Assembly (NCBI GenBank): GCA_015229165.1
Contig: JADGCD010000003.1
Location: 1-41,006 of the forward strand
DNA length: 41,006 nt
Direction of reading: 5' to 3'
Source of the DNA: Nitrospinota bacterium
Lineage (GTDB): Bacteria; Nitrospinota_A; UBA7883; JADGGD01
Part shown: in pieces, positions 1-41,006 of the stretch
Layout of the letters: the number at the start of each line of letters is the position of its first letter
Numbering within the stretch: the first letter of the stretch is position 1
Made by a program: the position numbers and the translations under genes
Notes under the pieces: generated by a model
The model's input: only the letters and a program-made list of their open reading frames with translations
Database searches by the model: none
Told to the model about the DNA's origin: nothing

Positions 1-245
1 AAGAGCCAGGCGGCCACCGGCGCTCCCGAGACCCCCATCGCCACGAATATGAGAATGAAACCGAGCAGGGAGAGGAGGGCGACGAAAATCCCTTGTTTCG
101 CCGCTCCGGCGGCGCCCTTCCCGTCGGCGCCCAACGCGAAACCGACGATCAGCGCAAGGAAAAAGGGAATGATCTGCATCAGGCAGAATATCCAGACGGA
201 GAAATAGTTCCCCACGGCGCCGAAGAATGCGTCGCTGCCGGTCAT
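1..245 (-). CDS. Multi-pass membrane protein, CcdA-like (partial, runs off window)
   Basis: Translating the minus strand from the ATG at 245 gives about 81 residues with no stop before the window edge. They include two strongly hydrophobic segments (around IIPFFLALIVGFAL and IFVALLSLLGFILIF) joined by a short Gly/Ala/Lys loop. The ATG overlaps the stop of the upstream thioredoxin-fold gene (ATGA), so the two are translationally coupled. CcdA/DsbD-type membrane domains pass reductant across the membrane to periplasmic thioredoxin-like proteins and commonly sit beside TlpA-like genes, which makes that family the best guess. The visible part has one cysteine in the first hydrophobic segment but is too short to prove the family. 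The ORF track missed it because it is truncated. Confidence 0.6.
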   Translation of the reverse strand, partial: MTGSDAFFGAVGNYFSVWIFCLMQIIPFFLALIVGFALGADGKGAAGAAKQGIFVALLSLLGFILIFVAMGVSGAPVAAWL

Positions 246-829
246 GCCCCCTCTCCCGCCGACGGAGCCCCGAAAATGGTGTCGAGCCCGCCGGTCATCT
301 GCCCCCACGTCTCGATCTTGCCGACATGAATGAACCGGACGATCCCCCCACCATCGACAAAGATCGTGGTGGGGGTCACCTGCACACCGGCGGACTTGGC
401 GATATCTTCGCCCGCCTCGCTGGTGATGACCGGGAAGGCCAACGTATGGAGCCGGACGAACTGCTCCAACCGTTCGGGCTGATCCTGTATCCCAACCCCG
501 ACGACTGAAAGACCCCGGTCCCGGTACTCTTCCTCCGCCCTTTTCACCCACCCGATCGACTCGTGGGAGCAGGGACACCAGTTGGCGAAGAAGAAGTAAA
601 GGAGGGGCTTGCCCGCAAACGACGATCCCGTCAAGGAAACGCCCCCCCTGCCGCTGGCCTCGAAGGGGGGGAAAGGATCGCCGACCTTTAATGTTTCATT
701 AATCGATGCATCATTTGAGACGACGTAGTTGAACAGAATATTCAGGATCAGCGCCAGGGCGAGCAATAGAATGATCTGGTTGCGTCTGCCAAGGAGAAAC
801 GTCTCTCCTCCGGCCTGTTCGTCGCTCAT
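242..829 (-). CDS. Membrane-anchored TlpA/ResA-like thioredoxin-fold protein with CPC motif
   Basis: A 195-residue protein with an N-terminal membrane anchor (about residues 17-38) and a thioredoxin fold of the TlpA/AhpC-TSA type. It has the FxxNWCPCSHES strand-helix start and a cis-proline region (VTPTTIFVDGGG). Family members reduce or oxidise periplasmic disulfides, often in cytochrome c maturation. The redox site is odd: the cysteines are spaced C-P-C rather than the usual CxxC, so one residue is missing between the nucleophile and the resolving cysteine. The gene overlaps the CcdA-like gene by ATGA and follows the c-type cytochrome gene after about 50 bases, suggesting one transcript for thiol redox and cytochrome assembly. 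The fold is secure; the partner is inferred. Confidence 0.8.
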   Translation of the reverse strand: MSDEQAGGETFLLGRRNQIILLLALALILNILFNYVVSNDASINETLKVGDPFPPFEASGRGGVSLTGSSFAGKPLLYFFFANWCPCSHESIGWVKRAEEEYRDRGLSVVGVGIQDQPERLEQFVRLHTLAFPVITSEAGEDIAKSAGVQVTPTTIFVDGGGIVRFIHVGKIETWGQMTGGLDTIFGAPSAGEGA

Positions 830-878
830 CCTGTTTCACCGCCAGAAGGTTGTCGATACCGGCTCGCCGCCCGACCGG

Positions 879-1487
879 TCACGGCGCGGAAGGGGTTCCC
901 GTATTCCCGTCGGACTTGCCGAGCTGCTTCTGGAGCTCTTCGGCTCCGGACATGTGCCCCATTTTCAGCTTGTCCATCTTCATGAGAACCGATTCGATGG
1001 GGCGTTCGGCGACCGGCGTCTTGTAGAGGGCAAACAGCGCAGGATAGTCGCCGATCAGCTTTTTCATGTCCTCCTCCCGGAAGTCGGACTCCCAGTTCCC
1101 AACTAGTGCATTCCAGACTTGGGCGATGACCACCGCCTGCGCCTCCGTCACCCCGCGAAACTCCAGATCGGGGCGGGTCTTCCGGTAGTTCTGGACGAAG
1201 CTTTGCATGTGGGGAACCACCGCCACGAACGGCGCGCCGCACCGGGAGCAGTACATCTTGATCCGCTCCTCGGAATGGCACTGGGTGCAGACCTTCTTCG
1301 CCAGCGCATAGGCCTCCGTCGGCTGGTACTCGACATACCCGGACGCCTTCAGCCAATCGAGGGCTTTCGCCCGGAGCGGATTGTCGACATTGGCGACCAC
1401 CCCTAGAGCCACCGCAAACACAAGGGCGACAGTGATCGGGATGATTTTCCGCTTTCGATCAGAGGATGACGTTTCGTTCAGTTTCAT
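879..1487 (-). CDS. Membrane-anchored monohaem c-type cytochrome
   Basis: A 202-residue protein with a short basic N-terminus and one transmembrane helix (about 14-34), probably retained as an anchor. A single haem c motif CTQCH lies at 67-71. A second CxxC pair without histidine (CSRCG, 80-84) follows and could bind a metal or form a disulfide. A conserved-looking VVPHM at 91-94 and a Met/His-rich C-terminus could supply the distal haem ligand. It is the first gene of the minus-strand run with the TlpA-like and CcdA-like genes and faces the divergent PCP_red/multicopper oxidase operon across a 158-base gap. Electron transfer at the outer face of the inner membrane is likely. The subfamily was not recognised. 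Confidence 0.8.
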   Translation of the reverse strand: MKLNETSSSDRKRKIIPITVALVFAVALGVVANVDNPLRAKALDWLKASGYVEYQPTEAYALAKKVCTQCHSEERIKMYCSRCGAPFVAVVPHMQSFVQNYRKTRPDLEFRGVTEAQAVVIAQVWNALVGNWESDFREEDMKKLIGDYPALFALYKTPVAERPIESVLMKMDKLKMGHMSGAEELQKQLGKSDGNTGTPSAP

Positions 1488-1645
1488 TCCGTTTGAAGAA
1501 GCAGATTGCGTGCCAGCATGCCCACCACCCGAACGATTTCCGGGCAGTGCCCGCTCAGATCGCTTCCAACGCGGTTGGTATATTCCTTGCTCCCCCCTGT
1601 CGCCAGATGCAATGCGGGTTTTTCAGGAGAGGGGCATTACGACCT

Positions 1646-2830
1646 ATGTACCGAAACATTCTTGTGACCCTGGACAACTCCCGCTACTCGCTCTGGGGGC
1701 TGGAGCGGGCGCTGGAGCTGGCGACGAATTTCAAGGCGACACTCGTGGGGAACCATGTCTACGCCTCCCGGCTTCACGAGAAGCGCTTCGTCCAGATGGA
1801 GCCGGGACTGCCGGCCCAGTATCAGGAGCCTGCGGAGCTGCAGAAGCAGCGGGACATCCACGCCGAGCTTATCGAACGGGGATTGCAGGTCATCTCCGAT
1901 TCCTACCTCGACGTCTTCCAGAGCCGGTGCGACTCGAGCGGCGTCGCCTGCTCCCGCAAGATGATGGAGGGGAAGAACTATCTTGAACTGGTGAGAGACA
2001 TCGACCAGTCGTCCTACGACCTGGTCGCCATCGGGGCCAGGGGGCTGGGCGAGGTGGAGGACGCGGCCCTCGGATCGGTCTGCGAGCGGGTGACGCGGCG
2101 GATTTCCATCGACGCGCTGGTCATGAAAAACGACAAGCCGCTGCGCGGCGGGCATGTGGTGGTCGGTGTTGACGGCAGCGAACAGTCGTTCGCCGCCGTC
2201 GCCTCGGCCATCGCCATGTGCAAGCACATGGGGTGCCGCATGACACTCCTTGCGGTCTTCGATCCCTTCTTCCATTACAAGGCGTTCGACACCATCGCCG
2301 AAGTCCTCTCGGAGGAGGCGGGAAAGACCTTCCGGTTCGACGAGCAGGAGAAGCTCCACAAGGAGATCATCGACTCGGGGCTCGAGAAGATCTACCGGGA
2401 CCATCTGGATACCGCCGCGCTCATGGCGAAGAAGGAGGGGATCGAGGCCGCCTCCGAATTGCTGGCGGGCAAGCCGTACCACGCGATTCTTCAGTGGATC
2501 GGGGACCGGGAGGTTTCCCTGCTCGCCCTCGGCAAAGTGGGCGCCCACTGCGTGGACGAACAGGATATCGGCTCAAACACCGAAAAGCTGCTCCGCTACG
2601 CCCCCTGCAACGTCATGCTGGTCAGCCGGAAGGTCAAGCCCGATGACGACGCCGACATGCCGTTGGCCGAGCTGAACTGGACCGACGAGGCCCAGGAGAT
2701 GCTGATGCGGGTTCCGGGCTTCGTCCGGAACATGGTCCGGGGACACATGGAAAAGAACGCCCGCAACGCCGGGGCCGACACCATCACCGGGGCGATGATG
2801 CGGGAGGCCCGCGAAAAGATGGGAATGTGA
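1646..2830 (+). CDS. Tandem universal stress protein with C-terminal PCP_red domain
   Basis: From the ATG at 1646 the protein has 394 residues. The ORF track starts further upstream, but the family begins at MYRNILVTLD and a purine-rich AGGAGAGGGG lies upstream. Two UspA-type alpha/beta domains are visible (about 1-162 and 169-328), each ending in the usual hydrophobic strand (ALVMK, NVMLVSRK). A short acidic linker is followed by a PCP_red-like helical domain (about 345-392; W..EA...L..VP.FVR pattern), the small domain known from the light-independent protochlorophyllide reductase subunit ChlB/BchB. It is first in the operon and is followed 1 base later by a radical SAM gene with the same domain three times. 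The shared domain suggests joint work on one cofactor or complex; the role is unknown. Confidence 0.85.
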   Translation: MYRNILVTLDNSRYSLWGLERALELATNFKATLVGNHVYASRLHEKRFVQMEPGLPAQYQEPAELQKQRDIHAELIERGLQVISDSYLDVFQSRCDSSGVACSRKMMEGKNYLELVRDIDQSSYDLVAIGARGLGEVEDAALGSVCERVTRRISIDALVMKNDKPLRGGHVVVGVDGSEQSFAAVASAIAMCKHMGCRMTLLAVFDPFFHYKAFDTIAEVLSEEAGKTFRFDEQEKLHKEIIDSGLEKIYRDHLDTAALMAKKEGIEAASELLAGKPYHAILQWIGDREVSLLALGKVGAHCVDEQDIGSNTEKLLRYAPCNVMLVSRKVKPDDDADMPLAELNWTDEAQEMLMRVPGFVRNMVRGHMEKNARNAGADTITGAMMREAREKMGM

Positions 2831-2831
2831 C

Positions 2832-4691
2832 ATGACGTTCGTCCCCTACGCCGTCTCGTGGAACCTGACCGGCCGCTGCAATCTGGCGTGCGACCATTGC
2901 TACCTCGACGCCAACGCCCGCACCTGCGGCGACGACGGGGAGCTGACCACGGAGCAGGCGATCGACACGGTGGGCCAGATCGCCGCGCTAAACCCCGAAT
3001 CGGTCCTCATCCTGACCGGGGGGGAGCCGCTCTTGCGCCACGACCTCGACCGGATCGTCGGGGCGGCCGCGGCGGCCGGGTTGATGGTCGTTCTGGGAAC
3101 CAACGGCGTCCTGCTCGACCGGAGCGCCGCACGGCGGCTCAAAGAGGCGGGACTCGCCGGTGTCGGCGTCAGTATCGATTCGCTCGACCCCCTGATCCAC
3201 GACACCTTCCGGCGGAAGCGCGGAGCCCTTTCGGCGTCCATGCAGGGGCTCGCTTTCGCCCGCGAGGAGGGGTTAAGCGTCCAGGTGCAGACCACCGTCA
3301 TGCGGTCGAACATCCGGGACATCCCTCTCATCGCCCAGTGGGCCCACCATATCGGCGCGAAGGTCTTCAACCTCTTCTTCCTCGTCTGCGTCGGACGGGG
3401 GGAGCAGATGACCGACATTTCGCCGACGCAGTACGAAGAGACGCTGCGCTGGGCCGCCTCGGAGAAGGACCGCTTTCCCGGCATGATGGTCCGCCCCAAA
3501 TGCGCCCCCCACTTCAAGCGAATCCTCCACCAGAACAACCCGGACGACCCGCTCCTCTCCACCTATGTCGCCGCCTGCCGGGCCGGAACCCACTACCTGC
3601 GGATCACCCCGCACGGCGCGGTGACCCCCTGTCCCTACATGGAGACCCAGGCCGGCTCGCTGACGCGGACCTCGTTGTCCGCCATATGGGCCGACGCGCC
3701 GGAGTTGACCCGGTTCCGCCGCCCCGATTACGAAGGGAAATGCGGACGGTGCCGCTACCGGCTCCTCTGCGGCGGTTGCCGCGCGCGGGCGCTGGCGACG
3801 GTCGGCGACCCGATGGGGGAAGACCAGTGGTGCGTTTACGAGCCGGTCGGCGTCGAGGCGCCCATCACCACCGTCGATACCGACGCCAAATTCGGCGTAA
3901 AAGGTGAAAGCAGCCTGGCGTGGGACGCCGACGCCGAGGCGATACTCGGGAAGATTCCCTTTTTCGCCCGCCCGATGGTCCGGATGGGGGTCGAGCGCCG
4001 GGCGATGGCGGAGAAGGTCGAACGAATCACCCTCGAATACTTCCGGCGCGTCTCCCCCTCCCCCCGGATGTTCGGCGACGCGGCGCCCCCCTCCCCCGTC
4101 ACGGTCGAAACGGCGACGGACGCCGCCGAAATTCCGTGGACGCCGGACGCGAAGGAGCGGGTCTCCCATGCGCCCGAGTTCGTCCGCCCCGGCATCCCGA
4201 AGCTGATGCAGAAACGGGCGTGCGAACGGGGCAAAACGGTCATCGACAGCGCGTTCCTGAGCGAAATCCGGGACGAGTCAATGATGCTGGCCTCCCGGCG
4301 GATAAAGAAGCTCGGAATCGACGAGCTTTCCATGGACGCATGGGACGCGGCGCGGAAGAAGCTTTTCGCCAAATCCCCTGAGAAGATTCAGGTCATCGAT
4401 ACCATCACAGAGCTGCTCAACGGCCGCGAACAGAAGAACGGACCTATCGTCGAACGTTTTTCCGGCTACATGGCCGACTCCCTGGGGAAAAAGCTCGGGT
4501 GGTCGAAAGAAGCGCGCCTGCGCATGGAGCGTGCGCCCGCCTTCGTCCGGGAGAAGGCGGCCCGGGCGGTGGAAGGATTCGCCCGGGAGAACGGATACCG
4601 GATCGTGAACGAAGAAGCATTGGACAAAGCGCTGGCGCAGATGCCTTTTGGCGCCATGACCGGCGCGTCGCCGTCGCCCGACCGGACGTAA
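2832..4691 (+). CDS. NirJ/AhbD-like radical SAM-SPASM protein with three PCP_red-like repeats
   Basis: A 619-residue protein. The radical SAM core carries the 4Fe-4S motif CNLACDHC (C16, C20, C23) and the SAM-binding TGGEPLL (62-68). A SPASM-type domain follows, with cysteines at 249, 267, 304, 307, 313, 316 and 334 for auxiliary clusters. The sequence style resembles NirJ/AhbD/MoaA-like enzymes of haem d1 or haem side-chain modification. The C-terminal third has three W..(D/E)A....-PxFxR helical repeats (about 364-407, 436-480, 557-603) resembling PCP_red, with a helical insert between the second and third. The start lies 1 base after the USP stop and no good ribosome site is seen, so translational coupling is likely. 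The substrate is unknown; tetrapyrrole or peptide modification are the main options. Confidence 0.85.
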   Translation: MTFVPYAVSWNLTGRCNLACDHCYLDANARTCGDDGELTTEQAIDTVGQIAALNPESVLILTGGEPLLRHDLDRIVGAAAAAGLMVVLGTNGVLLDRSAARRLKEAGLAGVGVSIDSLDPLIHDTFRRKRGALSASMQGLAFAREEGLSVQVQTTVMRSNIRDIPLIAQWAHHIGAKVFNLFFLVCVGRGEQMTDISPTQYEETLRWAASEKDRFPGMMVRPKCAPHFKRILHQNNPDDPLLSTYVAACRAGTHYLRITPHGAVTPCPYMETQAGSLTRTSLSAIWADAPELTRFRRPDYEGKCGRCRYRLLCGGCRARALATVGDPMGEDQWCVYEPVGVEAPITTVDTDAKFGVKGESSLAWDADAEAILGKIPFFARPMVRMGVERRAMAEKVERITLEYFRRVSPSPRMFGDAAPPSPVTVETATDAAEIPWTPDAKERVSHAPEFVRPGIPKLMQKRACERGKTVIDSAFLSEIRDESMMLASRRIKKLGIDELSMDAWDAARKKLFAKSPEKIQVIDTITELLNGREQKNGPIVERFSGYMADSLGKKLGWSKEARLRMERAPAFVREKAARAVEGFARENGYRIVNEEALDKALAQMPFGAMTGASPSPDRT

Positions 4692-4732
4692 TCACCGGCG
4701 CCTACCGACAAACGTACAACGAGGAACAGATC

Positions 4733-5326
4733 ATGACCATTCGCAGGACTTCTTCACGGCTTCAGCCGCACCCCTTGGCGACCCGTCTGCTGATCGGCGG
4801 TTTCGCATCGCTGATAACGCTTCTGCCGACAGCGGCGTCGGCGGAGCATCAGGTGGCCGACGAACATGAAGTCCATTTCGACAGCGCCACCGAAAAGCAG
4901 ATCGGCAAAGAAACGTTGCACGAGCTGTCGCAGTTCTTCCACGATGCGGAAATCGCATTGGAGACGGAAGACATGGACGCCATCATGGCCCTCTACTCGG
5001 ACGGTTACGCCAACGGCCCTCACAACAAGGCGTCGCTGATCCCGATCTGGAAGCGGATCTTCCGCGACTTTGACAACCTCTACACCAAACACAACATGCG
5101 CGTCGTCACCGAGTCGGGCGATAGTCCGGTGATGATCATCCGGTGCAGCGGCATCCTGATGGGGACCCCCAAGGGGGAGTCGAATGCGGTCGCCATTGCG
5201 CTCGACTACTGGATCAACAACGACCACATCCTCGTGAAGGAAAAAGGGACGTGGCGTCTCGTCGGCACCACCGGAAAAGAGCAGAAACGGTTCGGGTTCG
5301 ACACGCCGATCCATCCGCTTTTCTGA
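4733..5326 (+). CDS. Exported NTF2/SnoaL-like domain protein
   Basis: The ATG at 4733 gives 197 residues. The upstream extension in the ORF track only reads through the end of the radical SAM gene in another frame. A Sec signal peptide spans about 1-37, ending in AASA. The mature protein has the alpha+beta cone pattern of NTF2-like proteins: a helix with FFHDAEIALETEDMDAIMALYSDGY, then strands and a final W-R-L-V-G-T strand. Such domains bind small molecules or act as accessory or dimerisation units. A GAGGAAC ribosome site lies 7 bases upstream. It sits between the radical SAM and FKBP genes, so it is probably a periplasmic component of the same pathway. The exact role was not recognised. 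Confidence 0.75.
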   Translation: MTIRRTSSRLQPHPLATRLLIGGFASLITLLPTAASAEHQVADEHEVHFDSATEKQIGKETLHELSQFFHDAEIALETEDMDAIMALYSDGYANGPHNKASLIPIWKRIFRDFDNLYTKHNMRVVTESGDSPVMIIRCSGILMGTPKGESNAVAIALDYWINNDHILVKEKGTWRLVGTTGKEQKRFGFDTPIHPLF

Positions 5327-5347
5327 ACCGAAACAAAGGGGGCCGCA

Positions 5348-6061
5348 ATGAACATCCGGTACACACCCGCTCTTGCGCTGATGGCGGTCATCGCAGCGGG
5401 CTCTTCCGACGTGGTCGCCGCCAAGGATCACGGACTGGCCACGTTCAGGGACAAGCTGAGCTACAGCATCGGCGCCCAGATCGGCGGCAACCTGAAGCGG
5501 GACAAGCTCGATCTGGAGATCGAAACGGTTCTGCGCGGCGTGAAAGACGCCTTCCTTGCCAAGGGATCCGTCCTGACGACGGAGGAGATGCAGGAGACGC
5601 TCGTCGCCTTCCAGCAGCGTCAGGAGAAGGATAAGGCGGCATGGCGCAAGTCCGAAGGGGAGAAGAACCGGCGCGCCGGGAAGGCGTTCCTCGAAAAGAA
5701 CCGCGCCGCCACGGGGGTAATCACCACCGCCAGCGGGTTGCAGTACAAGGAACTAAAGAAGGGAAAGGGGCCGCGTCCCGGCCTCGCCGACGAGGTGAAA
5801 GTCCATTACCGGGGTTCGCTCATCGACGGGACGGAATTCGACAGCTCCTATCCGGCGGGCGAACCGGCGGTCTTTGGGCTCAACGGGGTCATCCCCGGAT
5901 GGGTCGAAGGACTGCAATTGATGCCGCTGGGCTCCACCTACCGGTTCTTCATCCCCCCCCATCTCGCCTATGGCGACCGGGGGGCGGGGACTACCATAGG
6001 CCCAGACGCCACCCTGATATTCGACGTGGAGCTTCTGGACATCCGGACGGCCAGGAACTGA
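5348..6061 (+). CDS. Periplasmic FKBP-type peptidyl-prolyl isomerase (FkpA/Mip-like)
   Basis: A 237-residue protein with a signal peptide (about 1-24), an FKBP_N-type helical dimerisation domain (about 30-125, with the typical KLSYSIGAQIGGNL start) and a complete FKBP domain (about 140-234). Active-site signatures are present: VHYRGSLIDGTEFDSSY, VIPGWVEGLQLM and IPPHLAYGDRG. Such proteins catalyse prolyl isomerisation and act as chaperones in the periplasm. A strong AAAGGGGG ribosome site precedes the ATG. Its place directly before the thioredoxin-like and multicopper oxidase genes suggests it helps fold exported products of this operon. Confidence 0.9.
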   Translation: MNIRYTPALALMAVIAAGSSDVVAAKDHGLATFRDKLSYSIGAQIGGNLKRDKLDLEIETVLRGVKDAFLAKGSVLTTEEMQETLVAFQQRQEKDKAAWRKSEGEKNRRAGKAFLEKNRAATGVITTASGLQYKELKKGKGPRPGLADEVKVHYRGSLIDGTEFDSSYPAGEPAVFGLNGVIPGWVEGLQLMPLGSTYRFFIPPHLAYGDRGAGTTIGPDATLIFDVELLDIRTARN

Positions 6062-6086
6062 TCGCGACCGACGCAAGGAGCCACGC

Positions 6087-6506
6087 ATGACCAGTACTCT
6101 CGCCCGGACCGTGACGTCGCTGGGTCTTTTCCTGCTCATCTGCGCCCCCCCGGCGGCGCGCGCCGCCCACGACGGACTCACGACCTACGTCTTCTACTAC
6201 CACGCAGACTGGTGAACCGCCTGCGGGAAGATGGGTCCCATCTTCGAACAGTTGAAAAGGGAAAGCGCCGACCCCGGGGTCGTGTACGTCAGGTTCGACC
6301 TGAGCGACGACCTCGGCGCGGCTATCGCCAAGGAGGTAGCCGCCGGATACGGCGTAGCGGATATTTTCGCCTACGCTCGGCGGACCGGTTTTATTGTGCT
6401 GGTGGACGCCAAGACGAAAAAGGCTGTCGAGACGCTGGACATCACCATGAGCGCCGACCGCATGCGGCAGGCGATCAGGGCCGCCGCCCGTCGGTCGGGC
6501 GCATGA
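6087..6506 (+). CDS. Exported thioredoxin-like protein, probable selenoprotein (Sec43, UxxC; TGA at 6213-6215)
   Basis: The frame opens at ATG 6087 after a strong AAGGAG site, encodes a signal peptide (residues 1-26, ending in ARA) and the thioredoxin strand TTYVFYYHADW, meets TGA at 6213-6215, then continues open as TACGKMGPIFEQL to a TGA at 6506. Reading the TGA as selenocysteine gives 139 residues and the motif ADW-U-TAC-GKM. This is the ADWCxxCKxM site of DsbD-gamma/Thioredoxin_7 proteins with the first cysteine replaced by Sec43 (partner Cys46). Coding quality is equal on both sides. A bSECIS-like hairpin lies immediately downstream (listed separately). Without Sec insertion the product would be a 42-residue stub. 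The ORF track shows only the downstream part. The fold is secure and selenocysteine is likely; a nonsense mutation or sequencing error is the alternative. Confidence 0.85.
6213..6245 (+). promoter_or_regulatory. Candidate bSECIS: UGA plus downstream hairpin
   Basis: The recoded UGA (6213-6215) is followed by GAAGATGGG-T-CCCATCTTC (6227-6245), a perfect 9-base inverted repeat that would fold with a 3-5 nucleotide apical loop. Counting the U of UGA as 1, the loop carries G22 G23 U24 C25. E. coli fdhF has the same GGUC at the same positions, where G23 and U24 contact SelB. Position 17 is A rather than the bulged U of fdhF, and the apical stem is one base out of register. This fits the looser consensus known for bacterial SECIS elements (G early in the apical loop, hairpin within tens of bases after UGA). 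Confidence 0.75.
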
Positions 6507-6525
6507 CGAGAGGGGAGACCGGGGC

Positions 6526-7560
6526 ATGAGCGGGATGCGGCGCTGGCTGCCGGCTTTTGCGGCGGGGTTTGTCATTCTCGCAGCGACGCCCGCCGCCCGG
6601 GCCGAGACGCGCGAGTTCCGCATGACTATCGAGCAGACCACCATCACCGTGGCGCCCGACCTCGATTACGCGGTCTTCGGCTACAACGGCCAGACGCCAG
6701 GGCCGCTGATCCACGTCCGGCAGGGGGACGACGTGGTCGTCCATGTCACCAACAACACCCTGATGCCCCATACCATCCACTGGCACGGCGTCTACCAGAC
6801 CGACAACTGGCGTCTCGACGGGGTCCCCGGCGTCACCCAGGAGGAGATCCGCCCCGCCGGGGGAACCTTCACCTACCGGTGGAAGGCGGAGAAAAGCGGG
6901 TCGCTCTGGTACCACTGCCACGTCAACGTCAGCGAGCATGTCGCCATCCGCGGGATGTGGGGGCCTATCGTGGTCGATCCCCTCACGCCGACCCCCGAGG
7001 AGAAGCGGGTCACCAAAGAGGCGCTCTTTATGCTCTCGACGTGGGACAGCCACTTCGCCGGGATGTGGGGTCAGGGAGGCGCCCCCCACGACATGCCCGA
7101 TTACTTTTCGGTCAACGCCAAATGCTTTCCGATCACCCACCCCCTTCGGGTGAAGAAGGGGGATGTGGTCCGCTTCCGCTTCTTCGCCGTCGGCATGTCG
7201 ATTCACACACTCCACCTCCACGGCCACGACATGCTGGTCACCCACAAGGACGGGACGCCGCTTCCGCAACCGTACTGGGTTGACACCCTGATGATTGGTC
7301 CGGGGGAGCGGTACGACGCCATCGTCGAGATGAACAATCCCGGACTCTTCATCTTTCACGACCATGTGGACTCCCACATGACCAACAACGGCAAGGACCC
7401 GGGAGGTCCGATCACCATTATCGAGTACGACGGGGTTAAGCGCCCCGATTTCTATATCTGGAAAGACAAGGAATACGACGCCAACTTCTTCTATTCGGAA
7501 TCGATGCGCCGAGGCTACGGCCTGTTCGAATGGAGCGGTTTCAAAGGAAAGGGACGGTAA
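6526..7560 (+). CDS. Two-domain multicopper oxidase (NirK/laccase-like)
   Basis: A 344-residue protein with a signal peptide (1-26, ending in ARA) and two cupredoxin domains. Domain 1 contains HTIHWHG (82-88) and the type-1 copper set WYHCHVNVSEH....M (H130, C131, H132, H138, M144). Domain 2 contains HTLHLHGHDM (227-236) and FIFHDHVDSHM (275-285) but no type-1 cysteine. The type-1 copper is therefore in domain 1 only, as in NirK and one class of two-domain laccases, which act as trimers with trinuclear or type-2 copper between subunits. HWH and HCH histidine pairs favour an oxidase over a nitrite reductase, but this is unproven. It follows the probable Sec-thioredoxin by 19 bases, and its stop overlaps the next start (TAATG). 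Confidence 0.88.
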   Translation: MSGMRRWLPAFAAGFVILAATPAARAETREFRMTIEQTTITVAPDLDYAVFGYNGQTPGPLIHVRQGDDVVVHVTNNTLMPHTIHWHGVYQTDNWRLDGVPGVTQEEIRPAGGTFTYRWKAEKSGSLWYHCHVNVSEHVAIRGMWGPIVVDPLTPTPEEKRVTKEALFMLSTWDSHFAGMWGQGGAPHDMPDYFSVNAKCFPITHPLRVKKGDVVRFRFFAVGMSIHTLHLHGHDMLVTHKDGTPLPQPYWVDTLMIGPGERYDAIVEMNNPGLFIFHDHVDSHMTNNGKDPGGPITIIEYDGVKRPDFYIWKDKEYDANFFYSESMRRGYGLFEWSGFKGKGR

Positions 7561-8603
7561 TGTTCACGGAGTACATGAGCCCGGTCATCTTGCGACCGGA
7601 AGGATCGCGCACGACCCTGCTGACGGCGGCGCTCCTGGCGCTGGTTGGCCACGGATACGCCTCAAACGCTTCCGCCGCGGCGCCCGGCGTGCGGACCGTC
7701 GATCTGGTCTACGCCGTCGAGGTGACGGGCGCCCCGGTCGGCGCGGGGCCGGTCACCCTCTGGCTCCCCGTTCCCGGCGACGACGAGGACCAGACGACGC
7801 TCGACACCCGCATCGTCTCCCCCTACCCGGTGACGCTGACCAAAGAGACGGAGTACGGCAACCGGATGCTGGTGTTGACCACCGACCGTCTGGACAAAGA
7901 TTCGTTCGCCATCGAGGTCACCTACCGCATCCGCCGGACGGAACACCGGACCGATTTCGCCGCGACCGACGTCCGCGAATCCGTTAATCCCCGTTTCCGC
8001 GCCCCCAGCGCCCATGCGGTCATGAACGACGCGGTCCGCGGCATGGCCAAGGAGGCCGTCGGCGACCGGACTGACCCGCTGGATAAAGCCCGGGCGATCT
8101 ACGACTACGTTCTGGCCCACATGCGCTACGACAAAAGTGTGCCGGGGTGGGGCAAGGGGGACGTGAACCGCATCTGTCTCGCCATCGGCAAGGGGGAGAG
8201 CGGAGCGGGCAACTGCACCGACTTCCATTCGCTCTTCGCCTCGATGATGCAGGCGGAAGGGATTCCGGTGAAGTTCGAGATGGGCTATCCCCTGAAACCG
8301 GGGGAGGAGATGACCACGCCCAATCGGGGCGGCTACCACTGCTGGGCCCGCTTCTGGATCGAAGGAAAAGGGTGGATTCCCGTCGACATCTCCGAAGCGG
8401 CCAAAGATCCATCGAAGCGGGACTACTACTTTGGCGCGCTCTGCGAAAATCGTGTCCGGTTCAGCGTAGGCCGGGATATTGAACTGATTCCGCCGCAGAT
8501 CGGTGAACGGCTCAACTTCTTTGGACCCGACCCTTATATAGAGATCGGCGGCAAGCCGTTCGACGGTTTCTCCCGGACCGTCGCTTATAGAGACGTCGAG
8601 TGA
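7560..8603 (+). CDS. Exported transglutaminase-like superfamily protein
   Basis: Starting at the ATG that overlaps the oxidase stop, the product has 347 residues. A hydrophobic segment at about 18-40 (ending SNASAAA) looks like an export signal. An N-terminal beta domain (about 45-145) precedes a transglutaminase core with the full catalytic triad: Cys219 in GAGNCTDFHSLF, His260 in GGYHCWARFW and Asp276 in WIPVDISEA. Bacterial exported members are mostly papain-like peptidases or amidases rather than cross-linking enzymes. It is the last gene of the operon; a 600-base gap follows. A role in processing a peptide or protein substrate of the pathway is possible but inferred. Confidence 0.85.
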   Translation: MFTEYMSPVILRPEGSRTTLLTAALLALVGHGYASNASAAAPGVRTVDLVYAVEVTGAPVGAGPVTLWLPVPGDDEDQTTLDTRIVSPYPVTLTKETEYGNRMLVLTTDRLDKDSFAIEVTYRIRRTEHRTDFAATDVRESVNPRFRAPSAHAVMNDAVRGMAKEAVGDRTDPLDKARAIYDYVLAHMRYDKSVPGWGKGDVNRICLAIGKGESGAGNCTDFHSLFASMMQAEGIPVKFEMGYPLKPGEEMTTPNRGGYHCWARFWIEGKGWIPVDISEAAKDPSKRDYYFGALCENRVRFSVGRDIELIPPQIGERLNFFGPDPYIEIGGKPFDGFSRTVAYRDVE

Positions 8604-9203
8604 TCCGGATCGTTCTTCATCGCGGCGTGCGGTTTGCGCCGCAACGGAAAGTCAACAACGCAGTCAAACAGGACGACCTTCACTCTCCCCGCCGCATTGG
8701 ACAGGTTAGCGGCGGCTCATCGAAGGTTTTCACCGTCCATTCAGTAAATACCTACCGTTTGCCCTATGGAGATTTTCCAAGGCGGAAGTGAGCTGAAACG
8801 AACAAAGCGCTTTATCGGATATTTTATACCCATCATTGACTGACAAGTCGACGCCAAAAGCTTTTCCACCCTGTTGTCGTCCACCCATTCCGAAGACACA
8901 CCTCCTGACATGTCAGCCCGCTCCTGACATGTCAGGAAGATTCAGTCAATAAGCCTCGACATCTCTCCCCTCCTTTCAGTCGCAATCGACACCCTATCAG
9001 CCGCATGGGGCAATTCACCCTGACAGGCGACCATCGGCGTACTAAATGCAGTTACTCACGGTGTCGACTGTGTGACTGTCGAGCGTTTTCGCCAGCAGTC
9101 ACCAGGCGCAAATGAGAGGAGGAGAAGAGACCGTGACGGATTCCTTGGTCAATGCGTAGGTAAACAACGCAAATGTTTAGATGTCATCAGGCAGGAGGAC
9201 GCA
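8604..9203 (+). other. 600-base intergenic region without a convincing gene
   Basis: No ORF here has coding character; the 63-residue ORF at 8600-8791 has no recognisable features. Base composition is less GC-rich than the flanking genes. The region holds two tandem palindromes at 8902-8937, a weaker relative (CTGACAAGTC) near 8840 and purine-rich stretches before the next gene. No consensus sigma-70 or sigma-54 promoter could be supported by eye. Confidence 0.6.
8902..8937. promoter_or_regulatory. Tandem palindromic operator-like sites
   Basis: CTCCTGACATGTCAG occurs twice (8902-8916 and 8921-8935) with a 4-base spacer, a 19-base period. Each copy contains the perfect 12-base palindrome CTGACATGTCAG; the second extends to the 16-base TCCTGACATGTCAGGA. 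Two identical dyads nearly two helical turns apart, in a gap before an operon, are typical of a pair of dimer-binding operators. The regulator is unknown. Confidence 0.65.
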
Positions 9204-9539
9204 GTGATACTAGCGACGTCGAAAATGATCGTAAAGGCGGAAAGACGGAGTGAGCTCCTGGAAGCGATGATGGGGATGCTGGAACCGGTCCGGGTCGAAA
9301 AAGGGTGTCTTGGCTATTCCCTCTGCGAAGACGTGGAAAACAAGAACGGGTTTCTTCTGCTGGAAGAATGGGAGACACAGGTTGATATCGAAAGACATAT
9401 TGCCCGTGAAAACCAGCGGCGTCTCCTTTCGCTCATGGACCTACTCAGCGAAGAACCGGTGATCCGGTATTACACCGTAACGAAAACGGCCGGAATGGAC
9501 CTCATAAAGCGGGTGTTCGAATCGCCCGATTCCCTTTAG
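9204..9539 (+). CDS. ABM-domain (YgiN-like) monooxygenase-fold protein
   Basis: The GTG at 9204 is chosen because a perfect AGGAGG lies 5 bases upstream and the domain begins at once; the longer ORF from 9072 adds a non-conserved basic stretch. The 111-residue product has the ABM dimeric alpha-beta barrel pattern: a first strand ILATSKMIVK, a helix RSELLEAMMGMLEPVRVEKGC, then GYSLCEDV and FLLLEEWET with a following HIA. Related proteins act on quinols or aromatics, or bind haem; many are stress-induced. It heads the envelope/stress cluster and follows the palindromic operator region. Confidence 0.8.
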   Translation: MILATSKMIVKAERRSELLEAMMGMLEPVRVEKGCLGYSLCEDVENKNGFLLLEEWETQVDIERHIARENQRRLLSLMDLLSEEPVIRYYTVTKTAGMDLIKRVFESPDSL

Positions 9540-9594
9540 GAGAAACCCGATGACCATGACGGATATGCAATTACTCCGGAAAGGAGCATTCACG

Positions 9595-11508
9595 ATGAGA
9601 AGAATCAAAGCCTATACAGGTCTTGGCCTGTTCTTGACGCTCGCGCTCGCCATCGCGTCAGGTTGCGGCACAAATGGCGAGACCGGAAAGTGGCTGGACG
9701 GCTCCCGAGCCCCCGCGCCCACCGTGTCATTCACCCTGCCGCTCAACCTGGCGGTCAATGTGGCGACAAACACGCTGCTCACCGCCACCTTCAGCGAGGA
9801 GATGGACCCCGAGTCCATCAACACGACAACGTTTACCCTGATGAACGGCTCCGAAGTCATTTTGGGGACGGTCGGCTATGCGGGGGTGACTGCGGTCTTC
9901 ACCCCTGCGGTCGCGCTTTCGGACAGCACCACCTACACGGCGACGATCACGGTCGGCGCCAAATCGCGGGCCTATGGAACCAATCTCGATAACAACTACG
10001 TCTGGACCTTCACCACGGCGACTCCCGGCGGCGACATCCCGCCCGATATCACCCCGCCCATTCCCGGCCCCAATCCCGGTCCCTCGCCGGACCTGAGAGC
10101 CCCCCGGGTCACCTCCACGGTCCCCGCCAATCTGGCCACGGAGGTAGCGATCAATACGTCCATCATCGCGACGTTCAGCGAGGCGATGAACCCGCTGTCG
10201 CTTACCACCGCTAGCTTTACCGTGAAAAAGGGACTGGTCACGGTTCCGGGTACGGTTCTCCCCGTGGGGTTGACCGCGGTCTTTACTCCGAACGCCCCGC
10301 TTGACTCGAGCGCGGTCTATACCGCCACGATCACGACGGTCGCCGAGGATCTGGCCGGGAACAACCTAGCGGCCAACTATGTGTGGACCTTCACCACCGG
10401 CGCGCTGGTCGATATCATTCCCCCCACGGTGATCCTGACCGCCCCGCTGAACGGCGCCACCGGAGTGGCGATCAACACCAACGTCGTCGCGACCTTCAGC
10501 GAGGCGATGGCGCCCCTTTCCCTGACGCCCCTTACGTTTACGTTGCACAAGGGACTGGTTTCCATCGGGCATACGGTTCTTCCGCTGCTCGACGTGGCGA
10601 CCCTGAACCCCAGCGCCAACCTTGAGTACGACACGCTCTACACGGCCACCGTCACCGTCGGCGCAAAGGATCTGGCGAACAATGCGATGGTGGCGCCCTA
10701 TGTCTGGACGTTCAGGACCGCAGCGGCCCCGCCCGTCCTCTTCAACCTTGGGATTCTGGCGCCCTACGGCATCGCTTCGGCTGGTGGCGTCACCACCGGC
10801 GCGGCCCCGGTCAAGATCAACGGGAGCACGGTGCTGGATCCGCTCGACCAGTGCAACGCGGTAGCCGTCGGGGCCGCCGATGACTTCGGCCTCTGCGGTG
10901 GAAACCCGCCGCTGAACAACCTCCCGGGGGTCAGGGACTTTGTCATCACCCCCACTCACTCGGCGCCGGGGCCGGTCACTGCGGCTGCGGTGAAGGCTAC
11001 CTTGCTTACCAAGTGGGGAAACCTGTCTCCGGCCGGTCACCCGGGCGGGACGGTGCTGGGATGTGGAACCATCGGTAGCGCCGGAGGCGCGGGCGCCCTC
11101 ATCGGGTGCAACGGCAACTTCACGCTTCCCCCCGGAGTCTATATCTCCCAGACCTCATCGTCGATCGGTGTGGCGGGAAGCCTGGTTCTCGATGGCGGCG
11201 GCGATGCGAACGCCACCTTCATCTTCCAGGCGCCGTCATCGTTGACCACGGCGCCCAATACGACCATCACCTTGCAGAACGGGACCAAGGCCTCGAACGT
11301 CTGGTGGTACGTGGGGAGCTCGGCGACGCTCGGCTCGAATACCGCCTTTAAGGGAAACATCCTGGCTTCCGCCGCCATATCGATGGGAACCACCGCGACT
11401 TCGTGCGGGCGGCTCCTGTCGGGCGCGAGCGGAGCGGGGGCGTTCACCTTCCTGGGGAATACCGTGTCGGTGCCTGGCCATCCCAACGCGCCGGCCGGGT
11501 GCAACTAG
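9595..11508 (+). CDS. Lipoprotein with three Big_5 Ig-like domains and a DUF3494 ice-binding-like domain
   Basis: The ATG at 9595 follows AAGGAG and gives 637 residues starting with a lipoprotein signal (ASGC, Cys24). Three Big_5 Ig-like domains follow (about 41-141, 167-268, 273-373), each with a TFSEEM/TFSEAM strand, a TYTATIT-like strand and a YVWTF end. A Pro/Gly linker separates the first two. The C-terminal about 255 residues match the DUF3494 ice-binding beta-helix pattern (FNLGILAPYGIASAGG, DFVITPTHSAPGPVTAAA, GVYISQTSSSIGVAGSLVLDGGG). The second and third Ig repeats are alike at DNA level with a 321-base period, suggesting duplication. It is surface or outer-membrane located; ice binding or adhesion are both possible. 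Confidence 0.9.
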   Translation: MRRIKAYTGLGLFLTLALAIASGCGTNGETGKWLDGSRAPAPTVSFTLPLNLAVNVATNTLLTATFSEEMDPESINTTTFTLMNGSEVILGTVGYAGVTAVFTPAVALSDSTTYTATITVGAKSRAYGTNLDNNYVWTFTTATPGGDIPPDITPPIPGPNPGPSPDLRAPRVTSTVPANLATEVAINTSIIATFSEAMNPLSLTTASFTVKKGLVTVPGTVLPVGLTAVFTPNAPLDSSAVYTATITTVAEDLAGNNLAANYVWTFTTGALVDIIPPTVILTAPLNGATGVAINTNVVATFSEAMAPLSLTPLTFTLHKGLVSIGHTVLPLLDVATLNPSANLEYDTLYTATVTVGAKDLANNAMVAPYVWTFRTAAAPPVLFNLGILAPYGIASAGGVTTGAAPVKINGSTVLDPLDQCNAVAVGAADDFGLCGGNPPLNNLPGVRDFVITPTHSAPGPVTAAAVKATLLTKWGNLSPAGHPGGTVLGCGTIGSAGGAGALIGCNGNFTLPPGVYISQTSSSIGVAGSLVLDGGGDANATFIFQAPSSLTTAPNTTITLQNGTKASNVWWYVGSSATLGSNTAFKGNILASAAISMGTTATSCGRLLSGASGAGAFTFLGNTVSVPGHPNAPAGCN

Positions 11509-11675
11509 AGGTTGAAGCGCCGTCGATGGAAGCTGGCGAAAGGAGCGGGTCGACAAAACGGTCGGCCCGCCCCCACCGCCCGAAGATGGCGGACTGAATG
11601 AAGACGCAAACGCCGGTTCCGGGCCGCTCGCCGGAAGAGTGAATGCATAACGCGGTTGTTGAAGGAGAAGAGATC

Positions 11676-12764
11676 ATGAAGAGAACTGAACGAATCGGGG
11701 CGCTGGCCATCGCGATGGCGCTGATGCTGCCCGGCGTATCCCAGGCGGAGATCAAGGCGAAATCGTGGGAGATCAGCCCCTTCGTCGGCTACAACTGGTT
11801 CGAGGCCGACCAGAATCTGAAGAACCAGGCCCTCGTCGGGGGGCGGCTCGGCTACAACTTCACCCGGCGCTTCGGGCTGGAGCTGGCGGTGGAGTATCTT
11901 GACACCACTCTTACGGACAAGGACAAAACCCGGTCGCAGAAGGGGCAGTTCGGAACACCCCATGAGTCGGTCAACATCACGTTTTACCATCTGGACGCGG
12001 TGTTTCATATCAGGCCGGACGGCGCTTTCAACCCGTTCCTGCTGGCCGGATTCGGCGGCGTCCATTACCGCCCCAGCATTTCGGTCGATGGGGTGGACAT
12101 GTCGGCGTTCAACTTCGGGCTCGGCGCCAAATGGGCCCTGACCGAAAACGTCGCTCTTCGCGGCGACCTGCGGGACAACATCGTCTCCGAAGTTATCCAG
12201 GAGGCGTATCACAACTATGGCGCGACGCTGGGTCTGACCTTCTCGTTCGGTGGTAACGATGACAAAGGCAAGCGCCAGGTGGCGGCTGCTCCGCTCAAGC
12301 CGGTCCCCGTCCGGCGAGCGCCGGTGATCATTCCGGTGGCGGAGCCGGAGGCGGAAAAGAAGGTGGTCGCCGTCGCAAAGCAGGCTGAGCCGGAAGAGGA
12401 AGTGGTCGTTCTCGCCTTTGAGGATATCCACTTCGACTTCGACAAAGCCACCCTTACCGAAGAGGCCCGCGCGATCCTGCGGCGCAACTTCCAGGTCCTC
12501 CGGGAAAACCCCAAGGCGCATGTGCGCGTCGCCGGATACACCTCCGCTTCGGGTACGGACGAGTACAACCAGAAGCTGAGCGAGCGGCGGGCCACCGCCG
12601 TGCGGACGTTCCTGGTGGAGGAAGGGATCGCCAAGCCCGACCGGCTGACCAAGATCGGCTATGGAGAGGACCACCCCGCCGAGTACGAATCGGCGCCCGG
12701 AAAGATTTACTCGAAAGCGGCCATGGCCAACATGCGGGTCCTTTTCGAGATCATCGTGGAGTGA
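11676..12764 (+). CDS. OmpA-family outer membrane protein
   Basis: The ATG at 11676 lies 8 bases after AGGAG and gives 362 residues. It has a signal peptide (1-24, ending in SQA), an eight-strand-type beta-barrel (about 25-205, starting SWEISPFVGYNWF), a charged Pro/Glu linker, and an OmpA C-terminal peptidoglycan-binding domain (about 250-360) with IHFDFDKATLTEEAR, VRVAGYTSASGTDEYNQKLSERRA and a late IGYGE. It links the outer membrane to the cell wall. It lies between the DUF3494 lipoprotein and the BON protein in the same direction, as part of an envelope-stress set. Confidence 0.93.
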   Translation: MKRTERIGALAIAMALMLPGVSQAEIKAKSWEISPFVGYNWFEADQNLKNQALVGGRLGYNFTRRFGLELAVEYLDTTLTDKDKTRSQKGQFGTPHESVNITFYHLDAVFHIRPDGAFNPFLLAGFGGVHYRPSISVDGVDMSAFNFGLGAKWALTENVALRGDLRDNIVSEVIQEAYHNYGATLGLTFSFGGNDDKGKRQVAAAPLKPVPVRRAPVIIPVAEPEAEKKVVAVAKQAEPEEEVVVLAFEDIHFDFDKATLTEEARAILRRNFQVLRENPKAHVRVAGYTSASGTDEYNQKLSERRATAVRTFLVEEGIAKPDRLTKIGYGEDHPAEYESAPGKIYSKAAMANMRVLFEIIVE

Positions 12765-12842
12765 CACAGCGAGCGAACGCTCGACAGGGCGCCTGCGTGG
12801 GCGTTCTGCAACGACCTTAACCGCATTTATGGAGTATCCGAA

Positions 12843-13601
12843 ATGAACATGACGAAATGGCTTTGTGGCTCGGTGACGGCGGCGGCCGTCCTGCTGATGA
12901 CCGGCGGCGTCGCCAACGCCGGCGATATGGACAGCCGCATCGAGTCGTCCGCCAAACAGTCGTATGTCTTCAAGACCTACCTGAAGGACGACAACATCGT
13001 GGTCCAGTCGAAGGAAGGCGCCGTGACGCTGAACGGGGTGGTGGAGGAGGAGTTCCACAAGTCCCTGGCCGAGGAGACCGTCGCCGGATTGCCGGGAGTG
13101 ACCGGCGTGACCAACAACCTCCAGCTCAAGCAGTCCCCCCCGACCGCCAGCTCGGACGCCTGGATCAAAAACAAGGTGCGGGTGGCGCTTCTGTTCCACA
13201 GCAACGTGAACGCGTCGGCGACGGATGTCGAAGTGAAAGGGGGCGTCGTGACCCTGCGGGGCAAGGCCAACAGCCAGGCCCAGAAGGAGTTGACCGCCGA
13301 ATACGCCAATGACGTCGACGGCGTCAAGCGGGTCAGCAACGAAATGTCGGTGGTGACCGAGGCTCCGTCGAAGAAAACCGTGGGAGAGATCATCGATGAC
13401 GCCTCCATCAAGGCCCAGGTGAAGATGACGCTCCTTTTCCACCGCTCCACCAGCGCCCTGCACACGACCGTTTCGGTCATGCGCGGCGTGGTCACGGTCA
13501 GCGGAGAGGCCAAGAACGGCGCGGAAGTCGACCTGGTGACCAAGCTGGTGACCGATGTCTACGGCGTGACCGGTGTCGTCAACAAGATGTCAATCAAGTA
13601 A
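12843..13601 (+). CDS. Periplasmic triple-BON-domain protein (OsmY-like)
   Basis: A 252-residue protein with a signal peptide (about 1-26, ending in ANA) and three BON domains (about 30-98, 104-172, 185-250). Each has a helix, a strand with V.....G.VTL.G.V, and a closing V..V.N.(L/M)..K. BON domains bind phospholipids, and OsmY-like proteins are periplasmic chaperones or envelope-stress proteins. A GGAG site lies 7 bases before the ATG. Neighbouring small membrane proteins support a stress role. The first BON copy is the most diverged. Confidence 0.9.
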   Translation: MNMTKWLCGSVTAAAVLLMTGGVANAGDMDSRIESSAKQSYVFKTYLKDDNIVVQSKEGAVTLNGVVEEEFHKSLAEETVAGLPGVTGVTNNLQLKQSPPTASSDAWIKNKVRVALLFHSNVNASATDVEVKGGVVTLRGKANSQAQKELTAEYANDVDGVKRVSNEMSVVTEAPSKKTVGEIIDDASIKAQVKMTLLFHRSTSALHTTVSVMRGVVTVSGEAKNGAEVDLVTKLVTDVYGVTGVVNKMSIK

Positions 13602-13636
13602 CGAACGCCACAGGTTCGTCTGCAAAAACGTGAGCG

Positions 13637-13658
13637 CCTCCCTCCTTCGGGAGGGGGG
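13637..13658 (+). other. UUCG-capped hairpin in the BON-DUF3185 gap
   Basis: CCTCCCTCC-TTCG-GGAGGGGGG forms a 9-base stem (one G-U) closed by a stable C(UUCG)G tetraloop. It ends just before the AAGGAG of the next gene and has no T-run. It more likely stabilises or processes the message, or tunes translation, than terminates transcription. Confidence 0.6.
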
Positions 13659-13675
13659 GCCACAAGGAGAAAACG

Positions 13676-13900
13676 ATGAGAGCAATGAGTCTTGCGGGAA
13701 TCCTGCTTCTGCTGATCGCCTTCGCCGCCTTTGCGTATCAGGGATTCACCTACACCACCAGCGAAGAGGTGATCGATGTCGGTCCGCTGCAGGTTTCGAA
13801 AGAGACCGACCACAGCGTTTCGCTGCCCCCCGTGGTGGGAGGGATCGCCCTCGTGGGGGGGGTGTTGCTGCTAGCCCTTGGCTACAAAAAGTCGGCGTGA
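13676..13900 (+). CDS. DUF3185-type small inner-membrane protein
   Basis: A 74-residue protein with two membrane helices (about 4-22 and 52-69) separated by a short polar loop containing TTSEEVIDVGPLQV, and a C-terminal GYKKSA. The pattern matches the DUF3185 family of unknown function. An AAGGAG site sits 6 bases upstream. It lies between BON-domain and helical stress-protein genes. No catalytic residues are visible. Confidence 0.75.
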   Translation: MRAMSLAGILLLLIAFAAFAYQGFTYTTSEEVIDVGPLQVSKETDHSVSLPPVVGGIALVGGVLLLALGYKKSA

Positions 13901-13956
13901 CGAAACGAATCAACACCTGACGACGACGATGTCGCAACTGCATTACGGAGGTCTTT

Positions 13957-14250
13957 ATGGCAAGTAACCGGGAAGCATACGAGAAGAAGTTCAACGCCCA
14001 GCTCAAAGAGTGGAGCGCCCAGATCGCGCTGCTCAAGGCCAAGGCGGTCAACGCCACGGCGGACGCGAACCTCGACTACCATCAGGCGGTCGAGTCGCTC
14101 CAGAAAAAGCGTGACGAGGCGTCCGCCAAGTATCACGAGCTCAAGTCCGCCAGCGACGACGCCTGGGACGACGTCAAAGGCGGCGCGGAACGGGCGTGGG
14201 AAGAGGTGAAAACCGCCTATCACGACGCGGTGTCCAAGTTCAAATCCTGA
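13957..14250 (+). CDS. Small charged helical (coiled-coil) stress-type protein
   Basis: A 97-residue soluble protein without a signal peptide. It is almost wholly alpha-helical and rich in Ala, Lys, Glu and Asp, with Trp at regular places (EWSAQ, DAWDDV, RAWEEV). The pattern resembles the sll1863-type stress-response family. GGAGGT lies just upstream of the ATG. It has no enzyme motif; a coiled-coil structural or membrane-associated role is possible. It is co-oriented with the DUF3185 and small-membrane-protein genes. Confidence 0.7.
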   Translation: MASNREAYEKKFNAQLKEWSAQIALLKAKAVNATADANLDYHQAVESLQKKRDEASAKYHELKSASDDAWDDVKGGAERAWEEVKTAYHDAVSKFKS

Positions 14251-14279
14251 CGGTCAGGCGTCTGAAAGGAGCGTGACAC

Positions 14280-14465
14280 ATGCGGTCATTGTTCAAACGA
14301 CGGGAGGGACAAGACATGCTCTGGACAATTTTTGTGGTGCTGGTGGCGCTCTGGGCTTTGGGCCTGGTGAGCAGCTACACCGTGGGAGGATTCATTCATA
14401 TCCTTCTCGTCATAGCGGGGATCATCCTTGTGATAAACCTGCTTCAGGGACGCGGGGGACTCTGA
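14280..14465 (+). CDS. Lmo0937-type small membrane protein
   Basis: A 61-residue protein with two closely spaced hydrophobic helices (about 13-31 and 36-54) and a basic N-terminus. MLWTIFVVLVALWALGLVS followed by IHILLVIAGIILVINLLQGR is the pattern of the lmo0937 family of tiny membrane proteins, usually found among stress genes. AAAGGAG lies 9 bases before the ATG; a start at the internal Met13 (14316) is possible. It is the last gene of the envelope/stress run before the sigma-54 activator. Confidence 0.75.
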   Translation: MRSLFKRREGQDMLWTIFVVLVALWALGLVSSYTVGGFIHILLVIAGIILVINLLQGRGGL

Positions 14466-14705
14466 GAGCGGGCTGTTTCGGCGTCGGCCCCACCAGGGCA
14501 GACGCCGACGGCCCCCCGCGAGAGGGGCAAAGCGTTCAGTTTGCAGCGTATCAGCGCGATGAACGTTTCGCCGCTTTCGCCCCCCTTTGACGGATATAAA
14601 CAAACTGAAACTATTGGACGTCGATAGTTCGCGTTAAAACGAATGGCGCTTTAAATACTATACATATGACTTGTACTAACAATGACATACCCGGTAATTA
14701 CCCAT

Positions 14706-14732
14706 TTGTCGAAATGATAAATATGCTACACT
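14706..14732 (+). promoter_or_regulatory. Possible extended -10 promoter for the sigma-54 activator gene
   Basis: TGCTACACT (14724-14732) resembles an extended -10 element, with a weak TTGTCG 15 bases upstream. It lies in an AT-rich stretch that does not look coding, which supports moving the gene start from 14666 to 14786. The match is partial. Confidence 0.35.
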
Positions 14733-14785
14733 CGGAGTGTGGCGAACGCTCGCAGAAACTCTTGGGCGGCAGAAAGCGCGGGGAT

Positions 14786-16393
14786 ATGGCCAGACGAGGG
14801 GGCGACGAACTTGACACGATCGCCCAACATTACGACCGAAACGTTGCGACCGATCACGACGACATCGGCGCCGCGCCACGCCCGTTGCTGTCGGATATCT
14901 TTATGACGGATCGGATGGGAGAGTCCCGCCACGAGTTGGTGACCCGCTTGTCAGACGCAGGCGAGCGGGAGCGCCAGTTGCGCGACGCCGTCGCCGTCGC
15001 CGACGCGTCACGCGACAAATATCTCGCCTTCTACAATCATGCCCCGGTCGGATTTCTGACCCTCGACGACGCGGGGGTCGTTCAGGACGCCAACCCGGCG
15101 GCGGCGCGCCTCTGCGGCATGCCGACCCAGCGCCTCGCCAGACGGCCCTTCGTCCAACTCCTCTCTCCGGACGAACGCCCCCTTTTCGAATCGAAGTTCG
15201 ATCAACTCCGCGCCGACCGCACATCGGCCACGCTCGATGTTCACCTGACCGGCGGCGACAACGCGGCGCTTTTGGTCCATCTGGAGATCGACGCCACCTA
15301 TCGATCCGGCGGGGAATCGCCCGACTTCCACATGGTGATGCAAGACGTCACCCCGGCGCGGGACGCCGACGAACTGATACGCAAGACCTTTGCGGAAGTG
15401 AGCCTGCTTGAAAGCAAGTTGAAACAGGAGGGCCGCTCCCTGCCACGCGATATCGGCCAGGAGCATTCGCACAAAGACATCGTCGGCAACAGCGAGGCCC
15501 TGCGCGCCGTTTTGGAAATGGTGGAGCAGGTCGCCCCCACCGACAGCCGGGCCCTGATCCTGGGGGAGACCGGCAGCGGCAAGGAGCTGCTGGCGCAGGC
15601 GATCCACAATCTCAGCGCCCGCCGCGACCGGCCGATGATCACGGTCAACTGCGCCGCCCTTCCGCCGACGCTCATCGAAGGCGAACTGTTCGGCAGGGAG
15701 AAGGGGGCCTACACCGGCGCCCTTTCAAAACAGTTGGGACGGTTCGAGCTGGCGCACCGTTCGACCATTTTTCTGGATGAAATCGACAGCGTCCCCCTCG
15801 ATTTGCAGGCGAAATTCCTGCGGGTTCTGGAGTGCGGCCAGTTCGAGCGGCTGGGAAGCCCCCATGCGGTCAAGGTGGATGTCCGGGTCATCGCCGCCTC
15901 CAACCGAGACCTTGCGTTGGCGGTTCAGGAAGGGACGTTCCGCGAAGACCTTTACTACCGGCTGAACGTTTTCCAGATACAGGTTCCCCCGCTTCGGGAG
16001 CGGCGTGAAGACATCATGCCGCTGGTCTGGTCTTTCATCGACTATTTCGGCAAGCGGATGGGAAAGCGTATCGAGTCGATCCCGAAACAGACGGCGCTGG
16101 CGATGCAAACCTATCCGTGGCCCGGGAACATCCGCGAGTTGAAGAACATGGTGGAGCGGGCAATGATCATCTCCACCGGGCCGCAACTGCACCTGGATGT
16201 CCCGCTGGTCGTCCGGGCGGCGTCCGGTTCGCGGACGCTGGACGAAATGGAGCGGGATCATATCATCGACGCCCTCGCCACCTGCGGAGGGCGCGTCAGC
16301 GGAACGGGGGGCGCCGCCGAGATATTGGGAATCAATCCGAAGACGCTCGGCTCCCGGATGGTCAAACACGGGATCAAGCGGAACAATACGTAA
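14786..16393 (+). CDS. PAS-AAA+-Fis sigma-54-dependent transcriptional activator
   Basis: Starting at 14786 the product has 535 residues. The ORF track starts at 14666, but the first 40 codons are AT-rich, lack a ribosome site and look like promoter DNA. A PAS domain (about 80-190) with NHAPVGFLTLDDAGVVQDAN is the sensory input. The AAA+ domain follows: Walker A GETGSGKE (260-267), the sigma-54 contact loop GAYTGA (307-312, a common variant of GAFTGA) and Walker B FLDE (329-332). A Fis-type helix-turn-helix lies at the C-terminus. No receiver domain is present, so it is not a classical response regulator. It follows the stress cluster and could control it, but no sigma-54 -24/-12 site was found by eye. 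Confidence 0.93.
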   Translation: MARRGGDELDTIAQHYDRNVATDHDDIGAAPRPLLSDIFMTDRMGESRHELVTRLSDAGERERQLRDAVAVADASRDKYLAFYNHAPVGFLTLDDAGVVQDANPAAARLCGMPTQRLARRPFVQLLSPDERPLFESKFDQLRADRTSATLDVHLTGGDNAALLVHLEIDATYRSGGESPDFHMVMQDVTPARDADELIRKTFAEVSLLESKLKQEGRSLPRDIGQEHSHKDIVGNSEALRAVLEMVEQVAPTDSRALILGETGSGKELLAQAIHNLSARRDRPMITVNCAALPPTLIEGELFGREKGAYTGALSKQLGRFELAHRSTIFLDEIDSVPLDLQAKFLRVLECGQFERLGSPHAVKVDVRVIAASNRDLALAVQEGTFREDLYYRLNVFQIQVPPLRERREDIMPLVWSFIDYFGKRMGKRIESIPKQTALAMQTYPWPGNIRELKNMVERAMIISTGPQLHLDVPLVVRAASGSRTLDEMERDHIIDALATCGGRVSGTGGAAEILGINPKTLGSRMVKHGIKRNNT

Positions 16394-16435
16394 GTAGCTC
16401 CCCGCCCATCTCCGATCGCCCGGCGCCGTTTCACC

Positions 16436-16981
16436 TTAGCGGGCGCCGCACAACACTTCGGGCTCGACGCACACGTTGTTCGCCGCGTCCCCCATCCATA
16501 TCTGTCCGTCCTGGATGGTGCATTGCAGGGTCATGGTCTTGCCGACCAGCTTCTCCAGCGAGCGGGTGGCGGTCAGGGGAATGTCCACCACGGTGAGGTT
16601 CTGATGGCCCGCCAGTTTCTCCGCCATCGGGCGCCACCAGAGGGGAACCGACCGGCCGCCATAGGCGTAGACATACACCCGTTGGGCCCGGTTGCAGGCC
16701 TTCCTGATCCGCCGCTCGTCGGGGAGCCCCACCTCGATCCACTTCTCGATCTCGCCCGACAGGCTCCTGCTCCACATGTCCGGTTCGTCCTTGGCGGCGA
16801 TCCCTTCGGTGAACGTCAGCCCGTCGGCGGCGTTCAGGGCGAAGGCGAGCAGGCGGACCACCGTCCGCTCGTCCGTTTCGGAGGGGTGCTGGGCGATGGT
16901 CAGCTTGTGGTCGTCGTAATACCCCCGGTCGATGTCGGCGACATGGAGGGTGGCTTTGAGTATGGTCGGCTTGAGGGCCAT
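16436..16981 (-). CDS. yaeQ: YaeQ family protein
   Basis: Start chosen at the ATG at 16981 (MALKPTILKATLHVADIDR), the normal YaeQ beginning; the ORF track extends it upstream with a low-complexity stretch. The product has 181 residues, the usual family length. Characteristic stretches are LHVADIDRGYYDDHKLTIAQHPSETDER, IEKWIEVGLPDERRIRKAC and the closing CTIQDGQIWM. YaeQ has a PD-(D/E)XK nuclease-like fold of unclear function. AAAGGA precedes the ATG. It is convergent with the sigma-54 activator gene. Confidence 0.9.
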   Translation of the reverse strand: MALKPTILKATLHVADIDRGYYDDHKLTIAQHPSETDERTVVRLLAFALNAADGLTFTEGIAAKDEPDMWSRSLSGEIEKWIEVGLPDERRIRKACNRAQRVYVYAYGGRSVPLWWRPMAEKLAGHQNLTVVDIPLTATRSLEKLVGKTMTLQCTIQDGQIWMGDAANNVCVEPEVLCGAR

Positions 16982-17063
16982 GGATTTCCTTTGCATTCCC
17001 GGAACGCCCCCGGCCACAGGGCTTTCGTCAAAAAGCCGAACCGCCCGTTGCGCCCGGCGGCGC

Positions 17064-17648
17064 CTATCTGATGACGAACGGCAGGCTCGCCTCGGCCACG
17101 GCGTCGGAGAGTTCGTCGTTGACGACGATCTTGTAGACATACTCTCCCGGCGCAAGGCCGGTGATGTCGATCTTGTTGAAGCCATAGATGTCCAGCGCCG
17201 GCTTGTTCCCCTTGTGGGTGAAGCTGCGGGCCTTGCTCTCCCGGTAGAGGATCTCCCCGGCGGCGGAAAGGAGGAGCATGTCCTGCGAGAAAGAGACGGC
17301 GTACCCCTCCGGCGTGACGCTGGTGAAGAGATTCGTCGGCTCGTAATAGAACTGGATCTCCCGGGCGTTGGTGACGACGTTCCCCGGGAAGGGGACAAAG
17401 GAGCCGTACCCTTCCACCGAGCGACAGAGGGTGAAGTCGACGATCATCAGGGGGGAGCGGTTCTGGATCTCGATGATCCGGTCCTTGAGCGCCCGGATCG
17501 ACGACGGCATGGGGCTCCCCTTGTCGGGGGCCGACCGTTCGGAGGTCTTCTCCTTCATTCCCTCCTTCTTCGGGCTCTCCACTCCGTTGGCGAAGGCGGA
17601 CGACGAAAGGGACAGGATCAGGGCGACGACGACGGGCGACAGGCGCAT
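17064..17648 (-). CDS. Exported protein of unknown function
   Basis: A 194-residue protein with a Sec signal peptide (about 1-20, ending in AFA). A Lys/Glu/Ser-rich linker is followed by an all-beta C-terminal region. The end (YGFNKIDITGLAPGEYVYKIVVND) resembles an Ig-like or FlgD-like strand pair, suggesting a carbohydrate- or protein-binding beta-sandwich. No catalytic motif is seen. It lies 29 bases downstream of the FG-GAP protein gene in the same direction. Function not recognised. Confidence 0.7.
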   Translation of the reverse strand: MRLSPVVVALILSLSSSAFANGVESPKKEGMKEKTSERSAPDKGSPMPSSIRALKDRIIEIQNRSPLMIVDFTLCRSVEGYGSFVPFPGNVVTNAREIQFYYEPTNLFTSVTPEGYAVSFSQDMLLLSAAGEILYRESKARSFTHKGNKPALDIYGFNKIDITGLAPGEYVYKIVVNDELSDAVAEASLPFVIR

Positions 17649-17677
17649 GGGGCTCTCCTTGCGTAACGGGTCTTCGG

Positions 17678-19255
17678 CTATTCTACGGGAAGGACGATGA
17701 CACCGCTATCCCGGACCATTCCGGGAACCGTCAGGACGAAGCCGACGGCGTCGGTCCGGGCATGGGCGCCCCGGTTCATCGGGATCAGGTCGACCACCGC
17801 CCCCTCGGCCTCCCGGTAGGCGTCCTCCACCACATACCCTTCCGGGGTGGGGCGGACGAACCAGACCGTTCCCCGGGTCAGGGTGGGGGTGGAGAACAGT
17901 CCCCGCTCGGCGTAGGTGGCCCCGGCCACGACCACCAGCGGCCCCAGCGTGGGGTCGATCACCCGTTGCGGAACCGGCGGCACGGCGTAGGAACGGTCGG
18001 GCGCTCCCCGTTTGCGGGCCACCACCACCCGGGGGGAGGCGCCGAACTCCCCCCCCCGCCAGGTGACGACGCCGCCGAAGGTGAAGAGGAGCAGATCCCC
18101 CCGGCTCCCCGACCCGGCCAGCTCGAAGGCGCCGTCGCCATCCAGGTCGAACCGGTTGACCCCCACCGGGATTTCGTTGCCGGTCATGGTCACCGCCGCC
18201 ACGAGCCTGAGGCTCCCCTCCTCCGCCGTGACCCGGCTGACCTTCATGGTCGGCGCAGGGAAATCCTCCATCCCCTCCTGCGCCAGCAGCGCCCCGTCGA
18301 CGGTCAGGGAAAAGTAGTGGGGCAGCCCCTGCTGCAGGGGGACAAGGCGCCGGTCGGCCAGCCGCAGGACGAAGGAGGCGAGCCCCTCTTCGCGGTAGGC
18401 GTTGACCAGCAGTTCGTCCGTCCCGTCGCCGTCCAGATCGTAGGGAACCAGACTGACCGGGGTGACCTCTCCCGCCCCGGCCTCCGCCAGCGTCACGAGC
18501 CGCTCCCCGTCAACCCCCACAACCTTGACGCCGCTCTTGGTGGCGTAGGCGAGGGTCAGGGAGGGATGGGCCGGGTTGGCCATGACCGTGGCCGACTGGA
18601 CCACCTCGTCCACCGGATAGCGGCGGATCGGCACCCGGTCGCGCAGGGTCATGTTCTGGCTCCGGTCGGCCACCAGCGGGGCGAACTGTCCGTTCCAGGG
18701 GCGTCCGAACACGCCGCCTCCCTCGGTGGCGATGGAGGTGGCGCCGCTGGTCGCCCCCGGCGCGGCGGCCACGGGGAGGGACGGCGCCCGCCACGGGTCG
18801 TCATACGCCGCCACCGCGATCCCCGCCGGATCGAGCAGGACCAGCTTCGTCCCCCCCCCTTCGCTCCAGGCCACGACCACCCGGACCGCGCCGATCCGCC
18901 GGGCCAGCAGGGCGAGGGCGTCTTTCTGCTCATCCCCCAACGGCGGCCCCGTCAGCGGCGTGCGACGGTCGGCCAGCCGTTTCAGGAAGAAGCGGGCGGT
19001 GTCGGCCGGGGCGACATCCAGCGAAGGGCGTTGCCGGGCCGCCTCCTCCAGCGACCGGAGCCGCCGGTCGGTGGCCGGGTCGCCCGCGGGGAGGGTCAGC
19101 CAGAGAACCCGCCGGGGGAAGGGGGGGGGAACGATCCCCTCGGCGGCGAAGAGCCGGTCGACCGTATGTTCCGGCGACGGGGCGGCGAGGGAGGGCGCCG
19201 CGTAAAGCAACAGAGCGGCGACCAGTGTCGAAAGAAGGCGGGACAGGAGAACCAT
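17678..19255 (-). CDS. Exported FG-GAP/VCBS-like repeat protein
   Basis: The ATG at 19255 (MVLLSRLLSTLVAALLLY) begins a signal peptide ending around SLAAP; the longer ORF-track start adds non-coding residues. The 525-residue protein has an N-terminal alpha/beta part (about 25-170) and then beta-propeller-like repeats with calcium-binding-type DxDGDG loops (VPYDLDGDGTDELLVNAY and VNRFDLDGDGAFELAGSG). This pattern resembles integrin-type FG-GAP repeats. It is 8 bases downstream of a second gene of like architecture. Function unknown; a surface or periplasmic binding role is likely. Confidence 0.75.
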   Translation of the reverse strand: MVLLSRLLSTLVAALLLYAAPSLAAPSPEHTVDRLFAAEGIVPPPFPRRVLWLTLPAGDPATDRRLRSLEEAARQRPSLDVAPADTARFFLKRLADRRTPLTGPPLGDEQKDALALLARRIGAVRVVVAWSEGGGTKLVLLDPAGIAVAAYDDPWRAPSLPVAAAPGATSGATSIATEGGGVFGRPWNGQFAPLVADRSQNMTLRDRVPIRRYPVDEVVQSATVMANPAHPSLTLAYATKSGVKVVGVDGERLVTLAEAGAGEVTPVSLVPYDLDGDGTDELLVNAYREEGLASFVLRLADRRLVPLQQGLPHYFSLTVDGALLAQEGMEDFPAPTMKVSRVTAEEGSLRLVAAVTMTGNEIPVGVNRFDLDGDGAFELAGSGSRGDLLLFTFGGVVTWRGGEFGASPRVVVARKRGAPDRSYAVPPVPQRVIDPTLGPLVVVAGATYAERGLFSTPTLTRGTVWFVRPTPEGYVVEDAYREAEGAVVDLIPMNRGAHARTDAVGFVLTVPGMVRDSGVIVLPVE

Positions 19256-19263
19256 GAGACCTC

Positions 19264-20724
19264 TCAAGGGGCGATAAGGGTCAAACATTCGAGGGTGGAG
19301 CTCCCCGCGCCGAAGGGGGCGAACCGGTGACGGGCGGCCAGAAGCCTTCCGTCGGGGAGGAGGGTCAATGCCGTCACCGGCCCCTCCAGCGCCGGGCTCT
19401 CCCGGACGACGTTCCACGCATCCCCCCGGCGGGCCAGCAGGGCGACCCGCCCGGTGGCGTATCCGGCGGAGGGGATGAAGGCCGACGAGCGGATATTGCG
19501 CGCCACCGCGAGCCGAATGGGATCGGCCATAACCACGGGCGCGGCGGAGAGTTCGAAAAGGTCCGTCCCCTCCCCCCCGTGGCGCAGGGGAACCGACAGG
19601 GGGGAGCCGCCGTAGCTCTCCCCGATTTTCCCGAAGGAAAGGTCGGCGCCGATCGGGCCGACAAGGCTTTGCCGGTCGTCGATGGCCACCGGGTCGGGGA
19701 GTCCGTCGCCGGTCAGATCAACGAGCGCCACCCCCGAGAGGGACGCCCCTTCCGCTAGCGCGACGAAAGGGGTCGCAGTGACTCTCCCCTCATGCCGCTC
19801 GAGCCGGACGATCCGGGGGGCCAGCGACCGGTCGGGAAGCTGCTCCCGCCCGTAGAGGAGTCCATCCCCCCCCGCGATGAGAAGCCACTCGATCCCCTCC
19901 GCCAGCGGGGCCAGTCCCCCGTCGTCGGCCACCCGGTAGATCCGGGAGCGGACCAGGGCGCCGACCAGGGAGGAGACGAACAGCTCCCCCTCCCGATAGA
20001 AAAGCCCCACCACCTCTTCCGGCTCGTCGAGCGGCGTCTCCCCCAGCGGCGACAACGTCGCGCCGTCGAAACGGTAGAGCGCCAGCCGGTTCCCGACACC
20101 GACGAAGAGCCGCACGGCGCCGTCGCCCGCACGATACGAAGCGAGCCCCCCCACCAGCCCGTCGACGGTCAGCGACGGTCCCATCGCCTCCCCCTCCGCC
20201 GGAGAAACGGGGGCGCCGATCCCGACCACAATCCGGGGGGCGGCAAGGAGCGGGGCGTCGAGACGGGTCAACGTCTGGTACAGCCGGAGCCGTTCGCCGG
20301 TGGGGGCGTAGAGGGAGAAGTCGGCCAGCGTCTCCTGCCGTTCGAGGGTCAGCTTGATCACCACCAGCCGGTCGACGCCGAGGGACGCCATAAAGCGGGC
20401 GGTCGTGTCGGGGGAGCCCCCCAACCGGTCGGCGTCGATACCGGCGTCCCGGGCGGCGCGGCTGAGGGCGAAGGGGGAGACCCACGCGACGCCGGGCCAG
20501 CGGGCGGCGGCGCGGGAGAGGGAGTCGGCGACGGAGGTCTCGTCGGCCAACGTGGAAGGGGCGTCGAGCAGGAGCGCTCCCATTGAGCCGACGGGGGGGG
20601 GGGACGCCTTATGCAACGCCTCCATCCCGTCGTCCAGCAGGGCCGCCAGAGGGGTGGCGCGGGCCGAACCGCTCCCGCCAATCAGCAGGGCGAAGAGGGC
20701 GAGGGGAAGGAGGATCGGCTTCAT
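19264..20724 (-). CDS. Exported beta-propeller-like protein, similar in layout to its neighbour
   Basis: A 486-residue protein with a signal peptide (about 1-23, ending in ARA). The N-terminal domain has a helix pattern and LGVDRLVVIKL strand like those of its downstream neighbour (ARRIGAVRVVVAW), followed by many short beta-repeats. One FG-GAP-like loop is visible (VALVDLTGDGLPDPVAIDD). The pair probably arose by ancient duplication. The short spacing suggests one transcript and a joint exported complex. No enzyme motif is visible. Confidence 0.72.
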   Translation of the reverse strand: MKPILLPLALFALLIGGSGSARATPLAALLDDGMEALHKASPPPVGSMGALLLDAPSTLADETSVADSLSRAAARWPGVAWVSPFALSRAARDAGIDADRLGGSPDTTARFMASLGVDRLVVIKLTLERQETLADFSLYAPTGERLRLYQTLTRLDAPLLAAPRIVVGIGAPVSPAEGEAMGPSLTVDGLVGGLASYRAGDGAVRLFVGVGNRLALYRFDGATLSPLGETPLDEPEEVVGLFYREGELFVSSLVGALVRSRIYRVADDGGLAPLAEGIEWLLIAGGDGLLYGREQLPDRSLAPRIVRLERHEGRVTATPFVALAEGASLSGVALVDLTGDGLPDPVAIDDRQSLVGPIGADLSFGKIGESYGGSPLSVPLRHGGEGTDLFELSAAPVVMADPIRLAVARNIRSSAFIPSAGYATGRVALLARRGDAWNVVRESPALEGPVTALTLLPDGRLLAARHRFAPFGAGSSTLECLTLIAP

Positions 20725-20750
20725 CGGCTCACATGGCGGTTCAGGGGCTT

Positions 20751-20759
20751 ATGATAGCA
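20751..20759 (-). promoter_or_regulatory. Possible extended -10 element for the FG-GAP gene pair
   Basis: On the minus strand TGCTATCAT lies about 26 bases upstream of the ATG at 20724 and matches the extended -10 form TGnTATAAT with one mismatch. No -35 element is seen. Confidence 0.4.
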
Positions 20760-21013
20760 CCGAAACAAAAGCCGGGGCCGCCGAAGCGCAGCCTTGCGGC
20801 CGTTCTCTTCCCCACCCGTCGATGAAGAGCCGCGTCTTCGCACCCCCGGTAGTTGAATTGATTTCCGTTCCGGGGGTACTTTGCCGCTCATCCTGGATGG
20901 GTGAAGCCCCCCTTCACCGAAACCCAAGAAGCGGGCGTAGACCGCGGCGCTACACGCTACCGGTAAGGCGTCGAGCCGTTGGCGAGACCCTCGCGCCGCC
21001 CCCGCGCAGGGGG

Positions 21014-22138
21014 CTAGAACTTGATCTGGAACTGGGTCCGGATCGCGTTGTACGACGACTCCCCCTCGGGCGAGAAGGTGGCGTACTCCATCTGAACCTT
21101 AAACGCTTCCCCCAGATAGTAGTTGAGCGTCACCTCGGTCTCGTCGGTCGTCCGCTCGTGGTCGGGGGCGCCGTGGACGATCCCTTTGTCGGCCTCCTTG
21201 GCCATCCGCCCCACCAACTCCAGCTTCGTCGGGATCAGGAAAATGCCGGCCCGGACGAACCATGCGGTCATTTCGGCGTCGGGGAAATCGAAATCGTTCG
21301 AACCGGCCTTGATGTGGGCGTACTCGCCGTCGAGCCAGAGAAACTGCGGCACGATGGCGTACTCGGCGCCGACGGAATAGACCGTCCGGTCGATGTCGAT
21401 GGCGGTCAGCTCGGTCCCCGCGAGCGTGGCGCCGTTATGTTTGTTCATGGCGTAGGAGGCGGTGAACTGGCCATGCCCCCCCATGTGGGCCACCAGCCCG
21501 ACGGCGTAGGCGGCGTCACCGACGGCGTTGGAATAGACCGCCCCGCCGGAGACGTCCCCCCCTACCGCCATGTTGGCCCCGGAGCCGTTGGTGACGGAGA
21601 AGAGCAGGGAGAGGGGGTCTTTGGCCGGATCGCCAAAACCGAACTTGAGCCCGAGGTCCCGCGACGAGGCGTTCTGGGCGAAGAAGGCGGCGGTGAGGGC
21701 CGTCAGCCCGGCGTCACGGTCGATGTTCTTGAGCCCGGAGGCGCTGGTCATCGACTCTTCCCAGGTGATGAACGGGCGGAACCGGCCGAACTGGGCGTAC
21801 ATCGCCCCCCCCCGGACGCCGAACCAGTAATCGACCAGCTTCACCGAACCGCCGGCGCTTTCCATCATGACGTTGTAATAGACGGCCCCACCCAGCAGGT
21901 CCCCCTTCATGCCGGAGCGGAACCGCCGGTCCTTGAAGCCGAAGGCGGTGGTTTTTCCGTTTTCCCCCCCGGCGGTCTGCACGGTGTCCCCTTCCGTGGC
22001 GTCCTCCGAAAGGAGGAGCAACACCTGCCCGTAACCGTAGATCTGGTGGGCGTCGTTGACCATGTAGGCCCCCGCCTCCGACGGCGCAAACGCCAGCAGG
22101 GCCGCGACGGCGACCAGACCGGTGACAAAATTTCGCAT
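21014..22138 (-). CDS. Outer-membrane porin
   Basis: The ATG at 22138 gives a signal peptide (MRNFVTGLVAVAALLAF..., ending in AGA) and 374 residues; the longer ORF-track start is unsupported. AGGAGAGGG precedes the start. The mature chain is built of alternating beta-strands and Gly/Asp-rich turns, ends in a strand closing with Phe (TQFQIKF, the BamA signature), and has an early strand YGVRGG-like region (YWFGVRGGAMYAQFGRFRPF) typical of OprO/OprP-type or general porins. No specificity can be deduced. It stands alone, divergent from the binding-protein gene. Confidence 0.8.
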   Translation of the reverse strand: MRNFVTGLVAVAALLAFAPSEAGAYMVNDAHQIYGYGQVLLLLSEDATEGDTVQTAGGENGKTTAFGFKDRRFRSGMKGDLLGGAVYYNVMMESAGGSVKLVDYWFGVRGGAMYAQFGRFRPFITWEESMTSASGLKNIDRDAGLTALTAAFFAQNASSRDLGLKFGFGDPAKDPLSLLFSVTNGSGANMAVGGDVSGGAVYSNAVGDAAYAVGLVAHMGGHGQFTASYAMNKHNGATLAGTELTAIDIDRTVYSVGAEYAIVPQFLWLDGEYAHIKAGSNDFDFPDAEMTAWFVRAGIFLIPTKLELVGRMAKEADKGIVHGAPDHERTTDETEVTLNYYLGEAFKVQMEYATFSPEGESSYNAIRTQFQIKF

Positions 22139-22244
22139 TGGCCCTCTCCTCATTGTGTGTGCCGCGCCTCCGATGGGGACGCCTCGTGCCGATAGGGTCA
22201 ATTCTCTCCCGTTCCGCAAGGATGTCAACGGAATACGGATACCG

Positions 22245-22272
22245 TTGTCCCCTTCCCCCCGGCGGGTATAAT
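22245..22272 (+). promoter_or_regulatory. Sigma-70 promoter placing the start of transcription at the ATG
   Basis: TTGTCC (22245-22250), a 16-base spacer and a perfect TATAAT (22267-22272) lie directly upstream of the ATG at 22278. Only five bases separate the -10 box from the ATG, so transcription should start at or next to the start codon and give a leaderless mRNA. Confidence 0.7.
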
Positions 22273-22277
22273 GCCCC

Positions 22278-23624
22278 ATGTGCCATCTGTTCCTCCCCCT
22301 CGTCCTCGTTGCGGCTGCGCTTCTTGCGCCGGGCCTCTGCCGGGGCGCCGACGGGGTCGTCGAAGTGGGGGCTCTCCTTCCCCTCACCGGTGGCTACGCC
22401 CCCCACGGACTGACCGGGCAGCAGGCTCTGACCCTAGCGGAGGAGGCGATCAACGCCCACGGGGGGATCAAGGGGCGCCCCGTCCGGTTCGTGGTGGCCG
22501 ACACCGCCTCCGACCCGGCCATCGGGCTGGTCGCCGCCCGCCAGTTGGTCGAGGAACGAAGGGTGGCCGCCCTCATGGGGGGCCACTCCTCGGCGGTGGC
22601 CGAAGAGGTGGGGGAGATGATGGTGACCCGCCGATTCCCCTTCCTGATCACCTCCGCTACCGCCGACCGGCTCACCGACCCGGCCACCTATACCCCCCCG
22701 GGACGGCGTCTGGCCTCCCTGCGTCGGGAGATCGTTTCGGCCAAAGGGGGGGAGCGGACTCGGCTGGCGGCCCAAATCTCCCTTGTGGCCCAACAGGCCG
22801 ACCACGAGGGGAACGCCCTCGCCCCCCACTTCACCCTCTTCCGGATCGCCCCCTTGGCTTCCGACGGTGACGAAGGGGTGGCCTCTTTCCTGACGGCGGT
22901 GGCCCATCCCCGCTCGGCGATGATTGTCTACGAACGCTCCCTGGCGGGGGGCGCCCGGGCGGCCCAGTTCGCCCTGACCCTCAAGCGGCTCGGCATCCCC
23001 CTCCTCACGTCCCTCCCCTACAACCCGGCGGGCGCCGACTTTCGTCCCCTGCTCCACCATATCCGCAAAGAGACCCCCGACCTCCTCTATGTGGTCGCGC
23101 AGGGGATCGACGCCCCCCTGTTCATGCGGCAGGGGGCCGAACTGGGGATCGCCCCCCGGCTGATCGTCGGCGCGGGGGAAGGGTTCGCCGACGACACCTA
23201 CGGCGAACGGGCCGCCGGGGCGGGAGACGCGGTTTTCGTCAGCCCCCCCTGGACCCCCCGTTTCCCCTGGCCCGGGGCGAAGGAATTCGCCGACGACTAC
23301 CGGCGCCGCTTCGGAAACATCCCCGACCATCACGGGGCCCAAGTCTATGCAGGCGCCCTGGTGATGGCCGACGCCCTGAATCGGGCGACAGGACTCGAGC
23401 CCCGACAGGTGACCGAAGCCCTTCGGGCGACCGACCTGATGACCCCCTTCGGGCCGATCATGTTCGAACGGCGGGGAAAGGGGCTCCAGCAGAACCGCCC
23501 GGTCCCGCTCCTCCTCCAGTGGCTGGCAGGCAAGCCGAAAATCGTCTGGCCCCAGAGTTACGCCGAGGCGCCCTACGTCTATCCCATCGATTGGCTCAGA
23601 GGGAGAGAAGGAGACAACTGGTGA
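22278..23624 (+). CDS. Branched-chain amino-acid-type ABC transporter substrate-binding protein
   Basis: A 448-residue protein with a signal peptide (about 1-23) followed by a type-I periplasmic binding fold (Peripla_BP_6). Signatures include VGALLPLTGGYAPHGLTGQQALTLAEEAINAHGGIKGRPV near the start, the mid-domain SAMIVYERSL and a late AQVYAGALVMADAL. An internal basic stretch (about 135-180) is an insert relative to LivJ-type proteins. No permease or ATPase gene is adjacent, so it may be a sensor or work with transporters elsewhere. There is no ribosome site, in line with the promoter sitting on the start codon. Confidence 0.85.
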   Translation: MCHLFLPLVLVAAALLAPGLCRGADGVVEVGALLPLTGGYAPHGLTGQQALTLAEEAINAHGGIKGRPVRFVVADTASDPAIGLVAARQLVEERRVAALMGGHSSAVAEEVGEMMVTRRFPFLITSATADRLTDPATYTPPGRRLASLRREIVSAKGGERTRLAAQISLVAQQADHEGNALAPHFTLFRIAPLASDGDEGVASFLTAVAHPRSAMIVYERSLAGGARAAQFALTLKRLGIPLLTSLPYNPAGADFRPLLHHIRKETPDLLYVVAQGIDAPLFMRQGAELGIAPRLIVGAGEGFADDTYGERAAGAGDAVFVSPPWTPRFPWPGAKEFADDYRRRFGNIPDHHGAQVYAGALVMADALNRATGLEPRQVTEALRATDLMTPFGPIMFERRGKGLQQNRPVPLLLQWLAGKPKIVWPQSYAEAPYVYPIDWLRGREGDNW

Positions 23625-23800
23625 TGAATCATATATTTGGCTGCATCGACCGGCTACATTGACCGCACGCTGTCAATTATTTTCCCATTCTTGGAATCCA
23701 TCAGCCCCACCTGTCATCAAATCCCCCGTAGAAGGCGAACAGAAGGCCAGCAGTAGCGGTCTTCGCAAAGGACCATCCCGCTGTTTGGGAATGGGACGCC

Positions 23801-23920
23801 CGGTCCGTCGACACGACGGACCGCGGCCTTCGCCGACACCGACAGTTTTCATCGCCCCTGAAGGGAGGGTGAATCCCCCTATTCACCCCCTTATGGAGCC
23901 GGTTCGGGACGCCCGTCCCG
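23801..23920 (+). ncRNA. Candidate structured RNA: three consecutive hairpins
   Basis: Three independent perfect stems occur within 120 bases: 10 base pairs with a 3-base loop (23801-23823), 8 base pairs with a 6-base loop (23867-23888) and a 7-base-pair arm (23905-23920). Together with the terminator-like stem that follows, this could be a small RNA. No family was recognised and no promoter for it is clear, so the call is tentative. Confidence 0.35.
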
Positions 23921-23941
23921 GACCGTCTCCGCCAAAGAAGA

Positions 23942-24000
23942 AAAGGGCCGGTCCGCGCCGTCTCCCCCGACGTCGAACAACGGATCGGCCCTTTCTCTTT
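23942..24000 (+). terminator. Terminator-like stem followed by T-rich run
   Basis: AAAGGGCCGGTCCG (23942-23955) pairs with CGGATCGGCCCTTT (23981-23994), 14 pairs with one G-T, around a 25-base loop. The right arm runs into CTCTTTTTC. The loop is longer than usual. It would end transcripts of the structured region or of the binding-protein gene before the sdh promoter. Confidence 0.55.
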
Positions 24001-24052
24001 TTCGTCCCCGACAACGACGCAGGAGGACAGCGCCACGGCAGGTCGAGTTTCC

Positions 24053-24081
24053 GTGACAAGTCGGCGCACATCCATTAAAAT
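24053..24081 (+). promoter_or_regulatory. Sigma-70 promoter of sdhABE
   Basis: GTGACA (24053-24058, one mismatch to TTGACA), a 17-base spacer and TAAAAT (24076-24081, one mismatch to TATAAT) lie about 80 bases before the sdhA ATG, downstream of the terminator-like stem. Confidence 0.65.
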
Positions 24082-24161
24082 GACCGCTTGTTCTTCTCCC
24101 CCTGCCGCAGGCCGGCCCGAAACCGGAAACGCGGCGACGAATTCGATTTGAGCGAGGAAAT

Positions 24162-25877
24162 ATGTACTCACACGACGTAGTCATCGTCGGCTCCGGTCTG
24201 GCGGGCTTGCGCGCCGCCATGGAGCTGGCCGGACACCTGGACGTGGCCGTGGTCACCAAGGTCTACCCCTCCCGCAGCCACTCCGGCGCCGCGCAGGGGG
24301 GAGTGGCCGCCGCCTTGGGGAACATGGACGGCGACACCCCGGAAGCCCACCTCTACGACACCGTCAAGGGTTCCGACTTTCTGGCCGACCAGGACGCCGC
24401 CGAAATCCTGACCTCCGACGCCATTCGCACGATCTACGAGATGGAGCACTTCGGATGCCCTTTCTCACGGACCCCGGAGAACAAGATCGCCCAGCGGGCG
24501 TTCGGCGGCCACTCCTACCAGCGGGCCTGCTACTCCGCCGACCGGACCGGCCACGCCCTCCTGCACACCCTGTTCGAGCAGACCTACCGGCAGGGGGGGA
24601 ACATCCAGATCTATTCCGAATGGTACATGCTGCGCCTCATTGTGGAGGAGGGAATCGCCCGCGGCATCGTGGCCATGGACATCCAGACTGGGCGGATCGA
24701 AGTCTTCCGGGCCAAGACGGTCCTCTTCGCCACCGGCGGCTACGGCCGGGCCTACAAGATCACCAGCAACGCCTTCGCCAACACCGGCGACGGCATCTCC
24801 GCCGCCTATCGGGCCGGCATTCCCCTGATGGACATGGAGTTCGTCCAATTCCATCCCACCGGTCTCTACCAGCACGGCATCCTCCTCTCCGAGGCCGCCC
24901 GGGGCGAGGGGGGCTATCTCCTCAACGGTAACGGCGAGCGGTTTATGCAGAAATACGCTCCCAGCAAGATGGAGCTGGGGCCGCGCGACATCGTCTCCCG
25001 CTCGGAGCAGACCGAGATTAACGAAGGACGGGGCGCCGGGCCGAACAAGGATTACGTCTACCTCGACCTTCGGCATCTGGGGCGCGAGAAAATCATGGAG
25101 CGGCTGCCGCAGGTCTACCATCTGGCGAAAGACTTCATCGGCGTCGACGCCGCCGAAGCGCCGGTGCCGATCCAGCCGACGGCCCACTACTCGATGGGGG
25201 GCATCCCCGCCGACAAGGACTGCCAGGTATTGCTCGACGAGAAGGGGAACAAGGTCACCGGCTTCTACGCCGCCGGGGAATGCTCCTGCATCTCGGTCCA
25301 CGGCGCCAACCGGCTGGGCACCAACTCGTTGCTGGACGCGCTGGTCTTCGGCCGCCGGGCGGGCAAATCGATCCTGGCCGCCACCGAGGGCGCCTCGTTC
25401 GCCCCGGTGGACGAGAAAAAGGAACTGGCCGCCGCCCGCCGGGAGATCGATTCCCTGCTGCACAACGGCGCCACCGAAGATCTCCACGCCATCCGCGAAG
25501 AGCTCAAAGAGACCATGACCCTCAAGGTCGGCGTCTACCGCAACGGCGAGCAGATGAAAGAAGCCCACGGCACGATCAAGGAATTGCAGGCGCGGTTCGT
25601 CAACGTCCGGGTGGACGACCGCCGGAAGAACTTCAACACCAACCTGCTGGAAGCCCTCGAACTGGGGCATATGCTGGAATACTCCGAGCTGATCGTGGCC
25701 GGGGCCGAGGTCCGCACCGAATCGCGCGGCGCCCACGCCCGGGACGACTACCCCACCCGCGACGACGAGAATTGGCTCGCCCACACGCTGGCGTTCAGGA
25801 AAGACGACGGCGGCTACGAGCTGAAGTACAAACCGGTGACCATCACCCGCTTCAAGCCTGTCGAGAGGACGTACTGA
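24162..25877 (+). CDS. sdhA: Succinate dehydrogenase/fumarate reductase flavoprotein subunit
   Basis: A 571-residue cytoplasmic flavoprotein. FAD-binding VVIVGSGLAGLRAAMELA opens the chain, and RSHSGAAQGGV contains the histidine (His40) expected to bind FAD covalently. Catalytic-site signatures include FVQFHPTGLY, EAARGEGGYLLN, PTAHYSMGG and VHGANRLGTNSLLDALVFGRRAG. It interconverts succinate and fumarate with the iron-sulfur and HdrB-like subunits encoded next. Its stop shares the A of the sdhB start (TGATG). Direction of catalysis cannot be told from sequence. Confidence 0.95.
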   Translation: MYSHDVVIVGSGLAGLRAAMELAGHLDVAVVTKVYPSRSHSGAAQGGVAAALGNMDGDTPEAHLYDTVKGSDFLADQDAAEILTSDAIRTIYEMEHFGCPFSRTPENKIAQRAFGGHSYQRACYSADRTGHALLHTLFEQTYRQGGNIQIYSEWYMLRLIVEEGIARGIVAMDIQTGRIEVFRAKTVLFATGGYGRAYKITSNAFANTGDGISAAYRAGIPLMDMEFVQFHPTGLYQHGILLSEAARGEGGYLLNGNGERFMQKYAPSKMELGPRDIVSRSEQTEINEGRGAGPNKDYVYLDLRHLGREKIMERLPQVYHLAKDFIGVDAAEAPVPIQPTAHYSMGGIPADKDCQVLLDEKGNKVTGFYAAGECSCISVHGANRLGTNSLLDALVFGRRAGKSILAATEGASFAPVDEKKELAAARREIDSLLHNGATEDLHAIREELKETMTLKVGVYRNGEQMKEAHGTIKELQARFVNVRVDDRRKNFNTNLLEALELGHMLEYSELIVAGAEVRTESRGAHARDDYPTRDDENWLAHTLAFRKDDGGYELKYKPVTITRFKPVERTY

Positions 25878-26839
25878 TGACCGCCACCAACGTCACCTTC
25901 AAAGTCTTCCGGTTCGACCCGGAGAAAGATACCGAAGGCCGCTATCAGGACTACACCCTGGCCGTCGCGCCGGGCGAGACCATCCTGAACTGCGTCAACC
26001 GGATCAAATGGGAGCAGGACCAGACCCTGGCCCACCGCTTCTCCTGCGGCTCGGCCATCTGCGGCTCCTGCGCCATGAAGATCAACGGCCACGCCACCCT
26101 GGTGTGCAAGACCCAGGCGATGGACAAGGTCAAGGACGGCGTCATCCGGATCGACCCCATCGGCAACCTCAAACCGCTGCGCGATCTGGTGGTCGACCTG
26201 ACCCCCTTCTGGAAATCGTTCGAGAAAGTCGAGCCGTGGCTGGCGCCGGACGCCCACAGCGCGCCGGAGAAAGAACGGCTCCAGACGCCGGAGCAGTTCG
26301 CCAAGATCGACAACTCGACGACCTGCATCATGTGCGCCGCCTGCTTCTCCGACTGCAACGTGCTGGAGGTCGACAAGCGCTACTACGGCCCGGCCACCCT
26401 GGCCAAGGCCCACCGGTTCATCTTCGACAGCCGCGACGCCCGCACCGAAGCGCGGCTTCGCAAAGTCACGGAGGAGACCGGCGTGTGGGACTGCACCCAC
26501 TGCGGCGAATGCTCCACCCGCTGCCCGACCGAAACCAAGCCGCTGGCCCGGATCAACGAAATCCGGCAGGCGGCCATGAAGGCCGGCATGCACGATACCT
26601 CCGGCGCCCGCCACGTCCTCGGTTTCCGCGAGACCGTGGGCAAACGGGGGCTGCTGGACGAAAATTACGTCCCGATCCGCTCCGTCGGCTTCTTCAATCT
26701 GGCCGGACTCCTCTCGCTGGCCCCGGTCGGATTGCGGATGCTGGCGCGCGGCAAGAACCCGCCGTTCATCCCCCACTCCATCGAAAAGGCCGGGGAAGTC
26801 CGCGCCATCTTCGCCAAGCGAGAGGAGCTCAACAAATGA
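25877..26839 (+). CDS. sdhB: Succinate dehydrogenase/fumarate reductase iron-sulfur subunit
   Basis: Starts at the ATG overlapping the sdhA stop; 320 residues, longer than classical SdhB (about 240). The N-terminal 2Fe-2S domain has FSCGSAICGSCAMKINGHATLVC. The helical domain has two four-cysteine motifs, CIMCAACFSDC and CTHCGECSTRCP. In classical SdhB the second motif lacks one cysteine and holds a 3Fe-4S cluster; here all four are present, as in HdrC-like proteins. An extra C-terminal tail of about 80 residues with a hydrophobic segment (FFNLAGLLSLAPVGLRML) may touch the membrane. Its stop overlaps the next gene by ATGA. Confidence 0.93.
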   Translation: MTATNVTFKVFRFDPEKDTEGRYQDYTLAVAPGETILNCVNRIKWEQDQTLAHRFSCGSAICGSCAMKINGHATLVCKTQAMDKVKDGVIRIDPIGNLKPLRDLVVDLTPFWKSFEKVEPWLAPDAHSAPEKERLQTPEQFAKIDNSTTCIMCAACFSDCNVLEVDKRYYGPATLAKAHRFIFDSRDARTEARLRKVTEETGVWDCTHCGECSTRCPTETKPLARINEIRQAAMKAGMHDTSGARHVLGFRETVGKRGLLDENYVPIRSVGFFNLAGLLSLAPVGLRMLARGKNPPFIPHSIEKAGEVRAIFAKREELNK

Positions 26840-27711
26840 AGTACGCTCTCTTTACCGGATGCGTCGCAAAAGGGGCCGGCCGGGAACTGCTGACCGCCAC
26901 CATGAAGGCGCTGGCCAAGCTCGGCATCGAAGCCGAAGAGATGAAAGACGCCGCCTGCTGCGGCGCCGGGGTCGTGCAGGAGGACAGCCACACCATGGCC
27001 GCTGTCCTGAACGCCCGGACCTACGCCCTGGCCGAAGAGCGGGGGCAGGACATCATGAACATCTGCACCACCTGCCAGGGGGTGCATCGCCAGACCCAGC
27101 GGGAGCTGGACGACAATCCCGCCTTCAAGGCGCTGGTCAACAAGGAGTTGGACGCCACCTGCGGCCGCCGCTACGAGGGGAAGGTGAAAATCCGCCACTT
27201 CTACGAAGTGCTGCTGCAAGAGTTCGGCATCGAGAAGCTCAAAGAGAAAGTCGTCCGCCCCCTGACCGGGGTCAAAGTGGCGCCTTTCTATGGTTGCTAC
27301 GCCGTCCGGCCCCCGGCGGAAGTCTCCGACTGTTCCGACCCGGACGATCCCGACGAGTTGGAGACGCTGATCCGCGCCCTCGGGGCCGAGCCGGTGTCGT
27401 ACGACGAGCGGCTGAAATGTTGCGGCTTCCCGGTCCTGATGATGAACAAGGACAACTCCATGAAGATGTCGGCCAACGCCGTCGCCGGGGCGCAGAAAGC
27501 CGGGGCCGACGCCATGGTCACCCCCTGCCCCTTGTGCCACCTGAACATGGACGCCTACCAGCCGGAGTTCGGCGCGGTGATGGACGAAGAGCCCCACCTC
27601 CCCGTCCTCCACTTCCCGCAGCTCGTCGCGCTGGCGCTGGGCGTGCCGGGAAAAGAGCTGGGGCTGGACAAACATATCGTCCGGATGGAAGGGACGATAG
27701 CCTCGATGTGA
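26836..27711 (+). CDS. HdrB-like (CCG-domain) membrane-associated subunit, SdhE/SdhC-type
   Basis: A 291-residue protein with two complete cysteine-rich CCG domains: FTGCV...AACCGAG...CTTC and FYGCY...KCCGFPV...CPLC. This is the pattern of heterodisulfide reductase subunit B and of the third subunit of non-classical succinate:quinone reductases and methylmenaquinol:fumarate reductases. It replaces the haem-containing membrane anchors (none are encoded here) and probably docks the SdhAB pair to the membrane. It overlaps sdhB by ATGA and is followed by a terminator. Confidence 0.9.
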   Translation: MKYALFTGCVAKGAGRELLTATMKALAKLGIEAEEMKDAACCGAGVVQEDSHTMAAVLNARTYALAEERGQDIMNICTTCQGVHRQTQRELDDNPAFKALVNKELDATCGRRYEGKVKIRHFYEVLLQEFGIEKLKEKVVRPLTGVKVAPFYGCYAVRPPAEVSDCSDPDDPDELETLIRALGAEPVSYDERLKCCGFPVLMMNKDNSMKMSANAVAGAQKAGADAMVTPCPLCHLNMDAYQPEFGAVMDEEPHLPVLHFPQLVALALGVPGKELGLDKHIVRMEGTIASM

Positions 27712-27728
27712 TTTTCGTTTCTAGCAGA

Positions 27729-27758
27729 ACGGGCCGTCCGAAAGGGCGGCCTGTTTTT
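27729..27758 (+). terminator. Rho-independent terminator after sdhABE
   Basis: ACGGGCCGTCC-GAAA-GGGCGGCCTGT forms an 11-pair stem (two G-U) with a GAAA tetraloop and a T5 run, 18 bases after the stop. The T-run overlaps the stop codon of the convergent SIR2-like gene. Confidence 0.85.
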
Positions 27759-28875
27759 ATTCGTCTAGCCACCTGTTCAGATTTGGCGCTCTAAGACTAT
27801 CGAAGATTGGGAAACATGAGATATCGGGATTTTCATCCCGAAGTGTTTCAATAAGCCGGTTTCGGAGTGAGTAATCCCCCCCATATGAACTACACGCTAT
27901 TCGTGTTTCCTTCGACACGCAATGCCGGAACAGAAGTTCAAGATAATCATCCCCCGACGCCATGGAGAATCCGACGAAGACCCACCGCTTCGAATCCCGT
28001 AGGGCGCGCTCGAAGGCGATCCACTGTTTACGCAAGACCTGATTGCCCAATCCCGGAACGGTGCTGTTGCCGATGACCTCTTCCTTGCCGGGAGGTTGGG
28101 GGACGATCATGGCTTGTCTGAAATCAAAAGGACCGGTAGTTCCCTTTCGTTGAAACCCCAGTTCATCGAACTCGGTCTTCTCGTAAGTGTTCTCCCAATG
28201 CCAATCATCGTAAGAGCCACACCCTTTTGAAAGGCTCGTCCATCCAAGCGAACCATGAGGACGGATGATTTCCATAGCTCCGTCTACCGGCACACCGTCA
28301 CCGGGATAGTACCAATGTGCCCCGAAACCATGATCAAACGTCGTGTCGAAGTTCATGTTCACGACGGCGGAGATATGACGTTCGATCCCTTTCCAAAAGG
28401 TTGGGTACTTAGACCCATACAACTTCAAATGATGAGGATCATACACGTCATGGAAAAGCACCCGCAGTTCCCAGATGGCGCATTCGACAATGTAGTAATC
28501 ATGCAGTGTATGGGGAATGGAGTAATGTCCCTGCTGGAAGATATACCTTTGGGGCCACTCGTGGTTTCCCAGCTTATGAAACGTATCTACGATCTTCTGG
28601 TCAAGCCGAACAACACCCGCTCTCACCAACCCCCTCAAGTTGAACAGGGCGTTCCATGTCTTGCAAAGACTGCAGTGCTCAGTGGCTGGGATAAACTCGC
28701 GAAAAATATTCAGTAACGGGTATCCTTGTTCGCCCAACAGCCCGTAGACAATCGGCGATTCAAAGAACCCGGAATCGGTCGGCAACCGTTCCCCATCCCT
28801 CGTTACCCCCGACCCGACTGTCGCGCCGGAGCCAATGACAAGTACCGTATCTTTTTCCATTTCAATATTTTCCAT
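27757..28875 (-). CDS. Orphan SIR2-like NAD-domain protein
   Basis: A 372-residue protein with SIR2-like fold marks: the N-terminal nucleotide-binding VLVIGSGATVGSG, the NMNFDTTFDHGF strand (in place of the usual TTNYD), RPHGSLGW (the catalytic-type His-Gly) and the late VFVGFSMASGDDYLE. Proteins of this SIR2_2 type often degrade NAD in phage defence, alone or with partners. The gene is visibly AT-richer than its neighbours, uses different codons and sits alone between sdh and hsp20, which suggests horizontal gain. No partner gene (helicase, Argonaute, HerA) is adjacent. A defence role is inferred only from family and composition. Confidence 0.75.
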   Translation of the reverse strand: MENIEMEKDTVLVIGSGATVGSGVTRDGERLPTDSGFFESPIVYGLLGEQGYPLLNIFREFIPATEHCSLCKTWNALFNLRGLVRAGVVRLDQKIVDTFHKLGNHEWPQRYIFQQGHYSIPHTLHDYYIVECAIWELRVLFHDVYDPHHLKLYGSKYPTFWKGIERHISAVVNMNFDTTFDHGFGAHWYYPGDGVPVDGAMEIIRPHGSLGWTSLSKGCGSYDDWHWENTYEKTEFDELGFQRKGTTGPFDFRQAMIVPQPPGKEEVIGNSTVPGLGNQVLRKQWIAFERALRDSKRWVFVGFSMASGDDYLELLFRHCVSKETRIACSSYGGDYSLRNRLIETLRDENPDISCFPIFDSLRAPNLNRWLDE

Positions 28876-28933
28876 ACCTGTTTCATCCTACTTTACCACT
28901 TTCGAGCGACGCTCTTTTTGCGTCGCCCATCGC

Positions 28934-28961
28934 TTGACACCCGATTCCCCCCGTTTTATCT
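28934..28961 (+). promoter_or_regulatory. Promoter of hsp20 (sigma-70 or heat-shock type)
   Basis: A perfect TTGACA (28934-28939) is followed after 16 bases by TTATCT. The CTTGACA...CCCCCCGTTT arrangement also resembles a sigma-32 promoter (CTTGAA...CCCCAT), though the spacing is a little short. Either would fit the Hsp20 gene about 100 bases downstream. Confidence 0.5.
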
Positions 28962-29064
28962 CGAAAGCGAAGAGAGCCAACGACGGCTCGGGGGCTGTGG
29001 GAGCCGACAAAAACGGACAGACCGCCCGACCCCCAGGGTGGACGATTGAATGATGGAGGTCACC

Positions 29065-29502
29065 ATGACACTGATTCGCAGAAGGGAACAGGGACTGGCG
29101 CGGCCTGCGGACTTTGATCCGTTCGGCGCCCTCTCGCTCCTCGACGAGTTCTGGCCCATGGCCCGGATGAACGAGGAGACCGGCTATCTCCCCACCATGG
29201 AGGTCAAAGAGACCGACGACGCCTACGCGATCCGGCTGGAACTCCCCGGCGTCGCCAAGGAGGACGTGAGGGTCCAGTTTGAAAACGGCATCCTGACCGT
29301 CTCCGGCGAAAAGAGGGACACCACCGAGGAGAAGTCCGAGCGGGTCTATCGCTCCGAAATCCGGTACGGCGCCTTCACCCGGTCGCTCCGGTTCAAGGAG
29401 GTCGACGGCGAGAAAATCAGCGCGAAACACGAGAACGGCGTCCTGACGGTCACCGTGCCGAAGAGCGCCAAGGTCCAGCCGAGGGCCATCGAAATCGCCT
29501 GA
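29065..29502 (+). CDS. Hsp20/alpha-crystallin small heat-shock protein
   Basis: Start chosen at ATG 29065 because GGAGG lies 5 bases upstream; the ORF-track start at 29050 would overlap that site. The product has 145 residues: an N-terminal arm (FGALSLLDEFW), an alpha-crystallin domain (about 43-140) with YAIRLELPGVAKEDVRV, GILTVSGEKR and the closing ENGVLTVTVPK, then a short tail. It is an ATP-independent holdase chaperone. It stands alone, divergent from the SIR2-like gene. Confidence 0.93.
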   Translation: MTLIRRREQGLARPADFDPFGALSLLDEFWPMARMNEETGYLPTMEVKETDDAYAIRLELPGVAKEDVRVQFENGILTVSGEKRDTTEEKSERVYRSEIRYGAFTRSLRFKEVDGEKISAKHENGVLTVTVPKSAKVQPRAIEIA

Positions 29503-29522
29503 GCGGCCATGGCGCCCCGCGT

Positions 29523-29552
29523 CGCGGGGAGACACCAGTCGGTCTCCCCGCG
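29523..29552. terminator. Strong hairpin between convergent genes
   Basis: CGCGGGGAGAC (29523-29533) pairs perfectly with GTCTCCCCGCG (29542-29552) around an 8-base loop, between the hsp20 stop and the stop of the convergent lipoprotein gene. No T-run is present on either strand, so termination efficiency is uncertain. Confidence 0.5.
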
Positions 29553-29557
29553 CGCGC

Positions 29558-30583
29558 CTAGAACGTCAGCCGCACCCGCCACGTCGTATTGTTCTCGCCG
29601 CGATAGTAGAGGTAAAGCCGGTCTCCCTCCACCAGAAGTTCCGGCCCGTCGTAGCCGAAGCCGAGGGTGGGGTTTTCCAGTAATGGATTGCCGCTCCACC
29701 GTTTCCAACCCCGGTCGATATAGGCCGACCGGAGGATCGACGTCCCCCACCAACTCGACTCAAACCGGGGCGAACGCTCCGGCGTCACCGGCAACGCCGT
29801 CGCCCATTCATACGCCATGTAGTACCAGTTCCCCACCTTCACCACCGACGACCGGGCGCCGACGGTCCCGCTCTCCCATGCCTCGATCAGATCGAGAAAC
29901 GGTGTCGGCTGGCAGGTGAGCGCATCGAGCCGCTGCCCTGTGGCGTAGCCGATCCTGACGCTCCACGGTTCCCGCTTCGTCATGTGATACCAGACATGCC
30001 ACCGGCTCCCGTCGTGATACAGGGTCGGCGTGCCGACGTCGACGTCGGCGTAGTCAGCGCCGGGGGTGGGGACGCCCGGCATCAGCAGGCGCGACGGATC
30101 GTCGTCGGGGCGAATCGCCGGCCCCCGTTTCTCCCATGTCGTCCCGTCGCTCGACGTGGCCCAGCAGACGCTGTTAATGTCTTCGACGGCGGCTTTCCCT
30201 TCATAGAGCATGTGCCACGTTCCATCGACCTGCGCCACCGCCGGGAAGCTGGCCTGAAGCCGGTCGTACCACTCCCCTTTAAGCAAGACTTTGCCGCAAA
30301 AGGCGAAGGTCACTCCGTCTGACGAGGTGACATACCCGACGTCGTTCTCGGAGCCGTCGGTGTGGTCGATGAACCAGCCGCGCAGGAGGGGGCCGTCCCA
30401 TGCGAAGTGGGGGAAGTGGAAGCCGTCGATGGCCGCGCCGACCCGTTCGGCGGGGCCGACGGCGATGGAATGATCGAAGGGGGCGTCGGGGTTGAAGGAG
30501 TCGCCGGACGAGCCGCCGCACCGGGGGAGGGCCAGCCCCGCCGTCAGCAGGGCGGCCCCGCGCAAAAGCTGGCGCCGGTTCAT
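29558..30583 (-). CDS. Tat-type lipoprotein with five-bladed beta-propeller glycosidase-like fold
   Basis: A 341-residue protein. NRRQLLRGAALLTAGLALPRC combines a twin-arginine motif with a lipobox (Cys22). The rest has repeated Trp/Tyr-rich blades (WHMLYEGKA, WHVWYHMT, WYYMAYEWA, LYLYYRGE) and GYVTSSDG/WATSSDG turns, as in GH32/43/68/130-like propellers. Acidic residues at blade starts could be catalytic, but the class cannot be set. Its start overlaps the upstream methyltransferase stop (ATGA), so the two are coupled. Polysaccharide binding or trimming at the cell surface is a reasonable inference. Confidence 0.75.
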   Translation of the reverse strand: MNRRQLLRGAALLTAGLALPRCGGSSGDSFNPDAPFDHSIAVGPAERVGAAIDGFHFPHFAWDGPLLRGWFIDHTDGSENDVGYVTSSDGVTFAFCGKVLLKGEWYDRLQASFPAVAQVDGTWHMLYEGKAAVEDINSVCWATSSDGTTWEKRGPAIRPDDDPSRLLMPGVPTPGADYADVDVGTPTLYHDGSRWHVWYHMTKREPWSVRIGYATGQRLDALTCQPTPFLDLIEAWESGTVGARSSVVKVGNWYYMAYEWATALPVTPERSPRFESSWWGTSILRSAYIDRGWKRWSGNPLLENPTLGFGYDGPELLVEGDRLYLYYRGENNTTWRVRLTF

Positions 30584-31965
30584 TTCACCGCGACGACGGC
30601 GTAGTCCTGCGAACCGAAGAGCTGCATGTTAAGTATGGCGGCGGTCCGGTTGTACTCTTCTACCACCGGTTTCATCCACCCCGGCATGCCGCTGTCATGG
30701 GCCAGCCGCCCGAGCCGCATGTGGTCGGGGAAGGGATTGAGCCACTCGATGCGCACCTCCCGGAAGCCGCACCGTTGCAGGAGAAACTGGACCGCCATCG
30801 GGTGGACCGGCTTGTCGTGGCTGATGTCCAGATAGAAGGGGCCGGAGAGGGTGGCAAGGCTGGTGGGGTTCACCGTCTCGCAGGCCAGCGTCCCCCCGTG
30901 GGCCAGCTTGTCGTAGGCGGCCCGGAAGAAATCGACCATCACGTTCGACGGCAGATGCTCGATCACCTGAATGGCGCTGATCCCCCCCAGCGAACCGTCG
31001 GCCTGCCTCCCCAGCCAGCCGAGCAGATCGGCGTGTTCGACGGCGAGTCCCCGCTGTTTACACTCTTCCACCATCTCGTCGTTCAGGTCGATGCCGGTGG
31101 CGCCGATCCCGGCTTCGCGGTAGAGCTCCAGCAGCTCGCCCCGTCCGCAGCCGACGTCCACCACCGGGCCGGGGGCGTTTTTGAACCAGCCGGGGTAGAC
31201 GGCCAGTTTCTGGCGGATATCGTCGCGGCTGCCTCGATGCCGGTTCTCAAACAGGAGATAATCGAGGCTCTCGAACTTTTGGGCCTCGGCGGTGGCGGAG
31301 GCCAACGTCTCGGGGGCGCTCGACAATTTGTTCAGCAGCTCCACCACCCGGCGGCGCATGAAGATCACCTCCCGGTCGGCTTCGGCCATAACGCTGGAAA
31401 GCGTCGCCGCCTGCCGTTCCAGCGCGTCGGTCCGTTTTTCCCCGGCCAGCATCCGCGACTCCAGCCGCTCGGCCCGGAGCATGGCGCCGGTCATCCGGGC
31501 GGAGAGGTTGTTGAACTGCCGCTCGGCCGATTCGACGGCGCCTTTCATCTTGTCCAGCGCACGCAGGGTGTTGGCGTTGAACTCGGCCTGACGGGCAAGC
31601 TGGATGTTCAGCGTCGGCTGGACGAATTTTTGGAAGAGCTTCTTGTAGAGCGACACCAGCGAGCCCACGGCGCCGCCGCGCGGGGAGCCGGTATCGACCG
31701 GGCGGGTTACGTCCCATCCCTGGTCGAGTGCGGCGAAGATCCGGTTGCGGGCGTCCACGTCGTCGAAGAGGAGGGTGAAGTCCCGCTGGCTCTCGGTGAC
31801 GGCCAGCGTCAGATCGCGCAGGTAGGCGACTTCCTGATCGTCGTAGAGGCCGCGCGCCATTTTCTCGTCGATCCGGGCCCGGATACGCTCGGAGAGGGCG
31901 ACGGCGTCGATGTCGCCGGTGGCGGTGACAAAGGTTTTTTGGTCAGCGCCGGTCTCTTTAGTCAC
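30580..31965 (-). CDS. SAM-dependent methyltransferase with long N-terminal coiled coil
   Basis: A 461-residue protein. The first about 230 residues are mostly helical, with a long coiled-coil region (about 125-215). A class I methyltransferase domain follows, with motif I VVDVGCGRGELLELY (268-282), acidic end GIDLN and IQVIEHLP. This helical-plus-methyltransferase layout recalls proteins that methylate surface-polysaccharide ends with a coiled-coil ruler (WbdD type), although here the coiled coil is N-terminal. The coupled downstream propeller lipoprotein fits a polysaccharide role. The substrate is unknown. Confidence 0.8.
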   Translation of the reverse strand: MTKETGADQKTFVTATGDIDAVALSERIRARIDEKMARGLYDDQEVAYLRDLTLAVTESQRDFTLLFDDVDARNRIFAALDQGWDVTRPVDTGSPRGGAVGSLVSLYKKLFQKFVQPTLNIQLARQAEFNANTLRALDKMKGAVESAERQFNNLSARMTGAMLRAERLESRMLAGEKRTDALERQAATLSSVMAEADREVIFMRRRVVELLNKLSSAPETLASATAEAQKFESLDYLLFENRHRGSRDDIRQKLAVYPGWFKNAPGPVVDVGCGRGELLELYREAGIGATGIDLNDEMVEECKQRGLAVEHADLLGWLGRQADGSLGGISAIQVIEHLPSNVMVDFFRAAYDKLAHGGTLACETVNPTSLATLSGPFYLDISHDKPVHPMAVQFLLQRCGFREVRIEWLNPFPDHMRLGRLAHDSGMPGWMKPVVEEYNRTAAILNMQLFGSQDYAVVAVK

Positions 31966-31974
31966 GCGTCTTCC

Positions 31975-32376
31975 TCAAGTTATCAGAGTCAGTATCTCGT
32001 CGGGTATCCGCCGGGGGCGCATGGTTTCGTTCAGGCAGGCCATGTCGGTCCGCCCGGTCACCAGCCGCTCGCCGTCGGCGGGACGTATGATGATATAGCC
32101 GAACGAAAGGCGCGTTCCCCGGGTCACGGTCAGGGTCGTCTCCACCTCGATCAGGTCGCCATAGACCGCCGGTCGGCGGTAGTCGGCCTCAGCGTGGGTG
32201 ACGGCGAAAGTGACCCCCTTCCTGACCCACTCCGCCGGATCGACGCCGCGCGATTTAAGAAGCTGCGTCCGGGCCCGCTCGAAGTATTTCAGGTAATTGG
32301 CGTAGTATACCACCCCGCCGGTGTCGGTGTCTTCGTAGTAGATTTCGACTGGCGTGACGTGCGGGCGCTCACTCAT
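31975..32376 (-). CDS. YbgC-type acyl-CoA thioesterase
   Basis: The ATG at 32376 gives 133 residues; the ORF-track start adds a stretch lying inside mazG. The 4HBT hot-dog signature YYEDTDTGGVVYYANYLKYFERAR contains the catalytic aspartate. Such enzymes hydrolyse short- or medium-chain acyl-CoA or acyl-ACP; YbgC is often associated with the Tol-Pal system, which is not seen here. It overlaps the mazG stop by 8 bases and lies 9 bases upstream of the methyltransferase gene. Confidence 0.88.
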   Translation of the reverse strand: MSERPHVTPVEIYYEDTDTGGVVYYANYLKYFERARTQLLKSRGVDPAEWVRKGVTFAVTHAEADYRRPAVYGDLIEVETTLTVTRGTRLSFGYIIIRPADGERLVTGRTDMACLNETMRPRRIPDEILTLIT

Positions 32377-33145
32377 TCTTTTTCGCCTCGTCCCAGAGGG
32401 CATCCATCTCTGCAAGCGTCGCCTCCCCCAGCTCCTTCCCGCTGGCTTCGATGCGGGCTTCGACGTGGGCGAAGCGGCGGATGAACTTGCCGATGGTTTT
32501 CCGCAGCGCCTCTTCGGGGTTGACCTCCATGAACCGGGCGACGTTGACGAGGGAGAAGAGAAGGTCGCCCAGCTCTTCTTCCATATGTTTCACGTCCCGC
32601 TCGGCGAAGGCGGCGCGGAACTCGGCCAACTCTTCCTCCACCTTCTCGAAGGCGCCGTCGACGTTGGCCCAGTCGAAACCGGCGCGGGCGGCTTTCTTGC
32701 CGATCTTGTAGGCCCGCGCGAGGCTCGGCATGGCGGCGGGGACGCCGTCGAGGGCCGAGGTGCGCTCTTTATGCCCTTCTTCGGTCTTCTTGATCTTCTC
32801 CCACTGGGTGACGACGGCGCCGGGGGTGGGGGCGTGGGCTGCGCCGAAAACATGGGGGTGTCGGCGGATCAATTTGTCGCTGATGGCGTGGCAGACGTCG
32901 GCGGCGGTGAAGTCGCCCCGCTCGTGGGCGAGTTGCGCATGGAAGACGACTTGCAAGATGAGGTCGCCCAGCTCGTCCCGCAGGGTGGGCATGGAGCCGC
33001 CGTCGATGGCTTCAAGAACTTCGTAGGTCTCTTCAAGAAGGTAGGGCTTCAGGCTCTCGTGGGTCTGTTCGGCGTCCCACGGACAACCACCGGGCGAACG
33101 CAACCGCGCCATCACCCCCACCAACCGGTCAAACGCTTCGGACAT
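32369..33145 (-). CDS. mazG: Nucleoside triphosphate pyrophosphohydrolase MazG
   Basis: The ATG at 33145 (MSEAFDRLVGVMARLR) gives 258 residues, the usual length; the ORF-track start adds AT-rich repeat DNA. Two MazG domains are visible, each with the metal-binding EExxE...ExxD pattern (EETYEVLEAI...DELGDLILQ and EEELAEF...EEELGDLLFSLVN). CPWDAEQTHESLKPYLLEE is the standard family start. It hydrolyses NTPs, including aberrant ones, to NMP and pyrophosphate. It is the first gene of the minus-strand run ending with the propeller lipoprotein. Confidence 0.95.
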   Translation of the reverse strand: MSEAFDRLVGVMARLRSPGGCPWDAEQTHESLKPYLLEETYEVLEAIDGGSMPTLRDELGDLILQVVFHAQLAHERGDFTAADVCHAISDKLIRRHPHVFGAAHAPTPGAVVTQWEKIKKTEEGHKERTSALDGVPAAMPSLARAYKIGKKAARAGFDWANVDGAFEKVEEELAEFRAAFAERDVKHMEEELGDLLFSLVNVARFMEVNPEEALRKTIGKFIRRFAHVEARIEASGKELGEATLAEMDALWDEAKKNE

Positions 33146-33156
33146 GGGATAGGAAC

Positions 33157-33184
33157 CTTCTTTTTCTTTGGAAAGAAAAAGAAG
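33157..33184. repeat. Near-perfect palindrome CTTCTTTTTCTTT-GG-AAAGAAAAAGAAG
   Basis: Two 13-base arms match perfectly with a 2-base centre. It lies just upstream of the mazG start and next to a second long inverted repeat. It may be part of a dispersed intergenic element, or, read as RNA, a U-rich or A-rich hairpin in the mazG leader. Confidence 0.7.
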
Positions 33185-33200
33185 CAAAAAGAAACTCCCC

Positions 33201-33240
33201 CATTTGGCTCAGGGGGTGAATCCACCTCCTGAGCCAAATG
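33201..33240. repeat. 18-base-pair inverted repeat with AATC loop
   Basis: CATTTGGCTCAGGGGGTG (33201-33218) and CACCTCCTGAGCCAAATG (33223-33240) pair over 18 positions with one G-T. It sits between the divergent mazG and lipoprotein genes. On the minus strand it is followed by A/T-rich runs. It could be a terminator-like structure or a REP-like intergenic repeat. Confidence 0.7.
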
Positions 33241-33380
33241 AAAGGAAAGGCTCTTTCGCTTCGTTTCCGTTCAAACGAAAACGAGGGCACTATACCATGC
33301 CGGAAGCGTTGGCCCGAGGGGGGGGGCGCCGGTCAGCCCTGCGTCGGCAGGGGATGGAAGATTTCCGCAGAAGCGCAGAA

Positions 33381-33390
33381 GTGCTACAAT
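33381..33390 (+). promoter_or_regulatory. Possible extended -10 promoter of the large lipoprotein gene
   Basis: GTGCTACAAT contains TGnTACAAT, one mismatch from an extended -10 box, about 45 bases before the ATG at 33436. The -35 region is weak. Confidence 0.4.
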
Positions 33391-33435
33391 CACGGCCCAT
33401 TCGGGAATATTCTCTCCATTCGCCAAGGAGCGACC

Positions 33436-35139
33436 ATGCGATCCTTCGTCAGAGCTTTTGCCGTTCTCTCCCTTTCCTTCTCCCTCGGAGCTTGCGGCGG
33501 TTCTTCGACCAGCAGCGCTCCCCCCGCCCGGACGGCGGCCCAACTCGACAGCGGGACCTATTACGCCGGGATGCTCCTCTACGCCAAGGAGGTCTCCCAG
33601 CTCGCCGACGGGGCGGTGATCGGCTACCGTCTCACCGACAGCGACGGCACGCGGGTCGTCGAGCGGATCGGCGTCATGACCATCGACCATGTCGACGCCG
33701 ACGGCCTCACCTACACCTGGCATACCTACGGCACCGACATGAAGAGCAAGCGCGACGGCGGAACGGTCACCCTCACGACCGACGGCGACGGGGGCGACCT
33801 GGACAACGACGGGGAGCGGGACCTCCACTACGTCTCCCCCCCCGCCCCCCGCGACGGCCTCACCGACGAGCGGTATCTCAAACTCGCCTTCCACCGCGCC
33901 CCCAAGCGGGCCAAGCGGATCAGCTTCCGGATCATAGACAACGGCCAGAGCGCGCCCGTTGTCGCCGCCCGTCCCATACTCCAGTTTGGCCATGACGGAA
34001 AGATGCTCCTCTTCGACCGGGAGCTGACCGTCGTCAACGAATACGCCAATAAACGGGTCGAGTACGCCGCCCACCCGGCGGTCGATCTGCTCCGCAAGGA
34101 CGACCTCCTCATCGTCGACCGGCGGATCTCGCTGGAGCAGGCCCAGGCGGCCGCCAACGCGGCGAACCGCGCCTACCGAACGTCCCCTCGTCTCTCGAAG
34201 GACGGCCTCGGCGGCGTCTCCAACAGTTGGTGTTGCGGCATCGACGACATCATCAGTACCGTCACGACGGTCGTGAACACGGTGGGAGGGGTCGTCGTGA
34301 CCGCCGGAGATGACATCGCGGATGAAGCGACGCAAGTGTGGGACGGGCTGAGCGCCTTTTGGGGGGCGATCCAGAACATCAGCTACAGCGGAACCCCCAT
34401 TTCGCTGAGCGGCGTCACCTTCCGCCAGGGGCCGCCCCTTCTGGCCGGGCGCGCTGGGGGTGGCGGCGCCGCCGCCTTCTCCGACGGAGCTATCGACGTG
34501 GCGATCTCCCTGGGCCTGGAGATGGACCTCGATGTCAACATCTCCCTGGACCCGATCACCTTCGCCACCGATCTCATCAACAGCAGTCCGTCGTTTAACG
34601 CCTTTGGCATCTCCACGACCTGGTCCCCCAGCGTGGCCACGACGATCACGTTCAACAACCTCACCCAGGAATACAGCAAAGAGTTCCACCTCCCCGCCTC
34701 CGCGTCGATCCCGATCGGCGACACCCCGCTCTCCCTCACGCCGGTCATCGTCGGCTTCCAAGTCGATTGCACCCCGACGTCCGGCCCGATGAACGGCTCC
34801 CTCCAGTTCAGCAACTCCGCCTCCCTCACCGCCGGCTTCGAGTCGGGCTCGTTCACGGCGTCGGGGAACACGCCCCCCACACAGGCCTCGCAGGACGCGC
34901 TCACCGATGCCAATGGCGCCACGTGCAGCGTCTCCATAGGTCCGGGAACGGAGCTTACGGCGGCGCAGATCGTCCACTTCCCGCTCACCAACTGGTTTAG
35001 CACCGCGTTCACCTCCGGCCTCTACTGGACGGAGGTGGAGCTCCAGGCGGGGATGTCGGTCGGCTACAAGGGGGTCACGGTGTGGGACATCGATCTGGGG
35101 ACCATTTACAGTGAGCTTCTGAACATGAGCAGCTACTGA
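33436..35139 (+). CDS. Large lipoprotein of unknown function
   Basis: The ATG at 33436 lies 5 bases after AAGGAG and gives 567 residues; the ORF track extends it into repeat DNA. The signal peptide ends in LGAC, a lipobox. The N-terminal half has mixed beta structure with an Asp/Gly-rich TTDGDGGDLDNDGERD loop (possible calcium site). The middle has a Cys pair (WCCG) and a Val/Thr/Gly-rich helix. The C-terminal half is beta-strand rich with Ser/Thr, like a beta-sandwich or barrel. No enzyme family was recognised. A terminator follows. Confidence 0.7.
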   Translation: MRSFVRAFAVLSLSFSLGACGGSSTSSAPPARTAAQLDSGTYYAGMLLYAKEVSQLADGAVIGYRLTDSDGTRVVERIGVMTIDHVDADGLTYTWHTYGTDMKSKRDGGTVTLTTDGDGGDLDNDGERDLHYVSPPAPRDGLTDERYLKLAFHRAPKRAKRISFRIIDNGQSAPVVAARPILQFGHDGKMLLFDRELTVVNEYANKRVEYAAHPAVDLLRKDDLLIVDRRISLEQAQAAANAANRAYRTSPRLSKDGLGGVSNSWCCGIDDIISTVTTVVNTVGGVVVTAGDDIADEATQVWDGLSAFWGAIQNISYSGTPISLSGVTFRQGPPLLAGRAGGGGAAAFSDGAIDVAISLGLEMDLDVNISLDPITFATDLINSSPSFNAFGISTTWSPSVATTITFNNLTQEYSKEFHLPASASIPIGDTPLSLTPVIVGFQVDCTPTSGPMNGSLQFSNSASLTAGFESGSFTASGNTPPTQASQDALTDANGATCSVSIGPGTELTAAQIVHFPLTNWFSTAFTSGLYWTEVELQAGMSVGYKGVTVWDIDLGTIYSELLNMSSY

Positions 35140-35152
35140 GGAACCCGCACGG

Positions 35153-35189
35153 CGCGCCCCCCGGTCCGCAGGGGCCGGGGGGCGCGTTT
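35153..35189. terminator. Terminator between convergent lipoprotein and chagasin-like genes
   Basis: CGCGCCCCCCGGTCC and GGGCCGGGGGGCGCG pair over 15 positions (one G-U) with a GCAG loop, followed by TTTCGTTT. The short T-run is on the plus strand, suiting the large lipoprotein gene. Confidence 0.75.
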
Positions 35190-35192
35190 CGT

Positions 35193-35615
35193 TTACGACG
35201 AGGCGGAGCAGCTGACGGAGCCGCGGCGGACGTGGATGGTGAGGCGCCAGGTGTCGGCGGGGACGGGGTTCTCCTCCCACGCCCGGACATATTCCAGCCG
35301 GATCGTGGTCGTCCCCTGCCCCACCGCCCGGAAGACCCAGGTCTCGGTCCCTCCGGCGCCGACGGCGTCGCTGTCGCTCTCCTGATAGTCGCTGCCGACG
35401 AGGGTGACGAATTCCTCCTCCAGCGGTTCGGCCAGGCGCCACTGGTAGCCGGTGGAGGGGTTTGACGGCAGCTCCACGCCGAACCGCTCCCGCGTGAGGA
35501 CTTCCGCGCCGCTTACGTCCCGGTCGTACATGCGGGTGTCTTCGCTGCGGACCGACGAGCCGCAGGCGACGAACAACAGGGCCAGCAACGCCCATCCGCT
35601 CCAGCGCATTCTCAT
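35193..35615 (-). CDS. Chagasin-family (I42) cysteine-protease inhibitor lipoprotein
   Basis: A 140-residue protein with a lipoprotein signal (FVAC, Cys18). All three inhibitor loops of the chagasin family are present in order: NPSTGYQW (52-59), VGAGGTETW (85-93) and RAWE (111-114, equivalent to RPW). These wedge into the active site of papain-like cysteine proteases. As a lipoprotein it could protect the envelope from the cell's own or foreign cysteine proteases. It is divergent from ilvD. No partner protease is adjacent, though an exported transglutaminase-like protein (papain-like fold) is encoded elsewhere in the window. Confidence 0.88.
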
Positions 35616-35711
35616 GGCGGCGAACCTCCTGACTCCAGTCTACTACCGAATCGCCCCCCCATCGGGTACAATGACCCTTTTCACCGACACCTGCGAAAGG
35701 CGCCCAGACCC

Positions 35712-37403
35712 ATGCGAAGCGACCGCGTCAAAAAGGGGATCGAGAAAGCCCCCGCCCGCTCCCTCCTCTACGCCACCGGCGTCACCGAAGCGGGGATGAA
35801 GAGCCCCTTCGTGGCCGTCATCTCCTCCTTCACCGACATCATCCCCGGCCACATCGGTTTCCGCGACCTGGAGCGGGCCATCGAGCGGGGGATCCACACC
35901 GGCGGCGGGCAGGCGTTCCTGTCGTCCGTCCCCGGCGTCTGCGACGGCATCGCCATGGGGCATGTGGGAATGCACTATTCGCTCCCCACCCGGGATCTGA
36001 TCGCCGACATGATCGAGTGCGTCGTCACGGCGCACGCATTCGACGGCATGGTGATGCTGACCAACTGCGACAAGATCACCCCCGGCATGCTGATGGCCGC
36101 CGCCCGGCTGAACATCCCCACGGTCATCGTCACCGCCGGGCCGATGATGGCAGGGGTTCACCGGCAACAGCGTCGCTCGCTGGTGCGCGACACGTTCGAG
36201 GCCATCGGCCAGGTGCAGGCGGGGACCATGAGCGTCGAAGAGATGGTCGCGCTGGAAAAGGAAGCCTGCCCCGGACCCGGCTCCTGCTCCGGCATGTACA
36301 CCGCCAACACCATGGCCTGCGTCACCGAGTCGATCGGCATGTCGATCACCGGTTGCGCCACGGCGCTGGCGGTCTCGGGCAAGAAACGGCGCATGGCCTT
36401 CGACTCGGGGGTCATGGTGATGGACCTGATCAAGCGGGACATCAAGCCGCGCGACATCATGACCAAAGCCGCCTTCGAGAACGCCATCCGGCTCGATCTG
36501 GCGCTGGGAGGCTCCACCAACACAGCCTTGCACATTCCGGCCATCGCGCACGAGGTGGGGGTGAACGTCGGCATGGGCGACTTCGACCGGCTGGGGCGGA
36601 CCACGCCGCAGATCTGCTCCATCCGCCCCGGCGGCGAGGATTTCATCGAGGACATCGAATACGCAGGGGGGCTGCCTGCGGTCATGAAGGAGCTGAAAAC
36701 GATCCTGAACGACGAGGCGACCATCAACGGGACGTCGATCCACCAGATCTGCGACGCCGCCCGCAACGACAACCGGGCGGTCATCCACCCCATGGCCGAC
36801 GCCTTCAAGCCGGAGGGGGGGATCGCCTGTCTGAAGGGGAATCTTGCCCCCGACGGATGCGTGGTCAAGCAGTCGGCGGTGGCGCCGGAGATGATGAAGT
36901 TCACCGGCAAGGCCATCTGTTTCGACAGCGAAGAGAAAGCCTACGAGGCGGCGCTGGCCGGGAAAGTGAAGCCGGGGCATGCCGTCATCGTCCGCTACGA
37001 AGGGCCCAAGGGGGGGCCTGGCATGCGGGAGATGCTGGCCACCACGGCGGCGATCACCGGCATGGGGCTGTCGAAATCGGTGGCGCTCATCACCGACGGC
37101 CGCTTCTCCGGCGGCACGCGCGGCCCCTGCATCGGCCATGTCTCGCCGGAGGCGATGGCGGGGGGCCCGCTGGCGCTGGTGAAAAACGGCGACCTGATCG
37201 AGATCGACATCCCGAAGCGAAAGATCGAGCTGAAAGTCTCCGCCGCCGAGCTGGCCAAACGGCGAGCGGCGTGGAAGGCGCCCAAGCCGAAGATCACCAG
37301 CGGCTATCTGGTCCGCTACGCCGACTCGGTGACCAGCGCCGCCACCGGCGGCGTTCACCTGCCGCAGGCCCAGTTGGTCAAGAAGAGCGGAAAGAAAAAA
37401 TAG
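35712..37403 (+). CDS. ilvD: Dihydroxy-acid dehydratase
   Basis: A 563-residue enzyme of the IlvD/Edd family. It shows the iron-sulfur and active-site signatures [19 protein letters not shown] (Cys119), [15 protein letters not shown] (Cys192) and [17 protein letters not shown], plus the late [18 protein letters not shown]. It dehydrates 2,3-dihydroxy acids to 2-oxo acids in valine, leucine and isoleucine synthesis. A TACAAT -10-like box lies at 35667-35672, without a clear -35. The gene is monocistronic, ending at a strong terminator. Confidence 0.94.
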
Positions 37404-37423
37404 CCGCCCCCTGCGCATGTTCG

Positions 37424-37457
37424 AAGGCCCGGCCGGTTTCCCGGTCGGGCCTTTTTG
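37424..37457 (+). terminator. Rho-independent terminator after ilvD
   Basis: AAGGCCCGGCCGG pairs with CCGGTCGGGCCTT (13 pairs, one G-U) around a TTTC loop and runs into a T5 tract, 20 bases after the ilvD stop. Confidence 0.88.
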
Positions 37458-37594
37458 TGGACGGCGCCTCTACGAGTGCGTCCGTCGTCTTCGCCGACTC
37501 CGTCTCGACCGATCAATATCTCCCCTCAGAGGCGGTTCCCCCCTTCCTCCAATTGCGCTACCATGAGGCCATCGTCAACACCGGACCGAAACCG

Positions 37595-39244
37595 ATGAGC
37601 GCGAATCCCTACGCCGACCTCCCCACCACCGTGGAGATCCCCGACCGCCCCGTCACCGCGTTGCTGGACGACGCCGTGGCGCGGTTCCCGGAGCGGGTGG
37701 CGCTCTCCTTCTTCGGCGTCACCCTGACCTACCGCCAGCTCGACCGGGCCGTCGACCGGGCGGTCAACGTTATGCGCGAGCGCGGCCATCGCCCCGGCGA
37801 TCCGGTCGCCATTCTGACCCCCAACAGCCCGCATGCCGTCATCCTCTATCAGGCCGTTCTCCGGGCGGGCGGAATCGTCGTCATGCTCAACCCGTTGCTG
37901 GTGGAGCGGGAGCTTTTGACCATCCTGACCGACTGCCGGGCGAAGATCGCTTTCGTCTCGAACCTCTTCCTCGCCAAGATCGACGCCATCCAGCCGCAGA
38001 CCCCGCTCGCCTCCATTGTCGTCCTCGCGCTGGACGACTACATGCCGTGGCTCACCGGACGCCTTTTCAACGTAAAGATGCGCCTCGAAGGGAGGAAACC
38101 GCTCAACCGGCGCGACGCCACCCACACCCCGTGGAAGAGCGCCATGGCCGCCGTCCCCGACGTCGCCCTGCGCCCCCCCCTCACCTCCGCTGACACCGCC
38201 CTTTACCTCTATACCTCCGGCACCACCGGCGCCGCCAAGGCGGTGGAGCTGACCCACGCCAACGTGCTGGCCAACGCCTACCAGTGCGGCGCCTGGTTTG
38301 TGGACGCCACCCCGGGGGAGGAGGTCTTCCTGCTGGCGTTGCCCCTGTTCCACGCCTTCGGCATGACCGTCGGCATGAACACAGCGCTGCGTCTTGGCGC
38401 CACGATGGTCTTGACCCCCAAGTTCGACGCCGGACAGGTGATGAAGCTGGTGGCAAAGCATCGGGTCACCATGCTTCCCGGCGTCCCGGCCATGTACCAT
38501 GCCATCAACCACCACCCCGACGCGGCGCGACGCGACCTGTCGTCGGTTCGCTACTGCATCTCCGGCGCCGCCACCCTGCCGAAAGAGACCAAGGAGACCT
38601 TCGAGAAGCTGACCGGCGGAACGCTGGTGGAAGGATACGGCCTGTCGGAAGCGTCGCCTTGCACCCACTGCAACCCGCTGCGCGCCCCCAACAAGGAGGG
38701 CTCCATCGGCCTGCCGTTGCCCAACACCGCATACGCCATCGTCGCCGGGCCGGAAGGGGAAGAGGTTCCGGCGGGAGAGATCGGCGAACTGATCGTGAAG
38801 GGGCCGCAGGTAATGAAGGGGTATCACGGACGCCCCGCCGACAGCGACCTTGCGCTGAAGAACGGGTGGCTCTTCACCGGCGACATGGGCTACCGGGACG
38901 CCGACGGCTTCGTCTACCTGATGGACCGGAAGAAAGAGCTGGTCATCACCGGCGGTTGCAACGTTTATCCCCGTGAAGTTGAAGAGGCGTTGTACCGGAT
39001 CGACGGCGTCGTAGAGGCTGCGGTGGTCGGGATGCCCGACGACTATCTGGGAGAACAGGTCGTCGCCGCCGTCGTCGTCCGCCCCGACGCGGGGTTAACC
39101 GAAGCGTCAGTCATCGCCCGGCTGAAAGAGGATTTGGCCGGGTACAAGGTTCCGAAACGGGTCCGGTTCCTCGACACCCTGCCGAAGACGGTCATCGGCA
39201 AGGTGCTGAAGAGGCAGGTGAAGGAAGAGATGATGAAGGGGTGA
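37595..39244 (+). CDS. Acyl-CoA synthetase (AMP-forming, long-chain fatty-acid CoA ligase type)
   Basis: The ATG at 37595 gives 549 residues; the ORF-track version runs upstream through ilvD in another frame. ANL-superfamily motifs are in order: P-loop LYTSGTTGAAKAVELTH, A4/A5 region VEGYGLSEASP, the hinge/adenylate motif GWLFTGDMGYRDADGFVYLMDRKKELVITGGCNVYPREVE, and the catalytic lysine near the end (PKTVIGKVLKRQ). It activates a fatty acid as acyl-AMP and transfers it to CoA. Chain-length preference cannot be told. Confidence 0.9.
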   Translation: MSANPYADLPTTVEIPDRPVTALLDDAVARFPERVALSFFGVTLTYRQLDRAVDRAVNVMRERGHRPGDPVAILTPNSPHAVILYQAVLRAGGIVVMLNPLLVERELLTILTDCRAKIAFVSNLFLAKIDAIQPQTPLASIVVLALDDYMPWLTGRLFNVKMRLEGRKPLNRRDATHTPWKSAMAAVPDVALRPPLTSADTALYLYTSGTTGAAKAVELTHANVLANAYQCGAWFVDATPGEEVFLLALPLFHAFGMTVGMNTALRLGATMVLTPKFDAGQVMKLVAKHRVTMLPGVPAMYHAINHHPDAARRDLSSVRYCISGAATLPKETKETFEKLTGGTLVEGYGLSEASPCTHCNPLRAPNKEGSIGLPLPNTAYAIVAGPEGEEVPAGEIGELIVKGPQVMKGYHGRPADSDLALKNGWLFTGDMGYRDADGFVYLMDRKKELVITGGCNVYPREVEEALYRIDGVVEAAVVGMPDDYLGEQVVAAVVVRPDAGLTEASVIARLKEDLAGYKVPKRVRFLDTLPKTVIGKVLKRQVKEEMMKG

Positions 39245-39334
39245 AGGTACCCTCCGCCTGCCATTCCGGCCAGAGGAGGGTTCAACACGTGACGCGCGTC
39301 AGAGAACCTCAATATAAGCGCCCCGACCGGTCCC

Positions 39335-40729
39335 CTATTTCTCTTCGACTTCCGGGGAGTCGGGTTGATTCGCCCCCTCGGCGGTCATGGGCAACCGGGT
39401 GGCCAACGCCTTGTCAATCCGGTAGCCGTCGAGGTCCATCACTTCAAGACGCCACCCCTCCCACTCGGTCACATCTCCGGTGCGCGGCATTCTGCCGAGA
39501 AGCCACATTATCATCCCGCTCAGCGTGTGGTAACGCCCCTTCTCCTCCTCGGGGACGCTTTTCAGGTGGAGACGGTCCTTGAGCTCGGCGATAGGAATAA
39601 GGCCGTCCAGAAGCCACGAACCGTCCTCGCGCTGGAACGCCCGCACGTCTTCCGGGTTTCGCGGCTTGAATTCGCCGGCCAACGCCTCCAGCAAATCCTG
39701 CAGGGTGACCAGCCCGAGAATCTCCCCATATTCGTCTACCACGAACACCATCTGCATCCCGGACTCCCGGAACCGTTCCAGCAACGTCAACCCGGTCATC
39801 GTTTCGGGTACATAGACGGCCGGATACAACGAATCGGTCAGGTCGACCGGCGCCCCTTTCAGATGCCGCTTCAAGAGCCTCTTGGCGGTGATGATTCCCA
39901 AGACATCGCGCATCCCCCCTCCCCTGACCACACGAAAACGGGAGTGGTCCGATTCGACCAGCCGGGCGAGCCCTTCTTCGAGAGGCCGGTCGATGTCCAG
40001 ACAGACGATCTCGCTGCGGGGGGTCATCAACGACGCGATCTGTCGGTCGTCGAGCCGGAACACGTTGCGGACCATTTCATGCTCATGCTTCTCAATCACG
40101 CCGCTCTGCGACCCCTCGACCAGCATGGCGTGGATGTCCTCCTCCGTCAGGTTGGCGGCGCCCAGCTCCTTTTTCCCCATCAGCCGCAGGATCGCGTTGG
40201 TCGAAAGCGACAGGAGGAGGACGAACGGACGCGACAACCGCGCAAGCAACGCGATCGGGCGGGCCATACGCCGTGCGATCCCCTCGGCGTTAAACTGGGC
40301 GATCCGCTTGGGAACCAACTCGCCGACGACGATGGAGACATACGTGACGCCCACCACCACCAGCGTCGTCGCCACGAGGAAGCTGCTCCCCTCCTCCATG
40401 CCCATCCGCCCGAGCAGTCCGGCAAGGGGGGCGGCAAGAACCGCTTCCCCCACGATGCCATTCAGAATGCCGATGGCGGTGATGCCGATCTGCACGGTGG
40501 ACAGAAACTGGGTCGGATCTTCGCCCAGACGTATGGCCACCGCAGCAGCCCGATCCCCCTCGTCGGCCAGCCGCTGGAGGCGGCTTTTACGGGCGGTGAC
40601 GAGCGCAAGCTCCGACATGGCGAAGAGGCCATTCAGCAAAATCAGGGCGATCAGCAGGACGATATCCAAGCGGCTTTCTCCATAGCGGATTGTCGGCATC
40701 TGTATACCACGGCAGAAAGAGAACGACAT
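39335..40729 (-). CDS. CorC/HlyC-type CNNM-CBS membrane transport protein
   Basis: A protein of about 464 residues from the ATG at 40729 (AAAGGG upstream); 40699 is an alternative start nearer the first helix. An N-terminal CNNM/DUF21 domain with four membrane helices (LLIALILLNGLFAMSELALVTARKSRLQ at its start, VVGELVPKRIA at its end) is followed by paired CBS domains (SLMTPRSEIVCLDID and YPAVYVPETMTGLTLLERF) and a CorC_HlyC C-terminal domain (LDGLIPIAELKDRL). Such proteins are linked to magnesium, cobalt or sodium transport; the old name haemolysin is misleading. It is divergent from ispH. Confidence 0.9.
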   Translation of the reverse strand: MSFSFCRGIQMPTIRYGESRLDIVLLIALILLNGLFAMSELALVTARKSRLQRLADEGDRAAAVAIRLGEDPTQFLSTVQIGITAIGILNGIVGEAVLAAPLAGLLGRMGMEEGSSFLVATTLVVVGVTYVSIVVGELVPKRIAQFNAEGIARRMARPIALLARLSRPFVLLLSLSTNAILRLMGKKELGAANLTEEDIHAMLVEGSQSGVIEKHEHEMVRNVFRLDDRQIASLMTPRSEIVCLDIDRPLEEGLARLVESDHSRFRVVRGGGMRDVLGIITAKRLLKRHLKGAPVDLTDSLYPAVYVPETMTGLTLLERFRESGMQMVFVVDEYGEILGLVTLQDLLEALAGEFKPRNPEDVRAFQREDGSWLLDGLIPIAELKDRLHLKSVPEEEKGRYHTLSGMIMWLLGRMPRTGDVTEWEGWRLEVMDLDGYRIDKALATRLPMTAEGANQPDSPEVEEK

Positions 40730-40818
40730 GCCATTTTTCCCTTTGGCGGCATCCCGCAACCACCCGTTTGCGGAGTCCCCCTTCCCCCCTCCCCTTCATT
40801 CCGGCTAGAATGGTTGGA

Positions 40819-41006
40819 ATGAGTACAAAGCGAAAAAAGGTCATCCTGGCCACGACCGCCGGTTTCTGCTGGGGGGTCAAGCGGGCCATGGACATCACCA
40901 TCGACATCGCGAAAAACGCCGAATCGCCGGTCTATACCCACGGGCCGCTCATCCACAACCCGCAGGTGATCCAAACCCTCGAAGGCTCCAACGTCTTCGC
41001 CGTGAA
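40819..41006 (+). CDS. ispH: 4-hydroxy-3-methylbut-2-enyl diphosphate reductase, N-terminal part (runs off window)
   Basis: The last 188 bases encode MSTKRKKVILATTAGFCWGVKRAMD..., with the IspH/LytB first cluster cysteine in AGFCWGVKRA and the conserved THGPLIHNPQVIQTLE. It catalyses the last step of the MEP isoprenoid pathway using a 4Fe-4S cluster. A TAGAAT -10-like box at 40805-40810 lies only 8 bases before the chosen ATG, so the leader may be very short; an in-frame ATG at 40810 overlaps that box. The gene is truncated by the window edge and absent from the ORF track. Confidence 0.88.
   Translation, partial: MSTKRKKVILATTAGFCWGVKRAMDITIDIAKNAESPVYTHGPLIHNPQVIQTLEGSNVFAV

Follow-up and report, generated by a model that had tools for sequence, protein, structure and literature searches.

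A gene at positions 2832-4691 (+ strand) of the window, the 41,006-nucleotide stretch of Nitrospinota DNA analyzed here, encodes a 619-residue radical SAM/SPASM protein with three PCP_red domains, referred to below as rSAM; the gene ahead of it (1646-2830, + strand) encodes a tandem universal stress protein of 394 residues, USP, with two Pfam Usp domains and a PCP_red domain of its own at the C-terminus. Because this conserved pair travels with a cytochrome bd-like oxidase that appears to be the one named OR-N, it probably helps to build that enzyme; the reading we prefer, with a probability of roughly 0.4, is that rSAM and USP are the central part of a system dedicated to maturing a cofactor of the OR-N oxidase. 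OR-N is a conserved, experimentally uncharacterized terminal oxidase of marine nitrite oxidizers and their relatives, and a set of genes that follows it through many bacterial families puts names to candidate factors that may assemble it or provide a new heme. The component families are already known; judged by sequence and against the open-access literature, the new elements would be the rSAM subfamily, its USP partner, and the link to the OR-N oxidase.

The radical SAM/SPASM protein and its PCP_red domains

The reading frame of rSAM is a genuine gene, with full-length homologs across the class at 53-65% identity. Pfam located a Radical_SAM domain (PF04055) at residues 11-170 (E 2.1e-24, 87 bits) and a SPASM domain (PF13186) at residues 249-307 (E 9.4e-10, 39.1 bits). 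The radical SAM cluster motif CX3CX2C (C16, C20, and C23; 2877-2900, + strand) was invariant across 40 aligned members, AhbD among them; the CAPH motif (C224-H227; 3501-3512, + strand) is common to AhbD, as CAPH, and to NirJ2, as CAPQ; and the SPASM region (3576-3833, + strand) follows the pattern C249...GX4C267...CX2CX5CX2C (304-316)...C334, its seven cysteines being invariant and its third block reading CX2C, not CX3C, in the alignment. Within this region, CX2CX5CX20C is the motif published for NirJ (PMC10548856). None of the radical SAM and SPASM cysteines is lost, which argues for catalysis by rSAM. As for the structure model (pLDDT 84.6), its best PDB match was PqqE (6c8v), over the core only; the PqqE/SkfB/SuiB-type matches of the fold search were likewise confined to the core and uninformative on the repeats.

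Three PCP_red-like repeats behind the core, and a fourth at the end of the adjacent USP, had been proposed in the sequence-only reading, and the PF08369 profile search confirmed them: rSAM as a whole protein scored 105.2 bits (E 1.7e-30) against a Pfam cut-off of 32.5, and USP, also at the protein level, scored 54.7 bits. Taken singly in a genome-wide six-frame search, the rSAM copies gave 49.5 bits (copy 1, 3921-4046), 30.9 bits (copy 2, 4137-4268), and 47.4 bits (copy 3, 4500-4631), and the C-terminal copy of USP (2678-2812) gave 58.6 bits, all on the + strand. Copy 2 alone is slightly below the single-domain cut-off, and it reached 33-41 bits in several orthologs; behind it lies a conserved spacer (4272-4499, + strand) that starts with the motif IRDESMML and is helical in the model. 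Of 23 genomes examined from the class of the window, 22 have the domain. A fifth copy in the same genome is a stand-alone protein of 59 residues (L112 5310-5489, - strand, contig C318), directly behind a MoaA-like gene; similar proteins of 56-57 residues were seen in other Nitrospinota (L137, L138, and L161), several of them adjoining a radical SAM gene.

Over 269 distinct copies of PCP_red, the residues W, A, P, F, R, and E were kept, and no conserved His, Cys, Met, or Tyr was found. This composition makes it doubtful that the domain ligates a metal, led us to reject heme ligation for want of conserved ligands, and makes PCP_red look like a docking module. Direct binding of a tetrapyrrole by the repeats, one of the two roles first suggested for them, is thereby left unsupported; the tetrapyrrole idea rests instead on the enzyme core, with its AhbD/NirJ2 CAPH motif and its position in the tree.

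Until now PCP_red has mostly been recognized at the end of ChlB/BchB, of the dark-operative protochlorophyllide reductase; according to the present data, it is likely to serve for docking as well. The solved domains 2kru and 2l09 (Asr4154) matched the USP copy with E values of 3.7e-07 and 5.1e-05. Unlike ChlB/BchB, rSAM carries the domain three times, on a radical SAM enzyme, and the nitrogenase-like oxidoreductase domain of the reductase is absent among its Pfam matches. Two further architectures were observed: in two genomes that lack the USP/rSAM pair, PCP_red is joined to a stretch rich in cysteine that has a CGGC motif (L223 52-558, - strand; L227 1495-2001, + strand), and a protein of 137-138 residues, encoded close to the rSAM gene (L238 4890-5306; L212 4418-4831), ends in a degenerate PCP_red.

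Identity of the rSAM core

Regarding the family of the core, the best NCBIfam models were NirJ2 (TIGR04055, ∼294.5 bits), AhbD (TIGR04545, ∼277-279.5 bits), and TIGR04053 (253 bits), with cut-offs of 500, 500, and 395 bits, respectively; TIGR04051/TIGR04546 (NirJ/AhbC) gave 170 and 153 bits and missed their cut-offs, and the peptide-maturase models were far behind (PqqE 110 bits, mycofactocin maturase 105 bits). In a tree of 80 radical SAM cores, 49 of them with PCP_red, all 49 PCP_red-bearing cores lay on one side of a single branch (support 100/99); the sister group was NirJ2 of the Clostridial type (Moorellales/Eggerthellaceae), AhbD came next, AhbC/NirJ1 formed a separate branch (100/100), and the TIGR04053 rows also fell on a different one. 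Independent fusions of PCP_red to different radical SAM enzymes were rejected, the tree showing one change, and membership of rSAM in AhbD, NirJ2, NirJ/AhbC, or TIGR04053 was rejected on scores and tree. The initial description of the core as NirJ/AhbD-like was thus right in kind, the NirJ2 and AhbD models scoring best yet below their cut-offs, and the phylogeny agrees with it by setting the core beside NirJ2/AhbD and apart from AhbC/NirJ1.

The extended motif CAPH(F/Y)xR (C224-R230) occurs in AhbD and in the PCP_red clade, NirJ2 has CAPQ, and CAPH is absent from the AhbC/NirJ1 and TIGR04053-type rows of the alignment. By this motif and the NirJ-type SPASM cysteine motif, the active site of the PCP_red-bearing rSAM resembles, as far as sequence can tell, that of heme-type enzymes, but the subfamily is a distinct one. 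It has in common with AhbD the cysteines of the radical SAM and auxiliary clusters, the CAPH(F/Y)xR motif, and a neighboring place in the tree, and differs from it in having a PCP_red tail and a USP partner and in having a true AhbD beside it among the genes of one genome. Clostridial NirJ2 provides the best-scoring model and the sister branch, but it has CAPQ where rSAM has CAPH; the NirJ2-type members examined are without PCP_red, and their genomes are without the OR-N oxidase.

On contig C77, the genome of the window carries separate genes of AhbC and AhbD type, and that AhbD scored 498 bits; a separate AhbD (465-498 bits) was found in all eight Nitrospinota genomes tested and in none of the six Pseudomonadota genomes tested, which argues against simply equating the PCP_red form with the heme b synthase.

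The universal stress protein partner

The reading frame of USP is open from 1466, and its start is most likely the ATG at 1646, which is preceded by AGGAG and is where the orthologs begin; the gene abuts that of rSAM, with one base between its stop codon and the ATG of rSAM. Two copies of the ATP-binding motif G-2X-G-9X-G-S, at residues 130-144 (2033-2077, + strand) and 296-310 (2531-2575, + strand), have invariant glycines; the protein as a whole is unusually conserved, sequences of different phyla being 41-69% identical and some 65 columns showing no variation among 25 aligned sequences. In the PDB, the structure model (pLDDT 84.7) was matched best by 3ab8, a tandem USP with bound ATP (E 2.6e-17). 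Judging by both motifs and by the modeled fold, the partner is a universal stress protein of the ATP-binding type, similar in these two traits to the tandem proteins TTHA0350 and Rv2623 and different from them in its C-terminal PCP_red, its long helical inserts with conserved His, and its fixed rSAM partner.

Among 385 genomes, rSAM was found in 36 and USP in 40, with both in 35, and in a separate test USP was present in all 22 genomes with rSAM. Two genomes (G128 and G266) were USP-only in appearance, through a threshold effect, rSAM being there at lower similarity; two others (G082 and G395) remained USP-only. That rSAM and USP work together is well supported.

Exchange of the PCP_red block

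The block of PCP_red domains has different carriers in different groups: rSAM in Nitrospinota, USP in Nitrospirota, and free-standing proteins elsewhere. Residues 361-547 of rSAM, which comprise copies 1 and 2 and the helical spacer, were 42% identical over 203 residues to the USP tail of Nitrospirota, where rSAM has a single copy of PCP_red and the larger block is on USP; residues 432-604, with copies 2 and 3, matched free-standing PCP_red proteins (186 and 302 residues, in genomes G023 and G028) at 50% over 173 residues and 44% over 176 residues. The best kept part of the exchanged block is copy 2 with the spacer, at 54-58% identity between free-standing and USP-borne forms, and in Gammaproteobacteria the copies number up to four on USP and three on rSAM. 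Such movement of a block from one co-occurring partner to the other is the pattern expected of a physical link, and the PCP_red domains look like portable docking modules; of the roles suggested for the repeats at the outset, this exchange and the co-occurrence of rSAM and USP favor assembly with the USP.

Association with an apparent OR-N cytochrome bd-like oxidase

A CydA-like (OR-N-like) protein was present in 41 of the 385 genomes. Outside the class of the window, USP and the oxidase occurred together in 18 genomes, USP without the oxidase in 1, the oxidase without USP in 2, and neither in 341 (Fisher p 3e-27, where genomes within a family are not independent and the 18 fall into 13 family codes); the contig of the lone genome with USP only (G055) starts inside cytochrome genes. 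Named genomes gave the same picture, the oxidase being in 16 of 18 with the PCP_red-bearing rSAM vs none of five with only AhbC/NirJ2/AhbD-type relatives. The pair and the oxidase lie at most 16 kb apart in more than 20 genomes; in that of the window, the oxidase module is on another contig, C345 (L240). A CydA-like protein was found without any PCP_red protein in G054 (C57:11227-12795) and G091 (C235:540-2168), so the system of the pair is not always needed; these two genomes form a natural control for the contribution of the pair.

The module linked to the pair appears to be the OR-N oxidase, a label that the CydA-like proteins receive from agreement in taxonomy and gene content with published descriptions: a CydA-like protein, cytochromes c, and a cupredoxin-like protein, as in the OR-N CydAA′ oxidase of Nitrospinota and Nitrospirales according to passages of PMC10839748, PMC12342949, and PMC3578206. 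The available portions of these papers describe OR-N as conserved in Nitrospinota and likely cytochrome c-oxidizing (PMC10839748), report it in Nitrospirales also (PMC12342949), and, in the Nitrospina genome paper, term the bd-like oxidase enigmatic, with conserved heme b ligands and no unusual heme reported (PMC3578206); the same portions of the three do not mention maturation factors for it. The open-access literature yielded no description of the rSAM subfamily, the USP partner, or the OR-N link, an absence that is not proof, and nothing tying cytochrome bd-like oxidase, nitrite oxidoreductase, and radical SAM together; it likewise gave nothing relevant on PCP_red itself or on a connection of protochlorophyllide reductase to radical SAM enzymes and USP.

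Gene neighborhoods

In several phyla, the pair recurs beside a Mrp/ApbC-type P-loop ATPase and a Zn-ribbon/PCP_red protein, and also beside the CydA-like protein, a cupredoxin-like protein, and three cytochromes c: one monohaem and two dihaem, one of the latter with a domain of ethylbenzene-dehydrogenase type (EB_dh). Locus L214 has on one strand the Mrp-type ATPase, the Zn-ribbon/PCP_red protein, USP, rSAM, the CydA-like protein, three cytochromes c (one with EB_dh), and the cupredoxin-like protein. The Zn-ribbon/PCP_red protein and the ATPase are found in many of the same genomes as the pair; the former, of 130-180 residues, was seen adjoining the ATPase in L034 (5272-6601), L104 (10863-12128), and L214 (9621-10768). 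In the clusters of Proteobacteria, a HemY-type protoporphyrinogen oxidase follows rSAM (239.8 bits, cut-off 97.85), which fits a porphyrin pathway. As for the window itself, a divergent membrane-anchored cytochrome c with one CXXCH (879-1487, - strand; cluster c11, six loci), which is a neighbor in other Nitrospinota as well, adjoins a thioredoxin/redoxin-type protein (242-829, - strand; Pfam Redoxin, cluster c13).

Proposed function and alternatives

In the maturation system that we favor, rSAM would be an enzyme of AhbD/NirJ2 type whose SAM radical chemistry probably acts on a heme or porphyrin, at one of the propionate side chains, while the SPASM cluster relays electrons; USP, the constant partner, would bind ATP through both of its domains; and the PCP_red domains would dock rSAM, USP, and, in many genomes, the Mrp/ApbC-type ATPase, the last via the small zinc-ribbon/PCP_red protein, so that the cofactor could be made and handed over close to the oxidase. 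A shared chemolithotrophic lifestyle could, however, be the cause of the co-occurrence; the published heme b ligands with no unusual heme (PMC3578206), the oxidase of G054 and G091 without PCP_red, and the separate contig of the oxidase module in the genome of the window also count against this system. A bolder version, tentative and somewhat unlikely, is that AhbD-like rSAM, ATP-binding USP, Mrp-type ATPase, and Zn-ribbon protein, joined by PCP_red, would constitute an undescribed machine that tailors and delivers a tetrapyrrole and supplies a non-standard heme to the OR-N oxidase of nitrite oxidizers, anammox bacteria, and sulfur-oxidizing symbionts.

No new cofactor is needed if rSAM is a second, specialized heme b synthase, an AhbD isoenzyme that decarboxylates coproheme so that cytochrome-rich chains obtain heme locally or at low oxygen; the CAPH and SPASM pattern common to rSAM and AhbD and the HemY-type oxidase that adjoins rSAM in Proteobacteria agree with this, as does the report of ahbD beside hemY/hemH genes (PMC10548856), but the core scores 275-342 bits against the AhbD cut-off of 500 and forms its own clade, Nitrospinota hold a separate AhbD, and both the constant USP and the specific OR-N link would go unexplained, which makes this reading unlikely. 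Enzymes with SPASM domains are mostly peptide maturases, and the target could instead be a residue to be cross-linked or oxidized in an oxidase subunit or in a neighboring cupredoxin or cytochrome. That the fold matches of rSAM are PqqE, SkfB, and SuiB and that FGE-sulfatase-like and cupredoxin-like genes are recurrent neighbors speak for such a maturase; it is made quite improbable by the scores of the peptide-maturase models, far under those of NirJ2/AhbD, by CAPH being a trait of AhbD/NirJ2, and by Pfam reporting no N-terminal peptide-recognition domain on rSAM.

PCP_red is part of ChlB/BchB, accompanies Mrp/ApbC-type ATPases, directly follows a MoaA-like gene, and adjoins a cysteine-rich CGGC-like stretch, all of which would also suit a mark of metal or Fe-S handling, with rSAM (as scaffold or ligand maker), USP, the Mrp-type ATPase, and the Zn-ribbon/PCP_red protein loading a metal centre of the oxidase or the cytochromes; the domain, however, has no conserved Cys or His, and the retention of all radical SAM/SPASM cysteines argues for catalysis, so that we regard this as just as improbable as a peptide maturase. 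Universal stress proteins are often regulators, and USP might be an ATP or redox sensor that switches rSAM or the expression of the oxidase, the fusion being regulatory. Both ATP motifs are intact, and genes for a PAS histidine kinase and a sigma-54 regulator flank the cluster in Gammaproteobacteria, but the very strong conservation of USP over several phyla and the swapping of the PCP_red block between USP and the enzyme leave this the least probable of the alternatives by our estimate.

Further genes of the window and related loci

Additional observations concern genes farther from the pair. The window encodes a multicopper oxidase at 6526-7560, relatives of which lie near the pair in Nitrospirota (L042 and L067), and, at 9550-11508, a protein that combines Ig-like (Big_5) repeats with an ice-binding-like domain. 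Locus L036 encodes a cytochrome-like membrane protein (7639-8607) with CX3CH (TCYKRCH) instead of CXXCH, and in the related loci L033-L035 the same operon holds CcmH-like, CcdA-like, and thioredoxin genes.
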